From IMG/VR virus record IMGVR_UViG_3300025000_000243, positions 1-38,063 of that record: a DNA stretch of 38,063 nt. One strand, given 5' to 3'. Positions 1 to 38,063 of this stretch are shown here, one piece after another. The position numbers were made by a program, and so were the translations under genes. Source of the stretch: a virus. A model generated the notes under the pieces. It saw only the letters and a program-made list of their open reading frames with translations, had not been told where the DNA came from and made no database searches. The first letter of the stretch is position 1, and every line of letters starts with the position of its first letter.

Positions 1-580
1 TGTGGCTCGGGAGTCATCACGGGTTGAGGCTCGGGAGTCATCACGGGTTGTGGCTTGGGGGTCATCTGTTTCTTATATCTACAGCTTAGGTACCAAAATA
101 TCTCTCAAGGGATTTTCAGTAGGCTTTGCTATGGTAACTGGAGTAAAACTTGAAACTAAATCTAAGACAGCCACACTAAAAGAAATTCCACCATTTGAAC
201 CAACTTGGAAGTCGTATGAAGAAAAATATCCAGTTGTAGTAAATAGTAAAACTGCAATTCTATACAAGGCTGTACATAAAAAAGATGGTGTCTACTTCTC
301 AGATTATGATAAAAATTTTACCTACATTATTGGAGGGGAAAAGACTGAGACAGTAGACACTAATAAACATCAGTCGTGTTCGGCTGGTATTCATGTATCA
401 CATAAATCATGGGCTAGAGGATTCGGAGCAAGTTGGGACGATATGGCTTTGCTTGAGTGTGAAGTAAACATTAAAGATATAGTAGTTTCATCGGATTGTG
501 ACGGTAAGGTGCGCGCCTCTAAAATTAAGGTTACTAGGGAGGTGCCAGAGAGTGAGTGGTTTGATTTAGTAATGGCGTAA
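1..580 (+). CDS. C-terminal part of junction-spanning beta-helix repeat protein
   Basis: This is the 3' part of a gene that begins at 37879; joined across the 15-base terminal overlap the protein is 249 residues. The N-terminal third (residues 30-86) ends in octapeptide repeats of the type S-x-R-V-x-A-R-E, which I would expect to form a small right-handed parallel beta-helix. The C-terminal part holds a GIHVSHKSWA segment followed by beta-rich sequence. Proteins combining this kind of repeat with a conserved C-terminal domain are common and uncharacterised in phages; I assign no function. There is no start codon at this end other than an internal GTG at position 2. The next gene starts two bases after the stop, so both are in one operon. 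Confidence 0.85.
   Translation, partial: VARESSRVEARESSRVVAWGSSVSYIYSLGTKISLKGFSVGFAMVTGVKLETKSKTATLKEIPPFEPTWKSYEEKYPVVVNSKTAILYKAVHKKDGVYFSDYDKNFTYIIGGEKTETVDTNKHQSCSAGIHVSHKSWARGFGASWDDMALLECEVNIKDIVVSSDCDGKVRASKIKVTREVPESEWFDLVMA
2..66 (+). repeat. 24-bp tandem coding repeat at contig ends
   Basis: Two full 24-bp units (2-25 and 26-49, differing at one base) and a diverged third (50-66) encode octapeptides. The contig end (38045-38063) is another partial unit. Because the contig breaks inside the repeat, the true number of units may be higher than assembled. Confidence 0.85.
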
Positions 581-581
581 C

Positions 582-941
582 ATGATAACTCAACTTAAAG
601 AAAATCAAATATTCATCTTTGGCAGCAATCTAAACGGAGCACATGGAGCCGGAGCCGCTAGACAAGCACACGATGACTTTGGAGCAGAGTACGGAGTTGG
701 TGAAGGTGTGACAGGACAATCTTACGCCTTCCCTACCCTGAATAAAAACATGCAGAAAGTACCAACAGAAGCCCTTGAAGCCAGCCGAGACAAGCTATTT
801 GCGTTTGCACAAGCTAATCCACAACTAGAGTTTCTACTAACAAAAGTAGGTTGTGGCCTGGCTGGCTTCCCAGAAGAAGAAATGGAATCACTCTTTGACG
901 TAGTACCAGAGAATATTATTAAGCCTAAAGAATGGAGGTAA
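582..941 (+). CDS. macro-domain-like phage non-structural protein (A1S_2505-type)
   Basis: 119 residues. The N-terminus reads IFIFGSNLNGAHGAGAARQA (residues 10-29), followed by an AEYGVGEGVTGQSYAFPT segment and, near the C-terminus, a VGCGLAGF motif. This layout (F-G-S-N-x-x-G-x-H-G-x-G-A-A and a late G-x-G-x-A-G-F) matches small phage proteins related to macro domains, which bind ADP-ribose-like ligands; the late motif corresponds to the macro-domain phosphate loop. No SD is present; the gene follows the repeat protein by one base. A role in nucleotide or ADP-ribose signalling, including counter-defence, is inference only. Confidence 0.75.
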   Translation: MITQLKENQIFIFGSNLNGAHGAGAARQAHDDFGAEYGVGEGVTGQSYAFPTLNKNMQKVPTEALEASRDKLFAFAQANPQLEFLLTKVGCGLAGFPEEEMESLFDVVPENIIKPKEWR

Positions 942-975
942 CCCCCCAGAGAAGTTTATTAAAATAACCAAGTGT

Positions 976-1131
976 ATGAAGACATGCAAATGTTGCAAAC
1001 AAGAAAAAGATAATGTCACTGAAGCAGTAGTGAAAGGAAACGAAGTCTTAGGATATTATGATGTAAAAGTTGAATGGTGTGAGGAGTGTATAAACTCTCA
1101 TAATTATTACTTAATGGCTAATTGGGGTTAA
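976..1131 (+). CDS. small zinc-ribbon protein
   Basis: 51 residues starting MKTCKCCKQEK and carrying a second cysteine pair CEEC near residue 35. Two C-x-x-C knuckles about 28 residues apart form a plausible single zinc site. It lies in the same direction between the macro-like gene and the gene starting at 1133 (one base after this stop). No specific family is recognised. Confidence 0.6.
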   Translation: MKTCKCCKQEKDNVTEAVVKGNEVLGYYDVKVEWCEECINSHNYYLMANWG

Positions 1132-1132
1132 T

Positions 1133-1537
1133 ATGTCCACACCTGAAATAGAGAGAGTGTTTGAGTGGAAAGATGGCGTGATTGTGGAATTTGAAGCATA
1201 CGCCATGCACACGGACGAAGGGGGAGGTGAAGTTTGGGATAAGGAATTATCTGTTTTCCAAAGAGGTATTGTACTTGGTGATGAAGTAGTTGGTTGCGAT
1301 TATGAACTATCCAAGGAAGACTTTATAAATGGAGTGTGGGTAGATGGTATAGATACTGGCGGTGGTTATCATGCTGACGAATATATCAGAGCAACTTTAT
1401 GCGAACCTGAATGGCTCACCACCCTCCTCACCACTCACGATGCGGAGATACGAGAGAAGATTGAGGCAATTCGAGGAGTGTACTCAGCACACGATGCACT
1501 GGAAGCAGTTAAAAGTTTACTCACCCCTAAGAAGTAG
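1133..1537 (+). CDS. hypothetical early protein with LTT-type C-terminal helix
   Basis: 134 residues, acidic, with a beta-rich N-terminus (FEWKDGVIVEFEAYAMHTDE) and a charged helical C-terminus (TTLLTTHDAEIREKIEAIRG, residues 96-115). A similar T-L-T plus amphipathic-helix tail occurs in the following genes at 1539, 1763 and 2836, suggesting a shared module. No SD; tightly packed in the operon. Function unknown. Confidence 0.65.
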   Translation: MSTPEIERVFEWKDGVIVEFEAYAMHTDEGGGEVWDKELSVFQRGIVLGDEVVGCDYELSKEDFINGVWVDGIDTGGGYHADEYIRATLCEPEWLTTLLTTHDAEIREKIEAIRGVYSAHDALEAVKSLLTPKK

Positions 1538-1538
1538 T

Positions 1539-1760
1539 ATGAAACACTTTACATCACGTGACGAAGGAGTTGAAGTTGGTGGAATTACTAACAAAACGAA
1601 CCCACCTATGAAAGATAACATTGAGGAGAAGGCAAAACAGATTGTTGGGACTTGGCTACCTGAGTGTTCAATCGACAATGCAGGCAAAATGTTAGAAGAC
1701 GTGACTAAAACCCTCACCTCCACCCACAACGCAGCCATTATTAACCGTCTTATCCCGTAA
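1539..1760 (+). CDS. small hypothetical protein, shared C-terminal module
   Basis: 73 residues from the ATG directly after the previous stop. The frame is open further upstream, but that would overlap the preceding gene by about 180 bases. The C-terminus (KTLTSTHNAAIINRLIP) repeats the T-L-T-helix pattern of its neighbours. No recognised domain, no SD. Confidence 0.55.
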   Translation: MKHFTSRDEGVEVGGITNKTNPPMKDNIEEKAKQIVGTWLPECSIDNAGKMLEDVTKTLTSTHNAAIINRLIP

Positions 1761-1762
1761 GT

Positions 1763-2281
1763 ATGCCAAAAGAAAAACACATTGCAGCCGATGTAGAGTA
1801 CGAATACACCTCAGACACCAAAGTAGAGATTGGAGGGAACGGAGGTTCAATGCCAAAAGACTACAGTAAAATTGACCACATCCATTGTTTTAACCAAGAT
1901 AATCCCCCTTGTGGTATCAAAGGTAAGCACCGCTGCTGTTTATGCGAAGAACCTATGCCAAAAGACTATCAGGAGATTGATAGGATAATCAAAAACTGTA
2001 CAAATGATGTTTTAGCTTTAATCCCACATATAGACGGGTTTAGCCATAGTAGCATTAACCATAAAGCAGACGAGATAATCCGCCGAGCCCTCACCACCTA
2101 CGGCAATGCCCGAGTAGAAGAAATTATAAAGATAGCGGAGGGGATGAAAGTGGATATACCAACACGCCAAGCGCACAATTTACAAAGTGGGTTTAGTAAA
2201 GCAACACGTAGACGTTCTCGCTGGAAAGCTGAGTCCTACAACCAAGCCCTCACCGACCTAATACAAGCTATTAAGAAATAA
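1763..2281 (+). CDS. hypothetical protein with Cys/His cluster
   Basis: 172 residues. Residues about 40-63 contain a dense metal-binding cluster (HIHCF, then NPPCG, then HRCCLCEE). The repeated phrase MPKDY occurs at both edges of this cluster, suggesting duplication of a short segment. The C-terminal part (RRALTTYGNARVEEIIKIAE) carries the T-x-T-helix module found in adjacent genes, then a basic stretch TRRRSRW. Probably a small nucleic-acid- or protein-binding accessory factor; not identified further. Confidence 0.6.
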   Translation: MPKEKHIAADVEYEYTSDTKVEIGGNGGSMPKDYSKIDHIHCFNQDNPPCGIKGKHRCCLCEEPMPKDYQEIDRIIKNCTNDVLALIPHIDGFSHSSINHKADEIIRRALTTYGNARVEEIIKIAEGMKVDIPTRQAHNLQSGFSKATRRRSRWKAESYNQALTDLIQAIKK

Positions 2282-2283
2282 CC

Positions 2284-2445
2284 ATGCCAACAAAACAAAT
2301 AAAGAAGTACACCAAACTAGATGGCTGCCACCACCCAGAACATAATCCGCCAAACATGATTGTGCTGGAGCCTGGAATGTATGAGCACACTTGCCCGTCT
2401 TGCGCTAAGGTGCAGACCTTCGAAGTCCCCCTAGTAACTTGTTAA
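2284..2445 (+). CDS. small CxxC zinc protein (HPEHNPP type)
   Basis: 53 residues with C15-H16-H17-P18-E19-H20-N21-P22-P23, then a hydrophobic V-L-E-P-G-x-Y-E segment and CPSC at 37-40. This order (Cys-His-Pro-x-H-x-P-P, L-x-P-G-x-Y, C-P-x-C) is a recurrent phage micro-protein pattern and looks like one zinc ribbon. Three bases separate it from the previous stop. Function unknown. Confidence 0.65.
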   Translation: MPTKQIKKYTKLDGCHHPEHNPPNMIVLEPGMYEHTCPSCAKVQTFEVPLVTC

Positions 2446-2451
2446 ATAACC

Positions 2452-2523
2452 ATGCAAGCCTTAATTAACCAACTGTCTAAAGACGTTACTAAGACTAGAA
2501 AACAAACCCCTCAGAGGACTTAG
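2452..2523 (+). CDS. possible micro-ORF
   Basis: A 23-codon frame fills the gap between two genes, starting six bases after the previous stop and ending 17 bases before the next start. The predicted peptide is basic and has no recognisable feature. It fits the packing of the operon but could be chance. Confidence 0.25.
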   Translation: MQALINQLSKDVTKTRKQTPQRT

Positions 2524-2540
2524 CCGTTTAATTTAGATTT

Positions 2541-2831
2541 ATGACAGCAACTGAACAGACAATTAAAGATGCTATAGATGGTGGATTTAATTACTGGGGC
2601 TATACTGTTGAATCATTCCCCACAGATGAGTTTTATGTATCTGCCATGCTACTTACTCCCCTCGCCTGGCAAGCTGTAGGGAAGACGCGGGGGTGGCCTG
2701 TTATTCATATGTTGAACATGAAACGAGGTGAGGAACAGTCCCAACATTACTGGCTTTTCATGCAACACGTATTTATTGACTATCGAGCAGACGGCAAATC
2801 AATCGAAGATTCTTTAGCAGCAATAAGTTAG
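2541..2831 (+). CDS. hypothetical phage protein, Trp-rich
   Basis: 96 residues. The pattern (I-K-D-A-I-D-G-G-F-N-Y-W, then W-Q-A-V-G-K-x-x-G-W, then a short helical tail with D-G-K-S-I-E-D-S-L) resembles a widespread family of small phage and host proteins of unknown function in which a conserved W-Q-A-L-G-K-x-x-G-W segment is typical. A/T-rich leader without SD. Confidence 0.65.
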   Translation: MTATEQTIKDAIDGGFNYWGYTVESFPTDEFYVSAMLLTPLAWQAVGKTRGWPVIHMLNMKRGEEQSQHYWLFMQHVFIDYRADGKSIEDSLAAIS

Positions 2832-2835
2832 ATTT

Positions 2836-3276
2836 ATGAACAAACCACTAGAAAAATGTACTGGAGCACATTGTCGTTGTATGAACCTTGGTGGCCAGTG
2901 TCCCAACCACTACTATGCTGATTGTGAAAGTCGTATAGAAAAAGAAGCGGTCATATCAACCAACAAAGAGGTAAGGAGTGTTGAAGAGGCTGTAGAGGAG
3001 TTTTGGAAACTTCATGCAGATGGTGGAGTTACCGCTAGTACCCCAGATAACCCACCCGAAGGATGGGAAGAATGGCGAAGTGAACCTAGTGAAGTTCGTG
3101 ACTGGCTCCGTACCACCCTCACCGCTGAACGTACCGCACAGTGGGAACAACTGATTCAAATCGCAAAGCTAACAGAAGATTACAAGAGGGACTGGGGAAC
3201 TAGCTACAGACCGTTTGCTAGTCTCATTCAAGAAATTCAGGCGATTATTACCAAGAAGTCTAACCTCGACGCGTAA
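2836..3276 (+). CDS. hypothetical protein with N-terminal Cys cluster
   Basis: 146 residues. The first 30 residues contain C8, C13, C15, C22 and C30 around H12 and H25, a probable zinc-binding unit. The middle is acidic (RSVEEAVEEFWKLHADGG). The tail (RTTLTAERTAQWEQLIQI) is another copy of the T-L-T-helix module of this operon, ending in a predicted coiled helix. No SD. Function unknown. Confidence 0.6.
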   Translation: MNKPLEKCTGAHCRCMNLGGQCPNHYYADCESRIEKEAVISTNKEVRSVEEAVEEFWKLHADGGVTASTPDNPPEGWEEWRSEPSEVRDWLRTTLTAERTAQWEQLIQIAKLTEDYKRDWGTSYRPFASLIQEIQAIITKKSNLDA

Positions 3277-3281
3277 AAAAC

Positions 3282-3551
3282 ATGTGCTGCTTCCCCTCTT
3301 GCGAACATAAAGACATATACGCCCGCGGTATCTGTTGGTATCACTACAAACTTTTTATGAAACTTGTGGGGATGAAGATACGCACTTGGGAAGAATTAGA
3401 GGAAGTGGGGTATTGCCTACCTAAACTTTACGGTAAAGGAATCCCGAAAAAAAAGAAGGACTATATACAGCCTCTACAGCATAAATATGCTCACCTCTTA
3501 GATGAAAAGATGAACGAAGGAAGAAATTATAAGCAATATCAACGTAACTAA
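3282..3551 (+). CDS. small zinc-finger protein
   Basis: 89 residues. The N-terminus MCCFPSCEHKDIYARGICWYHY has the C-x(4)-C-x(n)-A-R-G-x-C-x-x-H-Y pattern of short phage zinc modules often found near HNH-type or DNA-binding domains. The remainder is basic and Lys-rich (KGIPKKKKDYIQ). No catalytic histidine pair is present, so nuclease activity is not claimed. Confidence 0.6.
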   Translation: MCCFPSCEHKDIYARGICWYHYKLFMKLVGMKIRTWEELEEVGYCLPKLYGKGIPKKKKDYIQPLQHKYAHLLDEKMNEGRNYKQYQRN

Positions 3552-3557
3552 GTAACT

Positions 3558-3827
3558 ATGAAAATAATTGCAACAAGTTCAACAGGTAGTGGCTTCCTAC
3601 CTATGAAACAAAACAAAGAGCTAGAAGATAAAAAAAGCGAAAGGCAAAAACGAGTAGAGTTGTGTAATTTTCTTAAAAATGCTTTTTGTGTAGACGGTCT
3701 TGTTTCCTTAACAGATGGCATAATAGAAGTAGATGTATTAGGAGACAAAAAAACAACGGGCGCAGTATTTGTTGCAGAAGATAAAACCAGGGGAAAGTTC
3801 TTTGTTAGTTTCGGTAAAATAGACTAA
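3558..3827 (+). CDS. hypothetical protein, last gene of early plus operon
   Basis: 89 residues, basic N-terminus with the run KELEDKKSERQKR, then beta-rich C-terminus (GIIEVDVLGDKKTTGAVFVA). It is followed by 31 bases and then the promoter of the structured RNA. No family recognised. Confidence 0.55.
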   Translation: MKIIATSSTGSGFLPMKQNKELEDKKSERQKRVELCNFLKNAFCVDGLVSLTDGIIEVDVLGDKKTTGAVFVAEDKTRGKFFVSFGKID

Positions 3828-3858
3828 CAAATAACCCCTCGCACTCAGTAAATAGTGG

Positions 3859-3867
3859 TGGTATAAT
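3859..3867 (+). promoter_or_regulatory. extended -10 promoter for structured RNA
   Basis: TGG followed by a perfect TATAAT at 3862-3867. There is no convincing -35 box (TCGCAC at the expected position), consistent with an extended -10 promoter. The predicted transcription start, about 3873-3875, lies in GGGG. Confidence 0.55.
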
Positions 3868-3873
3868 CTAGGG

Positions 3874-4332
3874 GTAGATGATGGTAGGTGCCAGGCGAGG
3901 CTGGCTAAGTGAGGCAAACATTGCGTGATGCTAGCCTATCATCAAGTGGTGTGTTGCCACGGGTACTTGCATGGGATTAGGAGTAAGCGCCTAATTGAGA
4001 AATGGGTTAGAGTCCCTAAGTCATTAAGTTCCGGTGGGAGCACATCACACATCGTTGGTTGTTTTTTAGGAGTTAGTAGAAGAGCTGTACAAGCTTACAT
4101 CTCTACGAGGGTCGCTCCCTAGACGAAGGACTCATGGTCTTCACTCCTAAGCACCAGCCCGCGATTATGTCGTTAGCTGAACCGCCACGGGCACAGAGCA
4201 CTGTTAGCTGTCCTAAGCAACAGGTAGGCTCATACCCTATTCAGAGGACTCTTGTGGTCGGGGGCGGTTCAGCTAGTGACGCTTATATATAAATAGTTTA
4301 GCCCCCACCAGAAATGGTGGGGGCTTTTCTTT
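3874..4332 (+). ncRNA. candidate large structured noncoding RNA (about 455 nt)
   Basis: A stretch without a convincing gene, bounded by an extended -10 promoter and a strong intrinsic terminator, and visibly richer in G+C than its surroundings. Helices found by eye: TGATGGTAGG near 3880 with CCTATCATCA near 3935; hairpin GCCAG/CTGGC near 3890; TTAGGAGT (about 4065) with ACTCCTAA (4143-4150), enclosing small hairpins; and an 18-bp helix joining 4169-4186 (GTCGTTAGCTGAACCGCC) to 4263-4280 with only two wobble pairs. The segment TCCTAAGCA occurs twice. Size, multi-branched folding and phage setting recall large ornate RNAs such as GOLLD and ROOL, but I cannot assign it to a known class. It lacks tmRNA and RNase P hallmarks. 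Confidence 0.7.
4301..4332 (+). terminator. intrinsic terminator of structured RNA
   Basis: Perfect 10-bp stem GCCCCCACCA / TGGTGGGGGC with a GAAA loop (4301-4324) followed by TTTTCTTT. It sits between convergent transcripts; on the minus strand the hairpin has no U-run, so it works best for the plus-strand RNA. Confidence 0.85.
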
Positions 4333-4405
4333 ACGTCGTGTAACGTGGGTTGACGTACAGGACGGTTTCTTGTTTGTCTTCGGTGACTTTGACCACATGA
4401 GTGAT

Positions 4406-4624
4406 TTACTTGAGGTCAGCGGTGTAAATCACCAAGTAGATGATTTCCGCTGATTGGTTGTAGGAGATTTGGCAGGGTGCTTCGATGTTGCGCCAGGCAC
4501 AACCACCTTGGAACACGACCGGGTTGGCCGTGACCTCAGCTTTCACATCAGCTGGGACTGCCCAGGCTTTGACCACTATAAAGATAATGACCAAGACCAA
4601 GGCGACTTTGAGGTAGAACTTCAT
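4406..4624 (-). CDS. small secreted or membrane-anchored protein, apparently truncated by a nonsense codon
   Basis: 72 residues beginning with a signal-peptide-like segment (KFYLKVALVLVIIFIVVKAW, residues 2-21), then a beta-rich domain with two cysteines (GGCAW and APCQIS). The start has an SD (AGGAG, 8 bases before ATG), as do the other three genes of this cassette. The TAA stop at 4406-4408 is followed in the same frame by 24 more codons without a stop, to TAA at 4331-4333. These read like a normal continuation (THVVKVTEDKQETVLYVNPR). A single CAA-to-TAA change would explain this. Intact short protein, pseudogene or readthrough are all possible. Confidence 0.6.
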   Translation of the reverse strand: MKFYLKVALVLVIIFIVVKAWAVPADVKAEVTANPVVFQGGCAWRNIEAPCQISYNQSAEIIYLVIYTADLK

Positions 4625-4634
4625 GATGACTCTC

Positions 4635-4829
4635 CTAGATGTCTGCTTCCATAAGGGCTTCTACGTACCGGAGCACGTATGGAGGAACGATAGCGTGCAG
4701 CTTGAACTGGCACACGTCGTTAAAGGTGTTCACATCAACACCAAAGCAGTAGATGTGCGCCAAGCGAAAGAAGTCGCCTTCATCCGTCTTGGTACGCGTC
4801 ATCATGTCAAGCACATCACGCGTTTGCAT
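4635..4829 (-). CDS. small hypothetical protein of SD-bearing cassette
   Basis: 64 residues starting MQTRDVLDMMTRTKTDEGDF. The start is fixed by GAGGAG seven bases upstream; a longer frame exists but would overlap the neighbouring gene by over 150 bases. It overlaps the end of the upstream gene by 14 bases, implying coupling. No domain recognised. Confidence 0.65.
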   Translation of the reverse strand: MQTRDVLDMMTRTKTDEGDFFRLAHIYCFGVDVNTFNDVCQFKLHAIVPPYVLRYVEALMEADI

Positions 4830-5010
4830 TGTATTTCTCCTCACACTTAGTTGAACACACCCACACTTCTTGGTCGCCACGCATGTGCCGGCCATAGGCT
4901 CCGGAGAGCAGCTTGCTGCATACACAACAAGGTTGTTGAAGTACCCAGTCTGCCAGGTCTTTTTCTTTCTTGGCCGCCTGGACTTCATGTAGCTTAAAGC
5001 TATTTTTCAT
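4816..5010 (-). CDS. small zinc-finger protein of SD-bearing cassette
   Basis: 64 residues. A C-x-x-C knuckle in QQPCCVCSK (about residue 30) and a second in WVCSTKCEEK form a likely treble-clef or ribbon zinc site of the kind seen in MYM/FCS-like fingers. The ATG at 5010 is preceded by GGAGG five bases away, better than an upstream GTG without SD. TGATG overlap with the preceding gene implies coupled translation. Confidence 0.65.
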   Translation of the reverse strand: MKNSFKLHEVQAAKKEKDLADWVLQQPCCVCSKLLSGAYGRHMRGDQEVWVCSTKCEEKYNANA

Positions 5011-5198
5011 CACTTCCTCCCGAGTTGGAGTGGTTCCGCCTTTTGGGGTGGACACACGAGGTGAGCAAACAGGGTTAAACCCTTCAGCTGCCCGATAATG
5101 TGTGGGTGGACGTTACAGTTGAACATCCGACCACACGATATGCAAAGCCTCCATTCAGTTAGGAAGCGTGCATCACCGTCTTTGACGTAGGTGTACAT
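5010..5198 (-). CDS. small Cys/His protein, first gene of SD-bearing cassette
   Basis: 62 residues, MYTYVKDGDARFLTEWRLCI and onward. It contains C-I-S-C-G-R-M-F-N-C-N-V-H-P-H, a compact metal-binding motif near residues 19-33. The SD AAGGAG lies seven bases before the ATG. It is preceded by a structured leader of about 75 bases and a TATAAT box. Confidence 0.65.
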   Translation of the reverse strand: MYTYVKDGDARFLTEWRLCISCGRMFNCNVHPHIIGQLKGLTLFAHLVCPPQKAEPLQLGRK

Positions 5199-5223
5199 GA
5201 TTCGCTCCTTTGTTAATGAACTA

Positions 5224-5287
5224 TGGCGAGCGGTGGCTTGTTCTCAAAGCCTCAGCGTTTAGGCGTCCGCTCCTATCTATTATTATA
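5224..5287 (-). promoter_or_regulatory. promoter and folded leader of minus-strand cassette
   Basis: TATAAT on the minus strand at 5282-5287 (no good -35). The leader can fold: GAGCGG (5267-5272 on minus) pairs with CCGCTC (5228-5233), enclosing a GGCTT/AAGCC hairpin with a 7-base loop and a GCCT/AGGC pair. This leader is much longer than usual for this genome and could be a cis-regulatory RNA. Confidence 0.45.
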
Positions 5288-5354
5288 ACATTGACTAGGT
5301 AGTTCTTTATGATATTCTAAGTGTATAGCAGATTGCTTGCTAATAAATTTGAGG

Positions 5355-5382
5355 AACGGCCTTACAGGGCCGTTTTCTTTTT
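5355..5382 (+). terminator. intrinsic terminator downstream of an apparently gene-free stretch
   Basis: Stem AACGGCC / GGCCGTT with loop TTACAG, then TTTTCTTTTT. No plus-strand gene lies between the previous terminator (4301-4332) and this one. A weak plus promoter (TTGACT at 5291, then TATTCT after 16 bases) would give a transcript of about 60 nt. Confidence 0.7.
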
Positions 5383-5419
5383 ATGTTGATAACCACGCTA
5401 TTTACTTTATTGGTTCTAG

Positions 5420-5425
5420 TATAAT
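5420..5425 (+). promoter_or_regulatory. -10 box giving a leaderless transcript
   Basis: TATAAT lies exactly six bases before the ATG at 5432, so transcription would start at or next to the start codon. There is no SD between them. Confidence 0.5.
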
Positions 5426-5431
5426 TGGGAT

Positions 5432-5707
5432 ATGAGCTTACATCGAGAAGACGAACTAAATCGTCAGATATTAAATAAACAAAGAAAAATTACTGGGCTT
5501 GAACGAAAGGTTGTCGAGCTTGAACGAAAAGTGAAAAGTCTAAAGGCAGCAAACAAAAAAACAGCGGAATCAGAAAATAAGCGTTACGAAGCATTATTTG
5601 TGACGTATATTAAAGTTTGCGAGCGCAATGTTGACATGGAAGAAAAAATAAATGATTTGTATAATGAGTTGACTAGGCAGATGAGACTACATGAAGCGCA
5701 AAAATAA
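5432..5707 (+). CDS. coiled-coil protein
   Basis: 91 residues, almost entirely heptad-patterned and charged (KITGLERKVVELERKVKSLK), so a long coiled coil without membrane segments. It likely starts from a leaderless message and overlaps the next gene by 17 bases. Function unknown; candidates are a scaffold-like or regulatory protein. Confidence 0.65.
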   Translation: MSLHREDELNRQILNKQRKITGLERKVVELERKVKSLKAANKKTAESENKRYEALFVTYIKVCERNVDMEEKINDLYNELTRQMRLHEAQK

Positions 5708-6107
5708 ATGTGTTGCTTCTAAGCGGGCTTACGCCACTACAGATGAGTGTTTGGCAGTAATGAAGCGTGTCTACAAACAAAAGAAAGTTAAGCTATGGTA
5801 CTATGAGTGTCCTGTCTGTTTAGATTTTCATTTAACTAGTAAGGGTTCAGGCAAAGAAATGTACGAGATGCAAAAACTATGGCGCGACGAAAGTATGAAG
5901 CGTGACATCGCAAACAAATACAAAGAGTTCTGTCGATTATTTAATAAGATGAATAGGGAGTACAACAAGGCCACTAAGAAACCAAAAACCACCCTTAAGG
6001 GCATATTACCTAGAGAAGACAGACTGCGTATTTTAGCTGAAATGAAGGCTAATCAGAACCCGTATATCTGGGGAAAAATCAAAAATTGGTTCAAAAGTGC
6101 GGTATAA
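5691..6107 (+). CDS. zinc-ribbon protein with basic helical tail
   Basis: 138 residues. The N-terminal part follows a pattern common in small phage proteins: C7, S-K-R-A-Y near residues 10-14, then YYECPVCLDFHLTS at about 37-50, giving one zinc site from C7, C40, C43 and H47. The rest is basic, with a long helix and K/R clusters, suggesting nucleic acid binding. It overlaps the coiled-coil gene and is followed by a terminator. Confidence 0.65.
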   Translation: MKRKNKCVASKRAYATTDECLAVMKRVYKQKKVKLWYYECPVCLDFHLTSKGSGKEMYEMQKLWRDESMKRDIANKYKEFCRLFNKMNREYNKATKKPKTTLKGILPREDRLRILAEMKANQNPYIWGKIKNWFKSAV

Positions 6108-6118
6108 TTATAGGTGAA

Positions 6119-6138
6119 GGGCGGTAACCCCGCCTTTT
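6119..6138 (+). terminator. intrinsic terminator
   Basis: GGCGG / CCGCC with loop TAACC, followed by TTTT; 12 bases after the stop of the zinc-ribbon gene. Short stem, so moderate strength. Confidence 0.6.
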
Positions 6139-6184
6139 CATCACCCTGGCGTTAGTTCGTCAGTTAGGTAGTTAGCCCACTAAG

Positions 6185-6478
6185 ATGAAGCAGTTGATTA
6201 AGACTCTTGCTGTAATTGTTATAGCAGTAGGAGTCATGTTTATTATCGTAAATATCCCCCAGGATATGACAGTAGTAAACGAACGTTTGGATATTGAAAC
6301 TTTGGAGGTGGAGACACCAATCGAGGAAGTAGAACAAGACGTAATAGAAAAAGCGCGACAAGAGTTGGAACGTATCAAAAGAACACTAGACACCAAAGAG
6401 CAGGAGTTGCTAGAGCAGCGAAACTCTATTGATGCAGAACTTGAGAAATTACGAACCACACGCACGTCTTTTCAATAA
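6185..6478 (+). CDS. membrane-anchored coiled coil, probable N-terminal half of frameshifted lysozyme
   Basis: 97 residues. The N-terminus (MKQLIKTLAVIVIAVGVMFI) is a single transmembrane or signal-anchor segment. From about residue 40 it is an acidic coiled coil ending ELEKLRTTRTSFQ. Just before its stop there is a TTTT run, and a -1 shift at the TTT codon (6470-6472) leads without a stop into the lysozyme domain that follows. The upstream gap (6139-6184) shows no clear promoter or SD. Such an anchored enzyme could be a signal-anchor endolysin or an entry factor; that is inference. Confidence 0.65.
   Translation: MKQLIKTLAVIVIAVGVMFIIVNIPQDMTVVNERLDIETLEVETPIEEVEQDVIEKARQELERIKRTLDTKEQELLEQRNSIDAELEKLRTTRTSFQ
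6466..6478 (+). other. candidate -1 frameshift site
   Basis: GTCTTTTCAATAA: the TTT codon can slip one base back onto TTT, after which reading continues through SISPRAKRIAAAIVTVETGG into the lysozyme. It is a single-tRNA slippage site rather than a canonical X-XXY-YYZ heptamer. A real mutation or a sequence error would look identical. Confidence 0.4.
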
Positions 6479-6510
6479 GCCCTAGAGCCAAGAGAATTGC
6501 AGCCGCTATC

Positions 6511-6828
6511 GTGACAGTAGAGACAGGTGGTAATTGCAACGCTCGTGGGGCAAGTGGAGAAGGAGGATGCTTTCAGTTTATGCCTGGCACCTGGAGCTAT
6601 TGGTCACAAAAAGTCTTTGGTTACGTAGAGAGGCAGACACCAGCCAATGAAGAGTACGTAGCACTTCATAAGATTCAAGCCCATCTTAATGAAGGGTACG
6701 GAGAAAAAGAAATAGCTTTAATTTGGAACCAGGGGAACGCATCTCCTTGCAAAGCGGGGACAAATAGCTACGGAGTCGTTTATGACTCTTGCAGCTATGT
6801 ACAAAAGGTATTAGTCGCGATGAGGTAA
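6511..6828 (+). CDS. lysozyme/transglycosylase-like (SLT) domain
   Basis: 105 residues if started at GTG 6511. The core pattern is typical of SLT/goose-type lysozyme folds: catalytic Glu in VTVETGGN, the G-A-S-G-E-G-G-C-F-Q-F-M-P-G-T-W segment, then ALIWNQGNAS and a C-terminal YDSCSYVQKVL helix. The GTG start would cut the helix carrying the catalytic Glu. The same frame is open upstream to 6469 and supplies the missing helix (RAKRIAAAIV), arguing that the domain is made as a frameshift product of the preceding gene. Probably cleaves peptidoglycan at entry or lysis. Confidence 0.75.
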   Translation: MTVETGGNCNARGASGEGGCFQFMPGTWSYWSQKVFGYVERQTPANEEYVALHKIQAHLNEGYGEKEIALIWNQGNASPCKAGTNSYGVVYDSCSYVQKVLVAMR

Positions 6829-6833
6829 TCCAC

Positions 6834-6864
6834 AACCCCCACTTGTAATAGGTGGGGGTTTTGG
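6834..6864 (+). terminator. hairpin terminator
   Basis: AACCCCCAC / GTGGGGGTT (9 bp) right after the lysozyme stop, followed only by TTGGTATT, so the U-run is weak. Probably a partial terminator. Confidence 0.55.
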
Positions 6865-6896
6865 TATTGTGGGTAAGTTACTAGTTAAAAAGCAAT

Positions 6897-6995
6897 ATGA
6901 TTACCGTAATTGGAACTATCCTTGCTATCCTGTTCGTTACTTACGTTTTAAGTGTAGTATATGATTTGGGTAAAAATAGTAAGAAAAAGAAATGA
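6897..6995 (+). CDS. micro membrane protein
   Basis: 32 residues: one hydrophobic helix (VIGTILAILFVTYVLSVVY) and a C-terminal Lys-rich tail (GKNSKKKK), i.e. N-out/C-in topology by the positive-inside rule. Its stop overlaps the next start (ATGA), so the two are translationally coupled. Possibly a partner of the SPFH protein or a lysis accessory. Confidence 0.5.
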   Translation: MITVIGTILAILFVTYVLSVVYDLGKNSKKKK

Positions 6996-7093
6996 AAACT
7001 TTCCATAATTTCTGCGCCATTTTTGGGGCTTTTATATTGGGAGTAATTTTAGCGAGTGTTATTAAACATAATTATTTACTATGGGTAAACTAA
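6992..7093 (+). CDS. micro membrane protein
   Basis: 33 residues with one hydrophobic helix (FCAIFGAFILGVILASVI). It overlaps the upstream micro-gene by 4 bases and the SPFH gene by 13 bases, so all three are made from one message. Function unknown. Confidence 0.5.
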   Translation: MKTFHNFCAIFGAFILGVILASVIKHNYLLWVN

Positions 7094-7881
7094 TAGGAGG
7101 TGGAGTAATGTTGTTTGTTGGCTTGATTATTATTATGATGTCAGCAACAATTATTGAACAGACGGAGCGAGGAGTGTTAACGAGATTTGGAGTAATCCAA
7201 GATGTTTTGGAGCCAGGGTTTCATTTAGTAAATCCATTTACACAAAATGTATACAAAATTGACGTGTCGGTACAAGCCCTTGCTGTCGATGAGCTTGTCT
7301 ACTCAAAAGACTCCCAAATTGTAGCTGTTCAAGCTACTGTAAATTATCAAATAGATGCGTCTCGAGTTCGAGAGCTATTTGAAGAGGTGCGTCGAGAAGC
7401 TGAAATTCGTTACGTAATCCCGCGTAGTAAAGACGCATTAAAAGAGGTTATTTCAGCATACACAGCACAAGGTATTATTGAAAATCGTGGACAATTAACT
7501 ATTGAAATCAAAAACCGCGTAGCTGAAAGACTTAGTGTAGACGGTATCTTAGTACAGGATGTAAGTGTTACTAACTTTGATTTTGACGACCTGTATGAGT
7601 CGGCTGTTCAAGCAAAACAAGTTGAAGAGCAAAGAGCACTTGGTCAAGTAAACGTCACAAAGCAAGAAGAAGAAAAAAAGAAACAAGAGATTCTTCGAGC
7701 AGAGGCCCTAGCAGAGAAAACACGTCTTGAAGTAGAAGCATTGTCAACTTCACAAGGTGGTCAGATTATTGAAAAGATTAGAGCTGAGGCAGAATTAGAG
7801 GCGGCTCGAAGGTGGAATGGTCAACTGCCTACAAACTTGTATGGTTCAGCACCGCTCCCTATTCTAAACGTAGGTAACTAA
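7081..7881 (+). CDS. SPFH/band-7 (prohibitin/stomatin-like) membrane protein
   Basis: 266 residues. An N-terminal membrane segment (residues 4-25) is followed by the band-7 signature: IIEQTERGVLTRFGVIQDVL, EPGFHLVNPF, then VDVSVQALAV-like strands, the Q-A-T-V-N-Y-Q-I core and a long Glu/Lys/Gln coiled coil (about 185-245). Cellular relatives form membrane rings and regulate proteases (FtsH/HflKC, prohibitins). In a phage this may shield the membrane, modulate FtsH or give superinfection exclusion; this is inference. The gene ends just before a terminator. Confidence 0.9.
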   Translation: MGKLIGGGVMLFVGLIIIMMSATIIEQTERGVLTRFGVIQDVLEPGFHLVNPFTQNVYKIDVSVQALAVDELVYSKDSQIVAVQATVNYQIDASRVRELFEEVRREAEIRYVIPRSKDALKEVISAYTAQGIIENRGQLTIEIKNRVAERLSVDGILVQDVSVTNFDFDDLYESAVQAKQVEEQRALGQVNVTKQEEEKKKQEILRAEALAEKTRLEVEALSTSQGGQIIEKIRAEAELEAARRWNGQLPTNLYGSAPLPILNVGN

Positions 7882-7899
7882 ATAAAGAGACAGAAAAAG

Positions 7900-7925
7900 A
7901 GCCACCTAAATAGGGTGGCTTTTAT
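7900..7925. terminator. bidirectional terminator
   Basis: AGCCACC / GGTGGCT stem with a 7-base loop. A TTTTAT run follows on the plus strand and, on the minus strand, CTTTTTC. It ends the SPFH operon on one side and the 8113-7922 gene on the other. Confidence 0.8.
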
Positions 7926-8113
7926 AGTTCGTCTTTGTCATTAAAATCATTGTCCTCAACACACTCATCGGCTCCCTCCTCTGGTTCTATCTCCTCCTCG
8001 TCATAATCCGAAGTCAACAACACCTTCTGTCGTCTCGCGAACATATCCTCATACCATTGCTCTGCTTCTGGGCTGCTACTCATGCCGTTTGTATTATATT
8101 GATAATCTTCCAT
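7922..8113 (-). CDS. small acidic hypothetical protein
   Basis: 63 residues, strongly acidic C-terminus (DYDEEEIEPEEGADECVEDN). A TATGAT box 12 bases before the ATG suggests its own promoter with a very short leader. DNA-mimic or inhibitor roles are typical of such acidic phage proteins, but there is no direct evidence. Ends at the bidirectional terminator. Confidence 0.5.
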   Translation of the reverse strand: MEDYQYNTNGMSSSPEAEQWYEDMFARRQKVLLTSDYDEEEIEPEEGADECVEDNDFNDKDEL

Positions 8114-8126
8114 GACTATAATTCTA

Positions 8127-8585
8127 TCATACGCTAGTCTTATGTTTTTTTATATCCCTATTTTTTATAACACCTGCGTGGTGCCTATGGTGGCATTCAA
8201 AACATAACCAAATTACCTGTAGGGGTTTGTTATGGTCTGGATGATGTGCTTGTATTTTAACGGTGGCGTTACAAAGAACACACTTTTTTGGTCTTTTAAT
8301 TCCAGCTCTTAGCTTATTATTTACACTTGCGCGTGCCTTTGCTTTTTTTTGATACAGGAAGTCGTTTTTGTAACGCTCTCTTTTCTTTCGTAAAAATTCA
8401 GGGTTTCCTTTTCTGTATTTGTTCTCATTTTTCCTTTTTGCTTCAACTCTCTCCTGCGGAGTTAGTATTTTTCTTGGAGGGAAGCATACCGCACACCCAT
8501 AATATGTATACGAGTCTCCTTTTTTACTAACAGTCTTAAAAGTTCTAACTAAGTTACTTGTGGATTTACATATTTTGCATTTCAT
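8127..8585 (-). CDS. free-standing HNH endonuclease
   Basis: 152 residues. N-terminal zinc knuckles C3/C6 and C31/C34, a basic Lys/Arg linker, then an HNH core: C102-V-L-C105, I-Q-A-H114-H115-P-D-H and WLCFECHHRHH (C128, C131, H132, H135). This is the compact phage HNH type common in mobile (homing) nucleases. It has its own extended -10 promoter with the TATACT box seven bases before the ATG, and lies outside the late operon, after its terminator. Confidence 0.85.
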   Translation of the reverse strand: MKCKICKSTSNLVRTFKTVSKKGDSYTYYGCAVCFPPRKILTPQERVEAKRKNENKYRKGNPEFLRKKRERYKNDFLYQKKAKARASVNNKLRAGIKRPKKCVLCNATVKIQAHHPDHNKPLQVIWLCFECHHRHHAGVIKNRDIKKHKTSV

Positions 8586-8592
8586 ATGTGCA

Positions 8593-8601
8593 AGTATAGC
8601 A
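8593..8601 (-). promoter_or_regulatory. extended -10 promoter of HNH gene
   Basis: On the minus strand TGC-TATACT, seven bases before the ATG at 8585; predicts an almost leaderless transcript. A TTGACA lies upstream but only 12 bases away, too close for a standard -35. Confidence 0.45.
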
Positions 8602-8621
8602 TACTGGCATTGTCAACACAC

Positions 8622-8644
8622 AAAAAGCCACCTCTCCAGGTGAC
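8622..8644 (-). terminator. terminator of the late operon
   Basis: On the minus strand GTCACCT-GGAG-AGGTGGC (7 bp with one wobble) followed by TTTTTGT. It closes the long leftward operon after the last lysis-region gene. Confidence 0.75.
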
Positions 8645-8701
8645 TCTCTGCCAACGCGTCTACGGAGGGCGGTCTATGACAACCGCGCCGATTTTATTTT
8701 A

Positions 8702-8860
8702 CTACTTATTCGGGACTACGTATACCATGATGGCTGTAGATACTGCGAGTATAAGTGCTTCAATAAATTGAGCTACCGTACTTGTTTCATCAATACCAAG
8801 TGGCATGAGTAGGGTGACAACTAGTGGTGTGATAAGTGCTGCGATTGCTTTTGAATACAT
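8702..8860 (-). CDS. small membrane protein of lysis region
   Basis: 52 residues with two hydrophobic stretches (IAALITPLVVTLLMPLGI and ALILAVSTAIMVYVV) ending VVPNK. Small phage proteins of this build (A-K-A-I-A-A-L, then V-Y-L-V-P-N at the end) sit in lysis regions of many phages and are holin-like candidates. Last gene of the late operon; starts two bases before the upstream gene ends. Confidence 0.6.
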   Translation of the reverse strand: MYSKAIAALITPLVVTLLMPLGIDETSTVAQFIEALILAVSTAIMVYVVPNK

Positions 8861-8861
8861 A

Positions 8862-9605
8862 TTATTTTGGATTACCGTTCTTTTGATAAAGTCTCTCCCG
8901 ATAAAGGGTCACTAGACGCTCCAGGAGGCCGATAGCGGTGAGTTTTAGTCCCTTTATGTGCTCAGTGTGCTTTGCTAGTCTTTTAGCGTAGGCTGAGGCT
9001 AAATAAGGGGCTAGTATTTTTAGTTTGTCTGCGTTCTCTTGGTAGCGTATATAACTGTGAAGCGCAGTTGGTTCCCCGTGGGTTGTATTTTTATCGTAGT
9101 TCACTACACCAAGGATAGGATTCACGTTAAGACCTAGCTCCACTTTAATAAGCGCGTCATAACTATGGTCTTGTTCATGGTTCAAGGTACCAAAAGTATT
9201 AATAAGTTCTTGAGCCACACTCTTTCCGCGTCGTTTCCACCATCGGACGTACTGCAAGTGGTAGTTATTGTATTTGTATGAATAGTTAGTGCCAGAAATG
9301 CCGCGACGTTTTGCAGTTGCACCAGACTTCCAGTTACTTTCATGGATTAAGACAATGATGTTGTCTGCTCCATAGTTCCCGTACTTTGCAGTGACATCGT
9401 CTGCAATATCTTGCAGCATGGTAGGTCTTGGCACATCGTCTCCATCTACATCTACGTCAGTCGGGTAGTTAGTGTAATCGTAGTTGTGAGTCCAGAATAC
9501 GGGAGTGATGCCTGTGTTCTTTTTTATGAAAGCCGAATAGTCAGCGAGTAGTTGGTCGTACTCTTTTTTGGGAATTAGTTTGTCCTTGTAACAAATATTT
9601 CTCAT
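8862..9605 (-). CDS. putative zincin-type enzyme in the lysis cassette
   Basis: 247 residues from ATG at 9605. An HExxH motif, H143-E-Q-D-H147, is followed by S-Y-D and a further H176-G-E, the arrangement of a gluzincin- or metzincin-like metal site. The region before it is rich in Tyr/Trp/Asp (NYDYTNYPTDVDVDGDD). It lies directly after the holin and two micro-genes, where an endolysin is expected, and no other muralytic gene is in this operon. No endolysin family is recognised; endopeptidase, virion-associated protease or a non-lytic metalloenzyme remain open. Confidence 0.55.
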   Translation of the reverse strand: MRNICYKDKLIPKKEYDQLLADYSAFIKKNTGITPVFWTHNYDYTNYPTDVDVDGDDVPRPTMLQDIADDVTAKYGNYGADNIIVLIHESNWKSGATAKRRGISGTNYSYKYNNYHLQYVRWWKRRGKSVAQELINTFGTLNHEQDHSYDALIKVELGLNVNPILGVVNYDKNTTHGEPTALHSYIRYQENADKLKILAPYLASAYAKRLAKHTEHIKGLKLTAIGLLERLVTLYRERLYQKNGNPK

Positions 9606-9607
9606 AC

Positions 9608-9682
9608 TCAAGCGTAACGGCTACCACGAGTTTTACGTGGTGCTGCTTTCTTCTTCTTAACTAAAACTTTTACTTTTGTCAT
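9608..9682 (-). CDS. basic micro-protein
   Basis: 24 residues, MTKVKVLVKKKKAAPRKTRG then SRYA; 11 of 24 residues are Lys or Arg. It sits between the 48-residue membrane protein and the zincin-like gene with 1-2 base gaps on each side, which supports a real gene. It may bind nucleic acid or membranes; unknown. Confidence 0.4.
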   Translation of the reverse strand: MTKVKVLVKKKKAAPRKTRGSRYA

Positions 9683-9683
9683 A

Positions 9684-9830
9684 TCATTCAATTAGATAAC
9701 CATTAAGCTCAAGGTATGTTTCAAACGATTGTGCTACTGCCCTGTCTATAGCTAGGGGTGTTATATGTACTAAATATCCCAAGAACAACACAATGGCGAG
9801 TAACATAGCAATGATGATGTTGTTTTGCAT
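9684..9830 (-). CDS. small single-span membrane protein
   Basis: 48 residues: N-terminal hydrophobic helix (IIIAMLLAIVLFLGYLV) then a short polar tail ending YLELNGYLIE. It begins two bases after the holin stop. Position and build fit an antiholin or spanin-like accessory, but nothing specific is recognised. Confidence 0.5.
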   Translation of the reverse strand: MQNNIIIAMLLAIVLFLGYLVHITPLAIDRAVAQSFETYLELNGYLIE

Positions 9831-9832
9831 AT

Positions 9833-10252
9833 TTACTTTTGAGATTGAAAGTCCTTTAGCTGGTTGAGTAACTTCTTTGGAGTTTGGTAGCCCATACGTC
9901 CCATATTCTCCATTATACTGATAAACTCAGTAACACCGATAAAGGCAATCATAGTCGCCTGGATAAGTTGCCAACCGATAGTGATGTCGGCAAAGTATCC
10001 CGCTGAGATACCTAAAAAATACACCACTCCTTTTTGCACCACTCTTGAGAATTTACGAGAAGTGAGGGCTTGACCTTCGTACCAAGTCGCCATGAGCCCA
10101 AGGATAGTATCAAATACCATCAGCATTAGGACAGCTAAAACTCCCTGGGTATAGAAGTCTCCAATTAAGAACACAATAAGCAGAGCGACTGAGGTTAATC
10201 CTTTAACTATAGTCGGCTCTACAACTGTGTTTATTATGTTAATAAAGTTCAT
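9833..10252 (-). CDS. holin (phage_holin_4 type)
   Basis: 139 residues with three to four hydrophobic helices (about 15-35, 37-55, 72-90, 95-113). The central segment MLMVFDTILGLMATW, the T-S-R-K-F-S-R-V-V-Q-K-G motif and the C-terminal E-F-I-S-I-M-E-N-M-G-R-M-G-Y are typical of the toxin-secretion/lysis holin family. The protein is expected to permeabilise the membrane at lysis and release the lytic enzyme. An extended -10 promoter lies 26 bases upstream, allowing expression apart from the fiber genes. Confidence 0.85.
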   Translation of the reverse strand: MNFINIINTVVEPTIVKGLTSVALLIVFLIGDFYTQGVLAVLMLMVFDTILGLMATWYEGQALTSRKFSRVVQKGVVYFLGISAGYFADITIGWQLIQATMIAFIGVTEFISIMENMGRMGYQTPKKLLNQLKDFQSQK

Positions 10253-10278
10253 GCCTTCTGTTTAGTGATAATGCTCTA

Positions 10279-10287
10279 ATTATACCA
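10279..10287 (-). promoter_or_regulatory. extended -10 promoter before lysis cassette
   Basis: Minus-strand TGG-TATAAT in the gap between the LamG gene and the holin gene. No -35 is visible. Confidence 0.45.
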
Positions 10288-10290
10288 CGG

Positions 10291-11310
10291 CTAAGAACCT
10301 ACTCCCATGAGAAGTAGTGATGGTTTTGCGGTTGCTCCTCCTCCTACATCACTCCAAGTTCCCCAGAATCCAGCTTCGTCAGATTGGTTGTTGTATTCGG
10401 TGGTTATCCAGTTAGCAGATAAAGCAGAAGTACGAAGCCTAAGTTCATCAATATATCCGTTCCATTTAAATGAAGTTGATTGTAATGCACTTATATAAGT
10501 ATTTTGAGTTGAAGATATACTGCCTCTTGTAGAAGTGTTTAATGAACCAGACGTTGCATCAACATAACAAAAAGAATTTCCTCCTGCATTGTAGACACCA
10601 ACAACGTGATACCAGTTATTTATAGACGAGCTAAATCCAGAGTTAGTTTCCCAGTTTACAGAAGCGGTTGTTCTTTGGACAAAAGAAAAACCATCAGCCT
10701 GAGTCCAGTCGTAACCCAAACCATACCCAGCGTTAGGGGCAGAGGCAGAACGTCTTGATACAATTCCTAGAAGCCCCGCATTAGCTTGTGGCTGTGCCCA
10801 TGACTGTATCGTATAGCTTGGGGTATCAAAGTTCATCAAAGAACTATTCCCCAGGTTTATAATACTTGCAGAGCCATCAAAATCAGCTCCTTGTCCCCCC
10901 AGTACACCAAAAGAAGTACCGTAAGTAACACTAGTATCAGAACCGTTTAAAGCATTTACTGTAGAATCATTAGAATTTCCTTCTAAGTGATATACCGCAA
11001 CATAATCACTCCACACAGCATTGCGTCCATACGTATCAGTCACTGCGTAGTCAGCACTAACTCCATCCCAATCAATATAAATATCAGTAGTCGATGTTAA
11101 CGATGGAATCTTAACATGCATCTCAGTAGCACTGACAATCTCTCTTGCCCATTCGGTGGTCTTTGAGCTATCAGCATAGACGCGGACAGATTGAGCTTCG
11201 GCCAGTGTGGTGATACCAAGACGCGACAAATCAACATAACTAGGGAAGTCAGTTTGAGTAGACGGCACTGAGGCCGCGTTTACGGTTGCTACCTTAAAAC
11301 CTGCTGCCAT
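10291..11310 (-). CDS. LamG-like tail or receptor-binding protein
   Basis: 339 residues. Residues about 20-85 read like a DUF2341-type beta domain (YVDLSRLGITTLAEAQSVRV, then IYIDWDG). Residues about 105-310 form a concanavalin-A/LamG jelly roll (AVYHLEGNSNDSTVNALNGS, then GADFDGSASIINLGN, WYHVVGVYNAGGN and GYIDELRLRTSALSANWI). This combination is found in phage and bacterial surface proteins that bind glycans, so a host-recognition role is likely. It is the last structural gene before the holin. Confidence 0.8.
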   Translation of the reverse strand: MAAGFKVATVNAASVPSTQTDFPSYVDLSRLGITTLAEAQSVRVYADSSKTTEWAREIVSATEMHVKIPSLTSTTDIYIDWDGVSADYAVTDTYGRNAVWSDYVAVYHLEGNSNDSTVNALNGSDTSVTYGTSFGVLGGQGADFDGSASIINLGNSSLMNFDTPSYTIQSWAQPQANAGLLGIVSRRSASAPNAGYGLGYDWTQADGFSFVQRTTASVNWETNSGFSSSINNWYHVVGVYNAGGNSFCYVDATSGSLNTSTRGSISSTQNTYISALQSTSFKWNGYIDELRLRTSALSANWITTEYNNQSDEAGFWGTWSDVGGGATAKPSLLLMGVGS

Positions 11311-11311
11311 A

Positions 11312-11704
11312 TTAGTTTAGATACACTGGATTAAAGTCAGCCTTTACTTTAGCTTTTAGGTCTGTGATTTGTTTTTCTGTTCCTGTAAATACCCCATCAC
11401 GGACTAGTTCCATAAGGGTCTTTAGTTTGGCTCGGTCAGCTTCCCATGCTGTTTTAGCTAGTTCAGCGGCGGTAGGTACAGCCTCAACCTCAGCTTCTGG
11501 AGTAAAGTCAGTAACCGCAGTAGGGACATAGTTTAATTCATCAAGATATGCCAGCACTGTTTTCTTAATCGCGGCTAGTGTCACATCAATAGAAAACTGA
11601 AATTCTTGGGTAACTTCGTTAGTGCCATTACTAAAAGTAACAGTGACCACACGTCGGCGGTATTTGTTTAGGGTTTCTTCTTTGTGGTTTAAAATTGAAT
11701 ACAT
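11312..11704 (-). CDS. hypothetical tail-region protein
   Basis: 130 residues, beta-rich N-terminus (RRRVVTVTFSNGTNEVTQEF) and helical Ala/Lys-rich C-terminus (DRAKLKTLMELVRDGV). Packed one base from its neighbours among fiber genes, so probably a tail-fiber accessory or chaperone. Not recognised. Confidence 0.6.
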   Translation of the reverse strand: MYSILNHKEETLNKYRRRVVTVTFSNGTNEVTQEFQFSIDVTLAAIKKTVLAYLDELNYVPTAVTDFTPEAEVEAVPTAAELAKTAWEADRAKLKTLMELVRDGVFTGTEKQITDLKAKVKADFNPVYLN

Positions 11705-11705
11705 A

Positions 11706-12797
11706 TTACAGGAAGCCTAAATTTATAATGACCTCATCTGCTCCAGGTGCGCCCGTATCATTATCTGCTAATCCTGTGGTGGCAGCTACTGTGATAGCAG
11801 TTGAGAATTGCTGTCCAGCGTCTCCGAAACTAATAACAAAGCCAGCACCATTCGTCGAGGCGAATGTAGGAATTGGAAAAGTGTGGTCTGGGACAGTTGT
11901 TCCCACAGTCACAGAGGCAGCAGTTGCGTTATAGAGTTTTAAGTATCGGACAGAGGCGCTCATGTTCATGACGTGAATCCAACCAAGTTTTCCAGCAGTT
12001 GCTTTGATTTGGTCTTCTGATTCATCAACGTCGATGTTTTTATATGGAGTCCAGCCACCAGCAGCAGCGTGAACGTAAGGGGTTACTACCTGCTTACGGT
12101 CGAGTGTCATGCGGGCAATACCAGCGTCTCCTTCGTCTACGGAGTCAGTGGCAGTTTCGTCAGCGAGAAAACCAATAGGGAGAATACGTCCTGTTGCTGG
12201 TGTAAAGGCAGCGTCATCTACTTGCGATGCGGTGTCGCGTGTCCAAAGAGCACCAACTGAGTCGGTATTTAGTGTGGCGTTATCGCCTGTAGTTCCAGCA
12301 GAGGAGGCTGCGGTGTCTCGACGAACAGTTCCAACTGCCATAAGGTTGCCTCCTGCGGTTTCGGCGGCATCTTCTACTACAATTCCAGGCATAGAAAGTA
12401 CATCAACGTCTCCGATGTTGTTTGTACCCGCTGGGAGAGGTGCGACGACATCAACTTGCATTTCTGTACCTGAGATAGCGTTGTCGATTGTTTCAACCGC
12501 CGTTTGGATAGCGGCATTAGAGGCTTCTAGCCCATCAACAGCCGCAAGGATTGCTCCTGTATCAGCGTCAATAGTTCCTAAGAGTGTCTCTACTCCATCA
12601 ACACTGGCAGCGATAGCATCAAGCACAGCGTTATCAGTCGCTGAAAGTTCTGCGGTAACTACGTCTGTGTTTACTAGAGGACGAATGTCTAGGTCAGTGG
12701 CTGAAACTGGGATTGCTGTTTGGTCGGACGCAAGTACCACTGGCTCACTATTTGCCATTGTTGCTTGTCCGAGATTTGGGCGTTTATTGTATGACAT
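11706..12797 (-). CDS. virion tail protein (fiber-like)
   Basis: 363 residues. The N-terminus (NSEPVVLASDQTAIPV, about 17-32) is a widespread start of phage virion proteins. A coiled coil with D-G-V-E-T-L-L-G-T-I-D-A-D-T repeats follows, then a C-terminal beta domain (GGWTPYKNIDVDESEDQIKA, later RYLKLYNATAASVTVGTTVP) known from many phage tail and capsid-decorating proteins. Exact location in the particle is not known. The start overlaps the HNH gene by 14 bases. Confidence 0.75.
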   Translation of the reverse strand: MSYNKRPNLGQATMANSEPVVLASDQTAIPVSATDLDIRPLVNTDVVTAELSATDNAVLDAIAASVDGVETLLGTIDADTGAILAAVDGLEASNAAIQTAVETIDNAISGTEMQVDVVAPLPAGTNNIGDVDVLSMPGIVVEDAAETAGGNLMAVGTVRRDTAASSAGTTGDNATLNTDSVGALWTRDTASQVDDAAFTPATGRILPIGFLADETATDSVDEGDAGIARMTLDRKQVVTPYVHAAAGGWTPYKNIDVDESEDQIKATAGKLGWIHVMNMSASVRYLKLYNATAASVTVGTTVPDHTFPIPTFASTNGAGFVISFGDAGQQFSTAITVAATTGLADNDTGAPGADEVIINLGFL

Positions 12798-13338
12798 ATT
12801 TTGTTAAATTATTACCCCATACCAATCCTTTTGGTATGAGTCTGTTAAATGTTTTTTGATAATGACACGCCATGCATAACGTTTGGCAGTTAGAAGGTTC
12901 AAAGCGTAATTCTGGGTGTTCGGCCCATGATTTAATGTGGTCTACATGCAGGTTTCCTCCGTAAGACTTACATTCTATGCATGTATATTTATCTCGTTTT
13001 AAAACCACAGGCTTTATGTTTTTTATAAAGACAGTTCTCTCGTATCTACTTTGTGGAGTCAGACCACCTTTCCAATTGTAATGATTCTTGCCCGACTTAA
13101 ATGGTATTGAACATGTAAAGCATCTTTGAAGTTTGCCGATTGTTTTACTTGATACTCCACAATCTATGCACTGTTTCTTAGGGATTCTAATGATACCTTT
13201 AATCTTTGTTTGAATAGTATGTAGGCTACTACACTTACGGCAAAGGCCGTTCCAGTTCCGCATTGTGTCAGCTCGTTTTTCGTACTTATTTTGACAGTCT
13301 CTGCATGTGACTGTTTGTGTTCTCCGTAGCCGTGACAT
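12784..13338 (-). CDS. free-standing HNH homing endonuclease with zinc knuckles
   Basis: 184 residues. Four N-terminal CxxC knuckles (C12/15, C33/36, C57/60, C73/76) probably bind DNA. An NHYNWKGGLT segment follows, then an HNH core with C120/C123, H131-V-D-H134, N150 and C155-x-x-C158-H159. It is inserted between two fiber genes and has its own extended -10 promoter six bases before the ATG, typical of a mobile intergenic nuclease. Likely cuts related phage DNA near its insertion site. Confidence 0.9.
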   Translation of the reverse strand: MSRLRRTQTVTCRDCQNKYEKRADTMRNWNGLCRKCSSLHTIQTKIKGIIRIPKKQCIDCGVSSKTIGKLQRCFTCSIPFKSGKNHYNWKGGLTPQSRYERTVFIKNIKPVVLKRDKYTCIECKSYGGNLHVDHIKSWAEHPELRFEPSNCQTLCMACHYQKTFNRLIPKGLVWGNNLTKYVIQ

Positions 13339-13344
13339 ACCTCA

Positions 13345-13353
13345 ATTATACCA
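13345..13353 (-). promoter_or_regulatory. extended -10 promoter of the HNH gene
   Basis: Minus-strand TGG-TATAAT whose box lies exactly six bases before the HNH ATG, so the message should be leaderless. It overlaps the stop codon of the upstream fiber gene (GTG GTA TAA). Confidence 0.5.
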
Positions 13354-14467
13354 CCTTCCACTCGGTATTGTTGCTAATAAGGTCGACTGAATCTTCTACT
13401 TGAATGGTAATGTTAGCCGTTCCGTCGATTGTTTCTGTTCCATCTCCATCTACTACACATGTTCCAGAGATACATTTTAAGGTGTAGCGATTAGTATTTG
13501 ATACAGCAGTTGGGAGGGTTAAAGTTGTGTTTGTTATAAAATAAACGTAGTCAACAGAAGCGGTTGCTCCTGCTGTAGTTGGAGTGGCGATTGAGGCAAT
13601 GGTTCTTGTAATTCCAGTTCCACCAAGTTCATCAGCGAAAGCCACTTGACGAGCGCCGCCAGCAGGGTCGTAGGTGGCAGCGAGCATATCACCTCCTCCT
13701 GCTGGGGTAGTGAACTCAACACCTGTTTCATCTACTTTGACTGTGACAGTCTTACCACCTTGCCCTGTGTAAGCGGCTGGGGTGTCGGTGAGGTCTAGGA
13801 AGGTAGAGGCACCACTAGCTGAACCAGCCTCAAACTTATTTGTAGTACTGTTCCAAACAAGTGTTTGACCGTTAGTGATTCCTTCTACATCGACATCGGC
13901 TAGGTATTTAAGTAGTCGAACTCCTCCGACCACAGTACCACCATTAGTGGTGCTCTTTAACTCGGCAATAAGTTCATCAAGGCCACGAATTGCAGACTTA
14001 TCCAGACGGTCGTTACCAATAAGAGACTCAAGGGCGTTTCTGATGTTCTCCCCAGAGATAAGAATACTAAGTTGCCCGAGTTGTTCTCTTTGGTTTGTGA
14101 TTTCAGCAAAAACCCCGCTTAAATCGGTTTCTGGCGGTAATACTGGGATAAGTGCCTCTACTCGTTTTACTTCTCTTAGGAGGGCTGTTTTGACCTCTAC
14201 AACGCTTGTATCACTATTACTCTTTACTTGATTTATTACTGATTGGAGGTTATCTCTAGTTTTAGCAAGTTCTGATTTTAGATTGGTAATATCCGAGTCA
14301 GAGGCTTTCTTAGTCTCTACAATCTTGTCTACAAGAGTACGACCGTTTTGGTTGATAATAGCCATTACCGCATCTATAGCTTTAATTAGCTCCTCTGGGA
14401 GAACAGCACCGCTGTCAAAAGCCTCTAGGAGTTTATTTAGTCGTTCTAGGTTCTTTTGATTAGGCAT
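13346..14467 (-). CDS. tail fiber protein with N-terminal coiled coil
   Basis: 373 residues. Residues 1-120 are helical and heptad-like. In the middle TFLDLTDTPAAYTGQGGKTV is the classic phage-fiber L-x-D-T-P-x-x-Y-x-G motif (about 220-240). The C-terminus is a beta domain (NTNRYTLKCISGTCVVDGDG and onward) as in trimeric fiber tips. Expected at the tail, attached through its N-terminal part. A TGT-TATAAT box lies 11 bases upstream. Confidence 0.8.
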   Translation of the reverse strand: MPNQKNLERLNKLLEAFDSGAVLPEELIKAIDAVMAIINQNGRTLVDKIVETKKASDSDITNLKSELAKTRDNLQSVINQVKSNSDTSVVEVKTALLREVKRVEALIPVLPPETDLSGVFAEITNQREQLGQLSILISGENIRNALESLIGNDRLDKSAIRGLDELIAELKSTTNGGTVVGGVRLLKYLADVDVEGITNGQTLVWNSTTNKFEAGSASGASTFLDLTDTPAAYTGQGGKTVTVKVDETGVEFTTPAGGGDMLAATYDPAGGARQVAFADELGGTGITRTIASIATPTTAGATASVDYVYFITNTTLTLPTAVSNTNRYTLKCISGTCVVDGDGTETIDGTANITIQVEDSVDLISNNTEWKVV

Positions 14468-14478
14468 ATAGTGGTTAT

Positions 14479-14487
14479 ATTATAACA
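14479..14487 (-). promoter_or_regulatory. extended -10 promoter before fiber gene
   Basis: Minus-strand TGT-TATAAT; the -10 box ends 11 bases before the ATG of the fiber gene. No -35. Confidence 0.45.
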
Positions 14488-14540
14488 TTATTCACAGTTG
14501 GTTGTTGACGTTTGAGCGATTAGGTGTAGAGTTTGGGGAT

Positions 14541-14621
14541 ATGGAACTAATATTTTTACTATTTTTATTCTTTATAGTCTTACCTTTACTGATTGCTTTC
14601 GGCTTCATCGACATCAAATAG
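14541..14621 (+). CDS. possible hydrophobic micropeptide on opposite strand
   Basis: A 26-residue frame (MELIFLLFLFFIVLPLLIAF then GFIDIK), almost entirely one membrane helix, on the plus strand in the gap between two minus-strand late genes and overlapping the 3' end of one. A TTGACG lies upstream with no good -10. It resembles small toxic membrane peptides but may be chance. Confidence 0.25.
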   Translation: MELIFLLFLFFIVLPLLIAFGFIDIK

Positions 14622-16064
14622 GATTGATTGTAGAGAACTTCGTAACCACGGCGCATCTTCGAACGCTTTTTTTAGCTCTGTCTTTGGAGTAGATGCAAGC
14701 CAGGCCGCCAGGTTTGTCTTAAATGCTGGGCTACCAGCAGCCTCTGAAAGACCCGCGACAGTTGCGCCCACCAAAAGTGGGGTTGTAATGCCGCCAGTGG
14801 CAGCGGCTGTTATTAGTCCAGCACCGATACCAGTGGTTTTACTTGTAAGGCTAGAGAGTCCTTGGCGTGCTGCAATTTTGTCTCTGTATTCAGTGGCTGT
14901 TTCAGCAGACTTTAAGTTTGCATATTTTTCGGATACGTCACTGAGGCCAGGAACGCCTGCCTCTAGTTTACTGCGTGTGGTTGAGTAAGAGTTCTTGATT
15001 GCCTTGTTTATGATTTCGTCATCAGTCGCATTTCCTGTCCATCGTGCCAAATCACCAATCTCTTTATTAAGCTCCCATAGTTCAGTTGCGGTTAAATCTT
15101 TTAGTTTTCTTTGTGGCAGACCATCATCCCCGATACTAAAAACGTCGTCTTTAACATCTTGTAGTCTGCGAATAATCTCCTTGTTTGTTTTAGGGGCTTT
15201 TTGTGCTGTAGCGATAGCTTCATCTATAGAATTTAGTGCGTCACTAGCATCAAACGTTGCTTTACTTGCTGCGACCCGTTGTGATATTTCCTCACCTGTC
15301 TGTTGTCGTACAGCCTTAATCTTACCAGCAAGCTCATCAAGACTGGAGGCAGTAATACCCGCTTCTGCTACTGCCTGTCCTGGGTTCTTTCCATAACTAA
15401 AATCCTTTAAAAGTGGTTTAATGAGTGAGTTTATTACACGGCCACCCGCATCTTTGCCTGATGGTATGAGTGCCGATTTGGCCGCTCCAGCTGCTTTGCC
15501 TACAATTGGGAACGCTGCTCCTATAATAGCCGCATCAACCGCGTCTTTATCAATCTCCCCAGATTTAGCAATAGTTGTTACTGCGTCAGCTGCTCCCAGT
15601 GAGGCTGCTCTTGCTAAAAAATTAACACCTTTAGTAGCTTTTGTGACAGCTGTGCCGGGGATAGCAAACGAAGCTACGTCTCCTACAAACCCACCAACTT
15701 TTTCGGCGGGTGAGTTTCTTACAAGTACTTCTTTTGCTTTGATATTCTGCTCGCTTCCTGTGTCGAACACTCCAGGCTTGCCCATTCCATAACCTTTAAT
15801 ACCTGTAACTTTTTCAACACCTTTAGAAAGTAACCCTTGCGCTTTTCTTCCTATAGTACCAATACCCAAAGCCAAATCCCCAACACTTTTGGCCGCGCCT
15901 TGTCCAATATCTTTGATAATTCCGTCATCAGTAGTTGATTGGGTCTGTATTCCTTGACCAGCAGCGCGCGTTAAAAACGTGTCGTATTCGGACTCACCAA
16001 GTGTTTCTTTTTTCTTTTGTAGCTGAGCTTTAAGGGCTTCAAATTGTTTATCTGTAAGTGCCAT
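14586..16064 (-). CDS. internal virion (ejection) protein with hydrophobic segments
   Basis: 492 residues. The N-terminus resembles a short helical anchor (LTDKQFEALKAQLQKKKETL). Ala/Gly-rich hydrophobic stretches follow (about 150-200 and 415-450, e.g. GIGAGLITAAATGGITTPLL), with helical regions between. Such Ala-rich amphipathic proteins next to a second large helical protein are typical of podovirus internal proteins that are ejected into the cell envelope. Sequence family not recognised with certainty. Confidence 0.65.
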   Translation of the reverse strand: MALTDKQFEALKAQLQKKKETLGESEYDTFLTRAAGQGIQTQSTTDDGIIKDIGQGAAKSVGDLALGIGTIGRKAQGLLSKGVEKVTGIKGYGMGKPGVFDTGSEQNIKAKEVLVRNSPAEKVGGFVGDVASFAIPGTAVTKATKGVNFLARAASLGAADAVTTIAKSGEIDKDAVDAAIIGAAFPIVGKAAGAAKSALIPSGKDAGGRVINSLIKPLLKDFSYGKNPGQAVAEAGITASSLDELAGKIKAVRQQTGEEISQRVAASKATFDASDALNSIDEAIATAQKAPKTNKEIIRRLQDVKDDVFSIGDDGLPQRKLKDLTATELWELNKEIGDLARWTGNATDDEIINKAIKNSYSTTRSKLEAGVPGLSDVSEKYANLKSAETATEYRDKIAARQGLSSLTSKTTGIGAGLITAAATGGITTPLLVGATVAGLSEAAGSPAFKTNLAAWLASTPKTELKKAFEDAPWLRSSLQSILFDVDEAESNQ

Positions 16065-16065
16065 A

Positions 16066-17682
16066 TTATTGTGGTTTTACTAATCCTAGTTGTATTAGCT
16101 CTTGAAGTTGTGTGTCTGAGGCATTGTTTAATTGAACACCAAACACAACGTCGCTTACTGCTCCTTGAGCACGTATGTCTTGTACAACTAAATCGGCCGC
16201 GTTTTCTGGGAGGCCGAATAGATTGACTGCCTTATCCTTATAACGACTCTCAAGTTCCATTTGTTGGTCAAGAGAGGAATTGTAAATATCAGTTGCCCGG
16301 TCAACAAAATCGGTTCGTGTATTCTCTGTTAATCTTTCTCCACGAAGTGCGTTGTTATATTGAGCGCGGACACGTTCAGGAATACCAGCCGCATTTTGCG
16401 CATTGGCAAATTCCTGTTCACGTACTACTGAGGTAGGGTCAAGCATCTTCATGTATGAGAAGATAAGAGCAAGGTCACCCGCAGCACTTGGGTCTTGGGC
16501 AGAAGCAATAACGGTATTAAGGGAGTCAACTCGTGTTTTAAAGTCCTTTGACTCAGCTTCAAAATCTTTACCAAGCTTGTATGCAGTTTCTTGCTGTTTT
16601 TCGTCAAGAACGACATCTCCATTTGCGACTGCTTTGGCGATAGCTGCTTGTTTATCTTGAATATCTTGAATTTCTAATCGTGTCTTAGCAGCACCAAGTC
16701 TACTATTCTCAATACTTGCATATTTAACTTGCCTATCCAACGCGCCAATATAATTACCACCTAACGCCAAAGCCTCTTCTCGTGTCTTTGCTTTCAACAT
16801 ACTTTCTACTACAGAAGTAGGCGCACCATCTAAACTGGCCTGTATTCCTAAATCATAGATAGCTGTAGCGTTCTCTTTGTCTGCTAGTAGTTTCCGCTCT
16901 CTGTCTGCCGCAAGTGACTCAAACTCTCGCTGTTCAGCTTTATTAAATACTTCTTTGTTTTCTTCGTAGTTGAATTTAAGAATAGCCAAGTCATTGGTTT
17001 GTTTTTCTAGCTTCGCAGACACGGCTCTGTCGGCTATCTCTTTTGCACTGTCATACCTACCTTGCACAGCCATTTGAATGACCGACAAGTCAGCTTGTTT
17101 CGCAAAGGATTCACGTTCTACGTTAGCAATCTCAGCGGCTATACCAGCCTTGGAACCGCCCCCAAGGTTCTTTTCAATTTCTTCACTTCGTCGACGCATG
17201 GACAACTGTTCACGTCGAATCCTGTCATTAATGTCATTAAGTTCCGGAGTGATGTCGTTTACACCGCCTTCTACTGCGTAAGCGTCGTTAGTTAAGCCTG
17301 TCAGCCCTTGTGCTTGGGTGAGTTGATTTATATAAGAATCAAGGGCGTTTGTTTTTGGTGCTTCGGCTGCTTGTCTTTGGGTTTTTAAGTTTTCAGTAAA
17401 AGCATCTGTTTGGTCAGTAAACTCAGCCATCATCCCTGATGTTTGTGTTGCTGGTGTCGCAGGAGCCACTACCATCGAAGTGGATGGAGCGAGAGATGAT
17501 GAAGTGATAGCTGGTGCTGTAGTTGAAGGTGTGGCTAGACTGCTACCCATTCCTGTAGAACCAGTTTGTACAGTTCCTGAACTTTCCCGCTCTGACTTTC
17601 TGTTTATACCACCACGGGCGTTAAGCGTTGACTGGTTTTGTACTGATGAGCTTAATACTCTTTTTCCATCTATTACTGGCAT
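16066..17682 (-). CDS. internal virion (ejection) protein
   Basis: 538 residues. A Ser/Thr/Pro-rich N-terminus (about 35-90) is followed by a long helical body. The segment SAAGDLALIFSYMKMLDPTS, then VVREQEFANAQNAAGIPERV and R-T-D-F-V-D-R-A, is strongly characteristic of phage internal core or ejection proteins. With the next gene it probably forms a conduit for DNA across the envelope. A TGT-TATAAT box lies 10 bases before the ATG. Confidence 0.8.
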   Translation of the reverse strand: MPVIDGKRVLSSSVQNQSTLNARGGINRKSERESSGTVQTGSTGMGSSLATPSTTAPAITSSSLAPSTSMVVAPATPATQTSGMMAEFTDQTDAFTENLKTQRQAAEAPKTNALDSYINQLTQAQGLTGLTNDAYAVEGGVNDITPELNDINDRIRREQLSMRRRSEEIEKNLGGGSKAGIAAEIANVERESFAKQADLSVIQMAVQGRYDSAKEIADRAVSAKLEKQTNDLAILKFNYEENKEVFNKAEQREFESLAADRERKLLADKENATAIYDLGIQASLDGAPTSVVESMLKAKTREEALALGGNYIGALDRQVKYASIENSRLGAAKTRLEIQDIQDKQAAIAKAVANGDVVLDEKQQETAYKLGKDFEAESKDFKTRVDSLNTVIASAQDPSAAGDLALIFSYMKMLDPTSVVREQEFANAQNAAGIPERVRAQYNNALRGERLTENTRTDFVDRATDIYNSSLDQQMELESRYKDKAVNLFGLPENAADLVVQDIRAQGAVSDVVFGVQLNNASDTQLQELIQLGLVKPQ

Positions 17683-17692
17683 ATATATCTAT

Positions 17693-17701
17693 ATTATAAC
17701 A
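17693..17701 (-). promoter_or_regulatory. extended -10 promoter before ejection-protein genes
   Basis: Minus-strand TGT-TATAAT, ending 10 bases before the ATG at 17682. No -35. Confidence 0.45.
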
Positions 17702-17704
17702 CGT

Positions 17705-19657
17705 TTAACCGCCTACTTTATTTACCTGATTCATTAAATCCAACATATCAATTTCAATTTCAAAACCTCTAAGTTCAAACTTTAGAATTACTAGTGATGA
17801 GTTTAATCCTAAGAGGGATTGCTCAAAATAACTATTAGACATTTTGGTATTGTCGATAGTTCCAATTTTCTTAAAGGTATCAACTGAAAAGCGCACAGGC
17901 TTGTTGGCTGTCCCAATATTCTCATCTACTACAACTGTGTAAGTTGAACCTACTAAATCAGCAGAAACAACATGGACTGTATAGCCGCGGCCATAACCAT
18001 CTAAGACAGTTACTTCATCACCAAGTTCAATATCTGTCCACTGTTGAGCAGAAAAGCCATCAGTTGAGTTAATAGTATTGGCGTTTAACCAGGCACCTGT
18101 AAAGACACCAGTATTCTTAAAAGCGGCATTGGTTTTGGCTTTAATCACAATCTGCTCATTATCAAGCAATAATCCACTCAAGAAACAGAATACCTTTTGC
18201 CAGTTCTGTTTGATGTTATCTGAGTAAATTCTTTGGGTAGTAAAACGACCGATATTCCAAGCATCTGTAAAGGAACTAATAGAATAAAATTCGTCACCGT
18301 CTAAGTTTTGTAGGCGATTACCCCAAATTACTGGTGTCTCCCAGCCTGTAAAGAAAGGCTCTTCTGGGTTGATGGCAGTGATACCCCCTGCGAAAGAGTT
18401 TTGGTATTGCCCATACTCAGTATTAGGTACGTAAGATATATCAGAACTAGTTACCGCTCCACCGATAGTCATATAGTTTCCAGCTTTTAAGGCCTTACGA
18501 GACAAAGCTAATTTTACTTGAGTTGGACTAATTACCTTTACATAATAGCGCGTAGCTGTTACCAAGCCAGTCAAGGAACCTAGGGTGCGAATGATAAGCA
18601 AGTCACCATCTTTCAGGTAGTGGGTTGAAAGAGTTAAGGTATTATCTGAAAGAGCGGAGGGTGTCTCTACTACTGAGCGGTCAGTGCTGCCATAAGAGCG
18701 ATGATATAGTCCACACTCTGGGTCAAATACCCAAAGGCCGTGTTTCATCTCTGGCATGTAACCAGAGTCAACAGTCCCGTCAATATGTATGTAAATTTTA
18801 TTATCAATAGCCACCATGCCACGATGAAGAACCTTAGACGGGTAACTTAGATACACAGTGTTATCCCAAACAGCATTAGGGTTGTTATAAACTGGGAATA
18901 CTGCCAACTCGCTGGTTTGATTGCCTGATACTGTAAGTAATCTACCCATATTAGTGACCAAGGCTACTGTTGACATGTATGGGATAATTGAATACACCTG
19001 AGACGCACCAACTGGTACCTCGTAATTGTAAGCGGCACCATTACCGTCCCAAAGAAAGATTTTAGCCTCACCGCCGCTCGTGTTTTTAGTCCCCACATAA
19101 AGATAGCCGTTTCTAACCGCCATAGTTGTGACTTGATACTGCTGCGGTAGTGTTAGCGCTGTTCCAGCTACGTGTGAACTACTTAAAATAACTACTGAGT
19201 TTCCGTTACCGATACAAAGCTTGTAAGTGTCCTTGCTGTCAAACAAAGCCATCGGGTGAGGCACACTAGCGGTCAAGGCATAGACACTCTGGGTTAATGA
19301 GCCATCATAATAGTCAAGATTGTCATTGGTGGTGATGTAAGCGCGGTTATAAGCCACCATAATATCGCTATTCATACCTACATCAGCACTTAGGGTTATC
19401 TCAGTTGTTGTAGAGCCACCTAAGTCAAACTTAAAAGCACTTGTTGTAGTGAGTGCAATGTATTGGCTATCGTAAAAAACAATTCCTAGAGTTCCTTTTA
19501 GGTTGGCATAATCATCAGAAGTTAATCGAGTAAAAGCCTTTCGAGACAGTTTAATTTTACCCTTAGTATCCAAAGTAACATTTTCAGTTTCATGTAAAAC
19601 ACCCAGAATGTCTCCTTTGTTAGTCTGAGTCCAATTATTTTGACTAGGTATTTTCAT
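17705..19657 (-). CDS. beta-propeller-like tail (nozzle) protein
   Basis: 650 residues, beta-rich throughout, with repeated blade-like units (LYVGTKNTSGGEAKIFLWDG, IYIHIDGTV, GLWVFDPECGLYHRS) across residues about 55-320. A beta insert (TATRYYVKVISPTQVKLALS, a common phage structural motif) follows, then a C-terminal domain. Size, position between connector genes and ejection proteins, and propeller pattern match the tail nozzle/stabilisation protein of short-tailed phages (P22 gp10-type). Assignment is by architecture. Confidence 0.65.
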   Translation of the reverse strand: MKIPSQNNWTQTNKGDILGVLHETENVTLDTKGKIKLSRKAFTRLTSDDYANLKGTLGIVFYDSQYIALTTTSAFKFDLGGSTTTEITLSADVGMNSDIMVAYNRAYITTNDNLDYYDGSLTQSVYALTASVPHPMALFDSKDTYKLCIGNGNSVVILSSSHVAGTALTLPQQYQVTTMAVRNGYLYVGTKNTSGGEAKIFLWDGNGAAYNYEVPVGASQVYSIIPYMSTVALVTNMGRLLTVSGNQTSELAVFPVYNNPNAVWDNTVYLSYPSKVLHRGMVAIDNKIYIHIDGTVDSGYMPEMKHGLWVFDPECGLYHRSYGSTDRSVVETPSALSDNTLTLSTHYLKDGDLLIIRTLGSLTGLVTATRYYVKVISPTQVKLALSRKALKAGNYMTIGGAVTSSDISYVPNTEYGQYQNSFAGGITAINPEEPFFTGWETPVIWGNRLQNLDGDEFYSISSFTDAWNIGRFTTQRIYSDNIKQNWQKVFCFLSGLLLDNEQIVIKAKTNAAFKNTGVFTGAWLNANTINSTDGFSAQQWTDIELGDEVTVLDGYGRGYTVHVVSADLVGSTYTVVVDENIGTANKPVRFSVDTFKKIGTIDNTKMSNSYFEQSLLGLNSSLVILKFELRGFEIEIDMLDLMNQVNKVGG

Positions 19658-19659
19658 GT

Positions 19660-19923
19660 TTAGTTTATATACGGTACGTTATAGCCTCCAATACTAATAA
19701 AACCATCGGGTGCTGCCATAACATCATAAGTTCCTGCACCTGCTTCGTTTACGGCTTGAGTAGCACTAGCAGCTGTCTTACTGGAACTACCTGAGAGTAT
19801 GCCAGTGATAGCTCTTTTTACATCAGGGGGAATTTGGCCAGCATTAGTAAATTCTCTTAGCTGTTCTTGAAGGATTGCCACTTGCTGCTTTAATTCATTA
19901 ATTTGTCTTTGCTCTGGTGACAT
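19660..19923 (-). CDS. small structural protein with coiled coil
   Basis: 87 residues. Residues 5-28 are a clear heptad coiled coil (INELKQQVAILQEQL), then an Ala/Ser linker and a C-terminal GFISIGGYNVPYIN. Between two tail genes; probably an oligomeric virion or tail-assembly component. Confidence 0.6.
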   Translation of the reverse strand: MSPEQRQINELKQQVAILQEQLREFTNAGQIPPDVKRAITGILSGSSSKTAASATQAVNEAGAGTYDVMAAPDGFISIGGYNVPYIN

Positions 19924-19924
19924 A

Positions 19925-20830
19925 CTATTTATCTTGATTAGTCCAAGTTGGGGTGGCTGGCTTGTCTGTGTTTGTCCACACTGGCATTATTGTTCCTTTA
20001 CCTGATTGGTCAAAGAAGCTTGGTGAGACTGAGAGGAGAGCATTAGTCCCCGTACCTCCTACTTCTACTCCGGCGTCCTCAAATATGGCTGGTGAGACTG
20101 AGAGTAGTGCGTTAGTCCCTGTGGCGTTAATTGGTGCGACAAAGACAGCTAAGAAGTAAGCGTCTGAGTCAATTCCGCCAGAGATAGAAGATGAAGCGTT
20201 AGCGGCATAGGCTGTGATAGTTGAAGTGTCAGTTGAAACTGCATAAGCTACAAAGAAGTTGTACACTCGTATCCCCGAGTCAGTATCGTATGCCAAACTG
20301 TCGGCAACAGTTGTCCAGGTTGGGTTTGAATCACTTGAAGTAATAGAAAAACCAGAATAAGTTGCGTTGTTATCTTCTGATATGTGATTACCTGCGAAAA
20401 TTAACAACTGTTGTCCTGGTCGAGTAATAGACAAACCAGAGCCGCCAATAGAATAAGAGGCTGAGTCAATTACAGTAGAACCTGCACTAGAAGCAAACAG
20501 GGGATTACCAGAAACCCAACCAGAAACTCGAAGCATAGCAGCGGCTCCCTGTGAGACCGAACCAGCTAGTCCCACTGTATAGTTTGAAGCACTAACATCG
20601 CTTGCGTCTGCAATACGATACAGCATAGTGACGTTTGTATCTACGTTACCATCTGCTGAACTAGTTAGAAGCTCAGTAAAGCCAGAACAAGTAGGTTTGC
20701 CTGATAGACCGCTACCGTTAGCAATCAAAATCAACAAATCACCAACCGCTACACTAGCTGGTTTGGTGATAGTTAGGTTATCGGCGTTATTAGCTGATAC
20801 GGTTGATGTTGATTCTACTACTAGTGCCAT
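19925..20830 (-). CDS. virion protein, jelly-roll-like
   Basis: 301 residues. The start (KPASVAVGDLLILIANGSGL, then GFTELL) and the LAVFVAPIN segment (about 225-235) are typical of phage virion proteins with a jelly-roll fold. The C-terminus has two copies of TGTNALLSVSP (tandem repeats of about 23 residues) and then two short T-W-T-N units. Likely tail- or head-associated. Confidence 0.65.
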   Translation of the reverse strand: MALVVESTSTVSANNADNLTITKPASVAVGDLLILIANGSGLSGKPTCSGFTELLTSSADGNVDTNVTMLYRIADASDVSASNYTVGLAGSVSQGAAAMLRVSGWVSGNPLFASSAGSTVIDSASYSIGGSGLSITRPGQQLLIFAGNHISEDNNATYSGFSITSSDSNPTWTTVADSLAYDTDSGIRVYNFFVAYAVSTDTSTITAYAANASSSISGGIDSDAYFLAVFVAPINATGTNALLSVSPAIFEDAGVEVGGTGTNALLSVSPSFFDQSGKGTIMPVWTNTDKPATPTWTNQDK

Positions 20831-20833
20831 AAC

Positions 20834-21250
20834 CTATACCGCTTTCAAAGCGTAATGTCCTTCTGCGTTAACTGTAATACTTAGTGTTCCTGCAACTGGA
20901 CTTAAAGTACCTTCCACGATGTCTATAGTCGCTAATACAGGGCTTGTAGCAGCTACTCCAGTGTCTACCCACAAACAGTATTTATTGGTCGTGGCGGTGA
21001 TTGTAGAGAGTGAAGGGTTAGCAGTGTCTAGCTCTACACGGTTGTTGGCTGCGTCGATAGTAGTTGTGACTGAGCCGAGAGTGACGGCAGTAGTACCACT
21101 AGCTACCTCCGCTGAGATGTCAGAAAAGTATTGGTCAGTTTCTGAGTTAGGGGTAAAAGTAGTTGCCATAAAAGACAACTTTGGTGTACCGAGCGCCAAG
21201 ATAGCGTCTAGTTGGATTTCTAGTGCTTTTAAGTGAAGTGTTGATGCCAT
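20834..21250 (-). CDS. hypothetical structural protein
   Basis: 138 residues, beta-rich with Thr/Ala-rich strands (GTTAVTLGSVTTTIDAANNR), one base from the neighbouring connector-like gene. Similar small proteins at this position in other phages are virion or decoration proteins. Not assigned. Confidence 0.6.
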   Translation of the reverse strand: MASTLHLKALEIQLDAILALGTPKLSFMATTFTPNSETDQYFSDISAEVASGTTAVTLGSVTTTIDAANNRVELDTANPSLSTITATTNKYCLWVDTGVAATSPVLATIDIVEGTLSPVAGTLSITVNAEGHYALKAV

Positions 21251-21251
21251 G

Positions 21252-21974
21252 TTATTCTGAATCTATTGTTACTGCTGTTAAAATGTTTTGTTCGTCCTTC
21301 GCTCGCCGTGAAAATGCCTTTTTTATATCTGTTTCTAGTTTTAATACTTCCGCCTCAAGTCTGTTGTATGAGTTGAGGGTGTTCCGCCTAGCGTAATCAA
21401 GTGCGGGGCGTAGGTAAAACCATTTATGGTGTAGTCCGGGTACTCCAGGCTTCTTAGTTGTGTCAGCAGTAGTAAAGAAAGTAGCTTCACGATTGATAGA
21501 TACTTTAAGCCCGTCGGTTACTGATGCACTTGGTACAGGGTCTAAGATGATGACGTTTGCTGTCTTGTCATAACGATATGGTACTCCTTGAATAGTAGAG
21601 CCGGCAGTTATGCCATTCTCTACTCCAGTTGTATCTGCATCAATCGGCTCTAGTCCTAAATAGTCTCTCCCTGTTTCTTTTGCATAGACTTTATAAATGT
21701 CTAGGACCAGATTACCTTCTTCATCTACCACAAACGGATACTCTCTTTGTCCAGCGACAATGTCTGTAACTATCTCTGGGAAATCAGTGTGGTTACTATC
21801 GTCAAACTTCCAAGTACCTGATGTATTGAAGGCTAGAGTTAGATAATCACTAAAGGCGATGTTCTCTTCATCGACAAAGTCCTCTAGGCGCGTTGAGTTG
21901 TCTGCAATGTCGCCACGATTAGCACCAATTTCTTTTTCGTATTGTCTAATTATTTGTGTTTGTGTAAGTGACAT
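21252..21974 (-). CDS. probable head-tail connector/adaptor
   Basis: 240 residues. An N-terminal helix (LTQTQIIRQYEKEIG) is followed by beta strands (VAGQREYPFVVDEEGNLVLD, then YRYDKTANVIILDPVP) and a C-terminal helical pair with PGLHHKWFYLRPALDYARRN. A small N-terminal helix, central beta part and conserved P-G-x-x-x-x-x-x-x-L-x-x-A-x-x-x-A helix are the features of phage adaptor proteins that bind the portal. Located after capsid genes as expected. Confidence 0.6.
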   Translation of the reverse strand: MSLTQTQIIRQYEKEIGANRGDIADNSTRLEDFVDEENIAFSDYLTLAFNTSGTWKFDDSNHTDFPEIVTDIVAGQREYPFVVDEEGNLVLDIYKVYAKETGRDYLGLEPIDADTTGVENGITAGSTIQGVPYRYDKTANVIILDPVPSASVTDGLKVSINREATFFTTADTTKKPGVPGLHHKWFYLRPALDYARRNTLNSYNRLEAEVLKLETDIKKAFSRRAKDEQNILTAVTIDSE

Positions 21975-21993
21975 ATTGTTTAAGGGCTATATC

Positions 21994-22017
21994 CAAACCC
22001 CCACGAATGAGGGTTTG
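21994..22017 (-). terminator. intercistronic hairpin downstream of capsid genes
   Basis: On the minus strand CAAACCC / GGGTTTG with a 10-base loop, in the 52-base gap after the 136-residue gene; no U-run follows. It could reduce read-through or protect the upstream capsid mRNA from 3' decay. Confidence 0.4.
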
Positions 22018-22026
22018 AGATAGAAC

Positions 22027-22437
22027 TTAATCCGGAACGATTGCGGTTGCAACGGCACCGATAGCTGTATACCCGTTTCCCATCCACCCGATTGTGTTAT
22101 CAATCTTAGTGAAGTAGTGAATTTGGGTAGCGGCTAGGATGTACTCCTTAGTCCCATCACAGTTTTCACTGTTGATTTCCTCAGTACTAGATGCAGGTGT
22201 GCGAACTTCGCAACCAACGGCTCCAGCGGTAATAGCAATTCTATGACCGTTTTGAACCTTAGCTAGATTAGGGAGAACTACGAAGTCGTTTGCTCCGTTG
22301 ACGTTTGCACCAAGACGAACGGCTGTTACGCCTGGTGGGATTACATTCAATACACTTTCTGAGTCATCTGGTGTCAAAGTGACAGAGTTGACTTGGAGTG
22401 TATCAAAGGTTGGTCGCTTTCCTTGTGATAGTGCCAT
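22027..22437 (-). CDS. probable capsid decoration/head protein
   Basis: 136 residues, beta-rich (PGVTAVRLGANVNGANDFVV, then GHRIAITAGAVGCEVRTPAS) with a predicted compact sandwich and little helix. Immediately downstream of the major capsid gene and separated from tail genes by a hairpin, consistent with a head-binding protein made in large amounts. Confidence 0.55.
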   Translation of the reverse strand: MALSQGKRPTFDTLQVNSVTLTPDDSESVLNVIPPGVTAVRLGANVNGANDFVVLPNLAKVQNGHRIAITAGAVGCEVRTPASSTEEINSENCDGTKEYILAATQIHYFTKIDNTIGWMGNGYTAIGAVATAIVPD

Positions 22438-22475
22438 GATGTTATAGATTAGTTAATAATTAACTCCTGATAACA

Positions 22476-23324
22476 CTAGGCGACTAGCACATCAAACTGA
22501 ACTGGAACCATCTTTGTCCAAGCCTTGAACTTTCGGTCGATACGAGTTTCGAGTCCAACACCTGAGATTTGAGCACCTGATACAACTGGGTTAGTAATAG
22601 TCTTTACACGTCCGTATGTACTCTTTACGATACCGACTTGCATACCCTTCTTAACTCCAGCGTAAACGTGACCAGAAGTGTGGAATACAGAACTGTAGTG
22701 TTCCATACCCATGTACTTGAAGCCTTGCTTGATACCATTCTTGAGAGCGTCATCAGCGGTGTTGAAACCTTCACTTGAAGCAAGCTTCTCTAGGATTTCA
22801 AAGTCTGCTTCACGCCAGATGATAAAGCCACCGTTTCGAGATAGCATTGAGCCACCCTTTGCTTCACGGATTTCACGCTTGATACCAGTGATGATGTCCT
22901 TGATGTTAGATACTGAAACAGTGATGTTTCCTGCACCTCCACCAATAGAAGCATTGTCAAAGTTAGTCCATTGTGCGTGTTCTGCAAGCATAGCTGTTTC
23001 CATTCCTTCTGAAAGAACTTCTGCCATGTTGTCTGCAATCTCCATGAAGTCACTGAAAGTCTTTTGAGCAAGGTCAGCATCGTCGATGTGAGCCGCTGAG
23101 TAAACGTAGTCAGTGATAGATACTGAGTCATCAACAGTAGCAACTGCAACTGATGTATAACCTGTACCGCGTGTTCCTGTTGATTGGGTTGCATCTGTGA
23201 GGTAAGGATTCTTTAGAGTACCTGAATTAGTGTACTTTACGTCCAATACCTCCTTCCATACCTTTGGAGCATCTAGTCGCTCCTGTAGTTTTGTTTCGAT
23301 TTCAATCGAATATACGATAGCCAT
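22476..23324 (-). CDS. major capsid protein (HK97-like fold)
   Basis: 282 residues, following a scaffold-like gene. Features of HK97-type capsids: an N-terminal region with beta hairpin (TSVAVATVDDSVSITDYVYS), a long spine-like helix (FSDFMEIADNMAEVLSEGME), a central GGFIIWREADFEILEKLASS and a C-terminal P-domain strand. No proteolytic delta domain is evident. Start chosen at MAIVYSIEIE behind an A-rich leader. Confidence 0.8.
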   Translation of the reverse strand: MAIVYSIEIETKLQERLDAPKVWKEVLDVKYTNSGTLKNPYLTDATQSTGTRGTGYTSVAVATVDDSVSITDYVYSAAHIDDADLAQKTFSDFMEIADNMAEVLSEGMETAMLAEHAQWTNFDNASIGGGAGNITVSVSNIKDIITGIKREIREAKGGSMLSRNGGFIIWREADFEILEKLASSEGFNTADDALKNGIKQGFKYMGMEHYSSVFHTSGHVYAGVKKGMQVGIVKSTYGRVKTITNPVVSGAQISGVGLETRIDRKFKAWTKMVPVQFDVLVA

Positions 23325-23364
23325 TTTATAATTGATTAGTTTTTAAGTAATCAAATGAATTGGT

Positions 23365-23883
23365 TTACCCGTTGTAGAATTTGTTTTTGCTTTTCTCCTT
23401 TTCGAGTTTAGCGTTGACTACAGCACGTCTCTTATCTAGTGGCACGTCCTCAATCGGCTTGGCCATCCAGTATTCAACACTATCAGTTGCAACTCCTCCT
23501 GAGCGATTTCCTTTAGGGATAGCCTCTTGGGTTTTGTTGATTTCTCGCTGACTTTCTAGTTTAGTCTTAAAATAAGGGTTTTCTAGTAGCTCGTCTACGT
23601 CTTTGAGTCCTGATGCTTTCATCTCTGCCTTAACAAAATCAAACTCTGTGGTTGATATGCCGCTTGCTTTTAGGTAAGCCTTAACGTCATAACCAAAGTC
23701 ACCTGATTTTTGTGGAGTTGTAATCTTGTTTTTATTGCGCTCTAGGATTGCTTTATTTTTCAATGCCTCAGCTTTCCAATACTCAACTCCTTGCTCCTCT
23801 TTTTCTTCTACCTCTTCGCCTTCTTCATTTTCTACTTCCTCCACCTCTACCTTCTCTTCTACCTCGATGTCTTCATTGAACAT
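23365..23883 (-). CDS. probable scaffolding protein
   Basis: 172 residues. Residues 1-35 are extremely acidic (VEEKVEVEEVENEEGEEVEE), the rest helical and charged with a basic C-terminus. Size, composition and position just upstream of the major capsid gene are those of scaffolding proteins. An extended -10 box lies 54 bases upstream of the ATG. Confidence 0.75.
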   Translation of the reverse strand: MFNEDIEVEEKVEVEEVENEEGEEVEEKEEQGVEYWKAEALKNKAILERNKNKITTPQKSGDFGYDVKAYLKASGISTTEFDFVKAEMKASGLKDVDELLENPYFKTKLESQREINKTQEAIPKGNRSGGVATDSVEYWMAKPIEDVPLDKRRAVVNAKLEKEKSKNKFYNG

Positions 23884-23936
23884 AGTGAAGTCTAGTTATG
23901 CGCGATTGAGCAAAGTTGCGCTTCTTGTTAATTATT

Positions 23937-23945
23937 ATTATACCA
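23937..23945 (-). promoter_or_regulatory. extended -10 promoter for scaffold/capsid genes
   Basis: Minus-strand TGG-TATAAT in the gap before the scaffold gene, with a leader of about 47 bases, one of the longest in this genome. No -35. Confidence 0.5.
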
Positions 23946-23950
23946 CGTTT

Positions 23951-24103
23951 TTAATTGTCACGCCCTTGATGACACACTGAGCATGTCATACCAGAACCGT
24001 TGCAATTACTGCAAACCTTTTCTACTTTCTCTTTTACTACCTGTACCTTTTTAGTAGTAACCTTTTTTACTGCGGCCTTTACCTTCTCACTAAGTTTACT
24101 CAT
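23951..24103 (-). CDS. micro-protein with DnaJ-like CxxCxGxG zinc motif
   Basis: 50 residues: a Lys/Val-rich helix (MSKLSEKVKAAVKKVTTKKV then QVVKEKVEKV), then C31-S-N-C34-N-G-S-G and C41-S-V-C44-H-Q-G, one zinc unit of the DnaJ cysteine-rich type. The start lies inside the 3' end of the upstream gene (8-base overlap). It lies immediately before the scaffold/capsid genes. An assembly chaperone role is an inference from the motif. Confidence 0.55.
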   Translation of the reverse strand: MSKLSEKVKAAVKKVTTKKVQVVKEKVEKVCSNCNGSGMTCSVCHQGRDN

Positions 24104-25553
24104 AGCCTAGTGTGATATTAGCGGTGCCTCCGATAATGACGTATAGACCCTTTAGAAAATCTAAGCCGCCAAAGTCGATTACTCTTTCGCCTGTAGTACC
24201 GACTACTGAGAAGGTAATAGTGTCTGCCAGAATCCTGCCGTCTGTTCCAGCACCTGATGCAAGAGTTGCTGCGCCCCAAGCGTAATTTCCGAGAGTTTCG
24301 GTGGTGGCGATTGCGTTACCTCCCGCACCAACTGTCTTAGAGACAACCACTTGAGTAGTGTCTGCATTTGTTGTGGCGACTACTTGAGGATGTTCGTAAG
24401 TCCCTGTTGAATAGTCTGTACCTATTACACCAGAGTTATTGATAGCTAATTTGATTTTGTCCAGGAATACAGCTTCTGATGTCACCCACAACACTTGATA
24501 CGGAACCGCTGTCGCTCCAGATGTTTCAGACAGTTCAACTACTGCGGTGTATGTGATATCACCAATAGTAAGCAAAGCCTCATCTGTAGTCACGGCTGGA
24601 TTTGAGTCACCAGTACCGCCTCCAAAGGTCGAGTCAGCCCAAGTTGTGTTCGCTAGAGTTTCGGTAGTTGCTAGAGCATTAATAATCGCGGTGTAAGCAT
24701 CATCACCAACTGCTCTTGAGACGATTGTCTGTGCGGTGTCTGTGTTAGTGGTCGCAATAACGTATGTATGTGCAACTGTTCCAGTTGAATATTCCGTACC
24801 TGCTGTGCCAGTCCCATTAATAGCTTTCTTTAGATTGTCTAGGAAAGCAGCCACCGAACCACCGTAGAGTACTTGATAAGCTACTGCGGCAGCTCCTAGC
24901 GTCTCTGAAAGCTCTACAACGGCTGTATAAGTGATTGCGCCAATAGTCACAGTTGCTGCGGCGACGGTCACACCTGCATCTGATGCGCCCGTACCGCCAC
25001 CGAGAGTAGTATCAGCCCATGAACCGTTGCTAAAGTCAGTAGTAGTAGCAGTATCGTTTAGTGATGTACCGGCTACACGACCACGGACTGTGATAGTGGT
25101 TGCGTCACTTGCTGTTGCTACAACATCAGGATGGGCTGGTGTTCCATTAAATGAACCAATTGTACCGTTGATAGTCGCTTTTAGATTCACTAGAAACGCC
25201 TCGGTGTCGTCTCCCATTGCCACATCATATAGATTGGTTGGAATTACCTTGGCGGTGTAAATGGTGTCACCAATAGTAATGATTTCATCCTCTACAACAA
25301 CGTCTGTCATTGTGAAGACTGAGACAGCGTGTGAACCAGCCACCATCGCTCCTGTTGAGGTTAGTACGTTTTGACCATGTGAAGCAGGGACGCAAGCGCC
25401 AGAACTTGTTAGAGTCCCAGTTGCAGCTACTCCCGCCGATTCAGAATCAAAGATTTTAACTGTCCCTGATGAATGAGAGTTAATAATTAGTTTACCTAGC
25501 TTACCAGGGGCGCGGGTAACTACTCCGCTTTCTGTCATGTTTTTTGAGTGCAT
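24096..25553 (-). CDS. virion protein with a split core and three internal repeats
   Basis: 485 residues. Residues 13-40 (GKLGKLIINSHSSGTVKIFD) and 441-485 (...TGERVIDFGGLDFLKGLYVI...) together resemble one small phage beta-sandwich protein of about 110 residues. Between them lie a short duplicated segment (45-80) and three repeats of about 100-115 residues (about 92-188, 202-315, 328-434), each with TIGD-x-x-Y-T-A, a LDN-L-K-x-A-I-N helix, a HP-x-V-V-A-T strand and a GGGTG turn. Such repeats occur in phage tail and decoration proteins. The gene precedes scaffold and capsid; likely surface exposed on the particle. Confidence 0.7.
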   Translation of the reverse strand: MHSKNMTESGVVTRAPGKLGKLIINSHSSGTVKIFDSESAGVAATGTLTSSGACVPASHGQNVLTSTGAMVAGSHAVSVFTMTDVVVEDEIITIGDTIYTAKVIPTNLYDVAMGDDTEAFLVNLKATINGTIGSFNGTPAHPDVVATASDATTITVRGRVAGTSLNDTATTTDFSNGSWADTTLGGGTGASDAGVTVAAATVTIGAITYTAVVELSETLGAAAVAYQVLYGGSVAAFLDNLKKAINGTGTAGTEYSTGTVAHTYVIATTNTDTAQTIVSRAVGDDAYTAIINALATTETLANTTWADSTFGGGTGDSNPAVTTDEALLTIGDITYTAVVELSETSGATAVPYQVLWVTSEAVFLDKIKLAINNSGVIGTDYSTGTYEHPQVVATTNADTTQVVVSKTVGAGGNAIATTETLGNYAWGAATLASGAGTDGRILADTITFSVVGTTGERVIDFGGLDFLKGLYVIIGGTANITLGYE

Positions 25554-25555
25554 AT

Positions 25556-25891
25556 TTATTCTGCTTCGTTAACCTTAGCCTCCTTCTTTTCTGGCTTTGG
25601 TGTCTTTATACTATTAAGTTCCTTAAACGCATTATGCATGGCGTTAATGCCTGCAAACTGTGCCATAACTTGCATACCCACCATTTCAGCAGGTATTGGG
25701 TTAGTCAGGGCAAGTGAAGCAAGTGAGTACGCCCCATTTACTAACGGGTCGCCAACATAACCTTCTTGTACGCGTCCATGCTCGTAGATACCAGCCAGCA
25801 ATACTTTCTCTACTGCTTCGTGCATGTTTGTATCTGCACAAAACGCCTCAATCTTTGCTACTTGTAAGTCTGTTAGGTTGTATTTATTCAT
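25556..25891 (-). CDS. hypothetical protein after portal
   Basis: 111 residues, helical (NLTDLQVAKIEAFCADTNMH), Ala/Met-rich middle and a basic-acidic tail (KTPKPEKKEAKVNEAE). Encoded between portal and the repeat virion protein, possibly a head-assembly factor. Not recognised. Confidence 0.6.
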   Translation of the reverse strand: MNKYNLTDLQVAKIEAFCADTNMHEAVEKVLLAGIYEHGRVQEGYVGDPLVNGAYSLASLALTNPIPAEMVGMQVMAQFAGINAMHNAFKELNSIKTPKPEKKEAKVNEAE

Positions 25892-25900
25892 ATTTTATTA

Positions 25901-27664
25901 TTAAGCTACTGGTGTAGCGGGTTGTTGTTCCTCTTCTGCTTGTTCTACAATCTTGGTCACGGTACTAAAATCAATAGGAGACATACCACTTTCCTCTAGT
26001 AGTTGGTTGAAGGCTTTACCGATTCCCGGTACTTGTGCAATGGCTTGGGGGTTAGCGATAATTTCACGGATGATGTTCGTGATTTTATCTGCGTTCTCTA
26101 CCATTCGTCGCTGCTTGCCTTTGATGTTAAAGAAGACATCAACTGGCATATCATCTAGTTCTCCCTTGAGAGTTTCCATAAAGCGTCTTGAGCCACCCTT
26201 CATAAACGCCTCTTTCTTCATGGTGATGAGTAACTCTTTGGCTTCGCTGGTCACTGGGATACCTTGCAAGGTTTTCTCTTTGATTTCTTGGTTGACTTCA
26301 TTTGTCACTACTGCGTCTGCAATTTCTTGTAGCTCATCTAACGACAAGTCCTCGCTAAACTTCTTACCTCCGTTCATTTCTTTTACTAGGTACCCTGTGA
26401 ACTTCCATGGGTAAAGAACGTCAGCAAAGAAGGTGGCAATCTTGCCCTGTCGGTATTCATGGATTCCTTGACCTTCTTGAATAATCTTATTTTCAAGCGC
26501 AAATGGTGTGCCTGATACCGGGTTTACTCCTAAAGCTCCTTCACTAGCTGAGCCAATAACTCTAGCTTGGTTTTCTTGTTGGAGTTGGTAATTAGTGAAG
26601 TTGGCAAGGTTCTGTAGTGAGCCATCAAGTCGTTGTGTATTTGCTCCCTTTTCTTGTTTTAATACAGTATTTTCTTTAAGGTCTGAGAGCTTTTGGTTGC
26701 CTAGCTCGTCACTATCAGTAACAATGACGTTGATAGCTGAGTCTAAGAGCTTCTTAATCTTAATACCAGCGTAGTTGTTCCATACCTGAGGTTCAAATAG
26801 TGTCTCAACAATAGACTTTCCACACGCTCGGCCTTTAGAGCGCACCTGGTCAATCTTGAGAGCCTTAAATACTTCATTAAGTGGCTTGTCTTTGCCTTTA
26901 TAGAACTCTAGTCCTTGTCTTACTCCAGATTCATCATTGTAATAACTAACAATGTGGGTTTGAGGAACGTACTTATACATTTCACCATCTTCTTTGAGCC
27001 ACATTTCTGGTAGAGAGCCACGTAGTTCGTAAACTTCAATGTACTTGTCCGGTGAAGTAACTGTCTGGTCGTTGGCAATGGAGACTTTCTTGTCTTGGCT
27101 AGACATCTCAATCGCCATCTTGATGGCATCTTTGTCCCACTTTCCTTCAAAAGCCATCAATTCAGACGGTGTGTAATTGTGTTTAATACAAATCGGACCG
27201 GCCATTACGTCAGCTTGGTCGGTAAAGGCTAAGGTCTTCAAGTCGACAACCTCTGGTCGGACTTCATTTACGTCTTTAATCAGCACTAGGTCATAGATAA
27301 TAGAGCTTTCAACCACTTCATCAATAAAAGTGTCTAGGTGATTCTTTCTAGCCCACTGTGGGTGATACTTCTTTACTAAGAAAGACTTATAAAAGTTTTG
27401 TGCGTCATTCACAAACGGAATAATGTCCTTCACATCAAAGCCCTCAGAACGAAACGCCACGTTAATTACTGGAGTGACGATGTCATTGTACGGTCTGTTG
27501 CCGTCATTAGCACCGCGGTGAAACCAACCATTAGCTACGTTGGTACAACGCTGAATATGCTCGTACATATTCCAGTCCTTTGAGTTTGTGAGTGGAATAC
27601 GAACTGTCCTCCAGTTATTCTCCTCCTCCTTAATATACGAAAATACATCCTTGCTTTCTATCAT
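25901..27664 (-). CDS. portal protein
   Basis: 587 residues. It follows the terminase genes and precedes scaffold and capsid. Portal-like features: an N-terminal helical wing, a central region with NTQRLDGSLQNLANFTNYQL and VIGSASEGALGVNPVSGTPF (about 345-390) as in podovirus portals with a conserved G-x-N-P-x-x-x-T/S-P-x-A segment, then a long stem/barrel helix region. It forms the dodecameric ring for DNA packaging and ejection. The start overlaps the upstream gene by four bases. Confidence 0.8.
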   Translation of the reverse strand: MIESKDVFSYIKEEENNWRTVRIPLTNSKDWNMYEHIQRCTNVANGWFHRGANDGNRPYNDIVTPVINVAFRSEGFDVKDIIPFVNDAQNFYKSFLVKKYHPQWARKNHLDTFIDEVVESSIIYDLVLIKDVNEVRPEVVDLKTLAFTDQADVMAGPICIKHNYTPSELMAFEGKWDKDAIKMAIEMSSQDKKVSIANDQTVTSPDKYIEVYELRGSLPEMWLKEDGEMYKYVPQTHIVSYYNDESGVRQGLEFYKGKDKPLNEVFKALKIDQVRSKGRACGKSIVETLFEPQVWNNYAGIKIKKLLDSAINVIVTDSDELGNQKLSDLKENTVLKQEKGANTQRLDGSLQNLANFTNYQLQQENQARVIGSASEGALGVNPVSGTPFALENKIIQEGQGIHEYRQGKIATFFADVLYPWKFTGYLVKEMNGGKKFSEDLSLDELQEIADAVVTNEVNQEIKEKTLQGIPVTSEAKELLITMKKEAFMKGGSRRFMETLKGELDDMPVDVFFNIKGKQRRMVENADKITNIIREIIANPQAIAQVPGIGKAFNQLLEESGMSPIDFSTVTKIVEQAEEEQQPATPVA

Positions 27665-27912
27665 GTGAGCAATAAGTTATTTATAAACACTTCACGGTGA
27701 AAATCATCGCTGAACACTCGCTTGGCCTGAATAAGATTTAAGTGTCGCTCTGAGGTAGTGTCACCCTTCTTTACTTTAAAGTAGACCTCCGTATGGAGCC
27801 AGTCTGGTTTGAGTGCTTTGATAGTTTCGTCTAAGTCATTGGTGCGACGACGAACTTCTAAGCCATTGAACTTAGCCCAGAGTGAATATGTTTTCTTTTG
27901 AGAGGTTGCCAT
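27661..27912 (-). CDS. hypothetical protein between terminase and portal
   Basis: 83 residues, a small basic alpha/beta protein (KKTYSLWAKFNGLEVRRRTN). It has an extended -10 box eight bases before its ATG and overlaps the portal start by four bases, so portal and downstream head genes may be driven from here. Function unknown. Confidence 0.6.
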   Translation of the reverse strand: MATSQKKTYSLWAKFNGLEVRRRTNDLDETIKALKPDWLHTEVYFKVKKGDTTSERHLNLIQAKRVFSDDFHREVFINNLLLT

Positions 27913-27920
27913 GTTGATAT

Positions 27921-27929
27921 ATTATACCA
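27921..27929 (-). promoter_or_regulatory. extended -10 promoter for portal-region genes
   Basis: Minus-strand TGG-TATAAT; box eight bases before the ATG at 27912, near-leaderless transcript expected. It lies just after the large terminase stop. Confidence 0.5.
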
Positions 27930-27931
27930 CA

Positions 27932-29353
27932 TTAAATTGCCATGTTTGTTTCTGGTGTCTCTTCTCGCAACTCTCTCTTGTATGTGATAGGTAATTCCTT
28001 AAACTCAAACGTCATTCGCATCATGAGCACGTCTGCAAAGTCCGGGGAGCGGCCAAGTTGTTCTTTGATTTCACTCTTTGGAATGATGGTGAGCTTTCCA
28101 TCTTCTGAGTTGTCAGTTTGCTTGATAGCGTCTAACTCCTCAAACAAATCAGACAGGGCTTTTTCTTTTGTGTAACCTTCGATGTTAGTTTTAAAGTGTT
28201 TTAATTTGATAGCCATTTGGCGATTGTTTACTATCTCTCCAAGTTTAAAGTAACACTGGCATCTAAAATTACGGTAGTTAGCAGGAACCAAAGAGTTCTT
28301 TACAAAGTCCCATACCGGTAATGGTGAACGTCCACCACCAAAACCTTTTATGCCTCTCATACCATCTACTACTCCACCACCAACCCCATCTTCATCAGCA
28401 ATGACGTTAAGATAGCCAATCTGCTCATTAATAATCACCTCTTTCATTTTCTTTATTGTCTCGTCAATTCCTTGGTAGGTGTAGACATAAAGACCATAGA
28501 GTTCTAGTCCTCTAAAAGTCCCCAGAACAATCTTGTCGCCACCAAAACGAGCCACATCAGCAATCAACGATTTAACATTATTGTTGTTGATTAAGGTATT
28601 GTTGGGCAAATCGGTTATAGCCTCATAGTTCATTACCTTCTTGGGGTCATCGTCAAAGTCAAAGTTACCTTTTAGTAGTCGCTCTCTAGTAATTTTATCT
28701 GAGCGTTCTAGGTTTAAAATGTATGCTTCTGGCAGATAAGGATTATCACCTGGTAGGGCACGAATAAAAGCCCGATAAGAAGGCATTGTTCCTTCCTTCC
28801 ACGGTTTATAGTAATCTCGATGAACGTGTCCCTTGTTAGGGTTAAAAGTCTCTAGCCAGAACGGTTTTACTGATACACCATTGAGTGTGTTCTTTCTACC
28901 AACACGAGTCTTCAAGATAGACTTGGCTTTCTCAGGTGTCTCGTTTGATTCATCAATCCAAGCCCATGTTATTTCAAGTGAACCAAAGCGAGTATATTCA
29001 GGGTCTTGTGGACTATAGGCAGTATCTAAAAAGTATATCTGTGAACCGTTTGCAAAGTGTAGTACTGACTGTTGGGCATCATATCGATAATCCTTTTCGG
29101 TATATCCTAACTCGTTTAATATCTCAAAGAGAGTAGATATGGTAGTAAGTCTCAGTGTCTTTAGCTCTTTACGTCCAATGGCACCTCTACTACCTGGATA
29201 CATCTCGGCAATAGTAATAGCTAGATAACAGCCGACCCTAGTTTTTCCACCGCCAGCGGCTCCTCCGTAACCAGCTTCGGTGATATGTTCTGATTCCCAA
29301 GCGTTCCAAAGTTCTGTCTGCTTAGGTAACAAGTGAATAGTTGCAGTGCTCAT
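27932..29353 (-). CDS. terL: terminase large subunit
   Basis: 473 residues. The ATPase domain has Walker A GYGGAAGGGKT (28-38) and Walker B ending in WIDE (132-135), followed by a coupling S-N-E-T segment. The C-terminal nuclease domain has SLIADVARFGGDK (D266, D273), a central VIADEDGVGGGVVDGM with acidic residues near 320-322, and a third acidic site in PDFADVLMMR. This is the motor that cuts and packages DNA into the portal. Its start overlaps the small subunit stop (TAATG). Confidence 0.95.
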   Translation of the reverse strand: MSTATIHLLPKQTELWNAWESEHITEAGYGGAAGGGKTRVGCYLAITIAEMYPGSRGAIGRKELKTLRLTTISTLFEILNELGYTEKDYRYDAQQSVLHFANGSQIYFLDTAYSPQDPEYTRFGSLEITWAWIDESNETPEKAKSILKTRVGRKNTLNGVSVKPFWLETFNPNKGHVHRDYYKPWKEGTMPSYRAFIRALPGDNPYLPEAYILNLERSDKITRERLLKGNFDFDDDPKKVMNYEAITDLPNNTLINNNNVKSLIADVARFGGDKIVLGTFRGLELYGLYVYTYQGIDETIKKMKEVIINEQIGYLNVIADEDGVGGGVVDGMRGIKGFGGGRSPLPVWDFVKNSLVPANYRNFRCQCYFKLGEIVNNRQMAIKLKHFKTNIEGYTKEKALSDLFEELDAIKQTDNSEDGKLTIIPKSEIKEQLGRSPDFADVLMMRMTFEFKELPITYKRELREETPETNMAI

Positions 29354-29730
29354 TAAGACTTTTGGATTATGATTGTTTTTAGGTTTCCATCAGGATTAGA
29401 AAGTTCTGTCTCATTCTTGTCTTTCCAGTTGTAGTTGTTCTTTAAATTAAAGATTGCACCTGTCTGATTCTTGCCTACAAATAGATATTCTTCAACGTAT
29501 TGGTGTATCTTGCCTTTTGCTCTTTTTATGGTGTCAACAAATTCTGGTCTATCTTCATATTCTAAAAGAGTTTCACGTGATGTGTCTAAAGCATTGGCTA
29601 ATCCAGTAATAGTTAAGGGACGTATATATTTCTTATTGTCTTCTGGGTCTTCACAACTAAGAAAATACAAGTCTATTGCGTTTTGTAGCTCTGTTACACT
29701 TTTAAATTTAAGGGGTCTACCTGCTGCCAT
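29353..29730 (-). CDS. terS: terminase small subunit
   Basis: 125 residues, helical: GRPLKFKSVTELQNAIDLYF at the N-terminus, then RPLTITGLANALDTSRETLL with the typical helix-turn-helix DNA-recognition segment, and TGAIFNLKNNYNWKDK at the C-terminus. This pattern matches a well-known phage small-terminase family. A TATAAT box lies nine bases before the ATG, suggesting a near-leaderless start of the packaging/structural operon. Confidence 0.9.
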   Translation of the reverse strand: MAAGRPLKFKSVTELQNAIDLYFLSCEDPEDNKKYIRPLTITGLANALDTSRETLLEYEDRPEFVDTIKRAKGKIHQYVEEYLFVGKNQTGAIFNLKNNYNWKDKNETELSNPDGNLKTIIIQKS

Positions 29731-29739
29731 TATCTAAAT

Positions 29740-29745
29740 ATTATA
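29740..29745 (-). promoter_or_regulatory. -10 box upstream of terminase genes
   Basis: TATAAT on the minus strand, nine bases before the ATG at 29730; preceded by TTG directly (no TGN spacing) and only a weak -35. It overlaps the stop codon of the upstream small zinc gene. Confidence 0.4.
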
Positions 29746-29917
29746 CAATATTAAATTCTTTATGTATATTCTGATAGTTCTTACACCCATCACAACACAT
29801 TCCAGGTTCATTTAATGGTCTATCTACCTTACAGCCAATCCAGCAGTTGGAACTGATAGTGTCCTTTTGAGTTGCCCTCTGCTTTTTCTTGTTTTTCAAA
29901 GATTGTATTCTAATCAC
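29741..29917 (-). CDS. possible small zinc protein
   Basis: 58 residues from GTG 29917 (a TTG at 29899 is an alternative). It has SNCWIGCK and GMCCDGCKNYQ, two Cys pairs about 17 residues apart. The GTG lies in the 3' end of the tRNA-like element, so the start is uncertain. It is the only frame filling this gap. Confidence 0.4.
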   Translation of the reverse strand: MIRIQSLKNKKKQRATQKDTISSNCWIGCKVDRPLNEPGMCCDGCKNYQNIHKEFNIV

Positions 29918-30002
29918 CAAGGAAGGATTCGAACTTTCCAGCTCCCTAGAGTATAAGCAATATAAAGTTTGGGAGTTCCTGCGCGGGTGAGTGCGCTTGG
30001 TG
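29915..30002 (-). tRNA. tRNA-like element with oversized anticodon-arm loop
   Basis: On the minus strand, 88 nt. The ends form a perfect 7-bp acceptor stem (CACCAAG / CTTGGTG). A T-arm GAAAG-TTCGAAT-CCTTC has the canonical loop and one mismatch, and a D-arm-like GCGC/GCGC hairpin is present. The middle stem CTCCC/GGGAG closes a 24-base loop instead of 7, so no anticodon can be assigned; removal of 17 bases would leave a normal loop. No 3' CCA is encoded. Its own promoter (TTGAAT-16-TATAAT) starts about 20 bases upstream. It may be a degenerate tRNA, an intron-bearing tRNA, or a tRNA mimic. Confidence 0.45.
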
Positions 30003-30029
30003 GGTGCTAGGGTCGATACTAGCTTTACT

Positions 30030-30057
30030 ATTATACCTTTTGTGTAGTTTTATTCAA
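30030..30057 (-). promoter_or_regulatory. promoter of tRNA-like element
   Basis: Minus strand: TTGAAT (30052-30057), 16 bases, TATAAT (30030-30035). The predicted start at about 30023 is 20 bases before the tRNA-like 5' end. It is embedded in the end of the 54-codon gene. Confidence 0.5.
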
Positions 30058-30192
30058 GTGTGGAAAGTCTCTAATCCGTATCGTCCTCTTTAACTTTGGG
30101 TTCTCTACTAACTCTAGTCCTGCGTAGGTGTTATTACAGATTACTACACGGTACTTCTTGTAGTCTATGGTGATGATATCTTCGGGGTTCAT
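30031..30192 (-). CDS. small basic hypothetical protein
   Basis: 53 residues (MNPEDIITIDYKKYRVVICN and onward), beta-strand pattern with a basic C-terminus (KLKRTIRIRDFPHLNKTTQK). It starts with a 4-base overlap with the upstream gene, so it belongs to the same operon. Function unknown. Confidence 0.5.
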   Translation of the reverse strand: MNPEDIITIDYKKYRVVICNNTYAGLELVENPKLKRTIRIRDFPHLNKTTQKV

Positions 30193-30785
30193 TTTAAGTT
30201 TAAAAGTTTTCTTAAACCGTACAGAAAGGGTTTTGGTGGTAGTGGATATTTTTTAAACAGCCCGACTTGATTAAGTTCTTTTTCAGAATATTTAGTTATG
30301 TTTCGGGAATCGTACTCAAGATAAATATCTTTAACTAAGAGTAAGGCGATTTCTAAACCTTTACTTTGTAGCCACTCTGTTGCTGGTTCAAAAATGCCTG
30401 AGTAAGTATATATTGCTGGAAGTTGGTCTCTCAATAAATCTCTTGAACTAACATAGTCTGGTTCTACGATAAGTTTTTCATTTCCACATTCTCTGCAAGA
30501 CAAAACTGCGTCTGTTTGGGTTTTGCCTTTTATCTTTCCATAAGTCCAGAAAAGACCGCCTGATATTTCTCCATCTACATATCCATTTACATTTCTATAT
30601 TTTTCTACCCATTTTGTTTTACCGCAAACAGCACAGGGTGCTTCGTTTTCTTCCGTAGCGTTTCTGTAGTTTTCTTCCCATTCTAAATCCGCCTGAACTT
30701 GTAGTTCTTGTTGAGCTTTTTCAAGTTCCGCTAAAATATTGCTATTTATACTTGCTATTGTGTTGTCGTATTCTTGTATTGTCAT
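30189..30785 (-). CDS. zinc-ribbon protein of replication operon
   Basis: 198 residues. An N-terminal coiled segment (SNILAELEKAQQELQVQADL) is followed by a zinc ribbon formed by CAVCGKTKW (about 51) and LSCRECGNEK (about 96), then a helical C-terminus. Overlaps NinG by four bases. Ribbons of this kind suggest nucleic acid contact. Not assigned to a family. Confidence 0.6.
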   Translation of the reverse strand: MTIQEYDNTIASINSNILAELEKAQQELQVQADLEWEENYRNATEENEAPCAVCGKTKWVEKYRNVNGYVDGEISGGLFWTYGKIKGKTQTDAVLSCRECGNEKLIVEPDYVSSRDLLRDQLPAIYTYSGIFEPATEWLQSKGLEIALLLVKDIYLEYDSRNITKYSEKELNQVGLFKKYPLPPKPFLYGLRKLLNLK

Positions 30786-31303
30786 GGTTTTATTAAAAGT
30801 TTACATTCCGCTACCGCTTGCTTTCGTTCCATAAATCTACCAGACTTTCTTTTTAGTTCTATGTATCCGTCTGCTCCGAGCATTTGTATCATAAAATCAG
30901 TATAGCCTTCTTTCGGTCCTTCCCATTCGGCGTGGCACGCTCCACAAAGAGTAATGCAATTTATCGGGCAGTAACGGGTGATTGAAATTGCCCGTTTGTG
31001 ATAGTGCGAACACGTTAGTCCTTCGGTAGTGTGGCAGCGTAAACACTTACCATCTCTTTCCCGTATCCACTTAGAGAAATAGTTGTCTGCGGTAGTGGTA
31101 GACCATTGACCGTTTCTGCGGCGTTTTGCGGCTGCTTTGGTGCGTTTGCGTGTTTGGATAGCTTCGGGGCTTTTAAAGGGCTTAGAATTGATTTTAGAGC
31201 GTTTTAGAGTGGTTCTAGGCTTGAGCTTATCCTTCTCACGCTTAATAGCTTGTTTTTCGCGTACTTCTTCAATTGTCTTGGGCTTAAATCCGCTACGCTT
31301 CAT
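30782..31303 (-). CDS. ninG: NinG-like recombination protein
   Basis: 173 residues. Lys/Arg-rich N-terminus, then DNYFSKWIRERDGKCLRCHT (C87, C90), SHYHKR (H100) and LCGACHAEWEG (C120, C123). This is the HNH-like zinc fold of lambda NinG (Rap), a Holliday-junction resolvase. With NinB-like and ERF-like proteins on the other operon it would support phage recombination. Start ATG overlaps the upstream gene by 11 bases. Confidence 0.75.
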   Translation of the reverse strand: MKRSGFKPKTIEEVREKQAIKREKDKLKPRTTLKRSKINSKPFKSPEAIQTRKRTKAAAKRRRNGQWSTTTADNYFSKWIRERDGKCLRCHTTEGLTCSHYHKRAISITRYCPINCITLCGACHAEWEGPKEGYTDFMIQMLGADGYIELKRKSGRFMERKQAVAECKLLIKP

Positions 31304-31478
31304 AGTTATTTTTATGCCAGTCGAGAAAAGCAGTCAAGTGGTTTTGACTCAACCAATCACACTCGATGGATTCTGGTGTATCGAACAGCGGACGGTCAAG
31401 TGATTCGTTGTATTTTACCCACGCTTGAAACTGAGGGCTAGATACTACGGTTTGATAGTAAGATGGGTTATTGCTCAT
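31293..31478 (-). CDS. small hypothetical protein
   Basis: 61 residues, aromatic-rich (SYYQTVVSSPQFQAWVKYNE, then NHLTAFLDWHKNNYEA). An extended -10 box lies seven bases before the ATG, so this gene starts a near-leaderless transcript that includes ninG. Function unknown. Confidence 0.6.
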   Translation of the reverse strand: MSNNPSYYQTVVSSPQFQAWVKYNESLDRPLFDTPESIECDWLSQNHLTAFLDWHKNNYEA

Positions 31479-31485
31479 GCTTTTA

Positions 31486-31494
31486 ATTATACCA
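31486..31494 (-). promoter_or_regulatory. extended -10 promoter upstream of ninG region
   Basis: Minus-strand TGG-TATAAT seven bases before the ATG at 31478. Confidence 0.5.
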
Positions 31495-31500
31495 CTTGTT

Positions 31501-31770
31501 TTACTTAAAAGGGTTTGGAATAACTCTTCGTGAAATAATACATCCTTTGGGTATTCGTTGGATGTGCGACACAGCGTCTTGTTTAGAAATCATACTGGCA
31601 ATAGTTATCATTTCTTTATTTTCGTGAATTACCCAACCTAGATTACAAACCATAAAGTCAGTATCTGCAATAAAGTTATCTATCCCGCTTTCATCCATCC
31701 AACCGTTGGTTGCTGGATTAAAGGCATCACGCCAAATTATTGCCTCTGCTTTATTGGTTTTGTATTTCAT
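31501..31770 (-). CDS. hypothetical protein with GW-type segments
   Basis: 89 residues from ATG 31770, chosen because a longer frame would overlap the upstream gene. Pattern AIIWRDAFNPATNGWMDESG then NLGWVIHENKEMITIASMIS and RIPKGCIISRR resembles a common small phage protein in which W-x-D-A-x-x-x-x-G-W and I-P-K-G-C are conserved. Function unknown. Confidence 0.6.
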   Translation of the reverse strand: MKYKTNKAEAIIWRDAFNPATNGWMDESGIDNFIADTDFMVCNLGWVIHENKEMITIASMISKQDAVSHIQRIPKGCIISRRVIPNPFK

Positions 31771-31780
31771 ACTTGTTTTA

Positions 31781-31966
31781 TTACTGTACTTTGGGGTTAG
31801 TAAAATTCTCATCTATCCAATCTAATATAATTTGAATCATTGTTGCGCTTGCCACTGTAGTATGCGCGAACACATCGGGGGCTGTGTCTAAAGCCTCTCT
31901 AAGCTCTTGTCGAGAATCCACAAATTCTTTAAATCTTTTTTGAATTTCTTCGCTTGGCTTACTCAT
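31781..31966 (-). CDS. small helical hypothetical protein
   Basis: 61 residues, wholly helical (EEIQKRFKEFVDSRQELREA). Same operon, 10-17 base gaps on both sides. No family recognised. Confidence 0.5.
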   Translation of the reverse strand: MSKPSEEIQKRFKEFVDSRQELREALDTAPDVFAHTTVASATMIQIILDWIDENFTNPKVQ

Positions 31967-31982
31967 GTTACTTGCTTATTTG

Positions 31983-32318
31983 TTAAATTTGTCTACCAAT
32001 TATTTTCCAACCTTCTGTCTCCATAGCTTTGAAAGACATAATTTCGCTTGCAAAACAGCCTTCATTGTCGATTGGTTCTACTACGCATGAGTTCGTAAAA
32101 GTATCTATAACTGCGTATGTGCATCCAGCGTCACACATTAGGATTGCTCCAATAAAGTACTTAGTCTTTTCGGTGGTAGGCTCGTTTACAGCTTCTACCT
32201 GTTCGTTTGTTGGCTCAACCACTTCTACTACCTCGCTTGGTGGTGTCGGATAATCAATTTCTACATCTTCACCATAATCTTTCTTGAACTTCTTTTTGAA
32301 TGTTTTATATTCTTCCAT
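31983..32318 (-). CDS. hypothetical protein with acidic linker
   Basis: 111 residues. A basic N-terminus (EEYKTFKKKFKKDYGEDVEI), a Val/Glu/Pro-rich linker (about 25-55), and a C-terminal beta domain (YFIGAILMCDAGCTYAVIDT). Upstream, minus-strand TGC-TACACT (32348-32356) could be an extended -10 promoter. Function unknown. Confidence 0.55.
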   Translation of the reverse strand: MEEYKTFKKKFKKDYGEDVEIDYPTPPSEVVEVVEPTNEQVEAVNEPTTEKTKYFIGAILMCDAGCTYAVIDTFTNSCVVEPIDNEGCFASEIMSFKAMETEGWKIIGRQI

Positions 32319-32367
32319 ATTGCTGTTATTACTTATTAACTGTTCTTAGTGTAGCACTCTCTTTGGT

Positions 32368-32559
32368 TTAGGTTTTAGGGTTATCAACACATTTAATCTC
32401 TAAGGCGCGCTCCCAATTCTTTTTGGCTATGTTGGCTGGATTGATACAAACATCTTTTAGATAGTCAGTAACCTTTTGTACATACTCGTTTTTTGTAAGC
32501 CCAAAAAAGTTATTGTCTACAATGTCTTGCGGTGTTGAGTTGTAAATTGTCTTTTTCAT
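32368..32559 (-). CDS. small hypothetical protein
   Basis: 63 residues, mixed helix (DNNFFGLTKNEYVQKVTDYL). Same direction as neighbours, no domain recognised. Confidence 0.5.
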   Translation of the reverse strand: MKKTIYNSTPQDIVDNNFFGLTKNEYVQKVTDYLKDVCINPANIAKKNWERALEIKCVDNPKT

Positions 32560-32589
32560 AATCTAATATTTAAGTCTGTTAGTGGTGGG

Positions 32590-33135
32590 TTACTTTACCG
32601 AGTACATCAAATCTGTTCGTATCATTTCTTCTGCTAGCCGCAACATCGCTTTTGGTATCACGTTTTGAATTGGCGACATGTTTTCTACTGAGGCTTGCGG
32701 TAAATGTTTTGCAATTAAGTCGCGATATACTTTTGGGTTTGCATAAATACAGTTCGGATTTTCAGTAAAATAGGCAAGTTGTCGCTCTTTGATTTTTTGT
32801 TTTACTTCTTCTGGCATTTCGAGTTTTGTGTGTGAAGCCCAAATCATTTTAGGAATACGGATAATTCCCGCTCGTTGTTCAATCGGTAAAGCCAACATCT
32901 TTTTTCTAAACTCGGTATATTCTTTTTCTACCTGAGTGTTTATTTGAGGAGCTGCCTCAGCTTCGCTCTTTTCTACCTTAGTAATTTGTTTTATATCGCC
33001 AGTGTAAAAAGCGGTGTTTCCAATTACCATCTTGGCTTTTTTATCAGCTACCCACGTTTCCATTACTACTTTACCTTTGGTGTCGTCTATGAAGAGGGGT
33101 TCGTTACCCATTCCTTTAAATATTATTTTATACAT
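32590..33135 (-). CDS. hypothetical protein next to replication initiator
   Basis: 181 residues. The N-terminal 55 residues form beta strands (IIFKGMGNEPLFIDDTKGKV, then GNTAFYTGDIKQITKV), resembling small phage domains that precede variable helices. The C-terminal part is helical with EEVKQKIKERQLAYFTENPN. It starts one base after the initiator stop, so a role in replication is plausible but unproven. Confidence 0.6.
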   Translation of the reverse strand: MYKIIFKGMGNEPLFIDDTKGKVVMETWVADKKAKMVIGNTAFYTGDIKQITKVEKSEAEAAPQINTQVEKEYTEFRKKMLALPIEQRAGIIRIPKMIWASHTKLEMPEEVKQKIKERQLAYFTENPNCIYANPKVYRDLIAKHLPQASVENMSPIQNVIPKAMLRLAEEMIRTDLMYSVK

Positions 33136-33136
33136 G

Positions 33137-33838
33137 TTAGAGAATTATTGTTTTTACTTTATCTTCAGTTACTTCATCTTCCCATCTTTTACCATTAAGC
33201 CAAGTGGCAAGGTGTGGAATAAATTGCCCGTTGTCTTTTGACCACTGTTCGCTGTTCTTTTGTTTTTCGATAGCTTGCAAAACTACAGCAAGTGACGGTT
33301 TGTGTTTTTGCCACGCTTTCTCTGCGCTACCCTTCCCAACCTTCTTTGGGTAAGCAGACCACACGACTACAAAATCGTCACTTTTAGATACAGGTTTTTT
33401 TTCTACTTCCTTATCCTTTACCTGTTCCTTTACCTTACCCTTATCCTTGTACCCTATCAATAGGGTATCCATAGGGTATCCATACCCTATAAAAGTATCT
33501 AGTATTTCCAACGGTATTTGTTTAATTTCATTAGAAATAGCTTTTACCATAGTTGTCTTGTTGTAATTCTGGTGTTTAGGGTAATTTAAGACACAAAGCC
33601 AGCCGTCCTGATATGATATTTTTTTGTCTTTTTCTAGTCTTTTTAGGATTTTCGGCAGCATATCTTTATCTATTCCTGTCTCAAGAGCCATCGCTTTTAG
33701 AGAAACTTCATAGATACCACAGATAGAAATTCTGTGAGTGGTGATAGCATAAAGAAAAATCAACTTCTCGATAGGGTCAAGGTCTGATACATACGTGTCT
33801 TCCCAGAAACGTGTGTTGAACATCGTTTTTTTACTCAT
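33137..33838 (-). CDS. replication initiator / replisome organiser
   Basis: 233 residues from ATG 33838. A TTG start 60 bases upstream lies inside a hairpin and is less likely. N-terminal winged-helix domain (TRFWEDTYVSDLDPIEKLIF, then GIYEVSLKAMALETGIDKDM), a Lys/Val-rich linker, and a C-terminal domain VVVWSAYPKKVGKGSAEKAW with FIPHLATWLNGKRWEDE, the tail typical of phage replisome organisers (lambda O-type). The linker DNA contains iteron-like repeats, as lambda's origin does inside O. Expected to bind the origin and load the host helicase; no phage helicase is visible. Confidence 0.8.
   Translation of the reverse strand: MSKKTMFNTRFWEDTYVSDLDPIEKLIFLYAITTHRISICGIYEVSLKAMALETGIDKDMLPKILKRLEKDKKISYQDGWLCVLNYPKHQNYNKTTMVKAISNEIKQIPLEILDTFIGYGYPMDTLLIGYKDKGKVKEQVKDKEVEKKPVSKSDDFVVVWSAYPKKVGKGSAEKAWQKHKPSLAVVLQAIEKQKNSEQWSKDNGQFIPHLATWLNGKRWEDEVTEDKVKTIIL
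33450..33490. repeat. iteron-like repeats, candidate replication origin
   Basis: Four copies of the 8-mer ATAGGGTA (or its complement TACCCTAT): complement at 33450-33457, direct at 33460-33467 and 33471-33478, complement at 33483-33490, spaced 10-12 bases (about one helical turn). They lie within the initiator gene and beside a strand-biased pyrimidine stretch (33405-33448). A fifth copy lies at the gene's promoter (33998-34005). Confidence 0.6.
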
Positions 33839-33874
33839 CTTATTTGGTACTAAAAAATCCGCAATGTTGAGGGC

Positions 33875-33919
33875 GGGAGTAAAGACAGGCTCTCTCAACC
33901 TGTTGGGGAATTTACTCCC
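33875..33919 (-). promoter_or_regulatory. two-part hairpin in leader of initiator gene
   Basis: On the minus strand GGGAGTAAA (33911-33919 as transcribed) pairs perfectly with TTTACTCCC (33875-33883), enclosing ACAGG / CCTGT with a 9-base loop. It is in the leader of about 160 bases, 37 bases before the initiator ATG. No U-run follows. Confidence 0.5.
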
Positions 33920-33997
33920 CTCCCTCCCTCAACGCTACGGACTTATTTTTATTGAGAGAGAATTGATAACATAATAGGTTTAACTTTACAACCCTAC

Positions 33998-34015
33998 TAC
34001 CCTATTATTATATCA
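33998..34015 (-). promoter_or_regulatory. promoter of initiator operon with iteron at the start site
   Basis: Minus-strand TGA-TATAAT (box 34007-34012) with a TACCCTAT copy (33998-34005) just downstream, at the expected start site. Initiator binding there would block transcription, i.e. autoregulation. A second weaker box (TTGTAA-17-TATCAA) lies downstream. The remaining stretch to 34105 holds repeated TCTTCAC (two copies, 11 bases apart) and no gene. Confidence 0.5.
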
Positions 34016-34105
34016 CCTCTTCACAATTTCTTCACGTCAAAACCTCTCAGTCACCTGTTAATAACTCAGCCGTCCTAAGTCTATAAATGTGACAGACTTC
34101 TATAC

Positions 34106-34434
34106 CCGTTGCTGGGGTCGGTGTTATTAAGCTACGTGTTGTCCCTCTACTCCTCTTTTAACTCGGTCTTTGGTTCGTTCCTCAAGCCACATAAGAGCCT
34201 CTTGCATTTTAGTAATAGCTACCGAATTTTCACGGCAACCAAAACGAGAGTTTAGGTCTTGCAGTCTAGCGATAGAAACAGACAGCATTTCTTCTAGAGT
34301 TGTTCCGCTAATCTCACTACCGTCTTCGTTTTTTTCATAGAAAACCACTTCTTGTAAAGCTCCAGTGGGTTGAAACGGTTGCAGTTGGTAAGTGTTCATA
34401 TTTTATTATTCTGATTACTTAACCCCAGCAACGG
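34106..34434. repeat. 13-bp inverted repeat bracketing the Acb2/Tad1-like gene
   Basis: CCGTTGCTGGGGT at 34106-34118 and its exact complement ACCCCAGCAACGG at 34422-34434, flanking the gene. In its transcript the leader and the trailer could pair. Alternatively they are protein binding sites or borders of a movable segment. Confidence 0.75.
34127..34399 (-). CDS. candidate Acb2/Tad1-type cyclic-nucleotide sponge
   Basis: 90 residues. A short beta/linker N-terminus is followed by LEEMLSVSIARLQDLNSRFG and CRENSVAITKMQEALMWLEE-R-T-K-D-R-x-x-R-G-V-E-G (residues 35-86). The pattern of L-N-x-R-F/P, C-R-E-x-x-x-A-I-T-K-x-x-E-A-L-x-W-L and R-T-x-D-R is that of the phage helical-hairpin proteins grouped with Acb2 and Tad1, which sequester cyclic nucleotides of CBASS and Thoeris. 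It is a single gene with its own promoter and a 13-bp inverted repeat at both ends. Anti-defence function is inferred from family resemblance. Confidence 0.65.
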   Translation of the reverse strand: MNTYQLQPFQPTGALQEVVFYEKNEDGSEISGTTLEEMLSVSIARLQDLNSRFGCRENSVAITKMQEALMWLEERTKDRVKRGVEGQHVA

Positions 34435-34450
34435 AGATATAAGTGTTGTT

Positions 34451-34456
34451 ATTATA
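34451..34456 (-). promoter_or_regulatory. -10 box of the Acb2/Tad1-like gene
   Basis: TATAAT on the minus strand, predicted start about 34444, placing the right arm of the 13-bp repeat inside the leader. No clear -35. Confidence 0.45.
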
Positions 34457-34492
34457 CACTATTTCACTATCCCCAACTACTTACTTTACTGC

Positions 34493-34521
34493 TTGCAATC
34501 CCACTAGCATTGTGCTAGTAT
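34493..34521 (+). promoter_or_regulatory. early rightward promoter with embedded operator
   Basis: TTGCAA (34493-34498), 17-base spacer, TAGTAT (34516-34521), preceded by TGC (extended). A perfect palindrome ACTAGCA-TTG-TGCTAGT (34503-34519) fills the spacer and enters the -10 box, so a bound repressor would block it. Controls the operon starting at 34553. Confidence 0.65.
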
Positions 34522-34552
34522 ATAGGAGTTACAAGATATAAGCATATAAAGT

Positions 34553-34690
34553 ATGGACTGGACAAAAAGTGTTGTGGTGGAAATCGCAACAGGAGAACGT
34601 GAACAAGAAACAGAAGAAGAAATGATAGAGAGATTACAGAGAGAGGAGGATAGAGCAGACTGGGCTTATGATGAATCAATAAATAATTAA
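34553..34690 (+). CDS. small acidic protein, first early gene
   Basis: 45 residues with a strongly acidic coiled segment (EREQETEEEMIERLQREEDR). First gene after the early promoter, with a leader of about 25 bases. Function unknown. Confidence 0.55.
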   Translation: MDWTKSVVVEIATGEREQETEEEMIERLQREEDRADWAYDESINN

Positions 34691-34692
34691 AT

Positions 34693-34881
34693 ATGATTTG
34701 GACACTAGACTACATCAAACAAGAGATGGATGAAGTAGCAGGACAATGGAACGGAGATGAAAGCGGCAAGCAAGAAGAAGACGCACAAATTGCTAAGGAA
34801 GTTTTAGAAAAAGTAGCAGAGATAGAAGAACTTTTAAAGCAATTAGATTATCAAGTTACTAACAATTATAAGCCACTGTAA
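34693..34881 (+). CDS. small acidic helical protein
   Basis: 62 residues, helical and acidic (KQEEDAQIAKEVLEKVAEIE). Two-base gaps on both sides. Function unknown. Confidence 0.55.
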   Translation: MIWTLDYIKQEMDEVAGQWNGDESGKQEEDAQIAKEVLEKVAEIEELLKQLDYQVTNNYKPL

Positions 34882-34882
34882 C

Positions 34883-35062
34883 ATGCTCGGTATAGAACCC
34901 GCACTAGAACCACTGGAGAGAAAAGTCTACAATCAACATTTTGACAACCTGTTGAAAACTGGGCAGCTCAATCCCGAAATTCTAGTACATTGTGATAAGT
35001 ACCAGATGTACGCATTGAACGAAGTAAAAAAGTCTTTAGTAAGATTAGAAAAACAACAATGA
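34883..35062 (+). CDS. small hypothetical early protein
   Basis: 59 residues (MLGIEPALEPLERKVYNQHF and onward), helical, ATGA overlap with the annealing-protein gene, so translationally coupled to it. Function unknown. Confidence 0.55.
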   Translation: MLGIEPALEPLERKVYNQHFDNLLKTGQLNPEILVHCDKYQMYALNEVKKSLVRLEKQQ

Positions 35063-35520
35063 ACTTATACGAAAAATTAGACAAAGCCCGCGAGCTTGTC
35101 CGAACCACAAAGCACAAAAAAGCAGGAACCAACACGTACAGTAAATACGATTACTTCACCCCAGAGCAAGTAGAGCTGATTGTGGCAGAAGTTTGTAAAG
35201 AAACGAAGATGCTACCTATCTGTTCACTTAGGAGAAACGAGTACGGACTGTTTCAAGAATTGTCTCTTATTAACTTAGAGGACATCAAAGAGACACCACT
35301 AGTCTTTGAACTCGCAACTGTAAAGGGTGAACTAAAAGCCACTAATGAGACACAACAAATGGGAGGAACAGATACTTACTCAGAGCGTTATCTCAAGATG
35401 AAAGTTTTTCAGATTAAAGACAACAATCTTGACTTTGACGCACATGACAATAGTAAAAAGACAAACGCAAAAAGTGTGCCGTTAGCAGAGGAAGACGATG
35501 GGGATATTAGTTTCGATTAA
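35059..35520 (+). CDS. ERF-like single-strand annealing protein
   Basis: 153 residues. N-terminus NLYEKLDKARELVRTTKHKK, then SKYDYFTPEQVELIVAEVCK, and the central MGGTDTYSERYLKMKVFQIK plus DFDAHD. The Y-x-x-R-Y-x-L/M-K/M motif after a G-S/T-x-x-T-Y and the following D-x-D resemble ERF/DUF1071 annealing proteins. It would anneal strands during recombination; the acidic tail (AEEDDGDISFD) resembles single-strand-binding protein interaction tails. Confidence 0.65.
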   Translation: MNLYEKLDKARELVRTTKHKKAGTNTYSKYDYFTPEQVELIVAEVCKETKMLPICSLRRNEYGLFQELSLINLEDIKETPLVFELATVKGELKATNETQQMGGTDTYSERYLKMKVFQIKDNNLDFDAHDNSKKTNAKSVPLAEEDDGDISFD

Positions 35521-35531
35521 ATAAAATAATT

Positions 35532-35966
35532 ATGTCAGAACAAAAAGAGAGTGTACTAGTAGACGGGATGTTTTTTAAGAAGCCCATTGAAACCGCGCCC
35601 GACTTCGTGAAGGGTCACGTATCAATTAAAGCTAAAGAGCTTATCGCTTTTATTGAAAAGCATCAAAAAGCTGACGGCTGGGTAAATGTTGACCTTTTAA
35701 AGAGTAAAGACGGCTCAAAGCTGTATTTTAAGCTGAATAAGTGGGAACCGCCAAAGAAAGACGAGGCTATTACGCCCGAAGATGTACCTTTTAACTCAGA
35801 GCAGTCTGCCTCTCTAAACCAGACATACATCTTTATTCGTGAAGTTAAAAAGTGGGGTGTAGAAGCTGGAGACTATTACAGTCCAGAACGTCACAGAGTA
35901 CAAGGTGGAACACAAAGGTTGCTAGACGAAAAAGTAATAGAACCAGAAAACACTAATTACGATTAA
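35532..35966 (+). CDS. probable DNA-metabolism accessory protein
   Basis: 144 residues. DGMFFKKPIETAPDFVKGHV then GWVNVDLLKSKDGSKLYFKL (residues about 11-70) form a beta-rich N-terminal part seen in small phage proteins near ERF-like and SSB genes. The C-terminal part is helical. No SD; A/T-rich leader. Assigned only by context. Confidence 0.5.
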   Translation: MSEQKESVLVDGMFFKKPIETAPDFVKGHVSIKAKELIAFIEKHQKADGWVNVDLLKSKDGSKLYFKLNKWEPPKKDEAITPEDVPFNSEQSASLNQTYIFIREVKKWGVEAGDYYSPERHRVQGGTQRLLDEKVIEPENTNYD

Positions 35967-35967
35967 A

Positions 35968-36462
35968 ATGGACTCAAGAGCCAAAACAAAACTACTCCAA
36001 TTCCTAGAAAACGGACAAATTGACTTGGCTATTGGTTTTGTCAAAGCGATAGAGACTACAGGTAAAAATCAAATTAGTGGCAGTCAACGCGGAGCCTTAC
36101 ACCTCTACCTATCTCAAGTAGCCCACGAAGCAAATAATATGGGACTAACTTTACAAGATATGGTCAAGGTAATTAAGAAGTTAGAAATCAGACCGAACAC
36201 TACGAACCTCAAAGAGACTTTTTTGAAGCCGTACATAAAATCAGCGTTTAACTTGGACAGCTCAGAGAAAATGAGTAACCAACAAATCACTGAGGCTTAT
36301 GACGCTCTCAATTTAGTTTTTAGTCATTATTGGCATATTTGTTTGCCGTTTCCTACCGATGAGCAAAAACAACTAGAAAACCTAGGAGGATACAAGAGTC
36401 GAGCAGGTCAAGGAACTGAGGGAGTAGATTATCCAGAATTAACAGATTTGCCAAAGCTATGA
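35968..36462 (+). CDS. NinB/Orf-like recombination mediator
   Basis: 164 residues. SGSQRGALHLYLSQVAHEAN, then KETFLKPYIKSAF, KMSNQQITEAYDALNLVFSH and LPFPTDEQ match the order of conserved segments in lambda NinB (Orf)-type proteins (R-x-A-L-H, W/L-K-E-x-x, L-x-P-F-P-S). Such proteins help load strand-annealing proteins. It starts one base after the previous stop. Confidence 0.65.
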   Translation: MDSRAKTKLLQFLENGQIDLAIGFVKAIETTGKNQISGSQRGALHLYLSQVAHEANNMGLTLQDMVKVIKKLEIRPNTTNLKETFLKPYIKSAFNLDSSEKMSNQQITEAYDALNLVFSHYWHICLPFPTDEQKQLENLGGYKSRAGQGTEGVDYPELTDLPKL

Positions 36463-36614
36463 GCCACACAGGACACAAAGAAGGCTATACAAAGTACAGT
36501 GATGGAATAAAATGCCACAAATTATTTTGTTGGAGACAAGCGGTGTATAAAAAGTTAGTCGTACAGTTCCCAATCATTATCAGATATTTACCAACGTGTG
36601 AAAAGCATAAATAA
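36459..36614 (+). CDS. small Cys/His protein
   Basis: 51 residues with CHKLFCWRQ and a C-terminal CEKHK, basic. ATGA overlap with the NinB-like gene and one base before the next start, which fixes the start of that gene. Possibly a zinc finger. Confidence 0.5.
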   Translation: MSHTGHKEGYTKYSDGIKCHKLFCWRQAVYKKLVVQFPIIIRYLPTCEKHK

Positions 36615-36615
36615 A

Positions 36616-36846
36616 ATGAAACCCCTAACCCCCAGAGAGCAAGAGTGTCTTGATTACATTATCGAGTACAAGAAAGAAACAGGTGAATTGCCTACGCACG
36701 TTTGGCTTGCCCGCAAACTATCACCAAACGAAGACGAGAAAAAGAGTAGACAACTTGCCACATTCCACATTACTAGCCTTAAAAATAAAGGTTATTTGAA
36801 GAGTTCAAGCCGTCACGGAATGTACAACATAGTTGTGGATAACTAA
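36616..36846 (+). CDS. LexA-N-like winged-helix regulator
   Basis: 76 residues. LTPREQECLDYIIEYKKETG, then LPTHVWLARKL, FHITSLKNKGYL: the helix pattern of the LexA N-terminal winged helix. There is no C-terminal serine-peptidase domain, so no self-cleavage. It may bind one of the palindromic operators in this genome (34503-34519 or 36855-36877). Confidence 0.7.
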   Translation: MKPLTPREQECLDYIIEYKKETGELPTHVWLARKLSPNEDEKKSRQLATFHITSLKNKGYLKSSSRHGMYNIVVDN

Positions 36847-36854
36847 GGTTTACT

Positions 36855-36889
36855 TATCCTTGCATTATGATAGGATATAAGAGTATAAG
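36855..36889 (+). promoter_or_regulatory. promoter with palindromic operator
   Basis: TATCCT (36855-36860), 11 bases, AGGATA (36872-36877), an inverted repeat. Overlapping it are TTGCAT (36860-36865) and, after 18 bases, TATAAG (36884-36889). TATAAG recurs three times. It precedes a winged-helix gene. Confidence 0.5.
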
Positions 36890-36904
36890 TATAAGCAATA
36901 AATT

Positions 36905-37102
36905 ATGTACCGCCAAACACAAGGAGCAAAGATAATCGACTACCTAAAGAAAAACAAGTTCATTACGTCACGCACCGCTATTCAGAAGTTCTTTATTACT
37001 AGACTTAGCGCAGTAATTTTTGAACTTAAAGAAGCAGGATTTGAGTTTGACACGAGTGAAAGAGACGAACATGGTTTTACAAAGTATCGATTAATAAAAT
37101 AA
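36905..37102 (+). CDS. small winged-helix (HTH) protein
   Basis: 65 residues: GAKIIDYLKKNKFITSRTAI, then TRLSAVIFELKEAGFEFDTS. It follows the compact phage helix-turn-helix pattern, with a recognition helix containing T-R-L-S and a wing at the C-terminus. Likely a transcriptional regulator of the late part of the early operon; it may bind the operator directly upstream. Confidence 0.65.
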   Translation: MYRQTQGAKIIDYLKKNKFITSRTAIQKFFITRLSAVIFELKEAGFEFDTSERDEHGFTKYRLIK

Positions 37103-37105
37103 TTT

Positions 37106-37246
37106 ATGAAACCAGTTGACTACATGAAGCCAAGTCCATGGAAACGAATTAAAGTAAACAACAAGACAATCAAAACATTATCCAACGGCACCATCATTCC
37201 CTCAGAGTCAAAGATGATGAGATTAGCGTATAAGTCAGGACTATAA
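37106..37246 (+). CDS. small basic hypothetical protein
   Basis: 46 residues, basic (PWKRIKVNNKTIKTLSNGTI). Short gaps (3-6 bases) to neighbours. No domain. Confidence 0.45.
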   Translation: MKPVDYMKPSPWKRIKVNNKTIKTLSNGTIIPSESKMMRLAYKSGL

Positions 37247-37252
37247 AAATAT

Positions 37253-37411
37253 ATGAAAGAATTAATAGTAGTTGTAATGGTCTCAAGCGTTCCGACAATC
37301 TTAGGTTTGGTGCTAGATTTACAAGTGACACCACTAAGTCTAATTTGGCAATCACTGGCCATTTTCTCAATCATAATGTGGCAAACAGAGTCTTATAAGT
37401 CAGGAAGGTAA
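37253..37411 (+). CDS. small membrane protein
   Basis: 52 residues with two hydrophobic helices (LIVVVMVSSVPTILGLVLDL and LSLIWQSLAIFSIIMW). It starts a series of three membrane proteins in the early operon. Role in host membrane takeover or exclusion is conjectural. Confidence 0.5.
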   Translation: MKELIVVVMVSSVPTILGLVLDLQVTPLSLIWQSLAIFSIIMWQTESYKSGR

Positions 37412-37412
37412 T

Positions 37413-37715
37413 ATGAAAGAATTATTCACAGCAGTAGTTGTAGTAGGGATAGTTATACTAATCTTGTTTGCTGCCGGGACGGGAGTGGCTAAACTAATAC
37501 AGATGTGGCGAGACTTACCAGAGCCACCGCCTGCAACCGAGCAATGGATTGGTATTTGTATCAGTAGTGAATTAAATGAGGAACAATACCAAAAGCAGTA
37601 CGAACGCGCAGATATTGAAAAGTTAAAGACAGAGTGTCAGTTTAGAGGATTGTCACGAGACATTCTCGGCTGTTACGGAGACGACCATTATAAGTTTTTA
37701 TGTCCAGTAAATTAA
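37413..37715 (+). CDS. membrane-anchored protein with Cys-containing domain
   Basis: 100 residues: N-terminal helix (LFTAVVVVGIVILILFAAGT), a Pro-rich stretch (DLPEPPPATEQ), then a soluble part with four cysteines (ICISSELN, TECQFR, ILGCYGDD, FLCPVN) that may form disulfides if exported. Probably faces the periplasm or outside. Confidence 0.55.
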   Translation: MKELFTAVVVVGIVILILFAAGTGVAKLIQMWRDLPEPPPATEQWIGICISSELNEEQYQKQYERADIEKLKTECQFRGLSRDILGCYGDDHYKFLCPVN

Positions 37716-37717
37716 AT

Positions 37718-37873
37718 ATGTCAAAACTAACTTTATTACCCGACGAAATCACCACCCACAACCCACACCTTAACCGCCAAAACAACATCATCGTCGGCAT
37801 CGCTATAGGAGTGATGATAGTGGCGACAGGAGTAATGTACGTAGCAGCAAGCTTTATTCAGAATGTAATTTAG
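37718..37873 (+). CDS. small membrane protein
   Basis: 51 residues; a polar N-terminus (LPDEITTHNPHLNRQNN) and one membrane helix (IIVGIAIGVMIVATGVMYVA). Third of three small membrane genes in a row. Confidence 0.5.
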   Translation: MSKLTLLPDEITTHNPHLNRQNNIIVGIAIGVMIVATGVMYVAASFIQNVI

Positions 37874-37878
37874 TGGGT

Positions 37879-38063
37879 ATGAGACAAATTAAAACTCAAA
37901 AGGAACTAGATAAATTAGTAAAAACTGGAGTACTTAAAGACGAAGAAGTAGAGATTGTCGGGGAAGGTCTAAAGCTCAGTGCAAATCTATCAGTGTATGG
38001 GTCCCTAAAGATTAGTGTGAGTGTTGATATGGACTATTCTAGACGGGTTGTGGCTCGGGAGTC
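37879..38063 (+). CDS. N-terminal part of junction-spanning beta-helix repeat protein
   Basis: Start ATG five bases after the previous stop. The reading frame runs off the contig end after 61 codons and continues in frame at position 16 of this window, after removing the 15-base overlap. The N-terminus (MRQIKTQKELDKLVKTGVLK) is a charged helix before the beta repeats. See the entry at position 1 for the rest. Confidence 0.85.
   Translation, partial: MRQIKTQKELDKLVKTGVLKDEEVEIVGEGLKLSANLSVYGSLKISVSVDMDYSRRVVARE

Follow-up and report, generated by a model that had tools for sequence, protein, structure and literature searches.

A predicted large structured noncoding RNA at an operon end in an IMG/VR phage

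The point at which convergent operons meet in the virus record IMGVR_UViG_3300025000_000243 (38,063 nt, all of which was analysed and is called the window here) holds an interval, 3874-4331, that raises the question of whether it encodes an RNA acting as such, a short message, or nothing of use to the phage. To our knowledge, phages have so far yielded very few large structured RNAs, and what these do is not known. On single-sequence evidence, the region probably encodes a standalone, large, structured phage noncoding RNA. The computed support consists of an excess of folding over shuffled sequence, an asymmetry between the strands, the kinship of the promoter with others of the phage, the lack of a coding signal, and the absence of the RNA from the corresponding locus of the nearest relative.

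Gene content and borders of the interval

The interval is flanked on its 5' side by a small plus-strand ORF ending at 3827, and three minus-strand ORFs converge on it from the other side, the nearest of which ends at 4406. The only ORF of at least 60 aa within it has a GTG start and a length of 65 aa (3925-4122); its codon score of -0.29 bits/codon lies below that of every phage ORF scored (leave-one-out scores: minimum -0.18, median +0.21 bits/codon). The initial annotation, which described some 455 nt without a convincing gene, is borne out by these values. The GC content is 50% in the RNA region as against 41.6% in the whole window. As the plus strand carries no gene between the RNA and the terminator, the RNA is not an obvious riboswitch.

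An extended -10 promoter belonging to the interval had also been proposed, and the element TGGTATAAT is indeed present at 3859-3867 as part of a signature of this phage. The window has 10 copies of the motif TGNTATAAT where 1.8 are expected, a number that none of 100 shuffles attains, and 8 copies of GTGNTATAAT (0.42 expected). The other nine TGNTATAAT sites all lie on the minus strand, each with an ORF start 6-108 nt downstream, which leaves the RNA promoter as the sole plus-strand member of the set in the window; the remaining exact copies of GTGGTATAAT stand before phage ORFs as well. Because an ATG lies 6-11 nt past the -10 box at five of these nine sites, and because most genes of the window lack a Shine-Dalgarno sequence, leaderless translation is likely in this phage.

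The terminator, which had been presented as a very strong one belonging to the RNA, is real (the sole terminator-like site within 3500-4500, with a perfect stem) but does not belong to the RNA alone. The nearest relative, IMGVR_UViG_3300002460_000082 (L024), is 98% identical to the window over 6295-8122 and 71% identical over 4297-5228, a stretch that begins with the terminator. It lacks the RNA and carries ORFs in its place, yet keeps the terminator stem, which there closes a protein-coding operon, and the genes downstream. The terminator is thus an operon end, and the RNA a module present in one of the two phages and missing from the other. In comparing the two stems (window 4300-4325, L024:7777-7802), the hairpin loop region was seen to be inverted (CACCAGAAATGGTG versus CACCATTTCTGG), as from hairpin flipping. 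A separate observation concerns a plus-strand gene of the window (7081-7881) for an SPFH/Band_7 (HflK-like) membrane protein that is 100% identical in the nearest relative; among the matches listed, those ranking best in deposited phages share about 30% identity or less with it.

Table 1. Features of the predicted RNA locus, in window coordinates, and the structured region of a related phage (L014)
Feature	Coordinates	Strand	Remarks
Extended -10 promoter GTGGTATAAT	3858-3867	+	kin to other promoters of the phage; predicted start ~3874
Predicted noncoding transcript, ~458 nt	3874-4331	+	bounded by promoter and terminator; fold z -6.97; codon statistics of non-coding type
Possible 16-aa leaderless mini-ORF MMVGARRGWLSEANIA	3878-3928	+	ATG 10 nt past TATAAT; perhaps chance
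Domain 1 (predicted)	3879-3944	+	11-bp outer helix, inner part with two alternative folds; z -2.3 alone
Domain 2 (predicted)	3946-4048	+	long interrupted stem; z -5.6 alone, 0/200 shuffles
Domain 3 (predicted)	4051-4165	+	branched stem, palindrome UGUACA in one hairpin loop; z -2.9 alone
Domain 4 (predicted)	4168-4281	+	branched head closed by the 18-19-bp helix 4168-4186/4263-4281; z -5.4 alone
Intrinsic terminator	4300-4332	+	where convergent operons meet; common to the relative phage; perfect 11-bp stem 4300-4325, then TTTTCTTT
L014 structured region	L014:515-1115	+	fold z -6.9; own TATAAT box

Predicted fold of the transcript

Folding energy well below that of shuffled sequence, as looked for in a structured noncoding RNA, was found both with the terminator (3872-4332, z -6.97) and without it (3874-4290, 417 nt, -166 kcal/mol, z -5.25), and none of 100 shuffles folded as well in either case, although these are single-sequence statistics and single-sequence folding can overstate structure. 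The reverse strand reaches a z of only -2.79, which favours a function for the plus-strand RNA. In a structure scan of the window, the RNA (4201, +) ranks second, after a site at 33841 (-).

The several nested hairpins noted from the letters correspond to four successive predicted stem domains (Table 1), which adopt the identical fold alone and within the whole RNA; domains 2 and 4 are extreme on their own, and domains 1 and 3 are modestly better than shuffles. The 18-bp long-range helix singled out in the initial annotation (4169-4186/4263-4280) withstood comparison with shuffled sequence: it comprises 18 consecutive pairs including G.U, or 19 if extended, against a longest helix of 16 (mean 11.7) among 100 shuffles, and it exceeds every other hairpin helix of the 38-kb window at spans up to ~260 nt. 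Its G.U pairs favour the plus strand. Short motifs repeated within the RNA (GCCACGGGYAC, TCCTAAGCAMCAG and TTAGGAGTWAG), together with loop complementarities, hint at long-range contacts, though six-base matches are expected by chance at this length. The UGUACA loop might serve as a site of RNA-RNA assembly, which is offered as a lead only.

Comparison with known RNA classes and search for relatives

GOLLD and ROOL had been named as the closest in style. The Infernal search that had been proposed as a check, run as Rfam cmscan at the gathering threshold over the whole window, gave no match to GOLLD, ROOL, OLE or HEARO; and at E values up to 10 over 3800-4400 the only matches were sub-threshold ones that take in the terminator. 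ARAGORN found no tRNA and no tmRNA in the window. Of the proposed likeness, the phage location, large size and multi-stem build hold, whereas the cmscan match and the called tRNA are lacking and the RNA is shorter, so that the likeness is one of style only. The broader reading as a large ornate noncoding RNA is well supported by the multi-domain fold and the promoter, both single-sequence evidence, and gives up membership of GOLLD or ROOL.

ROOL often lies near tRNA islands, a frequent but not obligatory setting. The window RNA does not share it, as ARAGORN calls no tRNA and a tRNA-like element (29926-30010) lies ~26 kb off. ROOL, a noncoding RNA whose function is not known, shares phage encoding, large size and multiple stems with the window RNA (PMC12286853); its solved example, however, measures 659 nt versus ~460 nt here, and no Rfam match links the two. 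GOLLD is likewise a large ornate RNA of phages and prophages, but many of its members exceed 800 nt (PMC12286853), as against ~458 nt from promoter to terminator, and no region resembling the conserved 3' half of its covariance model is detectable in the RNA. At ~460 nt, the window RNA thus compares with ~600 to >800 nt for ROOL and GOLLD. OLE, a bacterial RNA of ~600 nt found mostly in Bacillota (PMC12054373), is also large, ornate and standalone, but its covariance model does not match. For HEARO/omega RNA, neither a model match nor an adjacent IscB-type HNH gene was found: the nearby proteins scanned include no IscB-like effector, the HNH-family match of a nearby 89-aa protein is weak (E 3e-4), and an HNH gene at 12784, 8 kb off, covers only part of the IscB profile, under the cut-off. 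Gaps bearing tRNAs in two other genomes (G014 and G018), considered as GOLLD-like loci, were less structured and had Rfam matches to tRNAs only.

Searches for homologues covered a broad range of genomes. BLAST of the RNA against phages and plasmids returned either matches to the terminator alone or nothing, and 374 genomes from the class of the best terminase match yielded short isolated matches only; two of these genome matches shared one part of the RNA, and when read they looked unlike it and lay in probable coding DNA. Pattern scans of IMG/VR with 16-, 15- and 14-mers from the RNA, and a scan with its pseudo-translation (six wobble 24-mers), gave nothing beyond a chance match. Covariance models built from domains 4 and 2 as single sequences, run over the relatives and two sets of ~375 Patescibacteria genomes, matched the window alone, although such models are weak and their empty result is not strong evidence. 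By these searches the RNA has no relative in the phage, plasmid, IMG/VR or sampled Patescibacteria data, and it is best read as the sole example of its class so far.

Alternative readings and possible function

Base pairing with transcripts is a common mode of action for bacterial and phage small RNAs, and an antisense or regulatory RNA that pairs with transcripts of the phage or the host, and is structured for the sake of stability, would follow this usual mode. Such a reading is rather unlikely, given that complementarity to the rest of the phage reaches at most 13 nt exact (E ~0.2), which is chance level, and that the size and multi-domain fold go beyond those of the usual sRNA. It is quite unlikely that the transcript is instead a short mRNA, in which the ATG at 3878 would open a leaderless 16-aa peptide and the rest would form a long structured 3' UTR, or a transcript of dual function. 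The ATG spacing fits that at the other extended -10 sites described above, and ATGATG is present; a chance ATG in that 6-nt spread has a likelihood of ~1/10, however, the tiny ORF lies inside the domain 1 helix, and 400 nt of structure would be left unaccounted for.

Functionless filler, with a chance fold in an exchangeable region, would agree with the searches that found no homologue and with the RNA's absence from the nearest relative, but it is very unlikely in view of a z below -5 with 0/100 shuffles, the longest hairpin helix of the phage and a signature promoter. Highly improbable, finally, is a very divergent member of GOLLD, ROOL, HEARO/omega RNA, group I intron, RNase P or tmRNA: size and phage location recall GOLLD and ROOL, whereas Rfam is empty to E 10 save for the sub-threshold terminator matches, ARAGORN reports no tmRNA, and the nearby proteins scanned offer no IscB-like effector.

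If the region does encode a standalone structured RNA, transcription would start near 3874 from the phage-type extended -10 promoter, and the transcript of ~458 nt would fold into the four successive stem domains and end at the shared terminator near 4331, forming an exchangeable module placed last in a plus-strand operon of small genes. The RNA would be transcribed and stable and would act in trans via its shape, as neither a messenger nor a riboswitch, perhaps by binding a protein or the ribosome, or by self-assembly of copies like ROOL and GOLLD, which form RNA cages in vitro. Action as an RNA scaffold or RNA oligomer is put forward tentatively. At ~460 nt, the RNA would be a compact candidate for structural work.

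A scan of gaps in related phages found another ORF-free structured stretch, of ~600 nt, in L014 (IMGVR_UViG_3300017707_001199), whose terminase is 56% identical to that of the window phage and belongs to the same terminase family. This region, in which CACCAGTTCNNTTAAG occurs twice, lies between an HNH-like gene and the gene for the terminase small subunit, upstream of the latter, and was matched neither in Rfam, at threshold, nor in phages. Like the window RNA it is large, structured, ORF-free and TATAAT-bearing; unlike it, it adjoins terminase genes, and the two have no sequence similarity. Two members of one phage family would thus carry unrelated large structured RNAs, a statement that rests on two cases.

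With regard to the host, the window terminase finds its best GTDB match (45%) in a Paceibacterota MAG; next come other Patescibacteria, interspersed with many Bacteroidota, and among cultured phages those of Bacteroidota match at only 30-37%. These terminase matches and the leaderless gene style make a Patescibacteria host plausible. It is enticing to speculate, at longer odds than the scaffold mode, that the RNA represents a new large ornate class, possibly self-assembling, in a phage lineage, maybe Patescibacteria-infecting, that carries unrelated RNAs in exchangeable slots. If true, an unrelated, swappable large RNA with a phage-type promoter would widen the set of large phage RNAs and suggest that such RNAs arise or change hands repeatedly inside one phage lineage.

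Other elements of the window also drew attention. The minus-strand stretch 33860-34126, which takes in a GTGATATAAT promoter and the region of the leader of the 33137-33898 gene, is strongly structured (z -5.3), and a long hairpin at ~33860-33940 overlaps the listed start of that gene. The motif CCCCAGCAACGG lies at 34101-34118 and 34421-34437, in opposite orientations flanking the 34127-34399 gene, and the two copies are possibly operators. The tRNA-like element at 29926-30010 (-), reported by neither ARAGORN nor Rfam in the window, has a counterpart at L144:7355-7450 (+) and is unusual in combining an acceptor-like CACCAAG/CTTGGTG pairing, a T-arm-like TTCGAAT and a CTCCC/GGGAG stem with a ~24-nt loop. 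It is kept in the nearest relative with its 3' half changed, beside a normal tRNA-Met there.
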